64,000 nt of DNA from Mobilicoccus pelagius NBRC 104925 (lineage in GTDB: Bacteria > Actinomycetota > Actinomycetes > Actinomycetales > Dermatophilaceae), in the NCBI RefSeq assembly GCF_000247995.1, contig NZ_BAFE01000009.1:62001-126000 (forward strand), given 5' to 3'. Under the pieces are notes generated by a model. The model was given only the letters and a program-made list of their open reading frames with translations. It was not told the origin of the DNA and ran no database searches. A program made the position numbers and the translations under genes. How positions within the stretch are numbered: position 1 is the first letter of the stretch; every line of letters starts with the position of its first letter. This document shows, in pieces, positions 1 to 64,000 of this stretch.

Positions 1-364
1 CGCGCATCGCGGCGACGACGACCGGCACCCCGAGGAGACGGGCGAGCAGTGTGACCTCGACCGAGACGTCGACGAGGAGGAGGTCGACGCCCTCCTCGCG
101 CAGGCCCGCGGCGAGGCGGGCCATGCGGGCGGGGTAGGGGTGGTCGCCGATCGGCGCCCAGTGGAGGACGCCGCCCGCCGTCGGGTCGGATCCCGGACCG
201 GGGGTAGCGGCGTCGTCGGGGAGGTCGACCCAGTGTCCCGGCCAGGCCTCGGGCCGGGGGTGCGTGGAGAACCCCACGACATCCTCGGTGCACTCGCGGG
301 CGATCGCGACGGCGCGGGCGAGGTGCCCGGCGCCCTGGTGGTGGACGTAGAAGCCGATCCTCAT
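1..364 (-). CDS. Glycosyltransferase (GT-B type), 3' end cut by window edge
   Basis: The reading frame opens with ATG at 364 and has no stop before base 1, so about 121 N-terminal residues are seen. The start MRIGFYVHHQGAGHLARA resembles the first beta-strand plus glycine-rich GHxxR loop of MurG/UGT-like GT-B enzymes, and a later LLVDVSVEVTLLARLLGVPVV stretch resembles the next acceptor-side strand. It overlaps the preceding glycosyltransferase gene by 4 bases (ATGA), so the two are translationally coupled and probably work on the same glycan. The sugar donor and acceptor cannot be told from this fragment; a cell-surface or secreted polysaccharide is only an inference. Confidence 0.75.
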   Translation of the reverse strand, partial: MRIGFYVHHQGAGHLARAVAIARECTEDVVGFSTHPRPEAWPGHWVDLPDDAATPGPGSDPTAGGVLHWAPIGDHPYPARMARLAAGLREEGVDLLLVDVSVEVTLLARLLGVPVVVAAMR

Positions 365-1440
365 CGCGGTCCTCCCGGGGCGTCGCCGCAGACACGGAGT
401 CGCACGTCGCGGTAGAGGCGGGCGTGCAGGGCGCGCACGTCCTCCCGCTCCCGCACGCGCGCGGCACGGGCCGGTCGGGCGGGCCGGATGTCCGTCCCGT
501 GGTCGCGGTGGGCGCGGGCGATCTCGACGCCGATCGAGGAGGCGGAGACGGGGTCGTAGGTACGCACGGGGCGCTGTTCGGAGGCGTGCCCGGCGGTGGA
601 GACGAGGACGTCGGTGCCGAGGTCGTGCGTCATCTCGAGCCACCCCGAGTGCGTGCCGAACCGGTAGGGCAGGAGCGCGAGGTCGACGTCGAGGAGGTCG
701 CCCCACAGGGCGTCGTCGTCGAGGGGGCCGTGGATGCGGGCGTCGACGTGCGGCGCGGCAAGCAGTGGCGCCAGGCGGGGGTCGTGTCGTGGGTGGGCGG
801 GGTCGAGGACGTCCTCGTGGACGTGGAGGCGGAGGGAGACGGGCGCGCCGGCGTCGGCGAGGGCGGCGACCGCGTCGCGGGCCCGCACGAGGGTGGGGAC
901 GTCGAAGGACGCCCGCAACGACTTCGCGTGGACGCCGACGACCCACGTGTCGTGCGCGGGCCGCGGCGCGTCGAGGTAGGCCTCGTCGACGACGTGCGGG
1001 TGCGGGTGGACGACGGACTCCCGACCCCACCGGCGGGCGATCTCGTGCGCGGCTCCGGGGGTGAGGGTCGTCACCGCGTCGGCGGCGGGGACGACGACCG
1101 AAAGCAGCTCGTCGTACCGGGCGTCGGGCCCGAGGTGGGGGTTGACGAGGTCGTGGACGGTGACGACCAGGCCGATCCGCTCGGCCCGCAACGCCTCGAC
1201 CCAGGCACGCATCTGTGCGGGGGTGCGGTGCTCGAACCCGAAGTGGAGGTGGACGAGGTCGACGTCGGCGGCGTGCACCCATGCGGGTTCGAGCGCGGGG
1301 TGGGGCCACCACTGCCCTGCGGGAGCGCCGGGGACGGGCGGGTCGGGGCGCAGCACGCCGCCCGGGGACACCGAGAGGGCATAACCGTGACCGGCCGGGA
1401 TGTGTTGCAGTCGGGCAGTGCCCGTCGTCGTGGCGCGCAC
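361..1440 (-). CDS. Glycosyltransferase, GT4-like
   Basis: A 359-residue protein when started at GTG 1440, which is preceded by GGAGG at a 9-base gap; the frame stays open upstream to 1566, but that part is arginine/proline-rich and looks non-coding. Near the N-terminus HLHFGFEHRTPAQMRAWVEAL and VVTVHDLVNPH resemble the acceptor-domain strands of retaining GT-B enzymes (GT4-like). The C-terminal half (HGPLDDDALWGDLLDVDLALLPYR then GTHSGWLEMTHDLG) fits the donor-binding region, where DVDLALLPYRFGTHS replaces the usual ADVFVLPS.EGFG stretch. It overlaps the next glycosyltransferase by 4 bases. Specificity is unknown. Assignment to the class is fairly firm; the GT family number is a judgement. 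Confidence 0.7.
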   Translation of the reverse strand: MRATTTGTARLQHIPAGHGYALSVSPGGVLRPDPPVPGAPAGQWWPHPALEPAWVHAADVDLVHLHFGFEHRTPAQMRAWVEALRAERIGLVVTVHDLVNPHLGPDARYDELLSVVVPAADAVTTLTPGAAHEIARRWGRESVVHPHPHVVDEAYLDAPRPAHDTWVVGVHAKSLRASFDVPTLVRARDAVAALADAGAPVSLRLHVHEDVLDPAHPRHDPRLAPLLAAPHVDARIHGPLDDDALWGDLLDVDLALLPYRFGTHSGWLEMTHDLGTDVLVSTAGHASEQRPVRTYDPVSASSIGVEIARAHRDHGTDIRPARPARAARVREREDVRALHARLYRDVRLRVCGDAPGGPR

Positions 1441-1751
1441 CGCCTCGGACCTCCGTCGATGAGCCCACCGAGGTGGGCGGACACGGCACCGCCGGGGGAT
1501 ACGGGCGGGGCCGGGTCTCAACCTAGCCCCCCGGCGTCGGGTGCCGCCACCAGACGGCGGGCGCACCTCCGTTCGGGACCGGTCGGGTGGAGTGCGCGGA
1601 TCGTCCCGTCATCCTCACGTCGTGGGACCGGACTCGCACTGTCCGCGGACGGACGAAGCGGAGCGGGTGATCGGCCGGACGTCATCGGGCGCACGGGGTC
1701 GCGGGGGACCTGCAGTCGCGCGACCCCGGCGTCAGGGTCGCGGGCGGGGCG
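1441..1751. other. Intergenic gap, no gene seen
   Basis: This 311-base gap lies between the glycosyltransferase pair and the MFS gene, both on the minus strand. It holds the 8-bp hairpin listed separately near 1719-1742, a 10-bp palindrome GTCCGCGGAC at 1641-1650, and a minus-strand TAGGTT at 1520-1525 that could be the -10 box of the glycosyltransferase genes (no good -35). I find no supported reading frame. Confidence 0.5.
1719..1742 (-). terminator. Hairpin after MFS gene
   Basis: CGCGACCC (1719-1726) pairs perfectly with GGGTCGCG (1735-1742) around an 8-base loop, starting ten bases after the stop codon of the MFS gene on the minus strand. There is no clear T-tract, as is common in high-GC actinobacteria. 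Confidence 0.5.
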
Positions 1752-3038
1752 TCACGAGGCCGTGACCGCGCTGCGGGAGGCCGTGCGACGTCCGAGCGCG
1801 AGGAGGACGAGGAACGCCCCGACGGTGACGGCGCCGTAGGCGATGCCGACGCCGAGGTAGTCGACCCGTCCCATGACGATGCCGGCGAGGGCCGCGGAGA
1901 GGGCGCCGACGAGGGAGACGAGCGCATCGCCGAACCCCTGCGCCTCGACCCGCTGCGTGGGCGGTAGCGCGCTCGTGAGCATCGTCGCGCCGGCGACGGA
2001 AGCGGCCGACCAGCCGAGGCCGAGGAGGACGAGGGCCGCCGTGACGACGGGCAGGTGCGCGGAGCCGAACCCGGCGAGGAGCGCAGCGGCGAGGGTGCCG
2101 ACGAGCCCGCCCGCGGTGACGGTGTAGGCCCCGAACCGGTCGGTGAGGACGCCCATGACGGGTGACAGGGCGTACATCCCGGCGATGTGGAGGGAGATCG
2201 TCATGCCGATGATCTCGAGGGTGTCGGGGGAGCCCGCGTCGTGCATGTGATGGGCGATGTGCAGCGGCGTCATCGACATCACCCCGACCATCGTCGCGTG
2301 GGCGCCGACGAGGCCGACGACCGCGGCGAGCGCGACGGGGTGGGCGGCGACGATGCGCGCCCCTGCGGCCCACGTGTGGGCCCCCTTCGCCATCGGTGGG
2401 GCGTCGTCGAGGCGGCGACGGACGAGGAGCGGGTCGGGGCGGAGGAACAGGAGGATGACGGTACCGCCGACGACCATTCCTGCCGCGGAGATGACGAACG
2501 CGCCCGCGTGCGTGGGGAGTCCGAGGACGTTCGCGAGGGCGGCGCCGGGGCGGCCGGTGTTCGGGCCGAGGACCGCGCCGACGGTGATCGCCCACACGAC
2601 GAGGGAGAGGTCGCGCCCCCGGTGCTGCGGCTCGGCGAGGTCGGTGACGGCGAACCTCGCCTGGAGGTTGACGGCCGTCGCGACCCCGACGAGGAGCGAC
2701 CCGACCGCGAGGAGGGCGTAGGAGGAGGCGAGGACGGCCCCGACCATCGCGAACGTGCCCGCGATGGCGAGGAGCAGGCCGGCGCCGAGCGCGACCCGAC
2801 GGCCGCGCGCGGCGGCGAGTCGGGCGAGCGGGACGGCGGCAAGCGCGGCGCCGAGACCGAGCGCCGTCGTCGCGGTGCCGGCGAGGGCCTCGTCGCCCGA
2901 GAGCTCGACGGCGAGGATCGACCCCAGCGCGAGGGTCGACCCGTTGCCGAGGGAGGAGACCACCTGGGCGCAACAGAGGACGATCCGGACCCGTCGCTGG
3001 ATCTCGGTCGTCGAGGTGGGGGTGGACACGCCCGTCAT
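1752..3038 (-). CDS. MFS transporter
   Basis: A 428-residue, strongly hydrophobic protein started at ATG 3038 (MTGVSTPTSTTEIQRR); the open frame extends further upstream but crosses a 19-bp hairpin and is not credible there. About 12 membrane segments can be drawn, with a basic loop ARLAAARGRR after the second segment matching the MFS motif A position, and a central cytoplasmic loop around RPDPLLVRRRLDD dividing the two halves. An unusual histidine/methionine cluster, LHIAHHMHDAG, lies at the start of the second half and might bind a metal or substrate. The substrate cannot be inferred. It follows the cstA-ybdD operon on the same strand but is separated from it by a strong terminator. Confidence 0.85.
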   Translation of the reverse strand: MTGVSTPTSTTEIQRRVRIVLCCAQVVSSLGNGSTLALGSILAVELSGDEALAGTATTALGLGAALAAVPLARLAAARGRRVALGAGLLLAIAGTFAMVGAVLASSYALLAVGSLLVGVATAVNLQARFAVTDLAEPQHRGRDLSLVVWAITVGAVLGPNTGRPGAALANVLGLPTHAGAFVISAAGMVVGGTVILLFLRPDPLLVRRRLDDAPPMAKGAHTWAAGARIVAAHPVALAAVVGLVGAHATMVGVMSMTPLHIAHHMHDAGSPDTLEIIGMTISLHIAGMYALSPVMGVLTDRFGAYTVTAGGLVGTLAAALLAGFGSAHLPVVTAALVLLGLGWSAASVAGATMLTSALPPTQRVEAQGFGDALVSLVGALSAALAGIVMGRVDYLGVGIAYGAVTVGAFLVLLALGRRTASRSAVTAS

Positions 3039-3055
3039 CGTGCCATCACGACGAG

Positions 3056-3100
3056 GACGGCCCGGGCCGATCCGCGGTCGACGGATCGGCCCGGGCCGTC
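3056..3100 (-). terminator. Strong hairpin after cstA-ybdD
   Basis: Nineteen perfectly paired bases (3056-3074 with 3082-3100, GACGGCCCGGGCCGATCCG arm) enclose a 7-base loop, immediately after the ybdD stop codon on the minus strand. No T-tract follows, but the stem is very stable. It should isolate the cstA-ybdD transcript from the MFS gene. Confidence 0.75.
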
Positions 3101-3109
3101 GTGGAGGGA

Positions 3110-3394
3110 TCAGCAGCACCGCGTCGCGGGGTTGCGCTCCATCTCCTCGTAGTGCTCCCGCCAGAACTCGCGTTCGGTGGGGATCGGCGCGTCCGGGTGG
3201 GTGCGGCGCAGGTGCGCGACGTACCGGTCGTACCGGTCGGCGCGGGTCACGCCACGGACGAACCACCGCACGGTGCGGGCGGCCCCGCGGGCGCGGTCGA
3301 GGAGACCGGGCGCCGCGGCGCCGTCCCCGAAACGGCCGCCCGTCGCGCAGGCCTGCGACGCGGAGGCGTGCGACACCCGGGCGATCACGGCCAT
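3110..3394 (-). CDS. YbdD/YjiX family small protein
   Basis: A 94-residue protein whose C-terminal two thirds match the YbdD/YjiX (DUF466) family: RYDRYVAHLRRTHPDAPIP, then EREFWREHYE and the typical C-terminal RCC. Its ATG shares one base with the cstA stop (TGATG), so it is translationally coupled to cstA, the usual arrangement for this pair. YbdD/YjiX proteins are small partners of CstA-type pyruvate/peptide carriers; their exact role in transport is unsettled. The first roughly 30 residues are longer than in most members, so an internal start (for example the GTG of VRWFVRG) is possible. Confidence 0.85.
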   Translation of the reverse strand: MAVIARVSHASASQACATGGRFGDGAAAPGLLDRARGAARTVRWFVRGVTRADRYDRYVAHLRRTHPDAPIPTEREFWREHYEEMERNPATRCC

Positions 3395-5670
3395 CACTGG
3401 CGACCTGCCACGGGGGCCGGGTCGAGACCCGCCTCCCGCCACTCGGCGAGGACCTGCTTCTCGAGCGGGGTCGCGACGAACCCGCTCGGGGCGAAGATGT
3501 GCGACGCGGGGGCGTCGTGCTCGACGGGCGGGGCGCCGACGCCGCGGAGCCAGCGGGCGACGACGATCATGGCCGCCGCGAAGACGACGAGGACGAGGAC
3601 GGCGTAGACGATCGAGAGCGTCCCCTGGACCGCGGTGTTGCGGACGACGGCCTCGATCTCCGCCGGCGACTTCGCCGTCTGGAACGTCTGGGCACCGGAG
3701 GCGAGCGCCTCCTTGGCCTTCGCGTGGATCGTCCAGTACCCGATCTTCGGGTTGGTACTGAAGACCTTCTGCCATGAGGCGGCCATCGTCACGAGGAGGA
3801 CGAACGCCAACGGCAGGCCCGGGATCCACGCCCACCTCAGGCCGATCCGCTTGACGGTGACGGCGAAGACGACGCAGAGCGCGATGACGGCGAGGAGCTG
3901 GTTGGCGATGCCGAACAGCGGATAGAGCATGTTGATGCCGCCGAGCGGGTCGGTGACGCCCATGTAGAGGATCGAGCCCCACGCGAGCACCATGATCGTC
4001 GTCGCGATCCACGCGCCGGGGCGCCAGCTCGGGTCCTTGAACGCGTGGAGGCCGCGGACGTTGCCGATCGCGTCGGAGAGCATGAACCGGGCGACGCGAG
4101 TGCCGGCGTCGATCGTCGTGAGGATGAACAGCGCCTCGAAGAGGATCGCGAAGTGATACCAGAACGCCTTGTCGCCGACGAGGTTGAGCAGCGGAGTGCG
4201 GTGCATGACCTCGGACATGCCGAACGCGAGCGTCGGCGCGCCGCCGGTGCGGGAGACGATCGAGTTCTCGCCGACGTCCTTCGCCGCCTGGGCGTACACC
4301 GCCGGGTCGATGTCAGGCAGCGGGGTGCCCGCGCCGGAGACGAGGTGAAGGCCGTTCGTGTAGGCCGCGGCCGTCTCGGGCGTGCCGCCGGTGAGGCCGG
4401 GCGGGGCGTTCATCGCGAAGTAGACGTGCTGGTCGATGATGCACGCCGCGACGAGGGCCATGATCGCGACGAAGCTCTCGGTGAGCATGCCGCCGTACCC
4501 GATCATGCGGGCCTGCGACTCCTTCTCGATGAGCTTGGGCGTCGTGCCGGAGGCGATGAGGGCGTGGAACCCCGAGATGGCGCCGCATGCGATGGTGATG
4601 AAGAGGAACGGGAAGAGGTTGCCCGCGAACGCCGGGCCCGTGCCGTCGTGCGCGAAGTGCGTCACCGCCGGCATCTGCAGCTCGGGGCGCACGACGAGGA
4701 TCGCGAGGGCGAGCATGACGATCGTGCCGACCTTCATGAACGTCGACAGGTAGTCACGCGGCGCGAGGAGCATCCACACGGGCAGGACTGCGGCGACGAA
4801 CCCGTAGACGGCGAGGCAGATCGCGAGGGTCGGCTTGTCGAGGATGAAGACGTGCGCCCAGTCGCTCTGGGAGACCCAGCGTCCGCTGACGATCGCGGCG
4901 AGGAGGAGGACGACGCCGATCGCCGACACCTCGGAGACACGCCCCGGCCGCAGGTATCGGAGGTAGACGCCCATGAAGAGGGCGATGGGGATCGTCATCG
5001 CGACGGCCCACACGGCCCAGGCGCTCTCGGCGAGGGCGCCGATCATGACGATGCCGAGCACGGCGATGAGGATGACCATGATCGTGAGGACGCCGAGGAT
5101 CGCCGCCCAGCCGCCGACCGATCCGAGCTCGTCACGGGCCATCTGGCCGAGGGTGCGGCCGCGGCGGCGGATGGAGAGGTGCAGCACCATGAAGTCCTGC
5201 ACGGCGCCCGCGAGGACGACACCGAAGACGATCCACAGCGTGCCGGGCAGGTAGCCCATCTGGGAGGCGAGGACGGGACCGACGAGCGGCCCGGCGCCGG
5301 AGATCGCGGCGAAGTGGTGCCCGTAGAGCACCCGGCGGTCGGTCGGCATGAAGTCCTTGCCGTTGTCGAACTCCTCGGCCGGCGTCATGCGGGTGTCGTC
5401 GGGTCGGTGGATCTTCGCGTCGATGAGACGGGCGTAGAACCGGTAGGCGATGAGGTAGGTGCCCACCGCCGCGAGGACGATCCACATGGAGTTGACGTGC
5501 TCGCCCCGGGAGAGGGCGAGGATCGCGAATCCCGTCGCGGCGACGAGCGCGATGACGGCGAAGACCGCCCTTTCCTTGCCCGACATGCCGGGTGGTTCGA
5601 CGACGGCGACCGGGGGCCGGTCGGGATCGGTACGGAGCGTCCTCGCTCCGTCGGCGACCTCGGTTGGCAT
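3394..5670 (-). CDS. cstA: Carbon starvation protein CstA
   Basis: A 758-residue, many-pass membrane protein, close to the usual 690-760 residues. Family signatures are plain: the N-terminal YRFYARLIDAKI region, NGKDFMPTDRRVLYGHHFAAISGAGPLVGP, FHALIASGTTPKLIEKESQA, and the C-terminal GSILYMGVTDPLGGINMLYPLFGIANQ. CstA proteins import peptides and/or pyruvate during carbon limitation. The ATG at 5670 has AGGAG six bases upstream. A minus-strand TAGGGT at 5707-5712 is a plausible -10 box. The gene is coupled to ybdD by a 1-base overlap. No CRP site or other regulator site is obvious. Confidence 0.95.
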   Translation of the reverse strand: MPTEVADGARTLRTDPDRPPVAVVEPPGMSGKERAVFAVIALVAATGFAILALSRGEHVNSMWIVLAAVGTYLIAYRFYARLIDAKIHRPDDTRMTPAEEFDNGKDFMPTDRRVLYGHHFAAISGAGPLVGPVLASQMGYLPGTLWIVFGVVLAGAVQDFMVLHLSIRRRGRTLGQMARDELGSVGGWAAILGVLTIMVILIAVLGIVMIGALAESAWAVWAVAMTIPIALFMGVYLRYLRPGRVSEVSAIGVVLLLAAIVSGRWVSQSDWAHVFILDKPTLAICLAVYGFVAAVLPVWMLLAPRDYLSTFMKVGTIVMLALAILVVRPELQMPAVTHFAHDGTGPAFAGNLFPFLFITIACGAISGFHALIASGTTPKLIEKESQARMIGYGGMLTESFVAIMALVAACIIDQHVYFAMNAPPGLTGGTPETAAAYTNGLHLVSGAGTPLPDIDPAVYAQAAKDVGENSIVSRTGGAPTLAFGMSEVMHRTPLLNLVGDKAFWYHFAILFEALFILTTIDAGTRVARFMLSDAIGNVRGLHAFKDPSWRPGAWIATTIMVLAWGSILYMGVTDPLGGINMLYPLFGIANQLLAVIALCVVFAVTVKRIGLRWAWIPGLPLAFVLLVTMAASWQKVFSTNPKIGYWTIHAKAKEALASGAQTFQTAKSPAEIEAVVRNTAVQGTLSIVYAVLVLVVFAAAMIVVARWLRGVGAPPVEHDAPASHIFAPSGFVATPLEKQVLAEWREAGLDPAPVAGRQ

Positions 5671-5793
5671 GGTGTGCTCCTGACAGGTGAGGGGGCGTTT
5701 CGGCGCACCCTAGGGTCTGGTCGGCGGCGGGTGGGGAGGACGTCTGCATCGTGTCGGCCGCGGGGCGGTGAGCGGTCGCCGCGGGGCGACGAG

Positions 5794-5814
5794 CGGCCCG
5801 GGAGCGGCGGGCCG
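5794..5814 (-). terminator. Possible terminator after folA
   Basis: CGGCCC (5794-5799) and GGGCCG (5809-5814) form a 6-bp stem about twenty bases beyond the folA stop; a second short stem GTCGCC/GGCGAC follows at 5775-5789. Weak evidence, based only on position and pairing. Confidence 0.3.
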
Positions 5815-5834
5815 TCGGGCGGTGACGCCCCTGG

Positions 5835-6326
5835 TCAGCCCCGGGCGTACGTGACGAACGCGAACGCGGCCCGGTCGTCGCGGGCGACCTCACGCCACTG
5901 CGCAGGGTCGATCTCGGGGAAGGTGATGTCGCCGCGCGCGGGGGCGTCGACCTCGGTGAGCTCGAGACGGTGGGCGCGGTCGATCGTCGCGCGGTAGATC
6001 TCGCCACCGCCGAGGACCATGACCTCCTCGCCACCGGGGAGGTCTTCGGCGAGGGCGAGCGCCTCGTCGAGGTCGTGGGCGACGTCGACGGCGTCGTCCC
6101 GCCACTGCCGGTCGCGCGTGAGGACGATCGTGCGCCGTCCGGGCAGGGCGCGACCGATCGCCTCGTGCGTGCGCCGACCCATGAGGAGCGGGTGCCCCGT
6201 CGTGAGGGCCTTGAACCGTGCGAAGTCCTCGCGGAAGCGGAAGGGTTGGTCCTCCCCGTCGCCGATGACGCCGTTGGCGGCGACGAGGGCGACGAGGACG
6301 AGCTCGGGCTCCGGCTCGGTGGCCAT
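5835..6326 (-). CDS. folA: Dihydrofolate reductase
   Basis: A 163-residue DHFR, normal length. It regenerates tetrahydrofolate from the dihydrofolate made by ThyA, encoded just upstream. Visible family features: LVALVAANGVIG at the N-terminus, the catalytic acid (D34, equivalent to D27 of E. coli), LLMGRRTHEAIGRALPGR for NADPH binding, and VLGGGEIYRATI. The almost invariant tryptophan of the Met20-loop region (W22 in E. coli) is replaced by phenylalanine (F29, in EDQPFRFREDF). I take ATG 6326 as start; an in-frame GTG at 6341 overlaps the thyA stop by 4 bases (GTGA) and would add five residues. Confidence 0.93.
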   Translation of the reverse strand: MATEPEPELVLVALVAANGVIGDGEDQPFRFREDFARFKALTTGHPLLMGRRTHEAIGRALPGRRTIVLTRDRQWRDDAVDVAHDLDEALALAEDLPGGEEVMVLGGGEIYRATIDRAHRLELTEVDAPARGDITFPEIDPAQWREVARDDRAAFAFVTYARG

Positions 6327-6337
6327 CTCGTACCCGC

Positions 6338-7150
6338 TCACACCGCGATGGGGGCCGCGATGGCCGGGTGCGGGTCGTAACCCTCGAGGGAGATGTCGTC
6401 GAGGGTGAATCCGTCGATCTGCGTGACCTCGCGGTTCAGGCCTAGCGTGGGGAGCGGACGCGGCTCGCGGGAGAGCTGCTCCCGGGCCTGGTCGAGGTGG
6501 TTGAGGTAGAGGTGGGCGTCCCCGATCGTGTGGACGAAGTCGCCGACGGCGAGCCCCGTGACCTGGGCGACCATGTGCGTGAGCAGCGCGTACGAGGCGA
6601 TGTTGAACGGCACGCCGAGGAAGGTGTCGGCGCTGCGCTGGTAGAGCTGGCACGAGAGCCGGTCGGGCCCGCCCTCGCGCGCGGGCGCGACGTAGAACTG
6701 GAACATCGTGTGGCACGGCGGCAGCGCCATGTGGTCGACGTCGGCGACGTTCCACGCCGAGACGATGTGCCGCCGCGAGTACGGGTTGGTGCGGATCGAC
6801 TCGACCACCCCGGCGATCTGATCGATCGTGCGCCCGTCGGGCGTGGTCCACGACCGCCACTGGTGACCGTAGACCGGGCCGAGGTCGCCGTTCTCGTCGG
6901 CCCACTCGTCCCAGATCGTGATGCGGTTGTCGTGCAGCCAGGCGATGTTCGTGTCGCCGCGCAGGAACCACAGCAGCTCCCCGAACACCGACCGCAGGTG
7001 CACCTTCTTCGTCGTGACGACGGGGAACCCCTCGGTGAGGTCGAACCGCATCTGGTGGCCGAACACCGAGAGCGTGCCCGTGCCCGTGCGGTCACCCCGC
7101 TCCACGCCGTCGTCGAGGATGCGCCGGAGGAGGTCGAGGTAGGGCTGCAT
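6338..7150 (-). CDS. thyA: Thymidylate synthase (ThyA type)
   Basis: A 270-residue folate-dependent thymidylate synthase converting dUMP to dTMP. The start ATG 7150 gives [26 protein letters not shown], as in other ThyA proteins. The catalytic cysteine is C146 in [13 protein letters not shown], with [22 protein letters not shown] after it. Most actinobacteria carry the flavin enzyme ThyX, with or without ThyA; here ThyA is paired with folA as in many other bacteria. There is no Shine-Dalgarno; a -10-like TACCGT (7158-7163) ends 7 bases before the ATG, suggesting a leaderless transcript. It is divergent from dapA. Confidence 0.96.
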
Positions 7151-7157
7151 GGGGACC

Positions 7158-7163
7158 ACGGTA
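7158..7163 (-). promoter_or_regulatory. -10 box of thyA, leaderless
   Basis: TACCGT on the minus strand ends 7 bases before the thyA ATG; no ribosome binding site is present between. The same arrangement (TACCGT plus 7 bases) occurs on the other strand for dapA. Confidence 0.5.
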
Positions 7164-7463
7164 GCGAGCGGGGACGACGATCCTTCACGGCGGAGCGCGG
7201 TGTCGCCGTGGGAGAGCACCCCTGGATGCCTATGACGCGCATCACCCCGAGGAAACCTGACGGAGCGTAACGATCGGGTCTCGGTGGCGATGTCATCACC
7301 GAACGCGGCGCTACTCGAACCCCCGAGCGGGTAGCGCCGCGTTCCTCATGTCCGCACCGGTCTCCACACGCGGCACACCCGCTGCGCGTCCTCGCTGCCC
7401 GCGCCCGGTGCGGTGGGGGGCCCGATCGTCGACGTCCGTCGTGAGTCGGCCGGTCGGTGGCGT
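7164..7463. other. Divergent thyA/dapA intergenic region with inverted repeat
   Basis: About 300 bases between the two divergent -10 boxes. The notable element is a perfect 14-bp inverted repeat (7301-7314 GAACGCGGCGCTAC with 7331-7344) around a 16-base loop. It lies about 140 bases from one start and 130 from the other, so it is not an obvious terminator of either gene. I find no reading frame or tRNA here. Confidence 0.5.
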
Positions 7464-7469
7464 TACCGT
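7464..7469 (+). promoter_or_regulatory. -10 box of dapA, leaderless
   Basis: TACCGT ends 7 bases before the dapA ATG at 7477, and no Shine-Dalgarno lies between them, so the mRNA probably begins at or next to the start codon. Confidence 0.5.
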
Positions 7470-7476
7470 GTCTCCC

Positions 7477-8364
7477 ATGTCGTCACCTGTCTTCGGCCGC
7501 CTCCTCACCGCGATGGTCACCCCCATGGACGAGCGCGGGGCCCTCGATCTCGACGCCGCCGCCCGCCTCGCCCGTCACCTCGTCGAGCAGGGGAACGACG
7601 GCATCGTCGTCAACGGCACGACGGGGGAGTCCGCCACGACGAGCGACGCCGAGAAGGCGCAGCTCGTCGAGACCGTCGTCGACGCGGTGGGCGACCGGGC
7701 CAAGGTCGTCGCCGGGGTCGGCACGAACGACACCGCCCACACCCTCGAGCTCACCGCACAGGCGACCGAGCGGGGCGCGCACGGTCTCCTCGTCGTCACC
7801 CCCTACTACACGAAGCCCCCACAGGCGGGGCTGCTGCGGCACTTCCGTACGGTGGCCGAGGCCGCGCAGGTGCCCGTCATGCTCTACGACATCCCCGGTC
7901 GCTCCGGCGTGCCGATCGCCACCGAGACGCTCATCGCGCTCGCCGAGCACGAGCGCATCGTCGCCGTCAAGGACGCCAAGGGTGACCTGTGGGCCACGAC
8001 GCACGTCCTGCGCGCGACCGACCTCGAGTGGTACTCCGGCGACGACGGCGCGACGCTGCCGCACATGGCCCAGGGCGCCGTCGGCGTCGTCGGCGTGACG
8101 ACGCACGTCGCCCCCGGCGCCTTCGCCCGTCTCGTCGCCGCGGCGACCGAGGACGACTTCGCCACGGCGCGTCGTCTCCACATGGATCTCGTCCCGGCCG
8201 TCGACGCGGTCATGGGGATCACCCAGGGCGCCATCGCCGCCAAGGCGGCGCTCGTCGAGCAGGGCGTCCTCACGACGGCGACGGTCCGCAGCCCGTTGCC
8301 GCAGATGGAGGACGCGCAGCTCGACCGTCTCCGTACCGGACTCAAGGAAGCAGGGCTCCTGTGA
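7477..8364 (+). CDS. dapA: 4-hydroxy-tetrahydrodipicolinate synthase
   Basis: A 295-residue DapA that condenses pyruvate with aspartate semialdehyde, the first committed step of lysine and meso-diaminopimelate synthesis. Seen: NGTTGES (about residues 46-52), the catalytic tyrosine in MLYDIPGRSG (Y137), and the Schiff-base lysine K165 in VAVKDAKGD. ATG 7477 is chosen because the family starts a few residues before the FGRLLTAMVTPM strand; the upstream open frame is not conserved-looking. It overlaps rnj by 4 bases (GTGA). The dapA-rnj pair is common in actinobacteria. Confidence 0.96.
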   Translation: MSSPVFGRLLTAMVTPMDERGALDLDAAARLARHLVEQGNDGIVVNGTTGESATTSDAEKAQLVETVVDAVGDRAKVVAGVGTNDTAHTLELTAQATERGAHGLLVVTPYYTKPPQAGLLRHFRTVAEAAQVPVMLYDIPGRSGVPIATETLIALAEHERIVAVKDAKGDLWATTHVLRATDLEWYSGDDGATLPHMAQGAVGVVGVTTHVAPGAFARLVAAATEDDFATARRLHMDLVPAVDAVMGITQGAIAAKAALVEQGVLTTATVRSPLPQMEDAQLDRLRTGLKEAGLL

Positions 8365-10046
8365 GCAACCAGCATCTCGATCTGCCCGAACCCGGCCCGC
8401 TCGCGCCCGGCGGGGTGCGTGTCACCCCCCTCGGTGGCCTCGGCGAGGTCGGCCGCAACATGACGGTCATCGAACACCAGGGTCGGCTGCTCGTCGTCGA
8501 CTGCGGCGTGCTCTTCCCCGAGGACCACCACCCGGGCGTCGACCTCATCCTCCCGGACTTCTCCTCGATCGAGGACCGCCTCGACGACGTCGAGGCGGTC
8601 GTCCTCACCCACGGCCACGAGGACCACATCGGTGCGGTGCCGTACCTCCTGCGCCTCAAGCCCGACATCCCCCTCATCGGCTCCACGCTCACCCTCGCGC
8701 TCGTCGAGGCCAAGCTCAAGGAGCACCGCATCAAGCCGTACACCCTCGGTGTCACCGAGGGGCGGCGTGAGCAGCTCGGCGTCTTCGAGGTCGAGTTCAT
8801 CGCCGTCAACCACTCGATCCCGGACGCGCTCGCGGTCGCGATCCGCACGGAGGACCAGCTCATCCTCCACACGGGCGACTTCAAGATGGATCAGTTGCCG
8901 CTCGACCGCCGTATCACCGACCTGCGCGCCTTCGCACGTCTCGGTGAGGAGGGCGTCGACCTCTTCCTCGTCGACTCGACCAACGCCGAGGTCCCGGGGT
9001 TCACCGTCCACGAGAAGGACATCTACCCGGCGATCGAGCGCGTCTTCGCCAAGGCGCAGCGCCGCATCATCGTCGCGTGCTTCTCCTCGCACGTGCACCG
9101 CGTGCAGCAGGTGCTCGACGCGGCCGCCGAGTACGGCCGCAAGGTCGCGATCGTCGGCCGGTCGATGGTGCGCAACATGGGTATCGCCGAGGATCTCGGC
9201 TACCTCCACGTGCCGCCGGGTGTCGTCGTCGACTTCAAGAAGCTGGGCGACTACCCCGAGGACCGGCAGGTGCTCATCTGCACCGGGTCGCAGGGTGAGC
9301 CGATGGCGGCGCTGTCGCGGATGGCGAACCGCGATCACAAGATCGAGGTCGGCGAGGGCGACACCGTGCTCCTCGCGAGTTCGCTCATCCCCGGCAACGA
9401 GAACGCGGTGTACCGCGTCATCAACGGGCTCATGCGCCTCGGCGCCGACGTCGTCCACAAGGGCAACGCCCGCGTGCACGTGTCGGGTCACGCGAGCGCC
9501 GGCGAGCTTCTCTACTGCTACAACATCATCCGGCCGCGCAACGTCATGCCCGTGCACGGCGAGTGGCGGCACCTCGTCGCCAACGGTCGTCTCGCGGAGC
9601 AGACGGGGGTGCCCTCGAGCAACGTCGTCCTCGCGGAGGACGGGTACGTCGTCGACCTCGTCGGCGGCAAGGCCCGCATCGCGGGTGCGGTCGACTGCGG
9701 GTACGTCTACGTCGACGGGTCGTCGGTGGGGGCGACGGACGAGGCGCTCCTCAAGGACCGCCGCATCCTCCGTGACGAGGGCTTCGTCACCGTTGTCGTC
9801 GGTGTCGACGCGAGCACGGGTCGGGTGACGACGGGGCCGGAGATCCTCGCGCGTGGTTTCGCGGAGGATGTCGCGGTGTTCGAGAACATCGCCCCGCAGA
9901 TCAAGGACGCGGTCGAGCAGGCCGCGGCGAAGGGTGTCACCGACACGCATCAGCTGCAGCAGGTCGTGCGTCGCACGGTGGGCAGCTACGTGGGTGGCAA
10001 GTTGCGGCGTCGGCCGATGATCATTCCCGTCGTCATCGAGGCGTGA
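8361..10046 (+). CDS. rnj: Ribonuclease J
   Basis: A 561-residue metallo-beta-lactamase/beta-CASP nuclease, normal for RNase J, with endo- and 5'-3' exonuclease roles in RNA maturation and decay. The zinc motif HGHEDH is at residues 84-89; further ligands appear in NHSIPDAL and LHTGDFK; the beta-CASP region includes SGHASAGELL and MPVHGEWRHL. The GTG start overlaps the dapA stop by 4 bases, so expression is coupled to dapA. An imperfect 16-bp hairpin follows the gene. Confidence 0.96.
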   Translation: MSNQHLDLPEPGPLAPGGVRVTPLGGLGEVGRNMTVIEHQGRLLVVDCGVLFPEDHHPGVDLILPDFSSIEDRLDDVEAVVLTHGHEDHIGAVPYLLRLKPDIPLIGSTLTLALVEAKLKEHRIKPYTLGVTEGRREQLGVFEVEFIAVNHSIPDALAVAIRTEDQLILHTGDFKMDQLPLDRRITDLRAFARLGEEGVDLFLVDSTNAEVPGFTVHEKDIYPAIERVFAKAQRRIIVACFSSHVHRVQQVLDAAAEYGRKVAIVGRSMVRNMGIAEDLGYLHVPPGVVVDFKKLGDYPEDRQVLICTGSQGEPMAALSRMANRDHKIEVGEGDTVLLASSLIPGNENAVYRVINGLMRLGADVVHKGNARVHVSGHASAGELLYCYNIIRPRNVMPVHGEWRHLVANGRLAEQTGVPSSNVVLAEDGYVVDLVGGKARIAGAVDCGYVYVDGSSVGATDEALLKDRRILRDEGFVTVVVGVDASTGRVTTGPEILARGFAEDVAVFENIAPQIKDAVEQAAAKGVTDTHQLQQVVRRTVGSYVGGKLRRRPMIIPVVIEA

Positions 10047-10055
10047 CGACGCGAC

Positions 10056-10111
10056 GACCGCCGGTGGGGCCGCGCGCGCAGCGGAGCGAGCACGGGGTCC
10101 CGCCGGGGGTC
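10056..10111 (+). terminator. Imperfect hairpin after rnj
   Basis: Bases 10056-10071 pair with 10096-10111 over 16 positions with one mismatch and two G-U pairs, beginning ten bases after the rnj stop. It is a reasonable terminator for the dapA-rnj operon. Confidence 0.4.
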
Positions 10112-10144
10112 GTGGCCGGTGAGCGCGGCAGCGGGGTCGGCGAG

Positions 10145-10150
10145 TAGGTT
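10145..10150 (+). promoter_or_regulatory. Candidate -10 box for ldh
   Basis: TAGGTT lies 70 bases before the chosen ldh start, leaving room for a leader of about 64 bases with its own AAGGAG. No good -35 is visible. A GTG close behind it is not in frame with ldh. Confidence 0.35.
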
Positions 10151-10220
10151 CGTCGTGTGACGCCGCCACGGCGGCCGGGTGCCGGTGGTGCTCGCGAGAG
10201 ACGAAGGAGCAGGTCGGGGC

Positions 10221-11192
10221 ATGTTGTCGATGGGTCGTGGGCCGAAGCTGGGTGTCGTAGGTGCCGGGGCGGTGGGCACCGCCGTGGCCTATAACGCGCA
10301 GATCCGCGGGCTCGCGCGGGAGATCGCGTTGTTCGACATCAACCGCTCGAAGGTGCGGGCCGAGGTGCTCGACATGGCGCACGGCAGCCAGTTCACGGCG
10401 TCGCGGGTCATCGGTGGTGACGACGTCGAGGTGCTCGCGGGGTGCGACGTCGTCGTCGTCACGGCAGGGGCGGCGCAGAAGCCGGGGGAGACGCGCCTCG
10501 ACCTCGTCAACAAGAACGTCGCGATCATGCGGTCGGTGCTTCCGCAGGTGATCGAGCAGGCGCCGGACGCGGTGATCGTGCTCGTGACGAACCCGTGCGA
10601 CGTGCTCACCGCGGTCGCGGTCGAGGAGTTCGGGGTGCCGTCGGCGCGGCTGTTCAGCTCGGGCTGCGTCCTCGACTCGAGCCGGCTGCGGTGGCTCGTC
10701 GCGGAGATCGCGCGGGTGTCGCCGACGAGCGTTCACGCGATGGTCGTGGGTGAGCACGGCGACAGCGAGTTCCCGCTGTGGTCGTCGAGCAGGGTCGGCC
10801 ACACCCCCCTCACGGAGTGGACGGAGCGGGGCACCCGCCTGTTCACGCCGGAGATCCTCGCGGACATGACGCAGGGCGTCGTGCGTGCCGCCTACACGGT
10901 CATCGAGGGCAAGGGCGCGACGAACTACGCGGTCGGTCTCGCCGCGGGCCGCATCGTCCAGGCGGTCCTCCGCGACGAGCAGACCGTGCTTCCCGTCTCC
11001 CGTGTGCTCCGCGCGCAGGAGCTCGACCCCTCGCTCGAGAGCCTCGACGGCATCGCGTTGAGCCTGCCGACGATCGTCGGCGCGGGCGGCGCGGAGCGTG
11101 TCGTGAGCCCGCCGATGGTCGAGGACGAGCGGGCCCGCCTGCTCCGCAGCGGTGAGGCCTTGCGTGAGGTCTTCGAGACGGTACGTCGCTGA
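10221..11192 (+). CDS. ldh: L-lactate dehydrogenase
   Basis: A 323-residue NAD-dependent 2-hydroxyacid dehydrogenase. The Rossmann motif GVVGAGAVGTAVA is at residues 11-23, catalytic histidine H179 in GEHGDSEFPLWS, and the substrate loop reads AAQKPGETRLDL: glutamine at the specificity position marks lactate rather than malate dehydrogenase, which has arginine there. It interconverts pyruvate and L-lactate, so it likely recycles NADH under low oxygen. ATG 10221 has GAAGGAG 11 bases upstream; ATG 10230 is an alternative. A good hairpin follows the gene. Confidence 0.93.
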   Translation: MLSMGRGPKLGVVGAGAVGTAVAYNAQIRGLAREIALFDINRSKVRAEVLDMAHGSQFTASRVIGGDDVEVLAGCDVVVVTAGAAQKPGETRLDLVNKNVAIMRSVLPQVIEQAPDAVIVLVTNPCDVLTAVAVEEFGVPSARLFSSGCVLDSSRLRWLVAEIARVSPTSVHAMVVGEHGDSEFPLWSSSRVGHTPLTEWTERGTRLFTPEILADMTQGVVRAAYTVIEGKGATNYAVGLAAGRIVQAVLRDEQTVLPVSRVLRAQELDPSLESLDGIALSLPTIVGAGGAERVVSPPMVEDERARLLRSGEALREVFETVRR

Positions 11193-11217
11193 TCGCACCG
11201 GTCGACCCCGTCCTCGA

Positions 11218-11260
11218 ACACCCCGCCGGGAGCACGTCCGTCGCGTCCCCGGCGGGGTGT
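11218..11260 (+). terminator. Terminator after ldh
   Basis: A perfect 13-bp stem (11218-11230 ACACCCCGCCGGG with 11248-11260) and a 17-base loop, followed by CGCTTTCC. It stands between the ldh stop and the ftsK promoter. Confidence 0.7.
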
Positions 11261-11288
11261 CGCTTTCCCCGCGGGGGATGTTCTCGCC

Positions 11289-11294
11289 TAGTCT
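11289..11294 (+). promoter_or_regulatory. -10 box of ftsK, leaderless
   Basis: TAGTCT ends 6 bases before the GTG start of ftsK, with no Shine-Dalgarno between, which fits a leaderless transcript. Confidence 0.5.
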
Positions 11295-11300
11295 GCGACG

Positions 11301-14099
11301 GTGGCCACTCGTAACACCTCCTCCACCCGCCGCCCGAGTCGTTCGGGGGGTGGCTCGAGTCGCGCCTCGGGTGGCCGGTCCTCGGGTGGCCGCGGCTCGG
11401 GTCGGTCGAGCGGGTCCCCCCGCGCGAAGAGCCGCCCGTCGTCGTCCCGGGGGTCCTCCCGGCCCGTCGGGCGCAGCGGGCCGAGCTGGCCCGTGCGTGC
11501 GGTGAGCTCGACGTGGAATGGGATGGCGCATGTGGCCGGAGGGGCGGTGCGTCGCGTGGGTCGGAGTGCGGCCGAGCTCGAGCCCGAGCATCGGCGTGAC
11601 GGCATCGGTCTCGTCTTCCTCGCGGCGGCGGTCGTCGTCGCGGCGCGGGAGTGGTGGGGTCTCACCGGTCCCGTCGGGGACGCGATCCACGCGGTCGTCG
11701 CCGGCACGGTCGGCCTCGTCGCCCTCGCGCTGCCGCTCGTCTTCGTCCTCATGGGTCTGCTCATCCTCCGTGCGCCCGACGACGATCGTCGGGTCAACCG
11801 CATCGCGATCGGGACGACGGCCCTCTTCTTCTCGGTGTGCGGCCTCACCCATCTGTCGACGGGGTCACCGTCCCCGGCCGACGGGTTCCCGCTGCTGCGC
11901 GGTTCCGGCGGCATGATCGGGTACCTCGCCGCGGGGCCGCTCCAGGCGGGACTCACGGTGTGGGGTGCCGTCCCGGTCCTCGTCCTCCTCGGCTTCTTCG
12001 GGCTGCTCGTCGTCACGGCGACGCCCGTCCACCGCATCCCGGAGCGTCTTCGCGAAGCGGGTGACGCACTCTTCGGCGGCAGCGACCGGTCGCGGAGCGA
12101 GGACACCGAACCGCTCCACACGTCCCGCGGGCGTCGCCGCATCCCCTCCCACGACGGCGAGGAGGCGTTCGAGCAGGCCGCGGAGGTGCACCGCCGACGG
12201 GGCCGTCGCCTCGCCCACGAGGCGCGCGAGGCGGCCGAGGCCGAGGCACGATCCACCGGATCGGACGAAGCCGAGAAGACGGGTACGGGTCGGTCGAAGG
12301 GCCGCCGCGGCGCCACCGCGGTGCACCCCGCCGAGACCGAGGCGCTCGAGGCGGACACGCCACGTTCCGGCGGCAAGGGCAGCCACGCGGCCCCGTCGGC
12401 ACCGCCCGCGAAGGCCGTCCCCGAGACGAAGGTCGACCTCCCGGCCCCGCCGACCGAGCCACTCCCGCAGCGGGTCGAGCAGCTCGTCATCACCGGTGAC
12501 GTCTCCTACACGCTCCCCGACGCGGCGCTCCTCGAGCCGGGCACGCCGCCCAAGTCGCGCAGCGCGGTCAACGACCAGGTCGTCGAGTCCCTCACCGGGG
12601 TCCTCGACCAGTTCGGCATCGACGCGCAGGTGACCGGGTTCTCCCGTGGCCCGACGGTCACTCGGTACGAGGTCGAGCTCGGCCCCGGCGTCAAGGTCGA
12701 GCGCGTCACCGCCCTCTCGAAGAACATCGCCTACGCCGTCGCGAGCGCCGACGTACGGATCCTCTCGCCGATCCCCGGCAAGTCGGCCATCGGCATCGAG
12801 ATCCCCAACGCCGACCGCGAGACCGTCTCGCTCGGTGACGTCCTCCGCAGCGAGGTCGCCCGCCGCAACCCGCACCCGATGGTCATGGGCGTCGGCAAGG
12901 ACGTCGAGGGTGGGTACGTCATCGCGAACCTCGCGAAGATGCCTCACCTCCTCGTCGCCGGTGCGACGGGCTCCGGTAAGTCGAGCTTCGTCAACTCGAT
13001 GATCACGTCGATCCTCATGCGGGCCACGCCCGACGAGGTGCGGATGATCCTCGTCGACCCCAAGCGCGTCGAGCTCACCGCCTACGACGGCATCCCGCAC
13101 CTCATCACGCCGATCATCACGAACCCGAAGAAGGCCGCCGAGGCCCTCCAGTGGGTCGTGCGGGAGATGGACGCCCGCTACGACGACCTCGCTGCGTTCG
13201 GGTTCAAGCACATCGACGACTTCAACAAGGCGGTGAAGTCCGGCGCGGTGACGCCGCTGCCGGGCTCGGAGCGGGTGCTCCAGCCCTACCCGTACCTCCT
13301 CGTCGTCGTCGACGAGCTCGCCGACCTCATGATGGTCGCCCCCCGCGACGTCGAGGAGTCGATCGTCCGCATCACGCAGCTCGCCCGCGCCGCCGGCATC
13401 CACCTCGTCCTCGCGACGCAGCGCCCGAGCGTCGACGTCGTCACCGGCCTCATCAAGGCGAACGTGCCGAGCCGCATGGCGTTCGCGACGAGCTCGCTCG
13501 CCGACTCCCGCGTCGTGCTCGACCAGCCGGGCGCCGAGAAGCTCATCGGCCAGGGCGACGCGCTGTTCCTGCCGATGGGCCGCAACAAGCCGATGCGCAC
13601 CCAGGGGGCGTGGGTCAAGGAGTCCGAGATCCACGAGGTCGTCACGCACGTCACCGAGCAGCTCAAGCCGATGTACCGCGAGGACGTCGTCGTCAAGGCG
13701 GAGAAGAAGCACGTCGACGAGGACATCGGCGACGACCTCGAGCTGCTGCTCGCGGCAGCCGAGCAGGTCGTCACGACTCAGTTCGGATCGACCTCGATGC
13801 TCCAGCGCAAACTGCGTGTCGGGTTCGCCAAGGCGGGTCGACTCATGGACCTCCTCGAGTCGCGCAACATCGTCGGCCCCTCGGAGGGATCGAAGGCCCG
13901 CGACGTGCTCGTCAAGCCCGACGACCTCGACGCGACCCTCGCGATGCTCCGCGGCGACGACCCGCCCGCGCCCGCACCGACGCCGTCCTCGGTGTCGTAC
14001 GACGCGGACGACGTCGTGGGCGATGTCGAGATCGTCGACGAGGAGGACGACTCCGAGAGCGAGGACGCGTGGGAGCTCACGGGTCGCGACCGGTACTGA
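11301..14099 (+). CDS. ftsK: DNA translocase FtsK/SpoIIIE
   Basis: A 932-residue septal DNA translocase that pumps chromosome ends through the closing septum. The first 75 residues are serine/arginine-rich, followed by about four membrane segments (roughly residues 90-245), then a charged linker to about residue 390. The motor carries Walker A GATGSGKS at 554-561 and Walker B VVVDELADLM near 667-676, then TQRPSVDVVTGLIKANVPSR. The C-terminal winged-helix gamma domain (SMLQRKLRVGFAKAGRLMD, about 830-890) would read FtsK orienting sequences. It follows rnj and ldh as in many actinobacteria. GTG 11301 fits the -10 box spacing. Confidence 0.96.
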   Translation: MATRNTSSTRRPSRSGGGSSRASGGRSSGGRGSGRSSGSPRAKSRPSSSRGSSRPVGRSGPSWPVRAVSSTWNGMAHVAGGAVRRVGRSAAELEPEHRRDGIGLVFLAAAVVVAAREWWGLTGPVGDAIHAVVAGTVGLVALALPLVFVLMGLLILRAPDDDRRVNRIAIGTTALFFSVCGLTHLSTGSPSPADGFPLLRGSGGMIGYLAAGPLQAGLTVWGAVPVLVLLGFFGLLVVTATPVHRIPERLREAGDALFGGSDRSRSEDTEPLHTSRGRRRIPSHDGEEAFEQAAEVHRRRGRRLAHEAREAAEAEARSTGSDEAEKTGTGRSKGRRGATAVHPAETEALEADTPRSGGKGSHAAPSAPPAKAVPETKVDLPAPPTEPLPQRVEQLVITGDVSYTLPDAALLEPGTPPKSRSAVNDQVVESLTGVLDQFGIDAQVTGFSRGPTVTRYEVELGPGVKVERVTALSKNIAYAVASADVRILSPIPGKSAIGIEIPNADRETVSLGDVLRSEVARRNPHPMVMGVGKDVEGGYVIANLAKMPHLLVAGATGSGKSSFVNSMITSILMRATPDEVRMILVDPKRVELTAYDGIPHLITPIITNPKKAAEALQWVVREMDARYDDLAAFGFKHIDDFNKAVKSGAVTPLPGSERVLQPYPYLLVVVDELADLMMVAPRDVEESIVRITQLARAAGIHLVLATQRPSVDVVTGLIKANVPSRMAFATSSLADSRVVLDQPGAEKLIGQGDALFLPMGRNKPMRTQGAWVKESEIHEVVTHVTEQLKPMYREDVVVKAEKKHVDEDIGDDLELLLAAAEQVVTTQFGSTSMLQRKLRVGFAKAGRLMDLLESRNIVGPSEGSKARDVLVKPDDLDATLAMLRGDDPPAPAPTPSSVSYDADDVVGDVEIVDEEDDSESEDAWELTGRDRY

Positions 14100-14107
14100 G
14101 GGGCGTC

Positions 14108-15154
14108 GTGGGGTCGCTGCCGTCGGTCGGGACGCCGGTCGTGGCGTCGTCGACGCCGCGGTCGGCACGGCGCCGTGGTGCCGTCGCCGTCGTCGGGGCG
14201 ACGATCGCCGTCGGTGCCATCGCCGCGTGCGGGGGGATCCCACCGGAGCCGTACGTCGTCGGGGAGGCCGCGGGGCGGGGCCCGAGCGAGCCGCCCGCCC
14301 TCACCGCGGCCGACGTCCAGGCGGAGTTCGACGCGTTCGTCGCGGCACACCCCGGGGAGGTGTCCCTCGCATGGGCGCCCGTCGGCGCGCCCGAGAACGT
14401 GCAGACCCTCGGCGCGACGACGGATTCCGACGCGTGGTCGACGATCAAGGTGCCCATCGCCGTCGCCGCGCTCACGAAGGCCGGGGGCGCCGACGGGGCG
14501 CCCGCGGAACGCCGTGAGCAGGTGCGCGCCGCGATCGAGTGGTCCGACAACGACGCCGCGGCCCGTCTCTACCGCAGCCTCGGCGAGGGGGACGCCGCCG
14601 AGGAGGCCGTCCAGGCGGTGCTGCGCACGGCGGGCGACACCCGCACCGACGTCGACCCCGACACGGGGGCGGTGAGCGGCTTCGGACGCACCGTGTGGCG
14701 GGTCGAGGACTCCGCCGCGTACGCCGCGCACCTCCCGTGCGCTCCCGAGGCGACGTTCGTCTACGACGAGATGGGTCGCATCCGGGAGGACCAGCGCTGG
14801 GGGCTCGGCGCGCTCACGGTGGCCACCCGGTTCAAGGGCGGGTGGGGGCCGAGCGAGCACGGCCACCTCGTCCGGCAGATCGGCACCGTCGACCACGACG
14901 GCGGACGCACCGCCGTCGCGTTCGTCGTCCGCCCGGAGGACGACACGCACGAGACCGGCACGGCCACTGCCTCCGCGCTCGTCACGTGGTTGGCCGGGCG
15001 TCTCGGCCCGGCCGAGGCGGGACGCTGCCCCGGAGGAGACACTCTCCCGCTCGGCACCCCCACCACGCACGCGTCGGTGCCCACCACCGACGCGCCCACC
15101 TCGTCCCAGGCGGATTCCACGGCACCCTCCGATCCCGCGGCCCCGACGTCCTGA
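14108..15154 (+). CDS. Serine hydrolase lipoprotein, class A beta-lactamase fold
   Basis: A 348-residue protein. Basic residues (SARRRG), a hydrophobic stretch and the lipobox AIAAC (cysteine 41) mark a lipoprotein signal, so it is probably anchored outside the membrane. The penicillin-recognising motifs are visible: STIK (serine 111, lysine 114), SDN (146-148) and KGG (243-245) in place of KTG. No clear Glu166-type deacylation motif is evident, so a D,D-peptidase-like or other serine hydrolase is at least as likely as a true beta-lactamase. The tail is Thr/Ser/Pro-rich and low in complexity. It starts nine bases after ftsK and may be cotranscribed; GTG 14141 is an alternative start. Confidence 0.8.
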   Translation: MGSLPSVGTPVVASSTPRSARRRGAVAVVGATIAVGAIAACGGIPPEPYVVGEAAGRGPSEPPALTAADVQAEFDAFVAAHPGEVSLAWAPVGAPENVQTLGATTDSDAWSTIKVPIAVAALTKAGGADGAPAERREQVRAAIEWSDNDAAARLYRSLGEGDAAEEAVQAVLRTAGDTRTDVDPDTGAVSGFGRTVWRVEDSAAYAAHLPCAPEATFVYDEMGRIREDQRWGLGALTVATRFKGGWGPSEHGHLVRQIGTVDHDGGRTAVAFVVRPEDDTHETGTATASALVTWLAGRLGPAEAGRCPGGDTLPLGTPTTHASVPTTDAPTSSQADSTAPSDPAAPTS

Positions 15155-15210
15155 TCCCCCGGGAGGTGGCCGTAGGTTTGCCGCCTCAGGGTGGGGCGGT
15201 GACGGGCCGT

Positions 15211-15267
15211 CACGACGTCCGCCTCACGACGTCCGCCTCACGACGTCCGCCTCACGACGTCCGCGAT
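15211..15267. repeat. Tandem 14-bp repeat, about four copies
   Basis: The unit ACGACGTCCGCCTC occurs three times exactly (15212-15225, 15226-15239, 15240-15253) with a fourth diverged copy to 15267. Degenerate partial copies (ACCACGTCTGCCTC and others) run on to about 15300. It lies between the convergent lipoprotein and dipeptidase genes. Confidence 0.85.
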
Positions 15268-15303
15268 ACCACGTCTGCCTCACGATGCCCTGCCACGTCT
15301 CCG

Positions 15304-16488
15304 TCACCACGTCCGGCGCACGACGGGCGCGAACACCTCGGGGAGCGGCTCGGGAACGCCGTCGACCTCGGTGATCGTCGCGAGGCGCGGGGGGGTGTCG
15401 GCGAGGTCCCTCGCGACGGACTCGGCGCCGCGCATGACGCGGAGGACGTTGCGGCCGGCGAGGAGGGCGAGGTCGTCCTCCGACCAGCCACGCTCGGTGA
15501 GCTCGGCAAAGAGGCGTGGGTATGTGCTCACGTCGCCGAGGCCTTCGGGCAGCTCGGACGTGCCGTCGAAGTCACCACCGAGGCCGACGTGCGCGACGCC
15601 CGCGAGCTCCCGAAGTGCCTCGACGTGGTCGGCGACCTCGCGCACGCCGACGGGCGGGGGAGTCTCACCGAGACGCGCGACGAAGGCCTGCCGGGCGGCG
15701 TCGTCGTGCGGGTCGATGCCGGCGGCCCGGGCCTGCTCCTCGACGTCACGCTCCCAGGCGTGCCGCTCGGCCGAGCAGAACGCGGGCACGAACGTCGCGC
15801 AGCACACCCCGTCCGCCGCGGCCATCGTGCGGAGGACGTCGTCGGGGACGTTGCGCGGGTGGTCGGTGAGGGAGCGCGCGCCCGAGTGCGTGAAGATCAC
15901 CGGCGCGGACGAGGCGTCGAGGGCGTCACGCATCGTGCCGGGGGAGACGTGGGAGAGGTCGACGAGCATGCCGAGACGGTTCATCTCGGCGACGACCTCC
16001 CGGCCGAACGCAGACAGACCGCCGAGGCGCGGCGGGAGGGCGGCGCAGTCGGCCCACGGCACGTGCTCGTTGTGCGTGAGGGTGAGGTAGCCGACGCCGA
16101 GGGCGTGGAGCATCCGGAGCACGCCGAGGGAGCAGCCGATCGAGTGGCCGCCCTCGACGCCCATGAGCGAGGCGATACGGCCGTCGGCGTGGATCCGTTC
16201 GACGTCCTCGGCGGTGCGGGCGCGGGCGAAGACGTCGGGGCGGGCGGCGACGAGCCGGTGCACGGCGTCGACCTGCTCGATCGTCGCCGTCACGGCCTCG
16301 TGCCCGGGGAGGGCGCCGTCGACGAACACCGACCAGAACTGGGCACCGACGCCCCCGGCACGCAGCCGGGGGACGTCGGTGTGCGTCGGTGCGGCGTCGA
16401 GCGGCAGCGACGCCCAGTCGCCGCCCGCCACCTCCCGGCACGCGAACGGCAGGTCGTTGTGGGTGTCGAGGAGGAGTCGGTCGCTCAT
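15304..16488 (-). CDS. Membrane-type dipeptidase, peptidase M19
   Basis: A 394-residue zinc dipeptidase of the renal dipeptidase family (M19). Metal ligands can be placed: H10 and D12 in DTHND, the bridging E112 in MGVEGGHS, H180 in VDLSHVSPG and H201 in IFTHSGARSL. There is no signal peptide, so a cytoplasmic enzyme hydrolysing dipeptides (including D-amino-acid-containing ones) is likely; the substrate is not certain. It begins four bases after the end of the chemoreceptor-like gene on the same strand; CAGGGT six bases before the ATG could also give it its own leaderless start. Confidence 0.9.
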   Translation of the reverse strand: MSDRLLLDTHNDLPFACREVAGGDWASLPLDAAPTHTDVPRLRAGGVGAQFWSVFVDGALPGHEAVTATIEQVDAVHRLVAARPDVFARARTAEDVERIHADGRIASLMGVEGGHSIGCSLGVLRMLHALGVGYLTLTHNEHVPWADCAALPPRLGGLSAFGREVVAEMNRLGMLVDLSHVSPGTMRDALDASSAPVIFTHSGARSLTDHPRNVPDDVLRTMAAADGVCCATFVPAFCSAERHAWERDVEEQARAAGIDPHDDAARQAFVARLGETPPPVGVREVADHVEALRELAGVAHVGLGGDFDGTSELPEGLGDVSTYPRLFAELTERGWSEDDLALLAGRNVLRVMRGAESVARDLADTPPRLATITEVDGVPEPLPEVFAPVVRRTW

Positions 16489-16492
16489 GGCG

Positions 16493-17887
16493 TCACCCTG
16501 CCACGCCGTCCGCAGCGGACGGTCGGCCCGGGCCGGCGTGCCGCCCGGGCCGTGGTCCTCGGACGCGGAAGCGGCCCACGAGGTCGGTGAGCGGCGTCGC
16601 CTCGGTGCGAAGGTCCCCCGAGGACTCCTGCATCCGCGTCGCGTTCGTGCCGAAGTGCGCGGCGATCGACGACGTCTCGTCGACGAGACCCGCGCTCGCC
16701 TGCGTCGAGCGGAGCGCCTCCTCGAGGAGCTCGGCGAGCCGCTCCGAGACGCGTCCCTGCTCGTCCACGACGGTCGTGATCTCGTCCTGCGAGGCGCGGA
16801 TGTTGCCGGCCGTCGTCGCGATCGACCGGATCGCCTGCACGGCCGCCTCGGTGTCGCTCTGGATCTGACCGATGCGCTGGGCGACGTCCTCGGTCGCCTC
16901 GCCCGTCTGTGCGGCGAGGTTCTTCACCTCGCCCGCGACGACGGCGAAGCCCTTGCCCGCCTCGCCCGCACGGGCCGACTCGATCGTCGCATTGAGCGCG
17001 AGGAGGTTCGTCTGCTCCGAGATCGCCGAAATCGTGTCGATGACCTGGCCGATCGTCGCCGACGATGCGCCGAGCTGCTCGATCGTCGTGACGGTCGTCG
17101 TCACCTCGTCGACGGCCTGGTCGGTGATCGCCGTCGAGGAGCCGGCGGCCTGCGCGATGCGGCCGCGGGAGTCCGTCATCTGCTCGACGACCTCCGCCGC
17201 GTGACGGCCCGACTCGAGGGCGACACCGCAGGCGACGTCGGCCCGTTCGAGGTGACCGGCCGTGTCCTTCGCCGCCTTGCTCACCTCCGCCGACATCGTG
17301 TCGACCGACCCGGCGGCCTCGTCGACCCGCGCCGCACTCGCCGACACCTGCCGCAGCGTCTCGGCGAGCGCGTCGAGCGTGATCCGCAGCGAGTGGGCCA
17401 TGTGCCCCATCTCGTCGCGCGAGGTGACGACGGGGGCGTGCGTGAGGTCGCCCTCGGCGAGCGCCGCGAGCGACTCGTTGATCTCCCGGATGGCCCGCCG
17501 GACGCCGACGATGATCATGCCCATCGGCGTCATGATGAGGACGCAGGCGACGAGGACGGCGATGACGACGTTCCACCGCGTGCGCACGACGGCGGCGAGC
17601 GCCTCGTCACCCGCGACGTGCATCGCCTGGGTGAGCGACGTGAGGTCCTCCCCACGGGCCGCCGCCTGCGAGAGGGCGTCGGCGGCCGACGTGACGTCGG
17701 TGAGCGAGTGGGAGAACGCCATCGACGACCAGATCGTCGTGCCGGCGACCATGACGGCGCACAGCACGGTGACGAGCCCGTTGAGCAACAGCTTCGTCGT
17801 GAGGCCCAACCCGGGGCGGAAATCCCCGGTGACGGGGTCCACCGCCGCCCTCGAAGGGGTGGCCGGGGGTGTGGTCGGCGTGGCCAT
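16493..17887 (-). CDS. Methyl-accepting chemotaxis-type signalling protein
   Basis: A 464-residue protein with a short N-terminal cytoplasmic part, membrane segment 1 (about 30-52), a small external domain of about 50 residues, membrane segment 2 (about 106-128), a HAMP linker, and a long coiled-coil signalling domain. The hairpin tip reads [20 protein letters not shown] then [15 protein letters not shown], the universal MCP signature. No che or flagellar genes are in the window, so it may signal to a distant Che system or another output. ATG 17887 has AAGGAG seven bases upstream. Its external domain is too small to suggest a ligand. Confidence 0.92.
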
Positions 17888-18223
17888 GTCGACTCCTTGC
17901 TCGGTCGATCGTCGGTCGTCCGGCGGTCTCCGCCGGGTCGTGCGTGCGGCGCGGTGGGCGCCTCGTGCGTCGGTGTGCGGGTGGATGCGGGGTGCGTGCG
18001 TGCTCGGTGCGTGGGTCGCGGCCGCGGCCGGGGGGATGTGGCCGTGGTGGGGTGTCGAGGGCCGGTGACGCCTCGGCGCGGGGCCGACGCGCCCGTGGAC
18101 TCCGAACGGTCGTTCACGTGCCCATCGGCGGCGGGGAGGCGCCCCTGAGCGGGAGCGCGCGCGAAGTCCGTTGGGGGAGCAGGGCGCGCGACGGGTGATG
18201 CCGCACCCCGCCCGGGCCGCCCG
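17888..18223. other. Intergenic gap with keto-rich low-complexity stretch
   Basis: The 336 bases between the divergent chemoreceptor and rimO genes hold no gene I can support. From about 17937 to 18060 the plus strand is almost free of adenine and dominated by GTGCG-like words, a strong strand asymmetry. Confidence 0.5.
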
Positions 18224-18229
18224 TAGAGT
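18224..18229 (+). promoter_or_regulatory. -10 box of rimO, leaderless
   Basis: TAGAGT ends six bases before the rimO ATG, with no ribosome binding site between. Confidence 0.5.
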
Positions 18230-18235
18230 GGGCGC

Positions 18236-19669
18236 ATGCCGGAGAACGAGACCCACGGATCGGTCGCCATCGTCACCCTCGGGTGCGCACGCAACGACGT
18301 CGACTCCGAGGAACTCGCCGGTCGGCTGAGCGCCGGAGGCTGGACCCTCGTCCCCGACCCGGCCGAGGCCGACGTCGCCGTCGTCAACACCTGCGGCTTC
18401 GTCGAGCAGGCGAAGAAGGACTCCATCGACGCCCTCCTCGAGACCGCCGACCTCAAGGAGCACGGTCGCACCCAGAAGGTCGTCGCCGTCGGGTGCCTCG
18501 CGGAGCGGTACGGCGAGCAGCTCGCCGCGGAGCTGCCGGAGGCCGACGCCGTCCTCGGGTTCGACTCCTACACCGACATGTCGACGCAGCTCCGGTCGAT
18601 CCTCGCCGGTGAGACCCCCGCCGCCCACACGCCTCGCGACCGCCGCACGCTCCTGCCCATCAGCCCGGTGCAGCGCCCCGCCGCCCTCGCCGGCGACGAC
18701 GTCGTCGTCCCCGGCGTGTGGATGCAGGCCACGCCCCGCGCCCGCCTCGGCTCGGCGCCGTGGGCGCCGCTCAAGATCGCGAGCGGCTGCGACCGACGCT
18801 GTGCGTTCTGCGCGATCCCCGCCTTCCGCGGCTCGTTCGTCTCCCGACGCCCCACCGACGTCGTCGCAGAGGCCCGCTGGCTCGCCGAGAACGGCGTGCG
18901 CGAGGTGCTCCTCGTCAGCGAGAATTCGACCTCCTACGGCAAGGACCTCGGCGACCTGCGTCTCCTCGAGACCCTCCTGCCCGACCTCGCCGCCATCGAC
19001 GGCCTCGACCGCGTCCGCGTCTCCTACCTCCAGCCCGCCGAGATCCGTCCTGGGCTGCTCGACGTCATGGCGCACACCCCGGGCGTCGTGCCCTACTTCG
19101 ACCTCTCGTTCCAGCACGCGAGCCCCACCCTGCTGCGTCGCATGCGGCGGTTCGGCGGCGCCGAGGACTTCCTCGCCCTCGTCGAACGCATCCGCGACCT
19201 CGTCCCCGACGCCGGCATCCGCTCCAACGTCATCGTCGGCTTCCCCGGCGAGACCGAGGAGGACGTCGACGTCCTCTGCAGCTTCCTCGAGGGCGCCCGC
19301 ATGGACGTCGTCGGCGTGTTCGGCTACTCCGACGAGGACGGCACCGAGGCGCTCGACCTCGACGTCCACCTGCCCGAGGAGGTCGTCGCCGACCGGGTCG
19401 AGCACGTCTCCGACCTCGTCGAGGAACTCATGAACCAGCGCGCCGCCGAGCGCGTCGGCAGCGAGGTCACCGTCCTCGTCGACGAGATCGAGCAGGACGA
19501 CCCCGACGCCGCTCCCGTCTCCGTCGGCCGGGCCGACCACCAAGGCCCCGAGGTCGACGGCGTGTGCCGGCTCACGACACCCGTCGAGGTCGGCCGCCTC
19601 GTCCGCGGTCGCATCCTCGACTCCGACGGCGTGGATCTCGTCGTCGAACCGATCGAGGAGGCGCGATGA
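18236..19669 (+). CDS. rimO: Ribosomal protein S12 methylthiotransferase RimO
   Basis: A 477-residue radical-SAM methylthiotransferase that modifies an aspartate of ribosomal protein S12. The N-terminal domain carries the three cluster cysteines C17, C53 and C87; the radical-SAM motif CDRRCAFC has C185, C189 and C192; the C-terminal TRAM domain ends near [28 protein letters not shown] at the N-terminus separates RimO from the MiaB paralogue elsewhere in this window ([12 protein letters not shown]). The gene leads the rimO-pgsA-cinA operon, overlapping pgsA by 4 bases. Confidence 0.96.
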
Positions 19670-20289
19670 GCACCCCCACCACCCCGCACTCCGGCGCCCC
19701 CGAGCGACGCCCGAGCAACTGGAACGCCGCCAACGCCCTCACGGTCCTCCGGATCGTCCTCGTGCCCGTCTTCCTCTGGCTGCTCCTCCGCCACGGCGGT
19801 CTCGACGTCGCCGACCGCTGGTGGGCCTTCGTGGTGTTCGTCGTCGCGATGATCACCGACCGCATCGACGGCGACGTGGCCCGCAAGTACGGCCTCATCA
19901 CCGACTTCGGCAAGATCGCCGACCCCATCGCCGACAAGGCCCTCACCGGCGCCGCGTTCATCTCGCTGTCGGCCATCGGCGAGCTGTGGTGGTGGGTGAC
20001 GATCGTCATCCTCGTCCGCGAGATCGGCATCACCCTCATGCGGTTCGTCGTCATCAAGTACGGCGTCATGCCCGCGAGCAAGGGCGGCAAGCTCAAGACG
20101 GCCCTCCAGGCCCTCGCACTCGCCCTCATGCTGCCGCCCCTCGGTGGGGTCGTCTACTGGGCGGGATGCGCCGTCATGGGCGCCGCGCTCGTCGTCACCG
20201 TCGTCACCGGAATCGACTACGTCCTCGCCGCCCGCCGCCTCGTGCAGGACTCGAAGGCCGAGGCCGCCGTCGGGAACGCCCGGGCGTGA
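19666..20289 (+). CDS. pgsA: CDP-diacylglycerol--glycerol-3-phosphate 3-phosphatidyltransferase
   Basis: A 207-residue integral membrane enzyme making phosphatidylglycerol phosphate. The CDP-alcohol phosphotransferase motif DGx2ARx8Gx3Dx3D is intact, from DGDVAR through [12 protein letters not shown]. The ATG overlaps the rimO stop (ATGA) and has GAGGAG six bases upstream; an N-terminal tail of about 20 residues precedes the first helix ([19 protein letters not shown]). Four further membrane segments follow. Neighbouring rimO and cinA homologue genes are the usual actinobacterial context. Confidence 0.94.
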
Positions 20290-20858
20290 ACGATACGACC
20301 CCGGCCGCGCCGCGCGTCCCGCACGGCCCGCGGTACGAGATCGGGCCGAGGCTCCGCGAGCCCGCCGAGTTCCTCCTCGAGCTCCTGCGCAACCGTGGGG
20401 AGACTCTCGCGGTCGCCGAGTCGCTCACCGGTGGGCTCGTCCTCGCCACCCTCACCGACATTCCCGGCGCCTCCGACGTCCTCCGCGGCGGCGTCGTCTC
20501 CTACGCCACCGACCTCAAGGCGGGAGTGCTCGACGTCGACGCGGCGTTGCTCGCTGCCGGCGGCCCCGTCCAGGCGGAGGTCGCCGCGCAGATGGCCGTC
20601 GGTGTCGCCCGGTCGTGCGGAGCCACGTGGGGTCTCGCGACGACCGGTGTCGCCGGCCCCGGCCCCGCCGACGGACACCCCGCCGGCACCGTCCACGTCG
20701 CCGTCGCCGCCGCCGACGACCGCATCACCCCCGTCACGTATCTCGACCCCGACCTCGTCGACCTGGCCGCCGCCGGAGCGGATCGCGCTGCCGTGCGGGC
20801 CTCCTCGGTCCGTGCCGTGCTCCGCCTCGCCTGCGACACGCTGCACGCCCACATGTGA
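20286..20858 (+). CDS. CinA C-terminal domain protein (nicotinamide-nucleotide amidase)
   Basis: A 190-residue protein consisting only of the CinA C-terminal (PncC) domain, which deamidates nicotinamide mononucleotide in NAD recycling. Typical segments are [38 protein letters not shown], and [21 protein letters not shown]. The N-terminal molybdopterin-like domain of full CinA is absent, as in many actinobacteria. GTG overlaps the pgsA stop by 4 bases. A link to competence, implied by the name, is not supported here even though com genes lie in the same window. Confidence 0.92.
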
Positions 20859-20869
20859 CGCGCGCGTCA
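20856..20869. promoter_or_regulatory. Perfect palindrome upstream of clgR
   Basis: TGACGCGCGCGTCA is a perfect 14-bp palindrome covering the cinA stop, 54 bases before clgR and just upstream of a -10-like TAGGCT (20884-20889). Position suits an operator for clgR. It does not match the ClgR box I know (GTTCGC-N-GCGAAC type). Confidence 0.4.
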
Positions 20870-20923
20870 CCCACGACGATCGGTAGGCTGGAGGCCGAGG
20901 TCCCATGCTCGAGAGGAGGCGTC

Positions 20924-21232
20924 ATGCCCGTGCTGCTCCGCACCCACCTGGGTGAGGTCATCCGCGAGTCTCGCAAGGACCAGGGACGCACCCTCCGTGA
21001 CGTCTCCTCTTCCGCCCGCGTCTCCCTTGGTTACCTCAGCGAGGTCGAGCGGGGCGAGAAAGAGGCCTCCTCTGAGCTCCTCGCCGCGATCTGCGAGGCG
21101 CTCCACATGCCGCTGTCGCAACTCTTCGCCGAGGTCTCCGACCGGTTCGCCGAGGAGGAGGGCACGACCCTCGCCCCCCCGGTCGCCCTGCCGGTCCGTC
21201 CCCGCCCCGAGGCCCAGGCCCCCGCAGCCTGA
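20924..21232 (+). CDS. clgR: XRE-family transcriptional activator ClgR
   Basis: A 102-residue one-domain regulator. The helix-turn-helix spans about residues 8-62 ([20 protein letters not shown] then [19 protein letters not shown]), as in ClgR, which activates clp protease genes in actinobacteria. The C-terminus is a proline-rich tail. ATG 20924 has a strong GAGAGGAGG (20911-20919) four bases upstream, and TAGGCT at 20884 may be its -10 box. It follows cinA, the common actinobacterial order. Confidence 0.92.
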
Positions 21233-21248
21233 CCGACTCGCGTCGGTC
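21231..21248. terminator. Terminator after clgR
   Basis: GACCGAC (21231-21237) pairs perfectly with GTCGGTC (21242-21248) around a TCGC tetraloop and is followed by TTTCCCC. The stem begins inside the clgR stop codon. The gene beyond it is convergent. Confidence 0.65.
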
Positions 21249-21464
21249 TTTCCCCGTCCATCCCTCGGGGGTTTCCACCTCTGGCCTCGTCGCATCCGTG
21301 CGTGCGGTCGGCGCATGCCCGCGCCTCCGGGGTGAGCGGGATGCGTGTCGTCGGGACCCCGGCCCGCGGCCGGCAACCCGCCCACGTGGGCCCACCACCT
21401 CGGCGGCCCGCGGGCGCATGGCTCCATGGACTCGGTCGCGGATGCAGGCGTGGGGTGGTCGTCC

Positions 21465-22337
21465 TCAGCCGCGTCCGCGGGCGATGTATCCGCGCCGCCG
21501 CTTGGCCGGGCCCGTGCCGAGGGGTTGTTGACGGGCGCCGTCGTCGTTCGGGGCGAGCCCGCCCTGGCACGTCGGGCAGTAGAACATCGTCCGTTCCTGC
21601 GTCGGCGGCCCGATCATCGCGACCCGCACCGAGCCGCGGCAGCGTCGGCACGCCCGGCCCGAGCGGGCGTGGACGTGGACGCTCTCCCCGACACGTCGGG
21701 AGCCGGTCGTCGACTGGACGGCGTGTTCGACGTTCGCGTGGAGGAGCCGGTGGGCCCGTCGGACGACGCGACGCACGTCCGCCTCGGCGAGGTCACGTGC
21801 CGGGGTCCACGGCTGCATCTTCTCGAGGAAGAGCGACTCACTGCAGTACAGGGTGCCGACGCCCGCGAGGTTGCGTTGGTCGAGGAGGGCGGCGCCGATC
21901 GTCGTCGGCGAGGCGAGGAGGTGGGCGACGGCAAGGTCCTCGTCCCAGTCGGCGCCGAGCACGTCGGGACCGAGGTGGCCGACGAGGCGGTGCTCGTCAT
22001 CGGTGCGGACGAGGTCGAGCATGCCGAGACGCAGACCGAGGCCGGTCCACACGTCCGTGGCGAGCACGGCCCGGACGTCGGCGCGGTGCGGCACCGGCTC
22101 GCTCGCCGCGGCGATGCGCCAGCTACCCTCCATCCGCAGGTGGGAGTGGAGGGTCCACCCGCTCTCGGTGCGGTGGAGGAGGTGCTTGCCGCGGGCGACG
22201 ACCTCGCTCGTCGTCGCACCGACGAGGACGTCGGCGTCGCGTTCGCCCCACCGTAGTTCGGTACGTCGCAGCACCTCACCGGCGAACGCCGCGTGGAGGC
22301 GGCGGGCGGTGCGAAGCACGGTGTCTCCCTCGGGCAC
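21465..22337 (-). CDS. Fpg/Nei-family DNA glycosylase (Nei2-like)
   Basis: A 290-residue bifunctional DNA glycosylase/AP lyase. It starts with the catalytic PEGDT of the endonuclease VIII branch, has K51 in VARGKHLLH as the conserved beta-strand lysine, the helix-two-turn-helix GAALLDQRNLAGVGTLYCSES, and a C-terminal zinc finger (CRRC ... CPTC). The tail past the finger is basic. It starts one base after the lhr stop, and lhr-nei2 pairing is common in actinobacteria, tying a helicase to base-excision repair of oxidised bases. The start is GTG. Confidence 0.92.
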   Translation of the reverse strand: MPEGDTVLRTARRLHAAFAGEVLRRTELRWGERDADVLVGATTSEVVARGKHLLHRTESGWTLHSHLRMEGSWRIAAASEPVPHRADVRAVLATDVWTGLGLRLGMLDLVRTDDEHRLVGHLGPDVLGADWDEDLAVAHLLASPTTIGAALLDQRNLAGVGTLYCSESLFLEKMQPWTPARDLAEADVRRVVRRAHRLLHANVEHAVQSTTGSRRVGESVHVHARSGRACRRCRGSVRVAMIGPPTQERTMFYCPTCQGGLAPNDDGARQQPLGTGPAKRRRGYIARGRG

Positions 22338-22338
22338 G

Positions 22339-25300
22339 TCACGACCTCCTGATCCGCAGACCCTGGGGGCTCGTGTGGAACCCCGCGTCGAGGAGGGCGT
22401 GGGCGAGGGGGTGCGTCGAGCCGAGCGCCTGCTCTGCGTCGATCGTCACGACGGTGAGCCGTTCGAGAGCGCCCCGGCGGACGGCGTCGGCGAGCGCCTC
22501 ACCGGCGAGCACCCACGCCTGCCCGTCGGCGAGGCCGTCCTCCGACCACGACGCAGGCGCGGCCTCTGCGCCCGGGCCGGCGGCCGGGGATGCGGCCTCG
22601 CCCTCCGTGTCGCGCGGGAAGGTGAGGACGGTGCGGCCACCACGTTCGAGGAAGCACGCCAGGGCGCCGTCGACGAGGACGACGAGGCCGCCCGCCTTGC
22701 GGCCGGGGCGGTGACCGGCCTCGCCGCGGTCGGGCCAGGGGAGGGCGGCGCCGTAGGGGTTCGCCGGGTCCGTGGCGGCGAGGAGCACGGCGCGACCGCT
22801 GCCGTCGCGTGAGTCCTCACCCACGCCCCGCGCCGAGGCACGGAGCCGGTCGACCGCTCCCGCGGAGGCGAACTGGGCCGCGCCGAGGTGCTCGACGAAG
22901 TAGCCGCGACGCACCGCGCCGGTGTCCTCCGCAGCCGAGAGCACCTTGTACATCGCCGAGAAGGCTCCCTCGACGCCCTCGGCCTCGACGGATCCGCGTG
23001 TGAGGACGCCGTACCGGTCGAGGAGGACCTCGGCAGTGGCGAGGGTGCGGGCCGTCGCGTCGGGTTCGACGGCGGGGAGCAGGGTCCACCGACCGACGCC
23101 GCGGGGTGGGGTCGTGCGGTGCGGGGTCGCGACCGAGCGGGAGCCGAGCGCGCCGATGCCGCGGCGGCCGAGTCGTGCGGGGCCGGGGCGGCGGCGACTC
23201 TTGTGTGCTCCGTGACCGCCCGCGAGCAACGCCCGGACGGGCGCGAACGTGTCGTTGGAGAGCCGCCCGCCCCACACGAGTCGCCACAGCGCGTCGAGGA
23301 CGGCGTCGTCGCCGGTGGCCGTGGCGTCGGCATGCAGGGCGTCGAGGAGGCCGGGGAAGAAGTACCCCCCGCCGGAGCCGAGGAGGTCGAGCACACGCGC
23401 GTCGAGCGAGGCCTCCGGCCCGGCCGCAACGCCGTCGGGCGTGGCGTCGTCCGTGGGGGCCGCGAGGGTGAGCGGCGCGGTGTCGGCGAGGTGGAGCGAC
23501 ACCCACCCGTCGTCGCCGGCGATCGTGCCGTGCCCCTGCCACAGCACGTCCCCACGGGTGAGTGCCTCGTCGAGCATGGCGGGGGTGTAACCGACGACCC
23601 GGGAGGGGAGGACGAGGGATTCGAGGGCACTCGCGGGCACCCGCGCCCCCGAGAGCTGTTCGACGGCGCGAAGGAACCCGGCCGGGCCGCGCAGCGTGGG
23701 GTGGGGGTCGCCGACGTCGTCCGTGACGCCCTGCCACGCGGCGGTGAACCGGGCGAAGTCACGGGGGGAGGCCGGTTCGACCTCGGCGCGGAGCGCGGCG
23801 AGACTGCGACGTCGCAGGCGGCGGAGGATCTCGGCGTCGCAGTGGTCGATGCCGCTGCCTGCGGGGCGCAACTCGCCCTCGACGATGCGGCCCGCGGACA
23901 CGAGGCGGCGCAGCGCGTCGCGGACGACGGCGGTGCCGAGGCCGAGGCGCGAAGCGAGGTCGGCGGCGGAGAAGGGGCCGTGACAGCGGGCGTAGCGGGA
24001 GACGAGGTCGCCGAGCGGGTCGGGCAGTGGTTCGAGGAAGACGTCGGGCACGCCCGGTGGGACGGCGACGCCGAGCGCGTCGCGCAGGCGTCCGGCGTCC
24101 TCGACGGCGGCGCGGTGGGGCACTCCCGCGATCCGGACCTCGACGAGGCGGCGCGCGTCGGTGAGGGTCGTGAGGAACGCGGGCACCTCGGCGCGTGCGT
24201 CCTCCCTCGTGCGGGCCGTGATCTCGGCGTCGGTGAGCGGCCCGATGCGTCGCACCATGTCGGCGACGTCCTCGGCGTGCCGGCACATGCGTTCGGGGTC
24301 GAGGTACTGGAGTTCGCGTTCGGTGGCCTCGACGATGGCCGGATCGAGGAGGTCCCGCAGCGAGGCGCCCTCGCCGCGGCCGAGGAGCTCGGCGAGCAGG
24401 GTCGGGTCGAGGGCGAGCGCGGCGGCGCGGCGTTCGGCGAGGGGCGAGTCGCCCTCGTAGAGGAACTGTGCGACGTATCCGAAGAGGAGGCTGCGGGCGA
24501 AGGGCGAGGGGTGCTCGGTGTCGATCGACACGAGCGAGACGCTCCGGCTGCCGACGGCCCGCATGAGCTCGACGAGGCCCGGCACGTCGAAGACGTCCTG
24601 GAGGCACTCGCGCACGGCCTCGAGGACGATCGGGAACTCGGGGTAGCGCGAGGCGACCTCGAGGAGCTGGGCCGCCCGCTGCCGCTGCTGCCACAGGGCC
24701 TGACGCCGGCCGGGGTCGCGGCGGGGGAGCAGCAACGCCCGCCCGGCGCACTCCCGAAACCGGGAGGCGAACAGCGCCGACCCGCCCACCTGGTTCGTCA
24801 CGAGGTCGGTGACCTCGTCGGGGTCGAGGGTGACGAGGTCGCCGATCTCGGCGAGCACCCCGGCGGCGTCGGCCTCGAACTCGAGGTCGGGCAGACGCAG
24901 CACGATGCCGTCGTCGCCGTGCATGGCCTGGACGTCGACGCCGAACCGTTCCCGCATGCGGGCCGAGATGGCGAGCGCCCACGGTGCGTGCACCTGGGAA
25001 CCGAAGGGGGAGTGGATCGCGATCTGCCAATCGCCGATCTCGTCGCGGAACCGTTCGAGGACGATCGTGCGGTCGCTCGGCACGACGCTCGTCGCCTCCG
25101 CCTGTTCGCGCAAGTAGGCGAGGAGGTTGTTCGCGGCCCACTCGTCGAGCCCGGCGGAGCGCGCCCGCTCGTGGGCGGCCTCGGCCGGCATCGCGCTGAT
25201 CTCGCGGACGAACGCGCCGACCGCGCGGCCCAGTTCGAGCGGGCGGCCGAGGGTGTCGCCCTTCCAGAACGGCAGCTTTCCCGGCTGCCCCGGCGCGGGG

Positions 25301-27396
25301 GAGACGAGCACCCGGTCGTGGGTGATGTCCTCGATGCGCCAACTGGAGGTGCCGAGGGTGAACACGTCGCCGACGCGCGACTCGTAGACCATCTCCTCGT
25401 CGAGCTCCCCGACGCGGCGGCCGGGGCCGTCACCGGCGAGGAACACCCCGAACAGCCCTCGGTCGGGAATCGTGCCACCGCTCGTCACCGCGAGGCGCTG
25501 CGCGCCGGGGCGGCCGGTGAGGGTGCCGGTGAGGCGGTCCCACACGATGCGGGGGCGCAGCTCGGCGAACTCCTCGCTCGGGTACCGCCCGGCGAGCATG
25601 TCGAGGACGGACTCGAAGACCGTGGGTGAGAGGTCGGCGAACGGTGCGGACCGGCGGAACAGGGCGAGCGCGTCGTCGACCGACCACGCGTCGAGCGCGC
25701 ACATCGCGACGACCTGCTGCGCGAGCACGTCGAGGGGGTTGGTGGGGATGCGCAGGGCCTCGATCGCCCCCTGGCGCATCCGTTCGACGACGACCGTGGT
25801 CTGGACGAGGTCGCCGCGGTACTTGGGGAAGAACACCCCGGTCGACACGGCGCCCACCTGGTGTCCGGCACGACCCACGCGCTGCAGGCCGCCCGCGACG
25901 CTCGGCGGCGACTCGACCTGGACGACGAGGTCGATCGCGCCCATGTCGATGCCGAGCTCGAGGCTGCTCGTCGCGACGACCGCGGGCAGCCGCCCGGCCT
26001 TGAGCGCGCCCTCGATCTCCGACCGCTGCTCCCGGCTCACCGAGCCGTGGTGGGCCCGGGCGAGCACCGGGACGTCCGGGTCCGAGCTCCGCGACGCCCC
26101 GGCCTGGGCCATGATCTGCGCGGGCGGACGGCGCCGCAGGTCGGCGATCGCCCGGGACAACGGCACGGGATCGTCCGGGTGGTCCTCGTCGAAGGCGTCG
26201 CCGTCGGAGTCCGTGTGCAGGCCTTCGCCGGTGTCGCCGTCGGCGCGGTGTCGTGCGCCGCCCCCGCTGCTGCCTGCCCCCTCGTCCTCGGCGAGGTCGC
26301 CCGGCTCGTCGAGGTCGTCGGCGTCGTCGGCGTCGACGGCCTCCGGTCGGGAGAAGAACGCGGCGGCCTGCTCCTCGGCCTGCGCGGCCAGGCCCTCGGT
26401 TGCGGCGGCCTCGAGGCGTTCCTCGTGGATCTCGTTGAGCCGCGTGGTGAGTCGCTCGGAGAGACGGCGGGAGTTCGCGAAGACGAGCGTGGAGTGCTGG
26501 GCGTCGATGAGGTCGACGAGACGTTGCTCGACGTGCGGCCAGATCGACGTGCGCTGCTCCGCGCCCGCCGCGGCACCGGAGAGGTCGCCGGTGACCTGTC
26601 CGAGGGCACCCATGTCCTCCACGGGGACGACGACCTGCAGGTCCCACTGCTTGCGTGACGGGGGCGCGACCGTCGTCACGGGGCGTCCGCCCGCGAGATA
26701 GCGCGCGACCTCCTCGAGCGGCCGCACCGTGGCGGAGAGACCGATGCGCTGGGCGGGGGAGGGCAGCAGCGCGTCGAGGCGGTCGAGGCTCACCGCGAGG
26801 TGGGCGCCGCGCTTGGTGCCGGCTAGCGCGTGGATCTCGTCGATGATCACCGTCTCCACGCCGACGAGCGATTCGCGCGCCTTGGAGGTGAGCAGCAGGA
26901 ACAGCGACTCCGGCGTCGTGATGAGGATATCGGTGGGGCGCCTCGCGAACGCGCGCCGTTCGTCGGCGGGGGTGTCGCCCGAGCGCACCGCCACGGTGAC
27001 GTCGGGCTCGGGCAGCCCGAGGCGCCGCGCCGCGTGCCCGATGCCGACGAGCGGGGAGCGCAGGTTGCGTTCGACGTCGACGGCGAGGGCCTTGAGCGGT
27101 GAGACGTAGAGCACCCGACAGCGCTTCTGCGGCTCCGGCGGCGGACTCGACGCCAACCGGTCGAGGGCGAAGAGGAACGCCGACAGCGTCTTTCCCGAGC
27201 CGGTGGGCGCGACGACGAGCGTATGGTCGCCGCCGCTGATCGAATGCCACGCCCCGGCCTGCGCGGCCGTCGGCTCACGGAACGAGGCCGTGAACCACTC
27301 CCGCGTCGCGGGGGAGAACCGCGTGAGGACGTCGACGACGGGCGCGTCGACCTCGGGCGCCTCGTCGGACTCGGGGGAGTGAGGGGTTTCGTTCAT
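22339..27396 (-). CDS. lhr: Large helicase-related protein Lhr
   Basis: A 1685-residue superfamily 2 helicase with 3'-5' polarity in characterised members. Walker A APTGSGKT is at 63-70 and the DEIH box at 186-189; SATVRPLEEVARYL (motif III) and HHGSVSREQR/QRVGRAGHQ (motifs IV-VI) follow, then the winged-helix, Lhr-core and a C-terminal extension ending at the nei2 gene. An acidic, low-complexity insertion of about 70 residues (from about residue 350) interrupts the two RecA-like domains. ATG 27396 is the family-like start; the frame is open 11 codons further. It is divergent from the DUF3046 gene. Confidence 0.95.
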   Translation of the reverse strand: MNETPHSPESDEAPEVDAPVVDVLTRFSPATREWFTASFREPTAAQAGAWHSISGGDHTLVVAPTGSGKTLSAFLFALDRLASSPPPEPQKRCRVLYVSPLKALAVDVERNLRSPLVGIGHAARRLGLPEPDVTVAVRSGDTPADERRAFARRPTDILITTPESLFLLLTSKARESLVGVETVIIDEIHALAGTKRGAHLAVSLDRLDALLPSPAQRIGLSATVRPLEEVARYLAGGRPVTTVAPPSRKQWDLQVVVPVEDMGALGQVTGDLSGAAAGAEQRTSIWPHVEQRLVDLIDAQHSTLVFANSRRLSERLTTRLNEIHEERLEAAATEGLAAQAEEQAAAFFSRPEAVDADDADDLDEPGDLAEDEGAGSSGGGARHRADGDTGEGLHTDSDGDAFDEDHPDDPVPLSRAIADLRRRPPAQIMAQAGASRSSDPDVPVLARAHHGSVSREQRSEIEGALKAGRLPAVVATSSLELGIDMGAIDLVVQVESPPSVAGGLQRVGRAGHQVGAVSTGVFFPKYRGDLVQTTVVVERMRQGAIEALRIPTNPLDVLAQQVVAMCALDAWSVDDALALFRRSAPFADLSPTVFESVLDMLAGRYPSEEFAELRPRIVWDRLTGTLTGRPGAQRLAVTSGGTIPDRGLFGVFLAGDGPGRRVGELDEEMVYESRVGDVFTLGTSSWRIEDITHDRVLVSPAPGQPGKLPFWKGDTLGRPLELGRAVGAFVREISAMPAEAAHERARSAGLDEWAANNLLAYLREQAEATSVVPSDRTIVLERFRDEIGDWQIAIHSPFGSQVHAPWALAISARMRERFGVDVQAMHGDDGIVLRLPDLEFEADAAGVLAEIGDLVTLDPDEVTDLVTNQVGGSALFASRFRECAGRALLLPRRDPGRRQALWQQRQRAAQLLEVASRYPEFPIVLEAVRECLQDVFDVPGLVELMRAVGSRSVSLVSIDTEHPSPFARSLLFGYVAQFLYEGDSPLAERRAAALALDPTLLAELLGRGEGASLRDLLDPAIVEATERELQYLDPERMCRHAEDVADMVRRIGPLTDAEITARTREDARAEVPAFLTTLTDARRLVEVRIAGVPHRAAVEDAGRLRDALGVAVPPGVPDVFLEPLPDPLGDLVSRYARCHGPFSAADLASRLGLGTAVVRDALRRLVSAGRIVEGELRPAGSGIDHCDAEILRRLRRRSLAALRAEVEPASPRDFARFTAAWQGVTDDVGDPHPTLRGPAGFLRAVEQLSGARVPASALESLVLPSRVVGYTPAMLDEALTRGDVLWQGHGTIAGDDGWVSLHLADTAPLTLAAPTDDATPDGVAAGPEASLDARVLDLLGSGGGYFFPGLLDALHADATATGDDAVLDALWRLVWGGRLSNDTFAPVRALLAGGHGAHKSRRRPGPARLGRRGIGALGSRSVATPHRTTPPRGVGRWTLLPAVEPDATARTLATAEVLLDRYGVLTRGSVEAEGVEGAFSAMYKVLSAAEDTGAVRRGYFVEHLGAAQFASAGAVDRLRASARGVGEDSRDGSGRAVLLAATDPANPYGAALPWPDRGEAGHRPGRKAGGLVVLVDGALACFLERGGRTVLTFPRDTEGEAASPAAGPGAEAAPASWSEDGLADGQAWVLAGEALADAVRRGALERLTVVTIDAEQALGSTHPLAHALLDAGFHTSPQGLRIRRS

Positions 27397-27619
27397 GACA
27401 CCGCACAGCGTGCCACCGACGACCGACAACCGTTCGCTCGACGCGCGACCTCGTGCGATGCGTGCGCCGAATGTGAGACCGCCTCTGCCGGGGGAGGCAA
27501 TGGCCGCGGGCCGGGAGGGGTGGGAACGGGCGAGCGTGAGGCCGACGGCCGGTCGGGCGGACGCGCGAGGACGTCGGGCGGTCGGCGCCGGCGGCCCGGC
27601 GGTCTGCTTGACTCACGGG

Positions 27620-27856
27620 GTGAGGGAAAGCGAATTCTGGATGCTCATGGACGACGAGTTCGGCGAGGCCTACGCCGCCGTCGTCGCCCGGTCCCAGCAC
27701 ATGGGTGCGCTCGACGGCCGCACCGCGCAGGAGGCCGTCGACGCGGGCGTGCCGCCGCGCCGCGTGTGGGAGGCCCTGTGCGACCACATGGGGATCCCGC
27801 CGGTACGGCGCCTCGGCAAGGACCGCCCGCTGCGCCGCGGTCCCGTCGACGAATGA
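27620..27856 (+). CDS. DUF3046 family protein
   Basis: A 78-residue small protein. ESEFWMLMDDEFGEAYA, then DGRTAQEAVDAGVPPRRVW, matches the actinobacterial DUF3046 family, which nearly always lies close to recA. I use GTG 27620, since the family begins MR.(T/S)EFW. Function is unknown. A perfect 19-bp hairpin starts in its stop codon. It faces the universal stress protein gene. Confidence 0.85.
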   Translation: MRESEFWMLMDDEFGEAYAAVVARSQHMGALDGRTAQEAVDAGVPPRRVWEALCDHMGIPPVRRLGKDRPLRRGPVDE

Positions 27857-27896
27857 ACGCACGCCCTCCGGCCGTGAGGCCGGAGGGCGTGCGTTC
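27855..27896. terminator. Bidirectional terminator with GTGA tetraloop
   Basis: A perfect 19-bp stem (27855-27873 with 27878-27896) is closed by GTGA, a GNRA-type tetraloop. It lies between the convergent DUF3046 and universal stress protein genes and reaches into the DUF3046 stop codon. Confidence 0.85.
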
Positions 27897-27939
27897 GTCG
27901 TGCGGCGAACCGGGGCCCGGAGGTGCGTCGAGGTGGAGG

Positions 27940-28929
27940 TCAGGTCCGCAGCCGTGACACGACGGCGACGGGGCAGGAGGCCTCGGTGAGCATGTTCTGA
28001 CTCACCGAACCGAGCATGAGCCCGGCGAAGCCGCCCCGGCCGCGGGAGCCCACGACGAGCAGATCGGCGTCGCGTGCCGCGTCGAGGAGGGCCTCGGTGG
28101 CGCGCGCACGATCGACGCGCGTCTCGAGGACGACGTCGGGGTAGTCCGCGGGCACGTCGCCGATCGCGGCGCGCATCCGGGACTCGTACCCGGAGACGAC
28201 CCGTTCCCACTCGGCGGACTCGGGCGTCGTGACGACGACCCCGTCGACCACCTCGAGCCACCACGCGGTGACGGCCGTGACGCGTCCGGAGGGCGCCGCG
28301 CAGTCGAACGCGAACCGCACCGCGCGCTCGGAGTCGCGGGAGCCGTCGGCACCGACGACGACGTGGGCCGAACCGTGGGTGCGGTCCTGCTCGGCGTGGT
28401 CCTCGCGGATGACGACGACGGGGCACCGGGCGTGGGAGGCCGTCTGGAGGGAGACCGTGCCGAGGACGGCGGCGGTGCGCCGACTCCGGCCTCGGGTGCC
28501 GACGACGAGGAACGCCGCCCGGTCGCTCGCCGCGACGAGCACCTGGGCCGGTCCTCCCCACGGGCGGGAACACGTGATCTCGATACCAGGGGCGACGCGC
28601 TGGGCGAGTTCGCACGCCTCCCGGAGGATCGTCTTACCGCCGTCCTCGAGGGCCTCCCACGGGAGGGCGCTCTCGACGACACCGGTGGGAAGGGCGAAGG
28701 ACTCACGGGCGCACAGCAGGTGGACGGGGAGGCCGCGGGAGGCCGCCTCACGGGCGCCCCACGCGAGGGCGGCGTCGGCGGCAGGAGAGCCGTCGACGCC
28801 CACGACGACGCAGCCCTCGGGGACGTCGGCGATCTCCTCGACGGGGGAGAGAGGAGCGGCGTCCGCGCCCGTCGCGGGTGGCGGAGTGTCGGAACCGGGC
28901 CGGGGAGCAGGAGTCTCGTGGTCGGTCAT
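27940..28929 (-). CDS. Tandem universal stress protein
   Basis: A 329-residue protein with two UspA domains (about 40-185 and 190-329). Both keep the ATP-binding pattern: [17 protein letters not shown] with [17 protein letters not shown] in the first, and [14 protein letters not shown] with [18 protein letters not shown] in the second. Such proteins accumulate under starvation or hypoxia; the exact role is unknown. ATG 28929 is the best start; upstream frame content is not family-like. It shares its upstream region with recA but no LexA box is placed for it. Confidence 0.9.
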
Positions 28930-29246
28930 GCCCGCAGTCTCGACCACGTCGCGGTGACCGGCCAGGGCCCAAGTGCCCGGCCTCGACGAGGCCGGTGACT
29001 CGAGAGACGTGGTCGACCGACGCGCCGAGGGCGGGTGTTCCGCTTCGAACATGCGTTCGGTATGGTCTCCCCAGGCGGTGCCCCCGTCGGTCAGTCCTCC
29101 ACAGCTCATCGCCGTGGGGAGAGGGCTGTCGGTGGCCCCGTCTAGCGTCCGACCCGAGACGTCGAGCACGACACACGACACCGCACGACGCCCGGGTTGC
29201 CGGTGGGCGCGCCCGATTCGACACGACAGAAAGCAGGTGCCCGGCC
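28930..29246. other. Divergent usp/recA intergenic region
   Basis: A 317-base region holding the LexA box and -10 of recA near 29046-29066, leaving a leader of about 170 bases before the recA ATG. I see no reading frame in it. Confidence 0.6.
29046..29059 (+). promoter_or_regulatory. LexA (SOS) box of recA
   Basis: CGAACATGCGTTCG is an exact CGAAC-N4-GTTCG box. It ends one base before TATGGT (29061-29066), a good -10 element, so bound LexA would block RNA polymerase. Confidence 0.88.
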
Positions 29247-30350
29247 ATGGCCGCATCGAACACCTCCACCAACGCCGACCAGAAGGCGATGGACCAGCGC
29301 GTGAAGTCCCTCGACACCGTGATGGCGCAGATCGAGAAGAACTACGGCAAGGGCGCGGTCATGCGTCTGGGTGACGACGTTCGCCCGCCGATCGGCACGA
29401 TCCCCACGGGGTCGGTCGCGCTCGACATCGCCCTCGGTATCGGTGGCCTCCCGCGGGGTCGCATCGTCGAGATCTACGGCCCGGAGTCCTCGGGTAAGAC
29501 GACGGTCGCGCTCCATGCGGTCGCCAACGCCCAGAAGGCCGGGGGTATCGCGGCATTCATCGACGCCGAGCACGCCCTCGACCCCGAGTACGCCAAGAAG
29601 CTCGGCGTCGACACCGACGCCCTCCTCGTCAGCCAGCCCGACACGGGTGAGCAGGCCCTCGAGATCGCCGACATGCTCATCCGCTCCGGCGCGCTCGACA
29701 TCATCGTCGTCGACTCGGTCGCCGCGCTCGTGCCCCGCGCCGAGATCGAGGGTGAGATGGGTGACTCCCACGTGGGTCTCCAGGCCCGCCTCATGAGCCA
29801 GGCGCTCCGCAAGCTCACCGGTGCCCTCAACAGCACCGGCACGACCGCGATCTTCATCAACCAGCTGCGCGAGAAGATCGGCGTGATGTTCGGGTCTCCG
29901 GAGACGACCACGGGTGGTAAGGCGCTCAAGTTCTACGCGTCGGTGCGTCTCGACGTGCGCCGCATCGAGACCCTCAAGGACGGCACGGAGCCGGTCGGCA
30001 ACCGCACCCGCGTCAAGGTCGTCAAGAACAAGGTGAGCCCGCCGTTCAAGCAGGCCGAGTTCGACATCCTCTACGGGCAGGGCATCTCCCGCGAGGGTGG
30101 CCTCCTCGACATGGGCGTGGAGCAGGGCTTCGTGCGCAAGTCGGGTGCCTGGTACACCTACGACGGTGACCAGCTCGGGCAGGGCAAGGAGAACGCCCGT
30201 AACTTCCTCAAGGACAACCCCGAGCTCACGGACGAGCTGGAGCGCAAGATCCTCACCAAACTCGGCATCGGCAAGTACGCCCAGCAGGCGGAGGCCGACG
30301 CCGCCGCCGAGGAGCAGGCGGCACCGGCCGAGCCCGCGGTTGCGTTCTGA
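29247..30350 (+). CDS. recA: Recombinase RecA
   Basis: A 367-residue RecA, full length. Walker A GPESSGKT is at 78-85, Walker [11 protein letters not shown] near 150, loop L2 and the [22 protein letters not shown] signature follow, and the C-terminus is the usual acidic/alanine-rich tail. It catalyses strand exchange and stimulates LexA self-cleavage. ATG 29247 is preceded by AAAGCAGG. No intein is present. The LexA box upstream shows SOS control, and recX follows 42 bases after its stop. Confidence 0.98.
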
Positions 30351-30392
30351 ACCGATGACGTCCCGCTCTGATCGGGTGCCCGCCGGTGCACG

Positions 30393-31436
30393 GTGGGTGC
30401 CGTGACGGGTTTCGGTCGGCCTTGCACGGGTCCGGCAGCCGAGGAGCCGCCGGACCCGGCGTTCGACCCTGCCGATCCTTGGGTGGCCGCCGATGGTGGG
30501 GCGAGCACCGACGGTGTCGTGAGCGCAGAGACCCCCGAGCAGCGTCTCGCCCGGGCCCGGGCGGCCCTCGCCGCGGCGGAGGCGGCGGCGACGGAGTCCT
30601 TGCCCGCGGAGTCGCGTGGCGGTTCCCGTCGTCGCGGGGCCTCCGCCCGTCGTGGTGCCGGTGGTTCCGGGGACGGACAGGAACCCGCGGGCCGCGCCCG
30701 CAGATCCGACCGAGGGGGACGCCGCACCTGGAGCCGTTCCGTCGGTCGCCCGTCGCGGCGTCCCACCCGGTCGGAGAACGGTGAGAACGACGCCCGCGAG
30801 GAGGAGATCGACCTTTCCTCCTGGCCCGGTGCGGGCCCGCCGCCGGAGTGGGTTCCCGAGGTTCCCACCGCCGCGGCGGACGACGCCGGCGGCACGACGG
30901 CTCTCGAGACCGAGGCAGTCGACGCGTCCGGCGAACCCGACCTCATGGACGAGCACGAGGAGGAGGCCCGCGTCCGCCAGATCGTCCTGCGTCAGCTCGC
31001 GATGGCGCCGCGGAGCAGGGCCCAGCTCGAGGACAAGCTCGCCGAGCGGGACGTCGACGCCGAGGTCGCCGACGCCGTCCTCGACAGGTTCACCGAAGTG
31101 GGTCTCGTCGACGACGCCGCCTTCGCGGAAGCTCTCGTGCGCTCCCAGCAGGAGTCTCGCGGGCTCTCCCGCCGCGGCCTTCGACACGAGCTGCGCAAGA
31201 AGGGCGTCGACCCCGAGACGGCCGAGGGTGCCCTCGCCGCCGTCGACACCGAGAGCGAACGCGCCCGGGCGGAGGAGCTCGTCGCCGGTCGTCTCCGCCG
31301 ACTCCACGGACTGCCGCGAGAGGTGCAGATGCGGCGCCTCGCCGGGTTCCTCGCCCGCAAGGGCTACCCCGGTGACCTCGCCTTCGCCGTCATCCGCGAG
31401 GCCCTCGACAACGCCGAGGAGCACGCCCGTGACTGA
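30393..31436 (+). CDS. recX: RecX family regulator of RecA
   Basis: The C-terminal part (from about residue 190) is a RecX domain: repeated three-helix units RVRQIVLRQLAMAPRSRAQL, VVDRF-like AVLDRFTEVGLVDDAAFAEAL, and the conserved SRRGLRHELRKKGVD. RecX dampens RecA filament activity. The first about 185 residues are Arg/Pro/Gly-rich and low in complexity, making the protein 347 residues against 150-270 in relatives. The start is uncertain: GTG 30393 is used, GTG 30402 is equally possible, and neither has a good Shine-Dalgarno. Cotranscription with recA is likely. Confidence 0.85.
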   Translation: MGAVTGFGRPCTGPAAEEPPDPAFDPADPWVAADGGASTDGVVSAETPEQRLARARAALAAAEAAATESLPAESRGGSRRRGASARRGAGGSGDGQEPAGRARRSDRGGRRTWSRSVGRPSRRPTRSENGENDAREEEIDLSSWPGAGPPPEWVPEVPTAAADDAGGTTALETEAVDASGEPDLMDEHEEEARVRQIVLRQLAMAPRSRAQLEDKLAERDVDAEVADAVLDRFTEVGLVDDAAFAEALVRSQQESRGLSRRGLRHELRKKGVDPETAEGALAAVDTESERARAEELVAGRLRRLHGLPREVQMRRLAGFLARKGYPGDLAFAVIREALDNAEEHARD

Positions 31437-31630
31437 GCCCCGGCACCCCCAGGTCACGGGCGCCGCCGCATCGCCAGGATCGCGCCCCGGCCGCCCGACG
31501 GGTCGAGCAGGGACGAGAGTCGGGACCAGTGATCCGAACGAGGGGCAGACCGGGCCCGGCCGTCGACGTCCTCGTCCCGGGGTCGCCCACGACGACGGCC
31601 GCTCCGCTGCCCCCTCACCGGCCCCGTCGT

Positions 31631-31646
31631 CCCCGCCTGTGCGGGG
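31631..31646 (+). terminator. Possible terminator between recX and miaB
   Basis: CCCCGC (31631-31636) pairs with GCGGGG (31641-31646) around CTGT, in the 267-base gap after recX. Short stem, no T-tract. Confidence 0.4.
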
Positions 31647-31703
31647 GTTCCGCTCCCGGGCGGGACGGCACCACGCCGCACGCGCCGTACCCTGGAGGAC
31701 GCG

Positions 31704-33233
31704 ATGACGATTTCGAACCTCCCCAAGACCTATGACGTGCGCACCCACGGGTGCCAGATGAACGTCCACGACTCCGAACGCCTCGCCGGCCTCCTCGAGA
31801 CGGCCGGCTACGTCGACCTGGCAAGCATCCCCGCGCCGGCACGGCCCGAGGTCGCCGACGTCGTCGTCTTCAACACGTGCGCGGTGCGCGAGAACGCCGA
31901 CAACAAGCTCTACGGCAACCTCGGCCAGCTGCGTCCCGCCAAGACCCGCAACCCCGAGATGCAGATCGCCGTCGGTGGCTGCATGGCGCAGAAGGACCGT
32001 GACACGATCGTCCGCAAGGCCCCGTGGGTCGACGTCGTGTTCGGCACCCACAACATCGGATCCCTGCCCGCGCTCCTCGACCGGGCCCGCCACAACAAGC
32101 GCGCCGAGGTCGAGATCCTCGAGTCGCTCGAGACGTTCCCCTCCACCCTGCCCACGCGGCGGGACTCCGCCTACTCGGGCTGGGTCTCCATCTCGGTCGG
32201 CTGCAACAACACGTGCACGTTCTGCATCGTGCCCAGCCTGCGAGGCAAGGAGCAGGACCGTCGCCCGGGCGACATCCTCGCCGAGGTCGAGGCGCTCGTC
32301 GCCCAGGGCGTCGTCGAGGTCATCCTGCTCGGGCAGAACGTCAACTCCTACGGTGTCGAGTTCGGCGACCGACAGGCGTTCTCCAAGCTGCTCCGCGCCT
32401 GCGGCGAGATCGACGGGCTCGAGCGGGTGCGCTTCACGAGCCCGCACCCGGCGGCGTTCACCGACGACGTCATCGACGCGATGGCCGAGACTCCCAACGT
32501 CATGCCGAGCCTCCACATGCCGCTGCAGTCGGGTTCGGACAAGGTCCTCAAGGACATGCGCCGCAGCTACCGCAGCACCAAGTTCCTCCGCATCCTCGAC
32601 GCCGTGCGTGAGCGCATCCCGGAGGCCGCGATCACGACCGACATCATCGTCGGCTTCCCCGGCGAGACGGAGGAGGACTTCGAGGCGACCCTCGACGTCG
32701 TCGCCCGGTCGCGCTTCTCGAGCGCGTTCACGTTCCAGTACTCGATCCGCCCCGGTACGCCCGCGGGGGCGATGGAGAACCAGATCCCCAAGGCCGTCGT
32801 GCAGGAGCGATTCGACCGTCTCGTCGCGTTGCAGGACGAGATCTCGTGGTCGGAGAACCGCAAGATCGAGGGCCGGGAGGTCGAGGTCCTCGTCGCCCCG
32901 TTCGAGGGCCGCAAGGACATCGAGACCGCCCGCATGTCGGGCCGTGCGCGCGACAACCGGCTCGTCCACTTCGCGCTGCCGGAGGGGCTGCCCGAGTCCG
33001 AGCGTCCGCGTCCGGGCGACGCCGTCACCGTCGCGGTGACCTACGGTGCGCCGCACCACCTCGTCGCGGATTCCGCGGTGCAGGGCGGCACGTTCTCGGT
33101 CCGCCGCACCGCCGGTGGCGACGCGTGGGCGGCAAGCCAGGACAACCCCGTCCCGGGTCGCCCCGCGGTCTCGCTCGGGATGCCCTCGCTGGGCCGCCCG
33201 ACGACGCCCGCCCCGGCGCCCTCCTGTCGGTGA
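31704..33233 (+). CDS. miaB: tRNA-2-methylthio-N6-dimethylallyladenosine synthase MiaB
   Basis: A 509-residue radical-SAM enzyme that adds the methylthio group to i6A37 made by MiaA. Cluster cysteines C17, C59 and C93 lie in the N-terminal domain; CNNTCTFC (C167, C171, C174) binds the radical-SAM cluster; a TRAM domain follows near residues 390-460. The last about 40 residues are an Ala/Pro-rich extension. ATG 31704 has GGAGG five bases upstream, and TACCCT at 31688 is a -10-like box very close to it. miaA follows, so both steps of the same tRNA modification are adjacent. Confidence 0.96.
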
Positions 33234-33286
33234 GCGGGCACGGTGACGTCCCTGCCGCGAGGCGAACGCCGGCCCAAGGGCCGGCC

Positions 33287-34228
33287 GTGAGCGTCGACGA
33301 CCACGGGCGGACGCCGACGCTCGTCGCGGTCGTCGGCGCGACGGCGACGGGCAAGTCCGCCCTCGCGCTCGACCTCGCCGAACGGCTCGGCGGCGAGATC
33401 GTCGGCGCGGACGCCTCGCAGCTCTACCGGGGCATGGACATCGGCACGGCCAAGGTGCCCGTGGACGAGCGCCGTGGCCTGCCTCACCACCAGATCGACG
33501 TCCTCGACATCGACGAGGATGCGAGCGTCGCCGCCTACCAACGCCATTGCCGCGAGGACGTGGGCGGGATCGTCGCCCGTGGACGACGACCGATCCTCGT
33601 CGGCGGCTCGGGTCTCTACGTGCGGGCCGCGGTCGACCATCTCGAGATCCCCCCGACCGACCCCGCCGTCCGCGCCCGGCTCGAGGCGGAGGCCGCCGAA
33701 CTCGGCACCCCGACGATGCTGGCGCGGTTGCGCGAGGTCGACCCCGTGGCCGCGTCGCGGCTCGAACCGAACAACACGCGGCGCATCGTCCGCGCCCTCG
33801 AGGTCGTCGAGCTCACCGGGCGGCCGTTCTCGGCGACGATGCCCCGGCGCGAATACCTGCGTCCGACACTCACGCTCGGGCTCGCCCTCGACCGCGCCGT
33901 CCTCGACGAGCGCATCGCCCGACGCACGGCGGGGATGTGGGCCGACGGCCTGCTCGACGAGGTCGCGGCGCTCGTGGGGCGGGGCCTCTCAGGCACTCGT
34001 ACCGCCTCGCGGGCCGTCGGCTACCGCGAGGCTCTCGCGGAGCTCGCTGGGCGCATGACGCGGAGCGAGGCGATCGAGGCGACGACGACCGCGACGCGGC
34101 GTCTCGTCCGGCGGCAGGAGAGCTGGTTCCGCTCGGATCCCCGCATCCTCTGGCTCGACGCCGCCGCCCCCGACCTCCTCGACCGGGCGCTGCGTGCCGT
34201 CGCCGAGCACATCGCCGACCCGGTCTGA
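33287..34228 (+). CDS. miaA: tRNA dimethylallyltransferase MiaA
   Basis: A 313-residue enzyme transferring dimethylallyl to A37 of UNN-reading tRNAs. Features are the P-loop VVGATATGKSALALDLAE, GADASQLYRGMDIGTAK, the LPHHQIDVLD segment, GGSGLYVRA and NNTRRIVRALEV. GTG 33287 has AAGGG six bases upstream and lies eleven residues before the conserved core; the alternative GTG 33230 overlaps the miaB stop by 4 bases and would add 19 residues. The C-terminal TRRLVRRQESWFRSDPRILWLD is typical. Confidence 0.94.
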   Translation: MSVDDHGRTPTLVAVVGATATGKSALALDLAERLGGEIVGADASQLYRGMDIGTAKVPVDERRGLPHHQIDVLDIDEDASVAAYQRHCREDVGGIVARGRRPILVGGSGLYVRAAVDHLEIPPTDPAVRARLEAEAAELGTPTMLARLREVDPVAASRLEPNNTRRIVRALEVVELTGRPFSATMPRREYLRPTLTLGLALDRAVLDERIARRTAGMWADGLLDEVAALVGRGLSGTRTASRAVGYREALAELAGRMTRSEAIEATTTATRRLVRRQESWFRSDPRILWLDAAAPDLLDRALRAVAEHIADPV

Positions 34229-34361
34229 GCGGGCGCCCGGCGTACGAGCCGGGGAACGAGGCAGCGCCTCGCGGCAGGGCGGCAGGGCGGCACGGTGGCT
34301 CGGCACGACGACTCGGGTCGACACTCGCCGGGGTCGGCGGCGTACCGGCGGATCCGACCCG

Positions 34362-35240
34362 TCAGGCGGGAAGGACGACGAGGCGGCCGGCGATGCGGTG
34401 CACCTCGAGGGGGGTGCGGTAGACCCGGGAGAGGGTCTCGGCGGTGAGGACCTGCTCGACGCTGCCACGGGCGGCGACGACGCCGTCCTCGAGAAGGACG
34501 AGACGGTCGGCGTACCGGGCGGCGACGGTGAGGTCGTGGATCGCGACGACGACGGTGAGGCCGTCGCGACGGCGGAGGTCGTCGACGAGGCCGAGGACAC
34601 CGGCGGCGGTGCCGATGTCCAGGGCGCTCGTCGGCTCGTCGAGGAGGAGGACGGGCGTCTTCTGGGCGAGTGCGCGGGCGAGGGCGACACGCTGGGACTC
34701 GCCGCCGGAGAGCTCGATGACGGGCCGTGCCTCGTGGCGGCGCAGGTCGAGGCGGTCGAGGACGTCGTCGACGACGCGGCGGTCGTTCTCGGACTCCCTC
34801 CCGAACGCTCCGAGGTGCGGGGTGCGGCCGAGGAGGACGTACTCGGCGACGTTCATGCCGGGCGGGAGGATCGGCGTCTGCGGCATGACGGCGACCTCGC
34901 GCGGTCCGACGGGTCGACCGGACGGCACGGTGACGACGCCCTCGGCCGGGATGAGCCCGGCCAGTCCTCGGAGCAGGGTCGACTTGCCGGAGCCGTTGGG
35001 TCCGATGAGGGCGAGGAACTCCCCGTGCCCCACGTCGAGGTCGACCCCGCGGACGACCTCGCGCCGGGCGCGTCCCGATCCGAGGTGGATGCGCAGCTCC
35101 GAGGCGGTGAGGGCGGGCGTCCCCTGCGCGCCGGCGGTGGTGCCGTCGCGACCGGGGGAAGACGTGGGCGTCGCCGCGGCCTCGTGCGGGTCGTGCGCCC
35201 AGTGCGCCACGCGCGGTAAGGCGTCCTCGGCGGGTCTCAC
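34362..35240 (-). CDS. btuD: Corrinoid/iron-chelate ABC transporter ATP-binding protein
   Basis: A 292-residue ABC ATPase of the FecE/BtuD group. Walker A is GPNGSGKST, the signature LSGGESQRVALARALAQ, Walker B LLLDEPTSALDI, and the H-loop AIHDL. About 40 residues at the N-terminus are an Ala/Thr/Gly-rich tail. The GTG overlaps the permease stop by 4 bases. The substrate is assigned as cobalamin or another corrinoid because the operon leader carries a cobalamin riboswitch; by protein sequence alone siderophore uptake would be as likely. Confidence 0.88.
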   Translation of the reverse strand: MRPAEDALPRVAHWAHDPHEAAATPTSSPGRDGTTAGAQGTPALTASELRIHLGSGRARREVVRGVDLDVGHGEFLALIGPNGSGKSTLLRGLAGLIPAEGVVTVPSGRPVGPREVAVMPQTPILPPGMNVAEYVLLGRTPHLGAFGRESENDRRVVDDVLDRLDLRRHEARPVIELSGGESQRVALARALAQKTPVLLLDEPTSALDIGTAAGVLGLVDDLRRRDGLTVVVAIHDLTVAARYADRLVLLEDGVVAARGSVEQVLTAETLSRVYRTPLEVHRIAGRLVVLPA

Positions 35241-36361
35241 GGCGCACCTCGGCGACGACGCATGAGGACGAACCCGAAGAACGGGGCGCCGACGAACGCG
35301 GTGATGACGCCGATGGGGAGCTCGGCGGGGGCGACGAGGGTGCGGGCGCCGACGTCGACGACGAGGAGGAACGCGCCGCCGAACACCCCGGCGAGGGGGA
35401 GGATCGCGCGGTAGGAGTGGCTGGCGACGAGGCGGACGACGTGGGGGATGACGAGTCCGACGAAGCCGATGAGGCCGCTCACGGAGACGGCGGCCGCGGT
35501 CATGAGGGTGGCGGCCACGACGACGACGAGACGCACCCGTGCGGCGTCGACGCCGAGGGAGCGGGCCTCCTCGTCGCCGACGCGGAGGACGTCGAGGCGG
35601 CGTCCGGAGGCGAGAAGCACGGCCGCAGAGAGGACGAGGTAGGGCAGCACGGTGAGGACGCCGGACCAGCCGTCGGTGGTGAGGCGCCCGAACATCCAGC
35701 CGAGCACCTCGCGGGAGCGGACCTGGTCGAGGCGTTGGAGGAGGAACGTCTGGACGGCGGAGAAGAGGGCGGCGACGGCGACGCCGGACAGGAGGAGGGT
35801 CGCGGGGTCGGCGAAGGAGCCCCGCGCGACGAGGGCGGAGGCGAGGACGGCGAGGAGCGCCCCGGCGAAGGCCGCCATGGGGACGGCGGCGAAGGGTCCG
35901 ACGGAGAGGTCGAGTCCGAATCCGAGGGCGAGGACGGCGCCGACGCCGGCGCCGGCGGAGACGCCGAGGAGGTACGGGTCGGCGAGCGGGTTGCGGAAGA
36001 CGCCCTGGTAGGCGGCCCCCGCCATGCTCAGGGACGTGCCGACGAGGACGGCGAGGATGCTGCGGGGCAGGCGGATCTGCCAGAGGACCTGCGCCTCCGG
36101 GCCTTCGAGGACGCCGGGCAGCGAGACACCCGGCAGGGCGTCGAGGAGGGTGCGGACGACGGCGGACACGGGCAGCCCGGCCGCGCCCTGGGAGACGCTG
36201 AGGGCGAGGGCCGCGAGGACGGCGAGGAGTCCCGCGACCAGGGGGAGCGCGGGGACGCCGAACGCCCGGGACAGTGCGCGGGGTGCGCGCTCGTCCCGGG
36301 CGGGGGCGTCACCGGTGCCGCGGTGCGGGGTCCGGCGGGCGGGTGCCTGCGTCGACGGCAT
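35237..36361 (-). CDS. btuC: Corrinoid ABC transporter permease (FecCD/BtuC family)
   Basis: A 374-residue membrane protein with about ten helices. Family marks are RLPRSILAVLVGTSLSMAGAAYQGVFRNPLADPYLLGVSAGA (positions roughly 95-140; quoted as separate pieces: RLPRSILAVLVG, AYQGVFRNPLADP), GVAVAALFSAVQTFL, and the C-terminal LIGFVGLVIPHVVRL. The first 35 residues are hydrophilic. It lies seven bases after the binding-protein gene and overlaps the ATPase gene, so all three are one operon. Only one permease gene is present, so it should act as a homodimer. Confidence 0.9.
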   Translation of the reverse strand: MPSTQAPARRTPHRGTGDAPARDERAPRALSRAFGVPALPLVAGLLAVLAALALSVSQGAAGLPVSAVVRTLLDALPGVSLPGVLEGPEAQVLWQIRLPRSILAVLVGTSLSMAGAAYQGVFRNPLADPYLLGVSAGAGVGAVLALGFGLDLSVGPFAAVPMAAFAGALLAVLASALVARGSFADPATLLLSGVAVAALFSAVQTFLLQRLDQVRSREVLGWMFGRLTTDGWSGVLTVLPYLVLSAAVLLASGRRLDVLRVGDEEARSLGVDAARVRLVVVVAATLMTAAAVSVSGLIGFVGLVIPHVVRLVASHSYRAILPLAGVFGGAFLLVVDVGARTLVAPAELPIGVITAFVGAPFFGFVLMRRRRGAP

Positions 36362-36368
36362 GCGTCGG

Positions 36369-37370
36369 TCAGCGGGCGGTGGCCGTGGCCGAGCTCGTCG
36401 CCGGGGCGGGGGAGTCGGTGGCGGACGTGGACGCCTTCGTCATCGCGTCGGCGATCGTCTCGACGAGCTGGGGCAGGCGCGGTCCCCACCGGGAGGCGAT
36501 GTCGGCGTCGACGGTGACGATGTTCCCGTTCTTCACGGCGGCGACGTCGGCCCAGCCGGGGCGCTTCTTCACGTCGTCGGCCGTGTAGTCGACCTGGTCG
36601 GTGATGACCATGAGCTGCGGGTCGGCCTTGACGACGGCCTCCTCCGTGAGCTGCGGGTAGCCCGTCTTGTCCTTGTCGGCGGCGTCGGCGATGTTCGTCG
36701 CGCCCATCTTCGTGTAGATGGATCCGAGGAAGCTGTGCGAGCTCGCCGAGTGGTACTGGGAGTCGAGCTCGTGGTAGATCCGCACCGGCTTGTCGGGGGC
36801 CTTGGCGAGGGCGGTGGCGATGTCGTCGCGCATCGTGCGGACGACCTGCGCGGTCTCGTCGGCGTGGCCGGTGGCCTGGCCGAGGACGGCGATCTCGTCG
36901 TAGCCCTGGTCGAGCGTCGTGGGTGCGGGGGAGAGGAACACGGGCACGCCGAGCTTCTCGAGCGCGGCGGCGGTGCCGCCCGTGTCGTTCGACATGACGA
37001 CGAGGTCGGGCTTGTACCCGGAGATGGCCTCGACGTTCGGCTCGAAACCGCTGAGGTCGGTCTTGGGTGCGTTCGCGGGGTAGGTCGAGTACTCGTCGGC
37101 GGCGACGACCTGGGTGCCCGCGCCGATGGCGAAGAGGGACTCGGTGGCCGACGGCGACAGCGACACGATGCGCGTCGGCTGCTTGTCGAGGGTGACCTCG
37201 CCGAGCGGGGTGTCGACGGTGACGGGGTACGTGACGTCGGAGGTGACCGCGGCGGTGCTCGTGCCGGGGGTGGGCGTGGACCCGGCGGACGGGGGCGCGT
37301 CGTTCTGGGACGAGCAGCCGGCGATGACGAGCAGCAGGGCGGTGGCCGCGGCGAGGGCGACTGGGCGCAA
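36369..37370 (-). CDS. btuF: Corrinoid-binding lipoprotein (BtuF-like)
   Basis: A 333-residue substrate-binding lipoprotein when started at TTG 37370, which has GAGGAGG five bases upstream. This places a compact signal peptide with lipobox VIAGC (cysteine 19) right at the N-terminus; the longer ATG-initiated frame from 37565 would run through the riboswitch and is rejected. The fold begins TRIVSLSPSATESLFAIGAG, typical of BtuF/FhuD-type class III binding proteins, and ends before a Ser/Thr/Ala-rich tail. It would capture cobalamin or cobinamide for BtuCD. Control is by the cobalamin riboswitch in its leader. Confidence 0.86.
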   Translation of the reverse strand: MRPVALAAATALLLVIAGCSSQNDAPPSAGSTPTPGTSTAAVTSDVTYPVTVDTPLGEVTLDKQPTRIVSLSPSATESLFAIGAGTQVVAADEYSTYPANAPKTDLSGFEPNVEAISGYKPDLVVMSNDTGGTAAALEKLGVPVFLSPAPTTLDQGYDEIAVLGQATGHADETAQVVRTMRDDIATALAKAPDKPVRIYHELDSQYHSASSHSFLGSIYTKMGATNIADAADKDKTGYPQLTEEAVVKADPQLMVITDQVDYTADDVKKRPGWADVAAVKNGNIVTVDADIASRWGPRLPQLVETIADAMTKASTSATDSPAPATSSATATAR

Positions 37371-37374
37371 GAGA

Positions 37375-37424
37375 TCCTCCTCGGGGATCGAGGCGGGGCG
37401 TGCCCGCCGGTGCGTCGAGGAGGA
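37375..37424 (-). promoter_or_regulatory. Shine-Dalgarno-hiding hairpin of btuF
   Basis: In the mRNA (minus strand) CGAGGAGGA, which contains the btuF ribosome binding site (37375-37383), is exactly complementary to TCCTCCTCG 33 bases upstream (37416-37424). Pairing would hide the ribosome binding site. It lies downstream of the riboswitch aptamer and fits an expression platform acting on translation. Confidence 0.65.
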
Positions 37425-37531
37425 CCGGCCGGAGAAGGGAGCCGGACGTCGCCCGGTCTGCCGTGTGTCCGAACCGCCCCAGACCTCGAGAGCGTGGTGA
37501 TCGGGTGTCGGCGAAGCTCGACCGGACTCGT

Positions 37532-37631
37532 CCGCGCGCAGGCCGTGTGGCTCGGGCGGCGTCACCGTTGCGGGTCAGTGCCGGGATCTACCGGACTTCG
37601 TCCCGCCGACCCGACCACCGTAGCGCGCGCA
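37532..37631 (-). ncRNA. Cobalamin riboswitch aptamer
   Basis: On the minus strand GAAGTCCGGTAGATCCCGGC is followed by CTGACCCGCAACGGTGA, matching the conserved core of cobalamin riboswitches (GGUG-N-UCC, CnGnCCCGCnACnGU). A degenerate B12 box GAGCCACACGGCCTGC follows at about 37554-37538. The ends pair: GCGCGCGC (37630-37623) with GCGCGCG (37539-37533) forms a closing P1 stem. It lies about 160 bases before btuF. The B12-box match is imperfect, so I keep some doubt. Confidence 0.75.
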
Positions 37632-37693
37632 CGCAAGGTTGCTCCCTGGGACCCGACCGCGCCCTCCCCGCACACGTCGCTTCGACCCGGGTG

Positions 37694-38054
37694 TCAGCCC
37701 CGTGACTCCTCCAGGCACCAGGCGTGGTCGTCCTCGACGTCGAACCGTCCCCAAGTTCGGTGCGCAGGCGACGGAACGCCTGCTCCATGCCGTCGGCGTA
37801 CGCCTCCCGCTCGACCGCGTCGGACCAACCCGTGTGGGGGTCGAACCGGGCGAAGAGATCGCCGCACCTGGACAGGAGATCCGTGAGGTCGGCGGACAGC
37901 CGAGGTCGGACGGCTCCAGCGGGTAGTCCTCCCCGCCGGTCTCCCAGAGGGGTCAGCGACGACCGTAGTCGTGGGAGAACCGCACCACGCGCGTCGGATC
38001 CGCCTGTCGCAGGGGGCCCCAGCGTGGGTCGGCCGGTGCGAACGCGTCTCGCAT
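37694..38054 (-). pseudogene. Broken small actinobacterial gene (one nonsense codon, two frameshifts)
   Basis: On the minus strand ATG 38054 starts MRDAFAPADPRWGPLRQ and VVRFSHDYGRR, then hits TGA; in the same frame PLWETGGEDYPLEPSDLG continues. A one-base loss near 37900 moves the frame to SADLTDLLSRCGDLFARFD and VEREAYADGMEQAFRRLRTELGD. Another one-base loss near 37745 moves it to RFDVEDDHAWCLEESRG and a stop. Joined, this gives a coherent protein of about 120 residues resembling small acidic hypothetical proteins of actinobacteria (FSxDYGxxPLW ... RL...L). No function is known. Both losses fall in short C/G runs, so sequencing error is possible for the frameshifts, less so for the stop. 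Confidence 0.7.
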
Positions 38055-38095
38055 GGCGAACTGCTGCCGTCGGCGGCGGATGTCAGACTTCCCCC

Positions 38096-39004
38096 GTGAG
38101 CATCGAGAGCGCCCCCACCCGCCCCGCCGTCCCCTTCACCAAGGGCCACGGCACCCAGAACGACTTCGTCCTCGTCCCCGACCTCGACGGTGCGCGCGGG
38201 CTCACCGATGCGCAGGTGCGGTTCCTCGCCGACCGGCGCGGGGGCATCGGCGGCGACGGGGTGATCCGGGTCGTGCCCACACGGTGCGCCGAGGAGTCCG
38301 AGGTGCGCGCCCTCGCGGACGAGGCGGAGTGGTTCATGGACTACCGCAACGCCGACGGGTCGCGGGCGGAGATGTGCGGCAACGGGACTCGCGTCTTCGT
38401 CGCCTACCTCCTGCGTGAGGGGCTCGCCTCCGGCCCGGAGGCCGCGATCGCGACGCGCGCCGGCGTCAAGGTGGCCCGCGTGTCGGAGGGGGAGAACGGT
38501 GAACCCTCGTACGCGGTCGACCTCGGACCGTGGCGTGTCACCCACGCCGACACGGTCGGCGCGCAGGGGTACGACACCCTCGTCGCGCTTCCCGGCCTCG
38601 AACCGCTGCCCGGCATGAGCCTCGACCTCGGCAACCCACACGTCGTCATCGCCCTGCCCGACACGGCCGACCTCATGGACCTCGACCTCACGACCGCGCC
38701 CGTGCTCAACCCGGCGCCGGAGTCGGGTGCGAACGTGGAACTCGTCCAGCCCCTCGGCCCGGGGCACCTGCAGATGCGCGTCCACGAACGGGGCGTGGGG
38801 GAGACACGCTCCTGCGGCACCGGTGCAGCGGCCGCCGCGCTCGCGCTCATGACGTGGAGCGGCGCACCGCACGACAACGAGGTGTGGCGCGTCGACGTCC
38901 CGGGCGGCACCCTGCACGTCCGCGCCCTGCCGGGGCAGCGTGTCGAACTCGCCGGTCCCGCCGTGCTCGTCGCCGACGGCGTCGTCGAGACGCCCCGCGA
39001 CTGA
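38096..39004 (+). CDS. dapF: Diaminopimelate epimerase
   Basis: A 302-residue PLP-independent epimerase converting LL- to meso-diaminopimelate for lysine and peptidoglycan. The two catalytic cysteines are visible: C94 in MCGNGTR and C240 in SCGTGAAA; the N-terminal KGHGTQNDFVLV is also typical. GTG 38096 is the start that places this motif 16 residues in. A weak CAGACT ahead of it could serve a leaderless start. dapF usually follows miaA directly; here the btu operon and a broken gene lie between them. Confidence 0.96.
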   Translation: MSIESAPTRPAVPFTKGHGTQNDFVLVPDLDGARGLTDAQVRFLADRRGGIGGDGVIRVVPTRCAEESEVRALADEAEWFMDYRNADGSRAEMCGNGTRVFVAYLLREGLASGPEAAIATRAGVKVARVSEGENGEPSYAVDLGPWRVTHADTVGAQGYDTLVALPGLEPLPGMSLDLGNPHVVIALPDTADLMDLDLTTAPVLNPAPESGANVELVQPLGPGHLQMRVHERGVGETRSCGTGAAAAALALMTWSGAPHDNEVWRVDVPGGTLHVRALPGQRVELAGPAVLVADGVVETPRD

Positions 39005-39126
39005 CGGACGCGGCGTCCCCGCCCTCACGGCTCTCACGCCCGGTCGACACGCCACGCCCCCGGAGGATGACGTCGTCGACCCGACTTCGCGCGGCGCCAC
39101 GGCCCGGGGAAGCGGGAGGTCGTGCG

Positions 39127-39762
39127 TCAGGCGCCTTCGGTGGGCGGGGTGAGGTGGCGGTGGACGGCGAGGACCCGGAACCCCTTCGCCGAGGCGATCC
39201 GCGCGGTCGCGAACTCGGGCCCGAGGGTGCCGCCGAGCCAGGCGTGGAGGGAGTCGGCGCCGAGGTTCTTCTGGACGACGAGGTAGGCGGTGCCGCCGCG
39301 TTCGAGGCGCGGGATCCAGCGCAGGAGCATCTCGTGGAGGGCGGCCTTGCCGACGCGGATCGGCGGGTTAGACCAGATCGTCGCGAACGTCACGTCGTCG
39401 GGCACGTCGTCGGGGCCGACGGCGTGGATGCCGGTGAGGTCGTGGCGGGCCGCGTTGCGGCGCAGGAGGTCGAGGGCGCGGTGGTTGACGTCGACACCCC
39501 ATACCCGCGCCTCGGGGGAGAGCGAGGCGAGCGTGAGCGTGACGGGTCCCCACCCGCAGCCGAGGTCGAGGAGGTCGCCGTGCTCCGGCGGGTCCGGCAC
39601 CGTCCGGAGAAGCACGGACGTGCCGAGGTCGATCCGGTCGGGGCAGAACACCCCCGGCGCGGTCTCGACGGTGAGAGGGCGCCCGGCGATGGGGACGGTC
39701 AGCTCACGTCGCTGGTCGGCGCTCGCGGGGTCGGCGGTGAAGTAGTGCTCCTGCTCGATCAC
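39127..39762 (-). CDS. RsmC-like class I SAM methyltransferase
   Basis: A 211-residue methyltransferase. SAM-binding motif I LLDLGCGWGPVTLTLA and the catalytic NPP loop IWSNPPIRVGKAALHEML match the RsmC/RlmG group that methylates guanines of rRNA. The N-terminal HYFTADPASADQRRELTV is common in the small actinobacterial members, which are half the length of E. coli RsmC. A TAGGCT ending six bases before GTG 39762 and lack of a Shine-Dalgarno suggest leaderless expression. It is convergent with dapF. rRNA as target is inferred from the family. Confidence 0.88.
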   Translation of the reverse strand: MIEQEHYFTADPASADQRRELTVPIAGRPLTVETAPGVFCPDRIDLGTSVLLRTVPDPPEHGDLLDLGCGWGPVTLTLASLSPEARVWGVDVNHRALDLLRRNAARHDLTGIHAVGPDDVPDDVTFATIWSNPPIRVGKAALHEMLLRWIPRLERGGTAYLVVQKNLGADSLHAWLGGTLGPEFATARIASAKGFRVLAVHRHLTPPTEGA

Positions 39763-39768
39763 ACCGCC

Positions 39769-39774
39769 GGAGCC
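39769..39774 (-). promoter_or_regulatory. -10 box of the RsmC-like gene, leaderless
   Basis: Minus-strand TAGGCT stands six bases upstream of the GTG at 39762 with no ribosome binding site between. Confidence 0.45.
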
Positions 39775-39927
39775 TAGCGGGCCACACGGGTGGGGCCGTC
39801 CCGGCGCGCACGGTGGAGCATCCGTCCGGGGCCGGAGACCTTCGCGGCCAGGTGCCACCGGGAATGCCCCTCCCACGGGTGGCGTTGGTGTCGAGGTCAG
39901 TTCCCTCGTCGACTCCTGGAGGTCCCC

Positions 39928-40578
39928 ATGTCCCGCATCGTCGTCATCGGTGGTCACGGCAAGGTCGCGCTGAGGCTCGCGCCGCAGCTCGTCGAGGCGG
40001 GCCACGAGGTCGTCTCGGTGATCCGCAACCCCGAGCACACCGCCGAGGTGGAGAAGACCGGCGCGCAGGCCGAGGTCGCCGACGTGGAGTCCCTCGACGT
40101 CGCCGGTATCGCCGAGGTCCTGCAGGGTGCGGACGCGGTCGTGTGGTCCGCGGGCGCGGGCGGTGGCTCCCCGGAGCGCACGTACGCCGTCGACCGTGAC
40201 GCCGCGATCCGTTCGATGGACGCCGCCGCGCAGGCCGGCGTCTCCCGCTACGTCATGGTGTCGTACTTCGGCGCGGGGCCCGATCACGGCATCGACCCCG
40301 AGAACGGCTTCTACGCCTACGCGGAGGCGAAGGCCGCGGCCGACACGCACCTCAAGGGCACCGACCTGGCCTGGACGATCCTCGGCCCGAGCGCCCTCAC
40401 CCTCGAGCCCGGCACCGGCCGCATCGAGACCGGCGAAGGCGTCTCCGGCAGCGAGGTGAGCCGCGACAACGTCGCCGCCGTCGTCGCCGCCACCCTCGCC
40501 GACGACTCGACGATCCGTCGGGTCATCGAGTTCAACGACGGCGACACGCCCGTCGCCGAGGCGATCCACCAGGGCTGA
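39928..40578 (+). CDS. NAD(P)H-binding SDR-like protein
   Basis: A 216-residue atypical short-chain dehydrogenase (NAD(P)H-binding domain, YwnB/HSCARG-like). The nucleotide loop is VVIGGHGKVALRLAPQL, with the third glycine of GxxGxxG replaced by alanine; later AVVWSAGAGGG, RYVMVSYFGAG and the YAEAKAAADTHLKGTDLAWTIL segment (YxxxK) fit the family. Members act as reductases or redox-sensing proteins; no substrate can be named. ATG 39928 has GGAGG six bases upstream. It is convergent with hyuB, separated by a hairpin. Confidence 0.88.
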   Translation: MSRIVVIGGHGKVALRLAPQLVEAGHEVVSVIRNPEHTAEVEKTGAQAEVADVESLDVAGIAEVLQGADAVVWSAGAGGGSPERTYAVDRDAAIRSMDAAAQAGVSRYVMVSYFGAGPDHGIDPENGFYAYAEAKAAADTHLKGTDLAWTILGPSALTLEPGTGRIETGEGVSGSEVSRDNVAAVVAATLADDSTIRRVIEFNDGDTPVAEAIHQG

Positions 40579-40624
40579 GCGCCGTCCGGCGACCTGGGCC
40601 GGACACACGCCACACGCGCACCGA

Positions 40625-40667
40625 AACGGGCCGCGAGACGGGGAGACCCCCTGTGTCACGGCCCGTT
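40625..40667. terminator. Hairpin between SDR-like gene and hyuB
   Basis: AACGGGCCG (40625-40633) pairs with CGGCCCGTT (40659-40667), with an inner GGGG/CCCC stem. It lies between two convergent genes and could serve both. Confidence 0.55.
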
Positions 40668-40697
40668 CGTGGGCGGTCCGGCGTGTCGGGCCGTCGG

Positions 40698-42710
40698 TCA
40701 GTCGGTCCAGGCCTTCGCGCTGCGGCGGACGAACGCCTCGCGGTACTCGCGCGTCGTCTCGGGGAGGAGCTCACCGGTGCCCCAATCGACGATGACGGCG
40801 TAACGGCGGACGAGGTCGAGGGTGTCGAGCTCGCCCTCGCAGTACCGGCGGGCGACGTCCTCCGGGTCCTCCTCGATCCACCCACGGCGGGAGGCGCGGA
40901 TCTCGTCACGGAGGCGGGTCGTCGCGTCGCTGTCGAGGCGGTACTCGTCGAGCTCGGGGTCGATCGCCTCGACGACCACGCCGTAGTCCTTCGCGGCGCG
41001 GTCGAGGGAGACGTACCCGTCGATGACGTCCTCGAGCACCTCGGCGGGCTCCCGCTCGAGCGGGTCACCGAATCCGCCACCACCGGCGGAGGGGCGGACG
41101 AACGAATCTCCCGGCCCGACGGGGACGGAGGAGAACACGCTGCCGAGGAACCTCTCGTCCTCGGTGTCCTTGTTGAGCCACACACCGTGCGGGTTCGACG
41201 GCAGGCCGCCTTCGAGGCCCCACGTGATGGAGCGTGCGCGGTCGCAGCAGTACGAGATGACGGTGCGTTCGGCGTCGGTGAGCGTGCCACCCTTCTCGAT
41301 GCCGACGCCGCCACGGTGCTTGCCGGGGCCGCCGGAGTCGGTGGCGATGGCGTGGCGGGTGGTGAGGACGGGGGAGAGCCGCTCCTGGCCCTCGACGGGC
41401 TGGACGGCGAGGCCGACGCCGAAGACCGGCGCGGACGTGCCGGATCCGTCACGGCCGCTTCGGCCGCCCCAGCCGCCGGCCATCCAGTCGTACCACATGA
41501 AGTAGGGCTTCTCGGGGGAGCGCGCGTCGCGGCCGCCGACGAGGAGGTACTCGAGGTTGAAGCACCCCGCGAGAGCGCGGTCGGGCATGAGCCCGGACCA
41601 GATCTCGAAGATCGCGTTCATGATCTTCTCGTAGGGGCCAGAGCAGAACCCGGTCACCGCGTGGGGCCAGCCGGCGTTGACGACCGAGCCCTCCTCACCG
41701 ATGTCGGCCGAGACCGCCCGGTAGAAGCCGGAGTTGAGCGGCACGTCGGGGAAGAACGTCTTGGTTCCCGCGTAGAGCGCCGAGTGGGTCGTGCCGTACC
41801 CGGAGTTGAGGAACGACGCGACGGCGGGCGCGGATCCCTCGAGGTCGTAGTGGATCTGGTCGCCCTCGATGCGGAGGGTGACGACGATGGGCACGAGGCC
41901 CTCGCCGCGGCCGGGGTCGCTGTCGAGGTAGTCGGTCGTCGTCCACTCCCCGTCGGGGAGCTCGGCGACGCGCTTGCGGACGAGGGTCTCGACGTAGTCC
42001 TGCACCTCCTCCATCGCCGCGACGATCGTGTCCTTGCCGTACCGCTCGACGAGGCGGAGGATGTCGCGCTCGCACACGGCCGTCGCCTCGGACTGGGCGT
42101 GCAGGTCGCCGAGGCTCACGCCGGGGGAGCGGGTGTTCTCGACGAGGAGCGCGGCGACGTCGTAGCGGAACGTGCCGCGGTCGAAGATCCGGATGGCCGG
42201 GATGCGGAGGCCCTCGCCGAAGTGCTCGGTCGCGTTGACGTCGAAGCTGCCCGGCACGTTGCCGCCGATGTCAGCCCAGTGCCCCTTGTTCTGCGCGAAC
42301 GCGATGATCTCGTCGTCGACGAAGATCGGGCGGATGAAGCTCACGTCGTTGAAGTGGGTGCCGCCCCGGTAGGGGTCGTTGATCGCGAAGACGTCGCCGG
42401 GGTGGATGTCGTCGCCGAACTGCTCGAGGACGGCCTGGCACTGGAAGTGGAGCGTCCCGACGTGGACGGCGATGTCCTGGCTGCCCTGCATCACCGTGTT
42501 GCCCTTGGCGTCGCACAGGGCGGAGGAGAAGTCGCGGCTGTAGATGACGAAGCTGTAGCAGGTGCGGAGGATCTGCTCGCTCATGAGGTCCACGGACGTC
42601 GTGAACGCGTTCTTGAGCACCTCGAACGTCACCGGGTCGAGGGAGCGGCGGGAGGCGGCCGCGGCCGCCTCGGCGACGTCGACGGCGGGGGTGGTCGTCT
42701 GGGCGGTCAT
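40698..42710 (-). CDS. hyuB: Hydantoinase B/5-oxoprolinase family protein
   Basis: A 670-residue protein matching the HyuB subunit family: VTFEVLKNAFTTSVDLMSEQI, YSRDFSSALCDAKGN, and NDPYRGGTHFNDVSFIRPIF at the N-terminus, then HRGGVGIEKGGTL and the C-terminal PSAGGGGFGDPLEREPAEVLEDV. With HyuA such proteins form ATP-dependent ring-opening hydrolases (N-methylhydantoinase, 5-oxoprolinase) or carboxylases (acetone/acetophenone type). The last about 70 residues extend past the glycine-rich motif. It starts one base after the hyuA stop (TGACATG). The substrate is not known. Confidence 0.92.
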   Translation of the reverse strand: MTAQTTTPAVDVAEAAAAASRRSLDPVTFEVLKNAFTTSVDLMSEQILRTCYSFVIYSRDFSSALCDAKGNTVMQGSQDIAVHVGTLHFQCQAVLEQFGDDIHPGDVFAINDPYRGGTHFNDVSFIRPIFVDDEIIAFAQNKGHWADIGGNVPGSFDVNATEHFGEGLRIPAIRIFDRGTFRYDVAALLVENTRSPGVSLGDLHAQSEATAVCERDILRLVERYGKDTIVAAMEEVQDYVETLVRKRVAELPDGEWTTTDYLDSDPGRGEGLVPIVVTLRIEGDQIHYDLEGSAPAVASFLNSGYGTTHSALYAGTKTFFPDVPLNSGFYRAVSADIGEEGSVVNAGWPHAVTGFCSGPYEKIMNAIFEIWSGLMPDRALAGCFNLEYLLVGGRDARSPEKPYFMWYDWMAGGWGGRSGRDGSGTSAPVFGVGLAVQPVEGQERLSPVLTTRHAIATDSGGPGKHRGGVGIEKGGTLTDAERTVISYCCDRARSITWGLEGGLPSNPHGVWLNKDTEDERFLGSVFSSVPVGPGDSFVRPSAGGGGFGDPLEREPAEVLEDVIDGYVSLDRAAKDYGVVVEAIDPELDEYRLDSDATTRLRDEIRASRRGWIEEDPEDVARRYCEGELDTLDLVRRYAVIVDWGTGELLPETTREYREAFVRRSAKAWTD

Positions 42711-42711
42711 G

Positions 42712-44775
42712 TCAGGCCTCCTTGCGGTCGCGGGGCGCGGCGGCGTCGTCGAGGTGGATGCGGATGTTGAGCCATTCGTCGATCTCGGCGCGGGTGCCGG
42801 GCGGCACGACCGTCGTGGAGTCGAACTGGTCGACGATCGCCGGCCCGGAGAACGTCGTCCCGGCGGGGAGGGAGTCGCGGTCGTGGACCGGGGCCTCGAC
42901 CCAGCCGGTCTCCTCGAACCACGCACGGCGGTGGGAGGCGGGCTCGGGGTCGGCCGTGCCGGTGCGCTCACGCTTGGGGAACGCCGGCTTCGGCGTCGTG
43001 CCGATCGCGCTGAGGCCGAGCTGGTAGAGCTCGACGGGCGCGTCGTCGCGGCGGAAGGCGAACTCGCGTTCGTGCTGCTCGTGGAACCGGGCGACGGCCT
43101 CCTCCAGCGCATCGGGGCCGGAGCCGACCTCGACGGCGAGGGAACGCCATTGGCCCTCGTACCGCATGCTGATCGACCGCTGGAGGACGGCGTTCTCGGG
43201 GCCCACCCCCTCGTGGCGGAGCCGTTCGCTCGCCTCGGCCTCGAGGGCGGTGAACGCCTCCTCGAGCTCGTCGGGGTCCACCTCGTCGGCGTCGTGGTGG
43301 AACATCGTCGTGAGGTCGTGGCGGATGTCGACGAGAAGGCAGCCGAGCGCCGAGGTCACGCCCGGGTTGGGCGGGACGATGACGGTGGGGATCGACAGCT
43401 CCTTCGCCACCTCGGCGCCGTGCAGCGCGCCGGCGCCACCGAACGCGACGAGGGCGAAGTCGCGCGGGTCGAGGCCGCGGCGGATCGAGACGAGGCGCAC
43501 CGCGTCGGACATGTTCGCGTTGGCGACCTTGAGGACGGCGCCCGCCGCCTCCTCCCGCGACATGTCGAGCGGCCCGGCGACGTGCTCGTCGAGCGCCTTC
43601 TCGGAGCGGTCGCGGTCGAGGGTCTTCGCGCCGCCCGCGAGGGTGGTGCCGAGTCGACCGAGGGCGAGGTTGGCGTCGGTGTTCGTCGCCTCCGTGCCGC
43701 CCGTGCCGTAGCAGGAGGGGCCGGGGTCGGCGCCCGCGGACTGGGGACCGTTGCGCAGGGAGCCGGCCGGGTCGATCCACGCGAGCGAACCGCCGCCCGC
43801 GCCGATCGTGAGGACCTCGATGCTCGGGAACATGATCGGGTGGCCGTACTCGACCTGCCACTCCTTGGTGACGCGGAGTTCGCCGCCGTGGACGACGCAG
43901 ATGTCGGTGCTCGTGCCGCCCATGTCGAGGCCGATCGCGTTGTCGTACCCGCACTGGGTCGCGATGTGCCGACACGCGATCGCGCCGGCCGCGATGCCGG
44001 AGGCCGCGAGACGGACGGGGTACTGGGAGACCATGCGCGGCGTCATCGAGCCGCCACCGGAGTGGAGCAGGAGGAGGTCGCCCTCGTAGCCGCCCTCCTC
44101 GAGCCGGTCGGCGAGGCGGTCGACGTATCCGCTCACGAGCGGGGCGAGGACGGCGTTCGCGACCGTCGTGTTGAACCGGTCGAACTCGAAGATCTCGGGA
44201 AGGATCGATGCCGAGGTCGAGATCGACGCCTCCGGCATCTCCTCGGCGAGGATCTCCTTCATCCGCTCCTCGTGGGCCGGGTTGGCGTAGGAGTTGAGGA
44301 AGCAGACCGCGACGGTGTCCGCACCACGCCGACGGAGGAGCTTGGCGAGACGCCGGGCCTCCTCCTCGTCGAGGGGCTCGACGACCTGGCCGTCGTAGTC
44401 GATGCGCTCGGTCACCTCGAAGCGGTCACGGCGACGGATGTAGGGCGGCGTGACGTCGTGGTAGGCGTCCCACAGGTCGTCCTTCGTCCCGTCGCGGATC
44501 TCGAGGACGTCGCGGAACCCCTTCGTCGTCACCATGGCCGCGGCCGGGAAACGCCGCGTGATGAGAGCGTTCGTCGCGACGGTCGTTCCGTGCGAGAAGA
44601 GGGACACGTCCGAGAGCTCGATCTGCGCGCGCTCGACGCCGGCCATGACGGCACGCATCGGGTCGTCGGGCGTCGAGGGGACCTTGCTGACGTAGGACTC
44701 CTTCGTGTCCTCGTCCACGACGAAGACATCGGTGAACGTTCCGCCGACGTCGACGGCGACTCGCTGTGGGCCCAC
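42712..44775 (-). CDS. hyuA: Hydantoinase A/5-oxoprolinase family protein
   Basis: A 687-residue ATP-binding subunit. The phosphate-binding motif DVGGTFTDVF is at residues 9-18, followed by SHGTTVATNALITR, and the second ATPase motif IGLDMGGTSTDICVV; CLLVDIRHDL and GPAIVDQFDSTTVVPPGT mark the C-terminal part. I start at GTG 44775 because AGGAGG lies six bases upstream; an in-frame ATG (44790) just before it overlaps that Shine-Dalgarno and could add five residues. With hyuB it forms a two-gene operon, divergent from the PucR-type regulator. Confidence 0.92.
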   Translation of the reverse strand: MGPQRVAVDVGGTFTDVFVVDEDTKESYVSKVPSTPDDPMRAVMAGVERAQIELSDVSLFSHGTTVATNALITRRFPAAAMVTTKGFRDVLEIRDGTKDDLWDAYHDVTPPYIRRRDRFEVTERIDYDGQVVEPLDEEEARRLAKLLRRRGADTVAVCFLNSYANPAHEERMKEILAEEMPEASISTSASILPEIFEFDRFNTTVANAVLAPLVSGYVDRLADRLEEGGYEGDLLLLHSGGGSMTPRMVSQYPVRLAASGIAAGAIACRHIATQCGYDNAIGLDMGGTSTDICVVHGGELRVTKEWQVEYGHPIMFPSIEVLTIGAGGGSLAWIDPAGSLRNGPQSAGADPGPSCYGTGGTEATNTDANLALGRLGTTLAGGAKTLDRDRSEKALDEHVAGPLDMSREEAAGAVLKVANANMSDAVRLVSIRRGLDPRDFALVAFGGAGALHGAEVAKELSIPTVIVPPNPGVTSALGCLLVDIRHDLTTMFHHDADEVDPDELEEAFTALEAEASERLRHEGVGPENAVLQRSISMRYEGQWRSLAVEVGSGPDALEEAVARFHEQHEREFAFRRDDAPVELYQLGLSAIGTTPKPAFPKRERTGTADPEPASHRRAWFEETGWVEAPVHDRDSLPAGTTFSGPAIVDQFDSTTVVPPGTRAEIDEWLNIRIHLDDAAAPRDRKEA

Positions 44776-44917
44776 GGGGCACCTCCTCATGAGTTGGGGT
44801 CCGGCCGAGGGGATCTCACGACGGGCGGGCCGGGCGCCTCGCTGCGTTTGGCGGCTACCTTGCCCGTGGCCCGAGCCGCTCGTCACTGGCCGATCCACGA
44901 TCCGGGGTGGGATTCTT

Positions 44918-44931
44918 TGTGCGATCGCACA
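44918..44931. promoter_or_regulatory. Perfect palindrome between hyuA and pucR-type gene
   Basis: TGTGCGATCGCACA is a perfect 14-bp palindrome in the 213-base divergent region, 58 bases before the regulator start and 143 before hyuA. Its site makes it the best candidate operator for the divergent PucR-type regulator. Confidence 0.6.
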
Positions 44932-44988
44932 GTCGCGTCGTCCACATCCAGGTCGGGGGCCTGCGGGCGCCGCAAGGACGGAGGAGAG

Positions 44989-46323
44989 ATGGTGGACGGG
45001 GTCGACGAGGCCGCCGAGGAGATCCGGCGGCTCCGGCGCGAACTGTGGTTCCACGGCGAGCTGCTCGCCGCGCTCGGCGACGACCGCCCACTCCAGGCGC
45101 TCATCGCTCGCCTCGGGCAGCTCGTCCGCGGCACCGCGGTGCTCTACGACGACGCGGGCCGCATCGCCGCCTCGGTCGGTGAGGGGCCGGTGCGTCTCCT
45201 CTGGCACGAGCTCGCCCATCGCGAACGTGCCTTCACGAGTCTCGACCTCGGCCGCTACCGGGTGCTCGCCTCGCCGGTCGTCATGCGCGGCGCCGGGTAC
45301 TGGGTCGCCGTGGTGTCGAGGGACGCGGCGATCGTCGAGGAGGACGGTGAACCGCTGCTCCTCACGGCGCAGGGCATGCTCTCGGCGATGCGAGGCGCCC
45401 GGTCCCTCGCCCGCACGCAGGAACTCACGCGGGCGCGGCATCTCGTGACGATCCTGCGCGGCGAGGTCACGGCCGACCGCGTGCCGCAGGTGTGGCGGCG
45501 GCTGCGTGAGCTGCGGTTCACCGTCAACCAACCGCTTCGGGCGGTCGCGGCGACGCTCGTCGACCCCTCGGGCGACACCCCACGTCGCCGGGCCGATCGC
45601 CTCGAGACCCTCCACGAGCGCGCCTACCTCGCAGGTCTCCCGCTGGTCCTCGCCGACGCGCCGCCGGGCGCCCCGTCGGAGGCCGGACACCGGGAGGCCT
45701 CGGTCCTTGCGCTCGTCGGCGACGAGCCGGCACTCACGGCGTGGCTCGACCGTCTCGCGACCGCCCATGTCGTCGGCGTGAGCGAACCCTTCGTCGACCT
45801 CACGGCCGCCCCCGCCGCCTACCGCGACGCCGACATGGCGATGCAGGTCGCCCTCCTCGGTCGGGAGAACGCCCGACGGGCGGGTGTCGACGGCCGCGCT
45901 CGCGAGACGGGCCGGGCTCGCGACGGGGGATGGGCGCGTGAAGGCGGCCGTGCGGGAACGGGGCGAGAGGCGTCGGATCGGAGGAGCGTCGAGGAGGGCG
46001 CGATCGTGCGCTTCGAGGACGTCGACCTCGCTCGCTGGCTCCTGTCGAGCCGTCCCCCGTCCGATCTCGCCGAGCGGGTCCGGCGCCAGTTCGGGCCGGT
46101 CCTCGAGAACGCCGACCTCCACGAGACGCTCGTCGTCCACCTCGCGCTCGGCCTCGACGTCGGAGCCACGGCACGACGGTTGTTCCTCCACCCCAACACC
46201 GTCCGGTACCGCCTGCGCCGGATCGAGGAGACGCTCGGCGCGCCCGTCTCGTCCGCCGGGGTCGTCGCCAACGCCTACCTCGCGTTCCTCGAGGAGATCG
46301 TCCGCGTGCCCCCGCAGGAGTGA
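44989..46323 (+). CDS. PucR-type transcriptional regulator
   Basis: A 444-residue regulator. The C-terminal helix-turn-helix of the PucR/CdaR type is clear: LHETLVVHLALGLDVGATARRL then FLHPNTVRYRLRRIEETLG. The N-terminal part (about 1-140) looks like a GAF-like sensing domain, the middle like the degenerate GGDEF-related domain of this family. A linker near residues 297-335 is rich in ARE/GRAR repeats and absent from typical members. ATG 44989 has GGAGAG close upstream. It likely controls hyuAB, divergent from it, in response to their substrate. Confidence 0.9.
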   Translation: MVDGVDEAAEEIRRLRRELWFHGELLAALGDDRPLQALIARLGQLVRGTAVLYDDAGRIAASVGEGPVRLLWHELAHRERAFTSLDLGRYRVLASPVVMRGAGYWVAVVSRDAAIVEEDGEPLLLTAQGMLSAMRGARSLARTQELTRARHLVTILRGEVTADRVPQVWRRLRELRFTVNQPLRAVAATLVDPSGDTPRRRADRLETLHERAYLAGLPLVLADAPPGAPSEAGHREASVLALVGDEPALTAWLDRLATAHVVGVSEPFVDLTAAPAAYRDADMAMQVALLGRENARRAGVDGRARETGRARDGGWAREGGRAGTGREASDRRSVEEGAIVRFEDVDLARWLLSSRPPSDLAERVRRQFGPVLENADLHETLVVHLALGLDVGATARRLFLHPNTVRYRLRRIEETLGAPVSSAGVVANAYLAFLEEIVRVPPQE

Positions 46324-46474
46324 CGTCGACATGGGCCCACGCCTCGCCGCCGCCGCGGGGACCGCGCCGCCCGGGCCGATCCGGCGACCGGGCGGAATGA
46401 GGACGACCCGCCCGGACGTTGACGGAGGAAAACATCTCGCCCCGACCGCGGGCGTCTGCGACCCTGAGAGGGAT

Positions 46475-47956
<1,482 letters not shown>

Positions 47957-48027
47957 CGGGGCCTCGCCCCACGAACGACGTGCGCGCCGGTTCACCACGC
48001 TGGCCGGCCCGCCGGAGAGAAGGATCC

Positions 48028-48723
48028 ATGGCGAAGAAGACGAAGACGAAGCGCATCCTCGCGATCACGACGAGCGCGAGCGAGTACCAGAAGAAGGGCT
48101 ACCGCACGGGCCTGTGGCTCGGCGAGCTCACCCACTTCTACGACGAGGTGACGAACGCCGGTCACGAGGTCGTCGTCGCGAGCATCGACGGTGGCGTCGT
48201 CCCGCTCGACCCCGAGAGCCTCACGCGCACGGTCCTCGCGATGGGTGGCACGAACAAGCGGTATGAGGATCGCGGGTTCATGAACATCCTCGACACCACG
48301 CCGGCCGTCGCGGACATGAACGCGAAGGACTTCGACGCGATCTACCTCACCGGTGGTCACGGCACGATGTTCGACTTCCGCCGCCCCGAGCTCGCGCGTC
48401 TCGTCGCGGACTTCTGGGAGCAGGGCAAGATCGTCTCCGCCGTCTGCCACGGGCCGGTCGGTCTGCTCGACGTCGTCGTCGACGGCAAGCCGCTCGTCAG
48501 GGGCCGCAAGCTCACGGGCTTCTCGTGGCCCGAGGAGAAGCTCGCCGGTCGCGACGACGCGGTGCCGTTCAACCTCTCCCAGGCGCTCAAGGACAAGGGC
48601 GCGAAGTACAAGAAGCCGATGCGTCCGATGGCGAAGAACGTCGTCGCCGACGGTCGTCTCATCACGGGCCAGAACCCGATGAGCGCGAAGGCCGTCGCGA
48701 AGGCCCTGCTCAAGGCTCTCTGA
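48028..48723 (+). CDS. DJ-1/PfpI family protein (Hsp31-like)
   Basis: A 231-residue class I glutamine amidotransferase-like protein. The nucleophile elbow is SAVCHGPVGLL with C140 followed by H141, and IYLTGGHGTMFDF precedes it; this pattern and the length fit the Hsp31/glyoxalase III group that repairs or detoxifies methylglyoxal damage. The N-terminal MAKKTKTK is basic. ATG 48028 has AAGGATCC close upstream. No partner gene is evident. The family assignment is firm; the reaction is inferred. Confidence 0.9.
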   Translation: MAKKTKTKRILAITTSASEYQKKGYRTGLWLGELTHFYDEVTNAGHEVVVASIDGGVVPLDPESLTRTVLAMGGTNKRYEDRGFMNILDTTPAVADMNAKDFDAIYLTGGHGTMFDFRRPELARLVADFWEQGKIVSAVCHGPVGLLDVVVDGKPLVRGRKLTGFSWPEEKLAGRDDAVPFNLSQALKDKGAKYKKPMRPMAKNVVADGRLITGQNPMSAKAVAKALLKAL

Positions 48724-48755
48724 CGGACTCCGCCGGGACGCGTCCCCGTCGGCAC

Positions 48756-48800
48756 ACGACCGCGGCACCCCCTCCTCGTCGAGGCGGGTGCCGCGGTCGT
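48756..48800 (+). terminator. Terminator after DJ-1 gene
   Basis: A perfect 15-bp stem (48756-48770 ACGACCGCGGCACCC with 48786-48800) and a 15-base loop, 33 bases after the stop codon and before the dinG promoter. Confidence 0.75.
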
Positions 48801-48882
48801 CGCGTCTCCCCACGCGGGGCGGTCACGAGCCGTACCCGACGGGCGCTGTGGACGACCGTCACGGGCGCTCCGGGGCAGGCAC

Positions 48883-48888
48883 TAGCCT
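48883..48888 (+). promoter_or_regulatory. -10 box of dinG, leaderless
   Basis: TAGCCT ends six bases before GTG 48895. A GTG at 48889 touches the box directly and is too close to be the transcript start, which decides for 48895. Confidence 0.5.
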
Positions 48889-48894
48889 GTGCGG

Positions 48895-51171
48895 GTGCGT
48901 GGAGCCCGGGTCGATGAACTGCTCGCCGCGGCCGTGAAGGCGGTCGGCGGCACCGAACGTCCTGGTCAGAAGCGCATGGCGCTCGCCGTCGAGGATGCCG
49001 TCGCCGCGCAGGAACACCTGCTCGTCCAGGCAGGGACGGGCACGGGCAAGTCGCTCGCCTACCTCGTGCCCGCCGTCGCCGACGCGGTCGACACCGGCAC
49101 CCCCGCGATCATCGCGACCGCCACCCTCGCCCTGCAGGCGCAGATCGTCGATCGTGACATGCCGCGCGTCGCGAACGCCCTCGCCCCGCTGCTGGGTCGG
49201 CGTCCGAACTACGTCCTCGTCAAGGGGCGACGCAACTACGTCTGTCTCCACAAGCTCGCCGGAGGGTTCCCCGATGACGACGGCGCGCTGTTCTCGGCCG
49301 CGTCGCTCGCCCCGGCATCGGCCCCCGACGACGACGCGCGCGGCGAGGCCGGGCCCTCCCGCCTCGGAGCCGAGGTCCTGCGGCTGCGCGAGTGGGCCGA
49401 GGGCACCGAGTCCGGTGACCGCGACGAACTCGTCCCCGGCGTCTCCGAGCGGGCGTGGCGGCAGGTCTCCGTCGCGGCGCGCGAGTGCCTCGGCACGAAG
49501 TGCCCCATGCGCGAGGAGTGCTTCGTCGAACGCTCCCGCGAGGCCGCCAAGGACGCCGACGTCGTCGTCACCAACCACAGCTTCATGGCGATCGACGCCT
49601 TCGAGGGCCGGGCGATGCTGCCGGAGCACCACCTCCTCGTCATCGACGAGGCCCACGAACTCGTCGACCGCGTCACCGCCACCGTCACCGACGAGCTCTC
49701 GCCCGGCATGGTGACGACCGCCGCCCGCAAGGCCGCGAAGTACACGGGCACCGACGACCTCGTCGGCGCGGGAGAGGTGTTCGCCCAGGCGCTGCAGCCC
49801 CTGCCCGAGGGGCGGCTCACGAGCCTGACGGACTCGCTCGCCGACGCGCTGTCGATGCTGCGCACCGACGCCCGCAACGTGCAGAGCGGAATGAAGGCCG
49901 AGTCCAAGGGCGTCGACGACGCCGACGGTGCCCGGTCGGTCGCCAAGGCCGCCGTCGACGAACTCGTCGACGTCGTCGACCGACTCCTCGAGGAGCGCGC
50001 GCTCGATGTCGCGTGGGTCTCCCAGAATCCCCAGCGCGGACCCGTGCTGCGCGTCGCGCCGATGAGCGTCGCGATGGACCTCCGCGAGAAGCTCTTCACC
50101 GAGCGCACCGTCGTCCTCACCTCGGCGACGATCGAGCTCGGCGGCACGTTCGACGCCGTCGCCAGCACGCTGGGTCTGCGAGGTGAGGGCGCACCCGACT
50201 GGCAGGGCCTCGACGTGGGGAGCCCGTTCGACTACCCCAAGCAGGGCATCGCCTATGTCGCGGCCAACCTGCCCGCACCCGGCCGCGACGGGCCGAGCCC
50301 GCAGATGTTCGACGAGCTCGAGGCGCTCGTTCGTGCCGCCGGTGGCCGCACGCTCGGGTTGTTCTCCTCGATGCGCGCCGCGCAGGCCGCGACCGAGGAG
50401 ATGCGCGCGAGGATCGGTGGAGAGATGACGATCCTCTGCCAGGGCGAGGACCAGATCACCACCCTCGTGCGGGAGTTCGCCTCCGACGCGAAGACGTGTC
50501 TCTTCGGCACGCTCACGCTCTGGCAGGGCGTCGACGTGCCAGGCCCTGCCTGTCAGCTCGTCGTCATCGACCGCATCCCCTTCCCGCGCCCCGACGACCC
50601 GCTCGCCTCGGCCCGCACGCAGGAGATCGGACGACGCGGCGGCAACGGGTTCATGGCCGTCTCCGCGACGCACGCCGCGCTCCGACTCGCGCAGGGCGCC
50701 GGTCGTCTCATCCGTCGCTCCGACGACCGTGGCGTCGTCGCGTTCCTCGACTCCCGCATGATCACCGCCCGCTACGCCGGCTTCCTCCAATGGTCGATCC
50801 CGCCCTTCTGGCCGACGACGAACAAGGCCGTCGTGCTCGAGGCGTTGCGTCGGCTCGACGAGTCCGCCGCGCCCGTCGTCCCCGTCGCGCCGCCACCGTC
50901 GCGCGGCGTCGTCGCGGGGGAGAACGAGCACCCGCCCCCGAGCGCGAAGGCCTCCCCCGTCACGGAGAAGGTGAGCGACGCGGTCACCACAGGGGCGCCC
51001 GCCGTCCAGGAGGAACGCACCGCCGTCACCGGCGGACATGCGTGGACCCGGGAGGACGACGAGGAGCTCAAGGACGGCCGCGACCTCGGCCTCTCGGCCG
51101 AGGAGCTCGCCGAGCACCTCGAGATCCCCCTCGAGTCCGTCGAGGCGCGGCTCACGCTTCTGCGGCTGTGA
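48895..51171 (+). CDS. dinG: ATP-dependent helicase, DinG/XPD family
   Basis: A 758-residue superfamily 2 helicase. Walker A AGTGTGKS is at 46-53; the iron-sulphur cysteines are in RNYVCLHKL and CLGTKCPMREECF; the DEAH box is IDEAHEL near 250; motif VI is QGAGRLIRRSDDRG. XPD-like helicases unwind 5'-3' and act in repair and at R-loops. After about residue 660 a Pro/Ala-rich linker leads to a C-terminal HAWTREDDEELKDGRDLGLS segment like a SANT/Myb or sigma-type helix-turn-helix. No LexA box was found upstream, unlike E. coli dinG. In-frame GTG 48889 is an alternative start. Confidence 0.93.
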   Translation: MRGARVDELLAAAVKAVGGTERPGQKRMALAVEDAVAAQEHLLVQAGTGTGKSLAYLVPAVADAVDTGTPAIIATATLALQAQIVDRDMPRVANALAPLLGRRPNYVLVKGRRNYVCLHKLAGGFPDDDGALFSAASLAPASAPDDDARGEAGPSRLGAEVLRLREWAEGTESGDRDELVPGVSERAWRQVSVAARECLGTKCPMREECFVERSREAAKDADVVVTNHSFMAIDAFEGRAMLPEHHLLVIDEAHELVDRVTATVTDELSPGMVTTAARKAAKYTGTDDLVGAGEVFAQALQPLPEGRLTSLTDSLADALSMLRTDARNVQSGMKAESKGVDDADGARSVAKAAVDELVDVVDRLLEERALDVAWVSQNPQRGPVLRVAPMSVAMDLREKLFTERTVVLTSATIELGGTFDAVASTLGLRGEGAPDWQGLDVGSPFDYPKQGIAYVAANLPAPGRDGPSPQMFDELEALVRAAGGRTLGLFSSMRAAQAATEEMRARIGGEMTILCQGEDQITTLVREFASDAKTCLFGTLTLWQGVDVPGPACQLVVIDRIPFPRPDDPLASARTQEIGRRGGNGFMAVSATHAALRLAQGAGRLIRRSDDRGVVAFLDSRMITARYAGFLQWSIPPFWPTTNKAVVLEALRRLDESAAPVVPVAPPPSRGVVAGENEHPPPSAKASPVTEKVSDAVTTGAPAVQEERTAVTGGHAWTREDDEELKDGRDLGLSAEELAEHLEIPLESVEARLTLLRL

Positions 51172-51283
51172 CGACGGGGAGGCACGAGCAGGGCGGGTAC
51201 CACTGCCGCGAACGACCGAGGGGGACCGACGGCGTCGCCGAGCAGGTGGGCGGGTTGTCGGTCGTCTCTGACATCCTGAGCGC

Positions 51284-52282
51284 GTGAGCACGGACGACCG
51301 ACCGAAGGCCACCCCCGGCGGAGGGGTGCCGCCCCTCGTGCTCGTGAGCGGGCCCCAGCAGATCCTCGCCGAGCGCGCGATCACCTCGACACTGGACGCG
51401 CTGCGATCCCTGGCGCCCGACGTCGAGTACATCCGCGTCGACATGGAGACCTACGAGCCCGGTCAGATCGGGATGCAGTGTGCACCCTCGTTGTTCGGCG
51501 GCGACAAGTGCGTCGTCGTCCGTGGCGCCGAGCAGGCCGGGGACGACGCCCAGGCCGACCTTCTCGCCCAGATCGAACGCCCTGAACCCGGAGTGACCCT
51601 CGTCGTGGCCCACGCCGGCGGCAACCGCGGCAAGCGGGTCGTCGACGCGATGAAGAAGAACCGGGCCCGCGTCATCGAGGCCCCCGCGATCAAGACCGAC
51701 AAGGACAAGAACGACTTCGCCGTCAACGAGTTTCGCCGCAACCGTCGCAAGGCCACCCCGGAGGCGGTGCGGGCGCTCGTCGAGGCCGTCGGCAAGGACG
51801 TCCGCGAACTCGCGTCCGCCTGCAAGCAACTCATCGACGACACGACCGGCCTCATCGACGAGCGGGTCGTCGCCACCTACCACGGGGGCAAGGTGGAGGC
51901 CACGGGGTTCCGTGTCGCCGACGCGGCCGTCGCCGGCAACGCGGCGGAGGCCCTGCGACTCCTCCGCCACGCGCTCGCGAGCGGCGTCGACCCCGTGCCG
52001 ATCGTCGCCGTCCTCGCCGTGCAGCTGCGTCAGCTCGTCAAGGTCGCCGGGGCGGGTCGGGCGAGCTCGAACTCACTCGCGAAGACCCTCGGCATGGCGC
52101 CGTGGCAGATCGACCGGGCGCGACGCGCGCTCAACGGCTGGGACGTCGAGGCGCTCGGCCGGTGCATCCAGGCCGTCGCCGCCGCCGACGAGGCAGTCAA
52201 GGGCGGCGGGCGCGACCCCGTCTACGCCGTCGAGAAGGCGGTCCTCACGATCTGCGCGGAACGCTCGGGACGACACCGCTGA
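51284..52282 (+). CDS. holA: DNA polymerase III delta subunit
   Basis: A 332-residue clamp-loader subunit. The N-terminal VLVSGPQQILAERAITSTLDAL and SLFGGDKCVVVRGAE, a degenerate ATPase domain without a working P-loop, and the C-terminal ILAVQLRQLVKVAGAGR plus MAPWQIDRARRAL collar are typical of HolA. The GTG at 51284 has no clear Shine-Dalgarno. In many actinobacteria holA follows comEC and precedes rpsT; here holA-rpsT is kept but comEA-comEC lies downstream. Confidence 0.92.
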   Translation: MSTDDRPKATPGGGVPPLVLVSGPQQILAERAITSTLDALRSLAPDVEYIRVDMETYEPGQIGMQCAPSLFGGDKCVVVRGAEQAGDDAQADLLAQIERPEPGVTLVVAHAGGNRGKRVVDAMKKNRARVIEAPAIKTDKDKNDFAVNEFRRNRRKATPEAVRALVEAVGKDVRELASACKQLIDDTTGLIDERVVATYHGGKVEATGFRVADAAVAGNAAEALRLLRHALASGVDPVPIVAVLAVQLRQLVKVAGAGRASSNSLAKTLGMAPWQIDRARRALNGWDVEALGRCIQAVAAADEAVKGGGRDPVYAVEKAVLTICAERSGRHR

Positions 52283-52345
52283 TCCGCCGACCGCTCCCTC
52301 GACCGCTCCGTCGAGGGCGGACTGCATCGCCGACGTCGCTCCTGT

Positions 52346-52374
52346 TTGGGCGGGGGAGTCGTGGCTGGTAGCGT
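52346..52374 (+). promoter_or_regulatory. Promoter of rpsT
   Basis: TTGGGC (52346-52351) and TAGCGT (52369-52374) are 17 bases apart. Transcription from here gives a leader of about 130 bases before rpsT. Confidence 0.5.
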
Positions 52375-52433
52375 GGTCTCTCGCGTGTGCGCCCAGGTCG
52401 TGCGCCGACACGCACTGTGCAGTCCACCTTTGG

Positions 52434-52454
52434 CCGGAGCCCGACCAGCTCCGG
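52434..52454 (+). promoter_or_regulatory. Leader hairpin of rpsT
   Basis: CCGGAGC (52434-52440) pairs with GCTCCGG (52448-52454) around a 7-base loop in the rpsT leader. A site for S20 feedback on its own mRNA is possible but unproven. Confidence 0.35.
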
Positions 52455-52509
52455 AGGTGAGGGTGGGCCTGTCCTCCTGACAGCCAAACGACCGGAAACG
52501 AGAGTCACC

Positions 52510-52770
52510 ATGGCGAACATCAAGTCCCAGATCAAGCGGATCAAGACGAACACCAAGCGCACCGAGCGCAACAAGGCGTACAAGTCCGAGCTCCGCACGT
52601 GGATCCGTCACTTCCGCGAGACCGCCGCCGCCGGCAACAAGGAAGAGGCCGCGAAGGCGCTGCAGGTCGCGAGCCGCAAGCTCGACAAGGCCGTGAGCAA
52701 GGGCGTCATCCACAAGAACCAGGCCGCGAACAAGAAGTCCGCGATGGCCAAGACGCTCAACGCGCTCTGA
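52510..52770 (+). CDS. rpsT: Ribosomal protein S20
   Basis: An 86-residue basic protein of the 30S subunit, full length. [27 protein letters not shown] is split here as [14 protein letters not shown] and [15 protein letters not shown]; the C-terminal [20 protein letters not shown] is the family signature. The Shine-Dalgarno is weak (GAAACGAGAG). It has its own promoter and a strong terminator with a TTCG loop. Confidence 0.97.
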
Positions 52771-52812
52771 GTCGACCACGCGTCGACGAGACGTTCGTGA
52801 GCCTCGGCTCAC

Positions 52813-52850
52813 ACGAGGCGGGCCATCCCTTCGGGGGTGGCCCGCCTCGT
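52813..52850 (+). terminator. Terminator after rpsT with TTCG tetraloop
   Basis: A 17-bp stem with one G-U pair (52813-52829 with 52834-52850) is capped by TTCG, the extra-stable UUCG loop in RNA, and is followed by TCGTATG. Confidence 0.8.
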
Positions 52851-53014
52851 TCGTATGGGCGCCTCGTCCGGACGCGTCCGCGGAGGAAGCGGCGCGGAGG
52901 GGCTGTCGGCGGGCTGGGTTAGGCTGAAACGCCAGCCCGAACACGCGAGGGTCGATCGCCGCTCCGACCGGCGGGTGCGTCGCCCCGATGCAGACCCGAG
53001 GATCGAAGGACGCG

Positions 53015-56005
53015 ATGAACGACACCCCCTACCGGTACGACCCCGCCCTGGCCGAGCAGATCGAGCTCTCCTGGCAGGACCGGTGGGCCGAGGAGGGCAC
53101 GTTCCGGGCTCCCAACCCTTCCGGCCCGTGGGCCGACCCGAAGGGCGTGGCCGGGCGCGAGAAGCTGCTCGTCCTCGACATGTTCCCCTACCCGAGCGGC
53201 GCGGGCCTGCACGTCGGCCACCCGCTCGGCTACATCGCGACCGACGTGTGGGCGCGGTTCCACCGGATGACCGGCAAGAACGTGCTCCACTGCCTCGGCT
53301 ACGACGCGTTCGGTCTGCCCGCGGAGCAGTACGCCGTGCAGACCGGGCAGCACCCGCGCACGACGACCGAGGCGAACATGGTGACGATGAAGCGTCAGCT
53401 CCGTCGCCTGGGCCTCGGTCACGACGACCGGCGCGCGATCGCAACGATCGACCCGGAGTACTACCGCTGGACGCAGTGGATCTTCCTGCAGATCTACAAC
53501 GCCTGGTACGACGCCGACGCGGTGCGGGCCGACGGCGGCCGCGGCAAGGCCCGCCCGATCGATGAGCTCATCGCCGAGCTGGACTCGGGCGAGCGGCAGC
53601 TCGACGGCGAGTTCGCGGGCCGCGCGTGGTCCGACCTGGCCGCGGCCGAGCGGCACACCTATCTCGACACCCGGCGCCTCGCGTACACCTCCGAGGCGCC
53701 CGTCAACTGGTGCCCCGGCCTCGGCACGGTGCTCTCCAACGAGGAGGTCACCAACGAGGGCCGCTCCGAGCGGGGCAACTACCCCGTCTTCCGCGCCAAC
53801 CTGCGCCAGTGGATGATGCGCATCACCGCGTACGCCGACCGGCTCGCCGACGACCTCGACCGCGTCGACTGGCCCGACAAGGTCAAGCACATGCAGCGCA
53901 ACTGGATCGGTCGCAGCCAGGGCGCCAAGGTGGACTTCGCCGTCGCCGAGCGCGGTGCCACCGCCGGGCCGGATGCGCAGCCGCGTGCCGGTGTCGACCC
54001 CATCACCGTCTTCACGACGCGTCCCGACACCCTCTTCGGCGCGACGTTCATGGTCCTCGCCCCCGAGCACCCGCTCGTCGACGAGCTCGTCGCCGACGCC
54101 TGGCCCACCGACGTGCCCGCCGCCTGGCGCGGCACCGACATCGACGGCAGCCCCGTGCAGGCAGACTCGCCGCGGGAGGCCGTCGAGGCCTACCGCCGGG
54201 CGGCCGCGCGCAAGTCCGACGTCGAGCGTCAGGTCGAGGACAAGACGAAGACCGGCGTGTTCACCGGAGGATTCGGCATCAACCCCGTCACGGGCGAGGC
54301 GATCCCCGTGTTCGTCGCCGACTACGTCCTCATGGGATACGGCACCGGCGCGATCATGGCCGTCCCCGCGCACGACGAGCGTGACTACGCGTTCGCTTCG
54401 GCGTTCGGGGTGCCGATCCGCGACGTCGTCGCCCCCGCGGACGCCGACCTCGCCTCGTTCTCCCCGTCCACGTCGGCCGATGCCGGCGAGGCGTTCACCG
54501 CGGGGGGAGTGGCCGTCAACTCCGCCGACGACGAGGTGAGTCTCGACGGTCTCGGCCTCGACGAGGCCAAGGCGCGCATGATCGCGTGGCTGGACGAGAA
54601 GGGCGTCGGGGAGGGCACGGTCAACTACCGTCTCCGCGACTGGCTGTTCAGCCGCCAGCGGTACTGGGGCGAGCCGTTCCCCATCGTCTTCGACGAGGAC
54701 GGACTCGCCCACGCCCTGCCCGACTCGGCGTTGCCGGTCGCGCTGCCCGACGTGCCCGACTACAGCCCCAAGACGTTCGACCCCGACGACGCCGACAGCC
54801 GCCCGGAACCGCCGCTGTCGCGCGTTCCCGAGTGGGTCGAGGTCGAGCTCGACCTGGGCGACGGCGTCAAGAAGTACCGCCGTGAGACGAACACGATGCC
54901 CAACTGGGCCGGCTCGTGCTGGTACTACCTGCGCTACCTCGACCCCGCCAACCACGACGCCCTCGTCGACCCCGTCGTCGAGGAGTACTGGATGGGCCCG
55001 CGCGAGTCCACCGTCGCAGGTGCGCCTGCGGGTGCGAAGGACCCGGGCGGCGTCGACCTCTACGTCGGCGGCGTCGAGCACGCCGTGCTCCACCTGCTCT
55101 ACGCCCGCTTCTGGCACAAGGTGCTGTTCGACCTCGGCCACGTGAGCAGTGAGGAGCCCTTCCGCCGCTACTTCAGCCAGGGCTACATCCAGGCGTACGC
55201 CTACCGTGACCACCGCGGCCAGCCCGTCCCCGCTGCCGAGGTCGAGGAGACCGTCGGCGAGAACGGCACCCCGACGTTCACGTGGCAGGGAGAGCCCGTC
55301 ACCCGTGAGTACGGCAAGATCGGCAAGTCGCTCAAGAACGTCGTCAGCCCCGACGAGATGTACGAGCAGTACGGTGCCGACACGTTCCGCGTCCACGAGA
55401 TGAGCATGGGCCCGCTCGAGCTGAGCAAACCGTGGGAGACCCGCGCCGTCGTCGGCAGCCAGCGCTTCCTGCAGCGCCTGTGGCGCAACGTCGTCGACGA
55501 GTCCACCGGTGAGTCCACCGTCACCGAGGACACCCTCGACGACGAGACGCAGCGCCTCCTGCACCGCACGATCGACGGTGTGCGCGCCGACTACGCGGGG
55601 CTGCGGTTCAACACGGCGATCTCCAAGCTCATCGAGCTCAACAACCACCTCACCAAGCTCGGCGGCACCCCGCGGGCCGCGGCCGAACCGCTCGTCCTCA
55701 TGGTCGCGCCGGTCGCTCCGCACCTCGCCGAGGAGCTGTGGCGCAAGCTCGGACACGCCGAGACCCTCACGTACGAGCCGTTCCCCGAGGCCGACCCGGC
55801 GTTGCTCGTCGAGGACACGGTCACGTGCGTCGTGCAGATCAAGGGCAAGGTCCGCGCCCGCATCGAGGTCCCGGCCGACATCAATGACGCCGACCTCGAG
55901 GCGGTCGCCCTCGCCGAGCCGCGCGTCGCCGACCTCCTCGCCGGGCAGACGGTGCGCAAGGTCATCGTGCGGGCTCCCGGGCTCGTCAACGTCGTCACGG
56001 GCTGA
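53015..56005 (+). CDS. leuS: Leucyl-tRNA synthetase
   Basis: A 996-residue class I synthetase. The HIGH motif is HVGH at 66-69 (in [15 protein letters not shown]), the editing domain follows with [20 protein letters not shown], and the KMSKS motif reads KIGKS near 768-772, a variant seen in actinobacterial LeuS (KMGKS). ATG 53015 has GAAGGA four bases upstream and is preferred over ATG 52988, which lacks a ribosome binding site. No T-box-like leader was found in the 164 bases before it. Confidence 0.97.
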
Positions 56006-56007
56006 CG

Positions 56008-56892
56008 GTGTCCGTCGCGCTCGTCACCGACTCCACCGCCTACCTTCCGCCGGACCTCACGGCCGAGCTCGGGATCACGGTGGTGCCGCTCCACGTGTCG
56101 GTCGACGGGCGCGACCACACCGAGGGGGTCGACATCGACGATGCCGACCTCCTGCGGTCGCTCAAGCGGTCGCGGTCGCTCACGTCGTCGCGTCCGTCAC
56201 CCCAGGCGTTCCGTGAGGTGTACGAGCGGGTCGCCGCCGACGGCGCGACGCACGTCGTCTCGGCGCACCTCGCCGGTGGACTCTCGGGAACCTGCGACTC
56301 GGCGCGCCTTGCGGCCGGGGTCGTCGACGTGCCCGTCGAGGTCGTCGACTCCGGATCGATGGGGATGACCCTCGGCCACGCGGTCCTGGCAGGGGCACGC
56401 CGCGCCGTACGCGGGGCCGACGTCGAGGACGTGGCCCGCACGGTGCGACGGGTGGCGCGCGCCGGCGAGCTCATGTTCGTCGTGCACACGTTGGAACACC
56501 TGCGCCGCGGTGGGCGCATCGGCAACGCCGCGGCCCTCGTGGGGTCCGCCCTCGCCGTCCGACCCTTGCTGCGCCTCGTCGACGGGCGTATCGAACCGGT
56601 GGAGAAGGTCCGGACGACGGGGCGGGCCCTCGCGCGCCTCGTCGACCTCGCGGCGGAGGCCTGCCCGGGGGAGCGCGTCGCCGTCACGGTGCACCACCTC
56701 GCCGACGAGGTGGGTGCGCACAAGCTCGCCGCTCGCCTCGACGAACGACTCGGCGACCGGCTCGTCGAGGACACCGGCGTGCGACCGATCGGCGCGGTCG
56801 CGGCGATCCACCTCGGCCCCGGTGCGGTCGCGGTGTCGGTGAGCCCATGCGATGCGGAGGAATCGCCCGAGGACCACCCCGGGTCGACGTGA
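56008..56892 (+). CDS. DegV family fatty acid-binding protein
   Basis: A 294-residue DegV protein. VALVTDSTAYLP begins the fold, SSRPSPQAFREVYE and HLAGGLSGTCDSARLAA hold the conserved serines that bind a fatty acyl carboxylate, and VHTLEHLRRGGRIGNAAALVGSAL is the family's second signature. In firmicutes such proteins deliver fatty acids to a kinase (FakB); whether that occurs here is unknown. GTG 56008 lies two bases after the leuS stop, and degV-comEA-comEC order is common in actinobacteria. Confidence 0.93.
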   Translation: MSVALVTDSTAYLPPDLTAELGITVVPLHVSVDGRDHTEGVDIDDADLLRSLKRSRSLTSSRPSPQAFREVYERVAADGATHVVSAHLAGGLSGTCDSARLAAGVVDVPVEVVDSGSMGMTLGHAVLAGARRAVRGADVEDVARTVRRVARAGELMFVVHTLEHLRRGGRIGNAAALVGSALAVRPLLRLVDGRIEPVEKVRTTGRALARLVDLAAEACPGERVAVTVHHLADEVGAHKLAARLDERLGDRLVEDTGVRPIGAVAAIHLGPGAVAVSVSPCDAEESPEDHPGST

Positions 56893-57076
56893 ACCGCCCC
56901 GGGCCGGGCCGACATGGGCGAAGTGCAGCAGCTGCGTGAGAGGACCCCAGGCGGCGGCGGGGAGGACGTGAGCGCGGAGAAGGCCCTCCGGAGCTCGGTC
57001 GTCCACAACGTCTCGAGACCGGGTGGGCCGTCCCCAGGTGACCTCGCGACCTCTGTGGGCGAAGGGGCCGCGTTCC

Positions 57077-57082
57077 TAGCGT
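57077..57082 (+). promoter_or_regulatory. -10 box of comEA, leaderless
   Basis: TAGCGT ends six bases before the comEA ATG at 57089, with no ribosome binding site between. Confidence 0.45.
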
Positions 57083-57088
57083 GGCCGC

Positions 57089-58639
57089 ATGCCCGTCGAC
57101 CGCGCCACCACGCTCCTCCTCAACGCCCGCGCCGCGCGTGAGGCCGCAGACCCGGCGGCGTGTGTCGACCCCGCGACCGGCCACGCGTCGCGGGCGTCGT
57201 CGGATCCGACGGAAGCGGCGGTCGCCGACCCGGTGACCAGGGCGGCCTCGCCGTGGGCCGCGCCGGTCACCCGGCGCTCCGCCCCCGCGAGTCAGGACCC
57301 GGCCGCGAGCCCGCCCTCCCCGCGTATGCCCGCACGGAACGGCCTGCGCGGATCCCCCCAACCCCATGCCTCGACCGGCGATCGTCGCCACCCGACGGTC
57401 GTGGACGACGCGGTCACCGAGCCGCTCACCCCGGTACGAGTCCCCGGGCCGCCGACCTCGTCGACCTCTCCCGCCCCGACGCCGCACCTGCCGACCCCGG
57501 TCACCGCGACGACGAACGTCCCGACGACGCGACGGGAGCTTCGCGAGCAGCGCGAGGCGGCGGGACGTCGCCGCGGTATTCGTCCCACGTCCGACGTCGG
57601 GGGCGCGGGGCCCCCCACCGGGACTCACGGCAACGGGCGAGACGACGCCCCGGGCGTCGGTCACGGCACCATCGACGACCGGGATATCGGTGGTCGGGGC
57701 ATCGTCGACGAGGGCATCGACGATCTCGGCGCCGACGACACCGCCCTCGCTGCTGCTGCCCCGGTGCGCGCACCTGCCTCCGGCGGCACGGGTGTCGGCG
57801 TCGGCTCACGAACGGGGCGGGGTGACACGCCGGCCGAGACGGCGCTCCCGTCGAGTCGCCTCGTCCGAGGCCGCGACGGGGTCCTCGAGATCCCCTCCGG
57901 GCTCGTGGGGGCGCGCGTCGTCCCGCCGTGGCTCGCCGTCGCCGGGGCGGGGGTCGTCGTCCTCGTCGCCGTCCTCGCGGTCACGTTCTCGTTCCTCCGA
58001 GACGAACCCGCCTCGGAACCGGTCGCCACACAGGTGCGGCCGTCCTCCCCGGCCGCCGTCACCGGTACCGCCGGGCGACCGCCGGTGGCCACCCCCGTTC
58101 CGGTCGGAGGGGCTGCCCTCGCCGAGGCACGTCCCGGCGCCACCGCGCCGGTGGCGGCCGGAGGGGCGCCCGGAGCGACCCCGGCCGGGGAGTACCTCGT
58201 GCACGTCGTCGGCGAGGTGAAGCGCGAGGGGGTCGTGACCGTGCCTACCGGTGCCCGCGTCTCCGACGCGATCGCCAAGGCCGGTGGCCCCGGGCCCAAG
58301 GCGGTGCTCGCCGGTCTCAACCTCGCGCGTCCCGTCGTCGACGGAGAGCAGATCGTCGTCCCCGACGCGGACGGCGCGCCCGTCCCCGTCAACACGATGC
58401 CGCCGCCCGCCATGCCGCAACCGGGCGCCGCCCCGGGGGTCGGTGGACCGCTCATCGACCTCAACACCGCGGATCAGGCCGCGCTGGAATCCCTGCCGGG
58501 GGTGGGGCCCGTCCTCGCCGCGAAGATCCTCGAATGGCGTACCACCCATGGCCGGTTCACCTCCGTCGACGAACTCGGCGAGGTAAGCGGGGTGGGGGAG
58601 AAGAAACTCGAGGCCATCCGCCCCAAGGTCCGTGTCTGA
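57089..58639 (+). CDS. comEA: DNA-binding competence protein ComEA
   Basis: A 516-residue protein. A single membrane segment (about 275-297, PPWLAVAGAGVVVLVAVLAV) is followed by an SLBB domain (about 370-430, VHVVGEVKREGVVTVPTGARV) and a C-terminal double helix-hairpin-helix DNA-binding region (DLNTADQAALESLPGVGPVL, about 455-516), the ComEA layout. The 270 residues before the membrane segment are Pro/Thr/Asp-rich, disordered-looking and far longer than usual. It would bind incoming DNA outside the membrane and pass it to ComEC, whose gene overlaps this one by 8 bases. Confidence 0.92.
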   Translation: MPVDRATTLLLNARAAREAADPAACVDPATGHASRASSDPTEAAVADPVTRAASPWAAPVTRRSAPASQDPAASPPSPRMPARNGLRGSPQPHASTGDRRHPTVVDDAVTEPLTPVRVPGPPTSSTSPAPTPHLPTPVTATTNVPTTRRELREQREAAGRRRGIRPTSDVGGAGPPTGTHGNGRDDAPGVGHGTIDDRDIGGRGIVDEGIDDLGADDTALAAAAPVRAPASGGTGVGVGSRTGRGDTPAETALPSSRLVRGRDGVLEIPSGLVGARVVPPWLAVAGAGVVVLVAVLAVTFSFLRDEPASEPVATQVRPSSPAAVTGTAGRPPVATPVPVGGAALAEARPGATAPVAAGGAPGATPAGEYLVHVVGEVKREGVVTVPTGARVSDAIAKAGGPGPKAVLAGLNLARPVVDGEQIVVPDADGAPVPVNTMPPPAMPQPGAAPGVGGPLIDLNTADQAALESLPGVGPVLAAKILEWRTTHGRFTSVDELGEVSGVGEKKLEAIRPKVRV

Positions 58640-61600
58640 CGAGAGCGGGCGACGGCCTCCCCGCGGTGCACCGCCATCGATCGCCGCCGCTTCACACCCG
58701 TGGGACCGCGCAGCACTCGCGTCGACGCTCGGCGTGCGGCTGGACGCCGGGGACCCGACGACGGTGCCGCGGCGCGGAGGCACTCGACGGCCGAATCGAG
58801 GCGCGGTGGTCGAGAAGCCGGTGGTCGAGAAGGGCGGCGGGGACCGGCCGTCGGATCCTCGAGTGCCCGGCGTGGCCGGAGAGCGGGACGCACGGACACC
58901 GCCCGCGGACGTCCGCCTCCTCCTCCCGGCGCTGCTCGCGTGGGCGGCGGTGGCATTCGCCCTCGGTCGCGGACCGTGGATCCCCCTCGGGCTGGGTGCG
59001 CTCCTCGGCGTGGGTGCACTCGTCGTCGCCTGGAGGGGGCGGCGGGTGCATCGACCCGCCGGGGCACGCGGCAGCCTCACCGGTCCACGCGGACAGTGGT
59101 CGGCCCGCCCCGCGGATCCGCCGGTACGCAGCAGGACGGAGGCGCGGCGCGCCGTCCTCACCTTGGGTCTGCTCCTCGCAGCCGCCCTCCTCCTCCGGGT
59201 CGCCGTCGCCGAACGGACTGCCGAGGCCGGGCCCGTCGGCGACCTCGCGAGGGAACGGGCCGCCGTCGTCCTCGAGGGACGCGTCGGTGGGGAACCCCGG
59301 CCCCTCCGGCAGGTCGAGCCAGGGCCTGCCCGTGTCGCCGTCGTCGTCCACGTCACGCGCGTCGACGCCCGGGGGTTCACGACGGCCGTCGACACGCCCG
59401 TCCTCGTGCTCGGTGAGCCCGAGTGGGCCGATGTCGGGTGGCGCGATGTCGTCGAGATGCGCGGTCGACTCGAAGAGGCCCGCGGAGGAGACGAGGTGCG
59501 GGCGGTGCTCCGCCCCTTCGGCGGCCCCACCGTGCGTCGAGGCCCCGGCCCCGTCGTGGCCGCCACGAACGTCGTGCGGGAGTCCATGCGGGCGGCCACG
59601 ACGCCACTGCCCGACGACGCGCGCGGTCTCGTCCCCGCGATGATCATCGGAGACCGTCGGGCCGTCCCTGAGGACCTCACCGAGGCGATGCGTGCCACCG
59701 GCATGACCCACCTCACCGCCGTCTCGGGCACGAACTGCTCCCTCGTCGTCGCCGGCGCGCTGTGGGTGTGTGGCTGGGTGGGGATCCCGCGCCGAGGTCG
59801 CCCCCTCGTGGGGCTGTGCGTGCTCGCGGGCTTCGTCGTCCTCGCGCGCCCCGACCCGAGCGTCCTGCGCGCGGCGGTCATGGGGGCCGTGGGCCTCGTC
59901 GGTATCGCACGGTCCCGCCGCACCCTCGGCCTGCCGGCCCTCGCCGGCGCCCTCCTCGTGCTGCTCGCCGTCGACCCCTGGCTGGCGCGATCCTTCGGCT
60001 TCGCCTTGTCGGTCCTCGCGACGGCAGGCCTCCTCGTCTTCGTCGGTCCGTGGTCCGAGGCGCTGCGCACGGGCCTGCGGCTGCCCCGCCCGGTGGCCGT
60101 GGGTCTTGCGATCCCCCTCGCCGCGCAGGTCATGTGCGCGCCGGTCGTCGTCCTGCTGCAGGAGGAGATCAGCGTCGTCGGCATCCTCACGAACGCCCTC
60201 GCGGGCCCGCTCGTCGCGCCGGTCACCCTCCTCGGTGCCGCAGTCGCCCTTCTCTCCCCGTTCTGGCCCACAGGCGCTGTCGTCGTCGCCTGGGCGGCCG
60301 CCGTCCCCGCCCTCGGCATCGCGCGCCTCGCCCGTGCCGGGGAGTCTGCGCCGCTCCGTGCCGTCCCGTGGCCCGCAGGCACGGTGGGCGCGGTATCCCT
60401 GGCCGTCCTCCTGCTCGTCGTCGTGCTCACCGCCGGCCCCGTGTGGCGTCGGGTCCGAGGACGGGTGCGTCGTCGACCGATGGTCGCGGTCGTCGCCGTC
60501 CTCGCCGTCGTCGCAGTCCTCGTGCCGGTCCTCGTCGTGCGATCCCGCACCGGGTTCCCCGGTCCGGCCCCGGCCGTCGTCATGTGCGACGTCGGACAGG
60601 GGGACGCTCTCGTCCTCGCGTCGGGCCCGCGGCGTGCCGTCGTCCTCGATGTCGGGCCCGATCCCGAACGACTCGACCGGTGCCTCGACGCGCTCGCCGT
60701 CGAGGTCGTCGACGCGGTCGTCCTCACCCACTTCGACGCCGATCACGTCGCCGGGCTGGCCGGGCTCACGCAGGGCCGTGCCGTCGGCGACGTCGTCGTC
60801 TCGGCCGCCTCGATGCAGGACGTCCGGCCCGGCGTCGAACGGTGGTGGCGGGCCCACGGCCGCCCGGTGCACCAGGTGGTCAGGGGCGACCTGCTCCGGT
60901 GGGGCGATGTCTCCGCGGTCGTCCGCGGGCCGCGATCCGCGTATTCGGGGGCATCCTCGGCGAATGACGGATCGCTCGTCCTCGACATCGTCGTCGACGG
61001 CCCGGAGGAGGACGACGCGGTGCGGGGCCTCTTCCTCGCCGACGCGGGCGAGGACGCCGGGTCGGCGGTCCGGGCCGACCTCCGCACCTCGAGTGTGCCG
61101 CCCATGCCCGCCGAGGAGGCCGCGGACGGATCGGCGCGGTCGGACGTGCGCGCGGACATGCCGTTCGACCTCGTCAAGGTCGCTCACCACGGCTCGTCCG
61201 ACCACGACGCGCCCCTGCTCGCGCTCGTGGCCGCGCCCGTCGCCCTCGTCAGCGTCGGTGCGGACAACACCTACGGTCATCCGGCGCCGAGCCTGCTCAC
61301 CCATGCCCGCGCGGCGGGCTCGGTGGTCTACCGCACCGACCGGGACGGGGACGTCGCCGTCCGCAAGGAGGACGGCCGCCTGCTCGTCGTCCGTGAACAC
61401 CGTCGGGACGCGTCGGCCAGTCGGGAGGACGCCGCAGGAGGGACAGCATGGTCCCTGGAGCCGCCGATGAGGGTGCCGGGAACGGCGGGAGCGGCGTCGA
61501 TGCGCGCGAGGGAGGCGGATCGGCACCCCCGTAGGGGCCGACACCGCCGGGGGCGGGGACTACGCGGGAGCGCGCAGGGAACGGGCGCTGTCGCACAACG

Positions 61601-62174
61601 CCTGAAGCGTCGCGGCCACAGCCGGGACTCGTTCGAGGTCAGGCGTGGTGACGACGTGCACGGTGCGGTAGGACGGCGGATCGAGCGGGCGGATGGCGAC
61701 CCCGGGGTTCGTGATGGCCGCGAGGATGAGGTCGGGGATGAGAGCGACACCGAGCCCGGCGGCGACGAACCCCTGGACGGCCACGTAGTCCTCGGTCTCG
61801 TACCGCACGGAGGGGTCGAAACCCGCGCCGTGCCCGAGGGAGAGGAGGTGACCCCGACACCGGGGACAACCGGCAATCCAGGTCTCCCCGGCGAGCTCGG
61901 GCATCGGCACGACGTCGGCCTTCGCGAGGGGGTGGTCGGGTGGGAGGGCGACGCGCACCGGGTCGTCGAGGAGCGGATGCGTCGTGAGCCCGTCGAGGTC
62001 CCCACCCCGAGCGACGTCGGTGCCGTCGTAGGCGAAGGCGACCGCGAGGTCGCAATCCCCGGCCCGAAGTGCTGCGAGCGACTCGGGAGGCTCGGCCTCG
62101 GTGAACGTGACCGAGACGTCGGGGTGACGTTCGTGCATGAGCGCCAGGGCGCGGGGGAGGAGGGTGCTCGATGA
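58632..62174 (+). CDS. comEC: DNA uptake channel ComEC, with unusual C-terminal run-on
   Basis: The frame is 1180 residues from GTG 58632. A basic N-terminal tail, two or three helices, an OB-like external part, the competence domain (ATGMTHLTAVSGTNCSLVVAG) and several helices are followed by a metallo-beta-lactamase domain (DVGQGDALVL, HFDADH, VKVAHHGS, about 660-930). ComEC moves one DNA strand into the cell. Normal proteins end near residue 930; here no stop is met, and residues 977-1180 are antisense to the LysR gene. That tail (arginine/glutamate-rich, no family features) may be translated or may reflect a lost stop or frameshift. Confidence 0.85.
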   Translation: MSDESGRRPPRGAPPSIAAASHPWDRAALASTLGVRLDAGDPTTVPRRGGTRRPNRGAVVEKPVVEKGGGDRPSDPRVPGVAGERDARTPPADVRLLLPALLAWAAVAFALGRGPWIPLGLGALLGVGALVVAWRGRRVHRPAGARGSLTGPRGQWSARPADPPVRSRTEARRAVLTLGLLLAAALLLRVAVAERTAEAGPVGDLARERAAVVLEGRVGGEPRPLRQVEPGPARVAVVVHVTRVDARGFTTAVDTPVLVLGEPEWADVGWRDVVEMRGRLEEARGGDEVRAVLRPFGGPTVRRGPGPVVAATNVVRESMRAATTPLPDDARGLVPAMIIGDRRAVPEDLTEAMRATGMTHLTAVSGTNCSLVVAGALWVCGWVGIPRRGRPLVGLCVLAGFVVLARPDPSVLRAAVMGAVGLVGIARSRRTLGLPALAGALLVLLAVDPWLARSFGFALSVLATAGLLVFVGPWSEALRTGLRLPRPVAVGLAIPLAAQVMCAPVVVLLQEEISVVGILTNALAGPLVAPVTLLGAAVALLSPFWPTGAVVVAWAAAVPALGIARLARAGESAPLRAVPWPAGTVGAVSLAVLLLVVVLTAGPVWRRVRGRVRRRPMVAVVAVLAVVAVLVPVLVVRSRTGFPGPAPAVVMCDVGQGDALVLASGPRRAVVLDVGPDPERLDRCLDALAVEVVDAVVLTHFDADHVAGLAGLTQGRAVGDVVVSAASMQDVRPGVERWWRAHGRPVHQVVRGDLLRWGDVSAVVRGPRSAYSGASSANDGSLVLDIVVDGPEEDDAVRGLFLADAGEDAGSAVRADLRTSSVPPMPAEEAADGSARSDVRADMPFDLVKVAHHGSSDHDAPLLALVAAPVALVSVGADNTYGHPAPSLLTHARAAGSVVYRTDRDGDVAVRKEDGRLLVVREHRRDASASREDAAGGTAWSLEPPMRVPGTAGAASMRAREADRHPRRGRHRRGRGLRGSAQGTGAVAQRLKRRGHSRDSFEVRRGDDVHGAVGRRIERADGDPGVRDGREDEVGDESDTEPGGDEPLDGHVVLGLVPHGGVETRAVPEGEEVTPTPGTTGNPGLPGELGHRHDVGLREGVVGWEGDAHRVVEERMRREPVEVPTPSDVGAVVGEGDREVAIPGPKCCERLGRLGLGERDRDVGVTFVHERQGAGEEGAR

Positions 62175-62477
62175 GGAGGGGAAGGCCATGAGTCGTACGC
62201 GCCCGGCTCGGAGGCCGGCGATGGCCGCGACCTCGTCCTCCGCCTCGTCGAGAGCGGCCAGGACGGGGCCGGCGTGGCGGACGAGGACCTCTCCGGCCTC
62301 GGTGAGACGGATGGACCTGCCGATCCGCTCGACGAGAACCGTGCCGAGACGCTGCTCGAGCCGACGCACCATCTGCGACACGGCAGGCTGGGAGTATCCG
62401 AGCGCGGTCGCAGCGCCGGTGAAGCTGCCCTCGTCGGCGATTGCTTTCATGACTCTCAGGCCGCCGGCGTCGATCAT
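61560..62477 (-). CDS. LysR-type transcriptional regulator
   Basis: A 305-residue regulator with an N-terminal winged helix (about 1-60: GLRVMKAIADEGSFTGAATAL, SQPAVSQMVRRLEQRLG) and a substrate-binding domain with VRLMAFPSSSSTLLPRAL. WIAGCPRCRGHL in the effector domain has a CxxC pair. ATG 62477 is the family-like start; TAGGGT seven bases upstream on the minus strand suggests a leaderless transcript. Its 3' 615 bases overlap the open comEC frame on the other strand. The target gene is unknown; comEC or its own divergent side are possibilities. Confidence 0.9.
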   Translation of the reverse strand: MIDAGGLRVMKAIADEGSFTGAATALGYSQPAVSQMVRRLEQRLGTVLVERIGRSIRLTEAGEVLVRHAGPVLAALDEAEDEVAAIAGLRAGRVRLMAFPSSSSTLLPRALALMHERHPDVSVTFTEAEPPESLAALRAGDCDLAVAFAYDGTDVARGGDLDGLTTHPLLDDPVRVALPPDHPLAKADVVPMPELAGETWIAGCPRCRGHLLSLGHGAGFDPSVRYETEDYVAVQGFVAAGLGVALIPDLILAAITNPGVAIRPLDPPSYRTVHVVTTPDLERVPAVAATLQALCDSARSLRAPA

Positions 62478-62550
62478 GCCCCCCACCCTACGGCGGCCAG
62501 GCGGTCGTGGCCCCCGGGATGCCGCCCGCGGCACTCCGAGGGCCGGGGGC

Positions 62551-63252
62551 TCAGATGCTCCGCATCACCGCGGTGACCTTGCCCAGGATCGTCGCCTCGT
62601 CACCATCGATGGGGTCGTAGCTCGGGTTGTGGGGGAGCAGCCACACGTGGCCGTCCCGTCGCTTGAACGTCTTGACCGTGGCCTCGCCGTCGATCATCGC
62701 CGCGACGATGTCGCCGTTCTCCGCGGTGGGCTGGGAACGGACGACGACCCAGTCGCCGTCGCAGATGGCCGCGTCGATCATCGAGTCGCCGGCGACCTTG
62801 AGGAGGAACAGGCGCCCGTCGCCGACGAGCTCGCGAGGCAGCGGGAAGACGTCCTCGACCATCTCCTCGGCGAGGATCGGAACCCCGGCGGCGATGCGAC
62901 CGAGCATCGGCACGTAGGCCGGCTCGGGATGCGCGTCGCGTCCGGCGCTGTCGTCCTGTCCGGAGAGGATGGCCTGCGCGATGGCGGCCGCGTCGGCCCC
63001 CGGCGGGGGTGCGACGATCTCGAGGGCGCGGGGCCGGTTGGGGTCCTTGCGGAGATAGCCCTTGCGCTCGAGCGCCGAGAGCTGGTGGGCGACGCTGCTC
63101 GGGCTCGTCAGGCCAACGGCCTCACCGATCTCGCGCAGGCTCGGCGGATACCCGCGGGAGTCGACCGAGAGACGGATGAAGTCGAGCACCTTGCGTTGGC
63201 GGGGCGTCAGCCCGGGGGTGTCGCGATGGCGGATCGTGCGGACCTTCTCCAC
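62551..63252 (-). CDS. lexA: SOS repressor LexA
   Basis: A 233-residue repressor. The N-terminal winged helix ([39 protein letters not shown]) is followed by the self-cleaving protease domain: cleavage between A122 and G123 ([12 protein letters not shown]), S157 in AGDSMIDA and K194 in [11 protein letters not shown] 63252 has GAGAGGA six bases upstream. It represses recA (box at 29046) and probably itself through the palindrome over its promoter. RecA, its co-protease, is in the same window. Confidence 0.97.
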
Positions 63253-63395
63253 GGCGTGTCCTCTCTGCGTCCTGCTCCTGGCGACCCCGCGCCCCTCGCC
63301 CCCCTCGCCGCACGGGGTCGTCCGCAGGGCGGAACGACCCGGTTCGTGCTGGTCGAAGGGTTGTCGGCGGTGCCTGGTCGACTCTCCTCGTGAAC

Positions 63396-63425
63396 ATCCT
63401 ACGGTTGCTCGCACAGATGTTTCAA
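63396..63425 (-). promoter_or_regulatory. Promoter of lexA
   Basis: On the minus strand TTGAAA (63425-63420) and TAGGAT (63401-63396) are 18 bases apart, giving a leader of about 135 bases to the lexA GTG. The -35 box lies in the palindrome. Confidence 0.65.
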
Positions 63426-63438
63426 ACATCTGTGCGAG
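63408..63438. promoter_or_regulatory. 31-bp perfect palindrome over the lexA promoter
   Basis: CTCGCACAGATGTTT (63408-63422) is followed by one base and then its exact reverse complement (63424-63438). It covers the -35 and most of the spacer of the lexA promoter and lies just upstream of the plus-strand promoter, so it could control both genes. Each half contains GCAC-N4-GTTT, an altered GAAC-N4-GTTC, so it may be two overlapping weak LexA sites. Confidence 0.7.
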
Positions 63439-63443
63439 AAGTG

Positions 63444-63472
63444 TGGACAGAGTCCGCAGAGTCGTCGATACT
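63444..63472 (+). promoter_or_regulatory. Promoter of the LysM gene
   Basis: TGGACA (63444-63449) and GATACT (63467-63472) are 17 bases apart, about 185 bases before the LysM start. Confidence 0.5.
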
Positions 63473-63658
63473 CGTACCTGAGTTCGAAGAACATGTGCAC
63501 GGTCGGCGAGGCGTGACGACGAGTCCCGCGGGCCTGACAGGCGGGGCGTCCCGATGACGGCGCTCGCGGTTCGAACGCAGTTCTCGGCCGGCACCATCGC
63601 CCTTCCTGGTGGCGTGGTGGAGGCAGAGATCCTGCGGATGGGTGAGGAGGAGGCTTCG

Positions 63659-64000
63659 ATGGCGGTTCAGGCGTTCGAACGACAGGTGGCGGCGCCGGCA
63701 TGGGCACCCGTGGAGTCGGGGGAGGCATCATCCGAGGAGGCTTCTCGCCGCAGACACCTTCGGGTGGTACGCGACGGCGAGGTGGTGGTCCGCCCCCGGT
63801 TGCGGCTCACTCGGCGGGGACGCCTCGTGCGAACCCTGGCGGTGTTCGGGGCACTGTGCCTCCTCGCGCTCGTCGCAGCGGCCCGGTGGGCGAGTCCCGA
63901 TCTCCCGCCGACCCACTCGGTCACCGTGCGGCCGGGTCAGACGCTCCTCGAGATCGCGACAGAGGAGCTCCCCATGGTGCCCACCGAGGCGGCCGCGCTG
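63659..64000 (+). CDS. LysM peptidoglycan-binding protein, cut by window edge
   Basis: The frame has no stop before the window ends (114 residues seen). A short cytoplasmic part ends in [13 protein letters not shown], a membrane segment follows ([18 protein letters not shown]), and the start of a LysM domain is visible ([20 protein letters not shown]). This layout beside lexA is common in actinobacteria and recalls the SOS division inhibitor YneA/DivS group, but that role is only an inference. ATG 63659 has GAGGAGGAGG five bases upstream; an upstream in-frame ATG (63554) has no ribosome binding site. Confidence 0.8.

Follow-up and report, generated by a model that had tools for sequence, protein, structure and literature searches.

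Known cobalamin riboswitches and the btuF leader

B12 elements in front of btuFCD genes have long been known in bacteria generally. For the Mycobacterium tuberculosis metE B12 riboswitch, the published model (PMC11260477) has an anti-Shine-Dalgarno (anti-SD) strand that covers the translation start in the ligand-bound state. Without ligand, a second strand pairs with the anti-SD strand and so frees the translation start; in the bound state this second strand forms a hairpin with L13 as its loop. In the metE corrinoid riboswitch of P. megaterium, P13 competes with a helix of the expression platform for its own 3' side, and the same work considers it probable that coupling is achieved by several mechanisms (PMC10653944). 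In acI actinobacteria, cobalamin and AdoCbl riboswitches have been reported upstream of ECF modules that are regarded as putative transporters of cobalamin (PMC5301498). A literature search, most subscription journals lying outside its reach, returned among the matches listed no title on an actinomycete btuF leader group.

The window, i.e. the whole stretch of 64,000 nucleotides from Mobilicoccus pelagius NBRC 104925 analysed here, contains on its minus strand a btuF-like gene starting with TTG at 37370. The region upstream of this start was read on the same strand, to which all leader and operon coordinates below refer, and we propose that the leader, approximately residues 37611–37371, is very probably a cobalamin (B12) riboswitch of compact form, repressing btuFCD at the level of translation by the mechanism set out below. 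With the Rfam families RF00174 (Cobalamin) and RF01482 (AdoCbl) of clan CL00101 the leader shares P5, the CCCGCAAC core and the pairing of P6 with the B12 box, but it has CGG/CCG as P6, GGTCGA instead of GGTCGCC, a short L5 and a short P6 extension. The published M. tuberculosis metE model comprises the same three strands as the window leader, and in both the anti-SD strand and its apo-form partner lie about 60 nt apart; the P6 extension of metE is large and includes a second four-way junction, whereas the extension here is short (PMC11260477). As in P. megaterium metE, the 3' side of P13 would here be shared with a competing helix of the platform, although the platform in that switch is a transcription terminator and in the window leader an SD hairpin (PMC10653944).

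Orthologous leaders and covariance models

Scanning the whole window with Rfam release 15 at the gathering score gave no match. A permissive search of residues 37330–37720 with RF00174, the test suggested in the first-pass annotation, returned 14.5 bits (E=0.15) over residues 37595–37522, below the gathering score of 31.5 bits, which is a curated cut-off and not a structural feature. By this test the riboswitch reading would almost have failed, and it is models built from orthologous leaders that rescue it. The window leader is too divergent for the standard database model of a known switch type, and among 20 orthologous loci scanned, the gathering score of RF00174 or RF01482 was passed by five and failed by 15.

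The btuF-like protein was sought in 97 relatives and in class, order and named genomes. The class search covered 394 genomes, 77 of them with a match at E<=1e-40, and the order search 396 genomes, 11 of them with a match at the same threshold, the own genome being included in both counts; the search of named genomes involved 17 loci (Nocardioides, Actinomadura, Nocardiopsis and others). The resulting 107 loci with a clear btuF relative include the window's own copy (L006), some near-duplicates and seven leader pairs identical over the core stretch. The weak matches L015–L035 from the search of the 97 relatives were excluded as btuF relatives, and one class-search match (G220), cut by a contig end, is not in the set. 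The core CGCAAC[T/G/C]G is found upstream at 105 of the 107 loci, the exceptions being L050 and L074. Single elements were analysed at 104 loci, after removal of these two, which have no core, and of L090, the P13 of which is atypical. Forty representatives were chosen, of which 39 entered the pairing tests, L123 having no leader between P13 and the SD. The position of P13 was placed by eye in eight leaders, and the start codons of L115, L119, L124 and L128 were re-chosen further downstream. Start codons assigned to the orthologous leaders are ATG, GTG or TTG, which leaves the earlier attribution of the btuF TTG start to the switch without support.

A first covariance model (R1), built from 38 of the 40 diverse leaders without the window copy and L065, located the leader in the 64-kb window at full length with 66.1 bits and E=2.4e-14, the next place scoring 10.9 bits (E-values, for this model as for the next, are described by the tool itself as rough). 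The second model (R2) contains 30 leaders, namely the R1 set minus the window's three clade mates, L007, L008 and L036, and minus L066, L085, L101, L108 and L110. It matches the window leader at full length with 49.6 bits (E=1.3e-10) and also recovers L007, L008 and L036 as well as L108 and L101, two leaders with an altered P6. Applied to the 107 loci, R2 yields a match at E<=0.01 for 105 (72/74 and 33/33), 30 of these being its own members; they are the same 105 loci that carry the core, the core-less loci L050 and L074 giving no match with this model, and the window copy has the lowest score among them. In the 38-leader alignment, from which the window is excluded, 12 of the 21 predicted pairs keep pairing despite changes on both sides. 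By R1 and R2, the window leader is homologous in sequence and structure to a group of leaders that includes members passing Rfam, and it is this comparison, rather than Rfam alone, that establishes its predicted membership of the cobalamin riboswitches. The reading originally put forward, in which a BtuFCD-type importer is preceded by a cobalamin riboswitch whose SD is hidden in a hairpin, is the best supported in view of the core at 105 of 107 loci, the two models and the SD pairing described below.

Aptamer and probable transcript start

The conserved aptamer core and the B12-like box reported in the first-pass annotation were both confirmed, as CCCGCAACGGTGA at 37574–37562 and AGTCCGGTCGA at 37528–37518, respectively, the latter being identical in L007, L008 and L036. 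The 5' strand of P6, CGG (37565–37567), pairs with CCG (37525–37523) within the B12-box-like strand. Among the 40 leaders the middle pair of P6 is UA in 33, GC in five including the window, CG in one and UG in one; the unusual core of the window, CAACGG instead of CAACTG, is matched by CCG instead of CAG in the B12 box. The leader thus contains the CCCGCAAC core together with a P6 paired to the B12 box, by which a cobalamin riboswitch is recognised. P5 is the hairpin CCGG-TAGATC-CCGG (37581–37594), and its loop L5 (37590–37585) lacks one base relative to L007, L008 and L036. The whole leader, when folded, is no stabler than shuffled sequences (z of -0.65 and 0.09).

The P1–P3 closing helix is formed by the 5' strand GTCGGCGGG (37602–37610) and the 3' strand TTCGCCGAC (37507–37515). 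Its junction-adjacent columns vary on both sides in relatives with pairing kept, and residues 37610–37602 and 37515–37507 would form the closing helix common to relatives, in a register that is uncertain beside the junction. The GCGCGCG stem earlier assigned this role is present in the single-sequence minimum-energy fold but absent from L007, L008 and L036, and had to be given up. A putative -10 promoter element, TACGGT (37617–37622), follows the pattern TANNNT and would place the transcription start near 37611. This pattern occurs 23–25 nt upstream of GAAG in all four members of the window's clade and 20–42 nt upstream of it in 16 of the 40 representatives (4.7 expected; 6/40 in a control stretch), and in the full set in 35 of 104 leaders, against 9.9 expected and 19 for the control stretch. 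A generic promoter scan found no promoter. The transcript likely starts near 37611, downstream of GCGCGCG, from this putative promoter, so that the helix 37610–37602/37515–37507 is taken as the closing one. Since the candidate -10 box (37622–37617) sits just downstream of it, GCGCGCG, which is not conserved, is probably not part of the transcript. Another helix, GGTGGTCGGG/CCCGATCACC (37619–37610 with 37505–37496), considered at first as P1, was rejected, its 5' part lying at or before the likely transcription start.

Expression platform

Nine bases, TCCTCCTCG (37424–37416), are exactly complementary to CGAGGAGGA (37383–37375), which contains the Shine-Dalgarno sequence AGGAGGA (37381–37375); the exact match noted previously therefore stands, whereas the spacing of 33 bases does not, the intervening bases numbering 32. 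In the fold the SD-hiding stem grows to 11 bp including one G-U pair, the anti-SD strand GGTCCTCCTCG (37416–37426) facing CGAGGAGGATC (37373–37383), and a small hairpin, GGCGGG-CACGC-CCCGCC (37392–37408), forms within its loop. A Watson-Crick stretch of at least nine bases between the SD and the preceding 90 nt arises in 86 of 20000 shuffles, and the nine-base complementarity by itself is unlikely but not extreme.

The conserved arrangement of SD pairing in the relatives is stronger evidence than this shuffle test at the window. For the 39 representatives, the pairing of each leader with its own SD has a mean of -13.9 kcal/mol against -10.8 kcal/mol when SDs are permuted, none of 20000 permutations being as good, a count that, like the other permutation counts given here, is optimistic owing to related leaders among the 39; base-shuffled leaders reach a mean of -10.4 kcal/mol with the SD. 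Collapsing the set to 16 groups leaves a median z of -6.0, and at the window none of the SDs of the other representatives pairs better with the window leader. The pairing of anti-SD strand and SD is thus matched within lineages, as in a translational platform that masks the SD. A pattern scan of residues 37340–37900 found no intrinsic terminator, and translational OFF control is therefore most likely.

The P13 hairpin, CGCTCT-CGAGGTCT-GGGGCG (37475–37494) with L13 as its loop, has conserved arms and begins 12 nt after the closing helix. Over the 40 leaders, window included, 242 of 280 cells of the arms are paired, compared with a mean of 214 and a maximum of 231 in 5000 arm shuffles, the structure having been predicted from the same alignment. 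Part of P13, TCGAGG (37489–37484), is complementary to CCTCGA (37420–37415), which consists of anti-SD strand residues and the next base. Within the family, 86 of 20000 permutations are as good as the observed pairing of L13 with the leader, 30 of 20000 when contiguous pairs are counted and 137 of 20000 for the neighbourhood of the anti-SD strand; the signal of L13 with the anti-SD strand is weaker after collapsing to 16 groups (median 3.5%). Of the 38 L13 loops of the other leaders, 14 form a better pairing with the window leader than the window's own loop. For L5 and L13, a pairing AGATC/GGTCT is possible in the window leader, and lineage matching is conflicting, with 410 of 20000 permutations as good for a wide L5 stretch and 5197 of 20000 for the loop alone. 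The pairing of the P13 loop with either L5 or the anti-SD strand is the weaker link of the model, not distinguished from chance at the window. In L109, L115, L117 and L128, the L13 loop and the anti-SD strand change jointly, for instance to GGAGGAA/TTCCTCC in L115 and to GGAGAAG/CTTCTCC in L128, which is the clearest single case for a competing pairing.

Proposed mechanism and alternatives

Comparison of the leaders shows, at the level of predicted structure, an aptamer (closing helix, P5, P6 and B12 box), P13 and a pyrimidine strand that would pair with the SD. By analogy, the P13 hairpin of the window fits the published M. tuberculosis metE model (PMC11260477). We infer that a corrinoid, probably adenosylcobalamin, would bind at the P3–P6 junction and stabilise docking of L5 to L13. 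In the ligand-bound state P13 would hold, leaving the anti-SD strand to pair with the SD so that the ribosome could not start; in the ligand-free state P13 would open, and its loop and 3' arm would pair with the anti-SD strand, setting the SD free. Scarcity of B12 would thus turn import on and abundance would turn it off, most likely by shutting down translation of btuFCD.

Control might also, or even mainly, be transcriptional, through Rho-dependent termination following the translation block, an alternative to which we give a minor but real chance. The conserved feature is however the SD pairing, and any action of Rho would supplement the masking of the SD, not substitute for it.

Somewhat less probable is a cobalamin-type switch of which the clade prefers another corrinoid, e.g. 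methyl- or hydroxocobalamin or a B12 precursor, through joint changes of the pocket. Junction residues can set ligand choice in cobalamin riboswitches, and the window, L007, L008 and L036 have several changes in common: the base in front of CGAAG is A or T instead of the G of most leaders, P6 is CGG/CCG, and GGTCGA replaces the GGTCGCC found in most other representatives. The change in P6 is, on the other hand, merely compensatory and the core is kept. A more specific form of this idea, which we regard as speculative and a little less probable again, would make these four leaders an aptamer sub-type with concerted changes in P6, in the GGTCGCC strand and in the base preceding CGAAG, altering the corrinoid preference, and with an SD-mimicking P13 loop that lets a single pyrimidine strand choose between loop and SD.

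Direct pairing of L5 with the SD region, AGATCC (37589–37584) with GGATCT (37377–37372), would make P13 dispensable. The six Watson-Crick pairs are present in the sequence; compared by eye, they are not kept in L007, L008 and L036, and P13 is what is conserved, so that this candidate was rejected as improbable.

Operon genes and their likely substrate

The leader precedes three genes in the order F-C-D: a btuF-like gene for a lipoprotein substrate-binding protein (36369–37370, Peripla_BP_2), a btuC-like permease gene (35237–36361, FecCD) and a btuD-like ATPase gene (34362–35240, ABC_tran). All three subunits are distantly similar to those of the E. coli B12 importer BtuF/BtuC/BtuD, but none reaches the curated NCBIfam equivalog cut-off. 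The btuF-like protein scores below the cut-off of the BtuF model, and its PDB matches include B12-binding proteins ranked after an 'iron-binding protein'. For the permease the BtuC model is best, yet under its cut-off, and nearly equalled by a 'putative F420-0' permease model (237.9 and 237.1 bits, respectively); for the ATPase the top model is a corrinoid ATPase, again under cut-off. Because of these sub-threshold scores and of the near-equal F420-0 model, the proteins alone do not establish the substrate. Of the earlier claim of a corrinoid importer, the assignment as a BtuFCD-type ABC importer holds as the best-supported reading; that its cargo is a corrinoid we infer from the regulation, the gene order and the distant similarity to BtuF and BtuC.

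At the 19 loci examined, btuC adjoins btuF in every case and btuD was detected at 11, some loci ending early or having no match. In the window, miaA (PF01715) and dapF (PF01678) lie on either side of btuFCD (34362–37370), and neither was found at E<=1e-15 at 19 other btuF loci of up to about 11 kb each. In three same-genus genomes the best match to the btuF query reaches just 9.1e-13. The missing miaA and dapF at the other loci and the weak same-genus match suggest that the operon was gained or lost. Decay of the aptamer to a relic after such a gain from elsewhere, for which the low Rfam score, the lowest R2 score of the 105 matches, the shortened L5 and the weak same-genus match might speak, is very improbable, as P5, P6 (through compensation) and most pairs of P13 are intact and no other representative's SD outpairs the own one with the window leader.

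Elsewhere in the window, residues 40698–42737 (minus strand) encode a protein of hydantoinase B/oxoprolinase type (PF02538).

Other B12 switches and significance

The same genome contains five RF00174 matches above cut-off. Two of the frames that follow them, cobB and cbiM, score above the cut-offs of their models; the others are a fragment of cobN (below cut-off), an ABC substrate-binding protein and a frame without match. The highest-scoring one (L001, G000:C4:91876-92099) reaches 89.3 bits, and the open frame after it, starting with MNTLSLPS, has no NCBIfam match at 1e-5. Another (L002, G000:C88:23542-23724), on the same contig as the window and outside it, scores 83.7 bits and precedes the ABC substrate-binding protein, for which the best model is a 'putative F420-0' transporter, with a score under the cut-off; control by such a switch hints that the substrate of this protein is related to corrinoids or cobalt.

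For btuFCD, otherwise a generic FecCD-type transporter, the riboswitch points to a likely substrate. The roughly 100 leaders collected here are a ready set for testing the co-evolution of the L13, anti-SD and SD strands. As 15 of 20 orthologous loci miss the Rfam gathering score though R2 matches 105 of 107, B12-dependent control of import may be under-annotated in actinomycetes.
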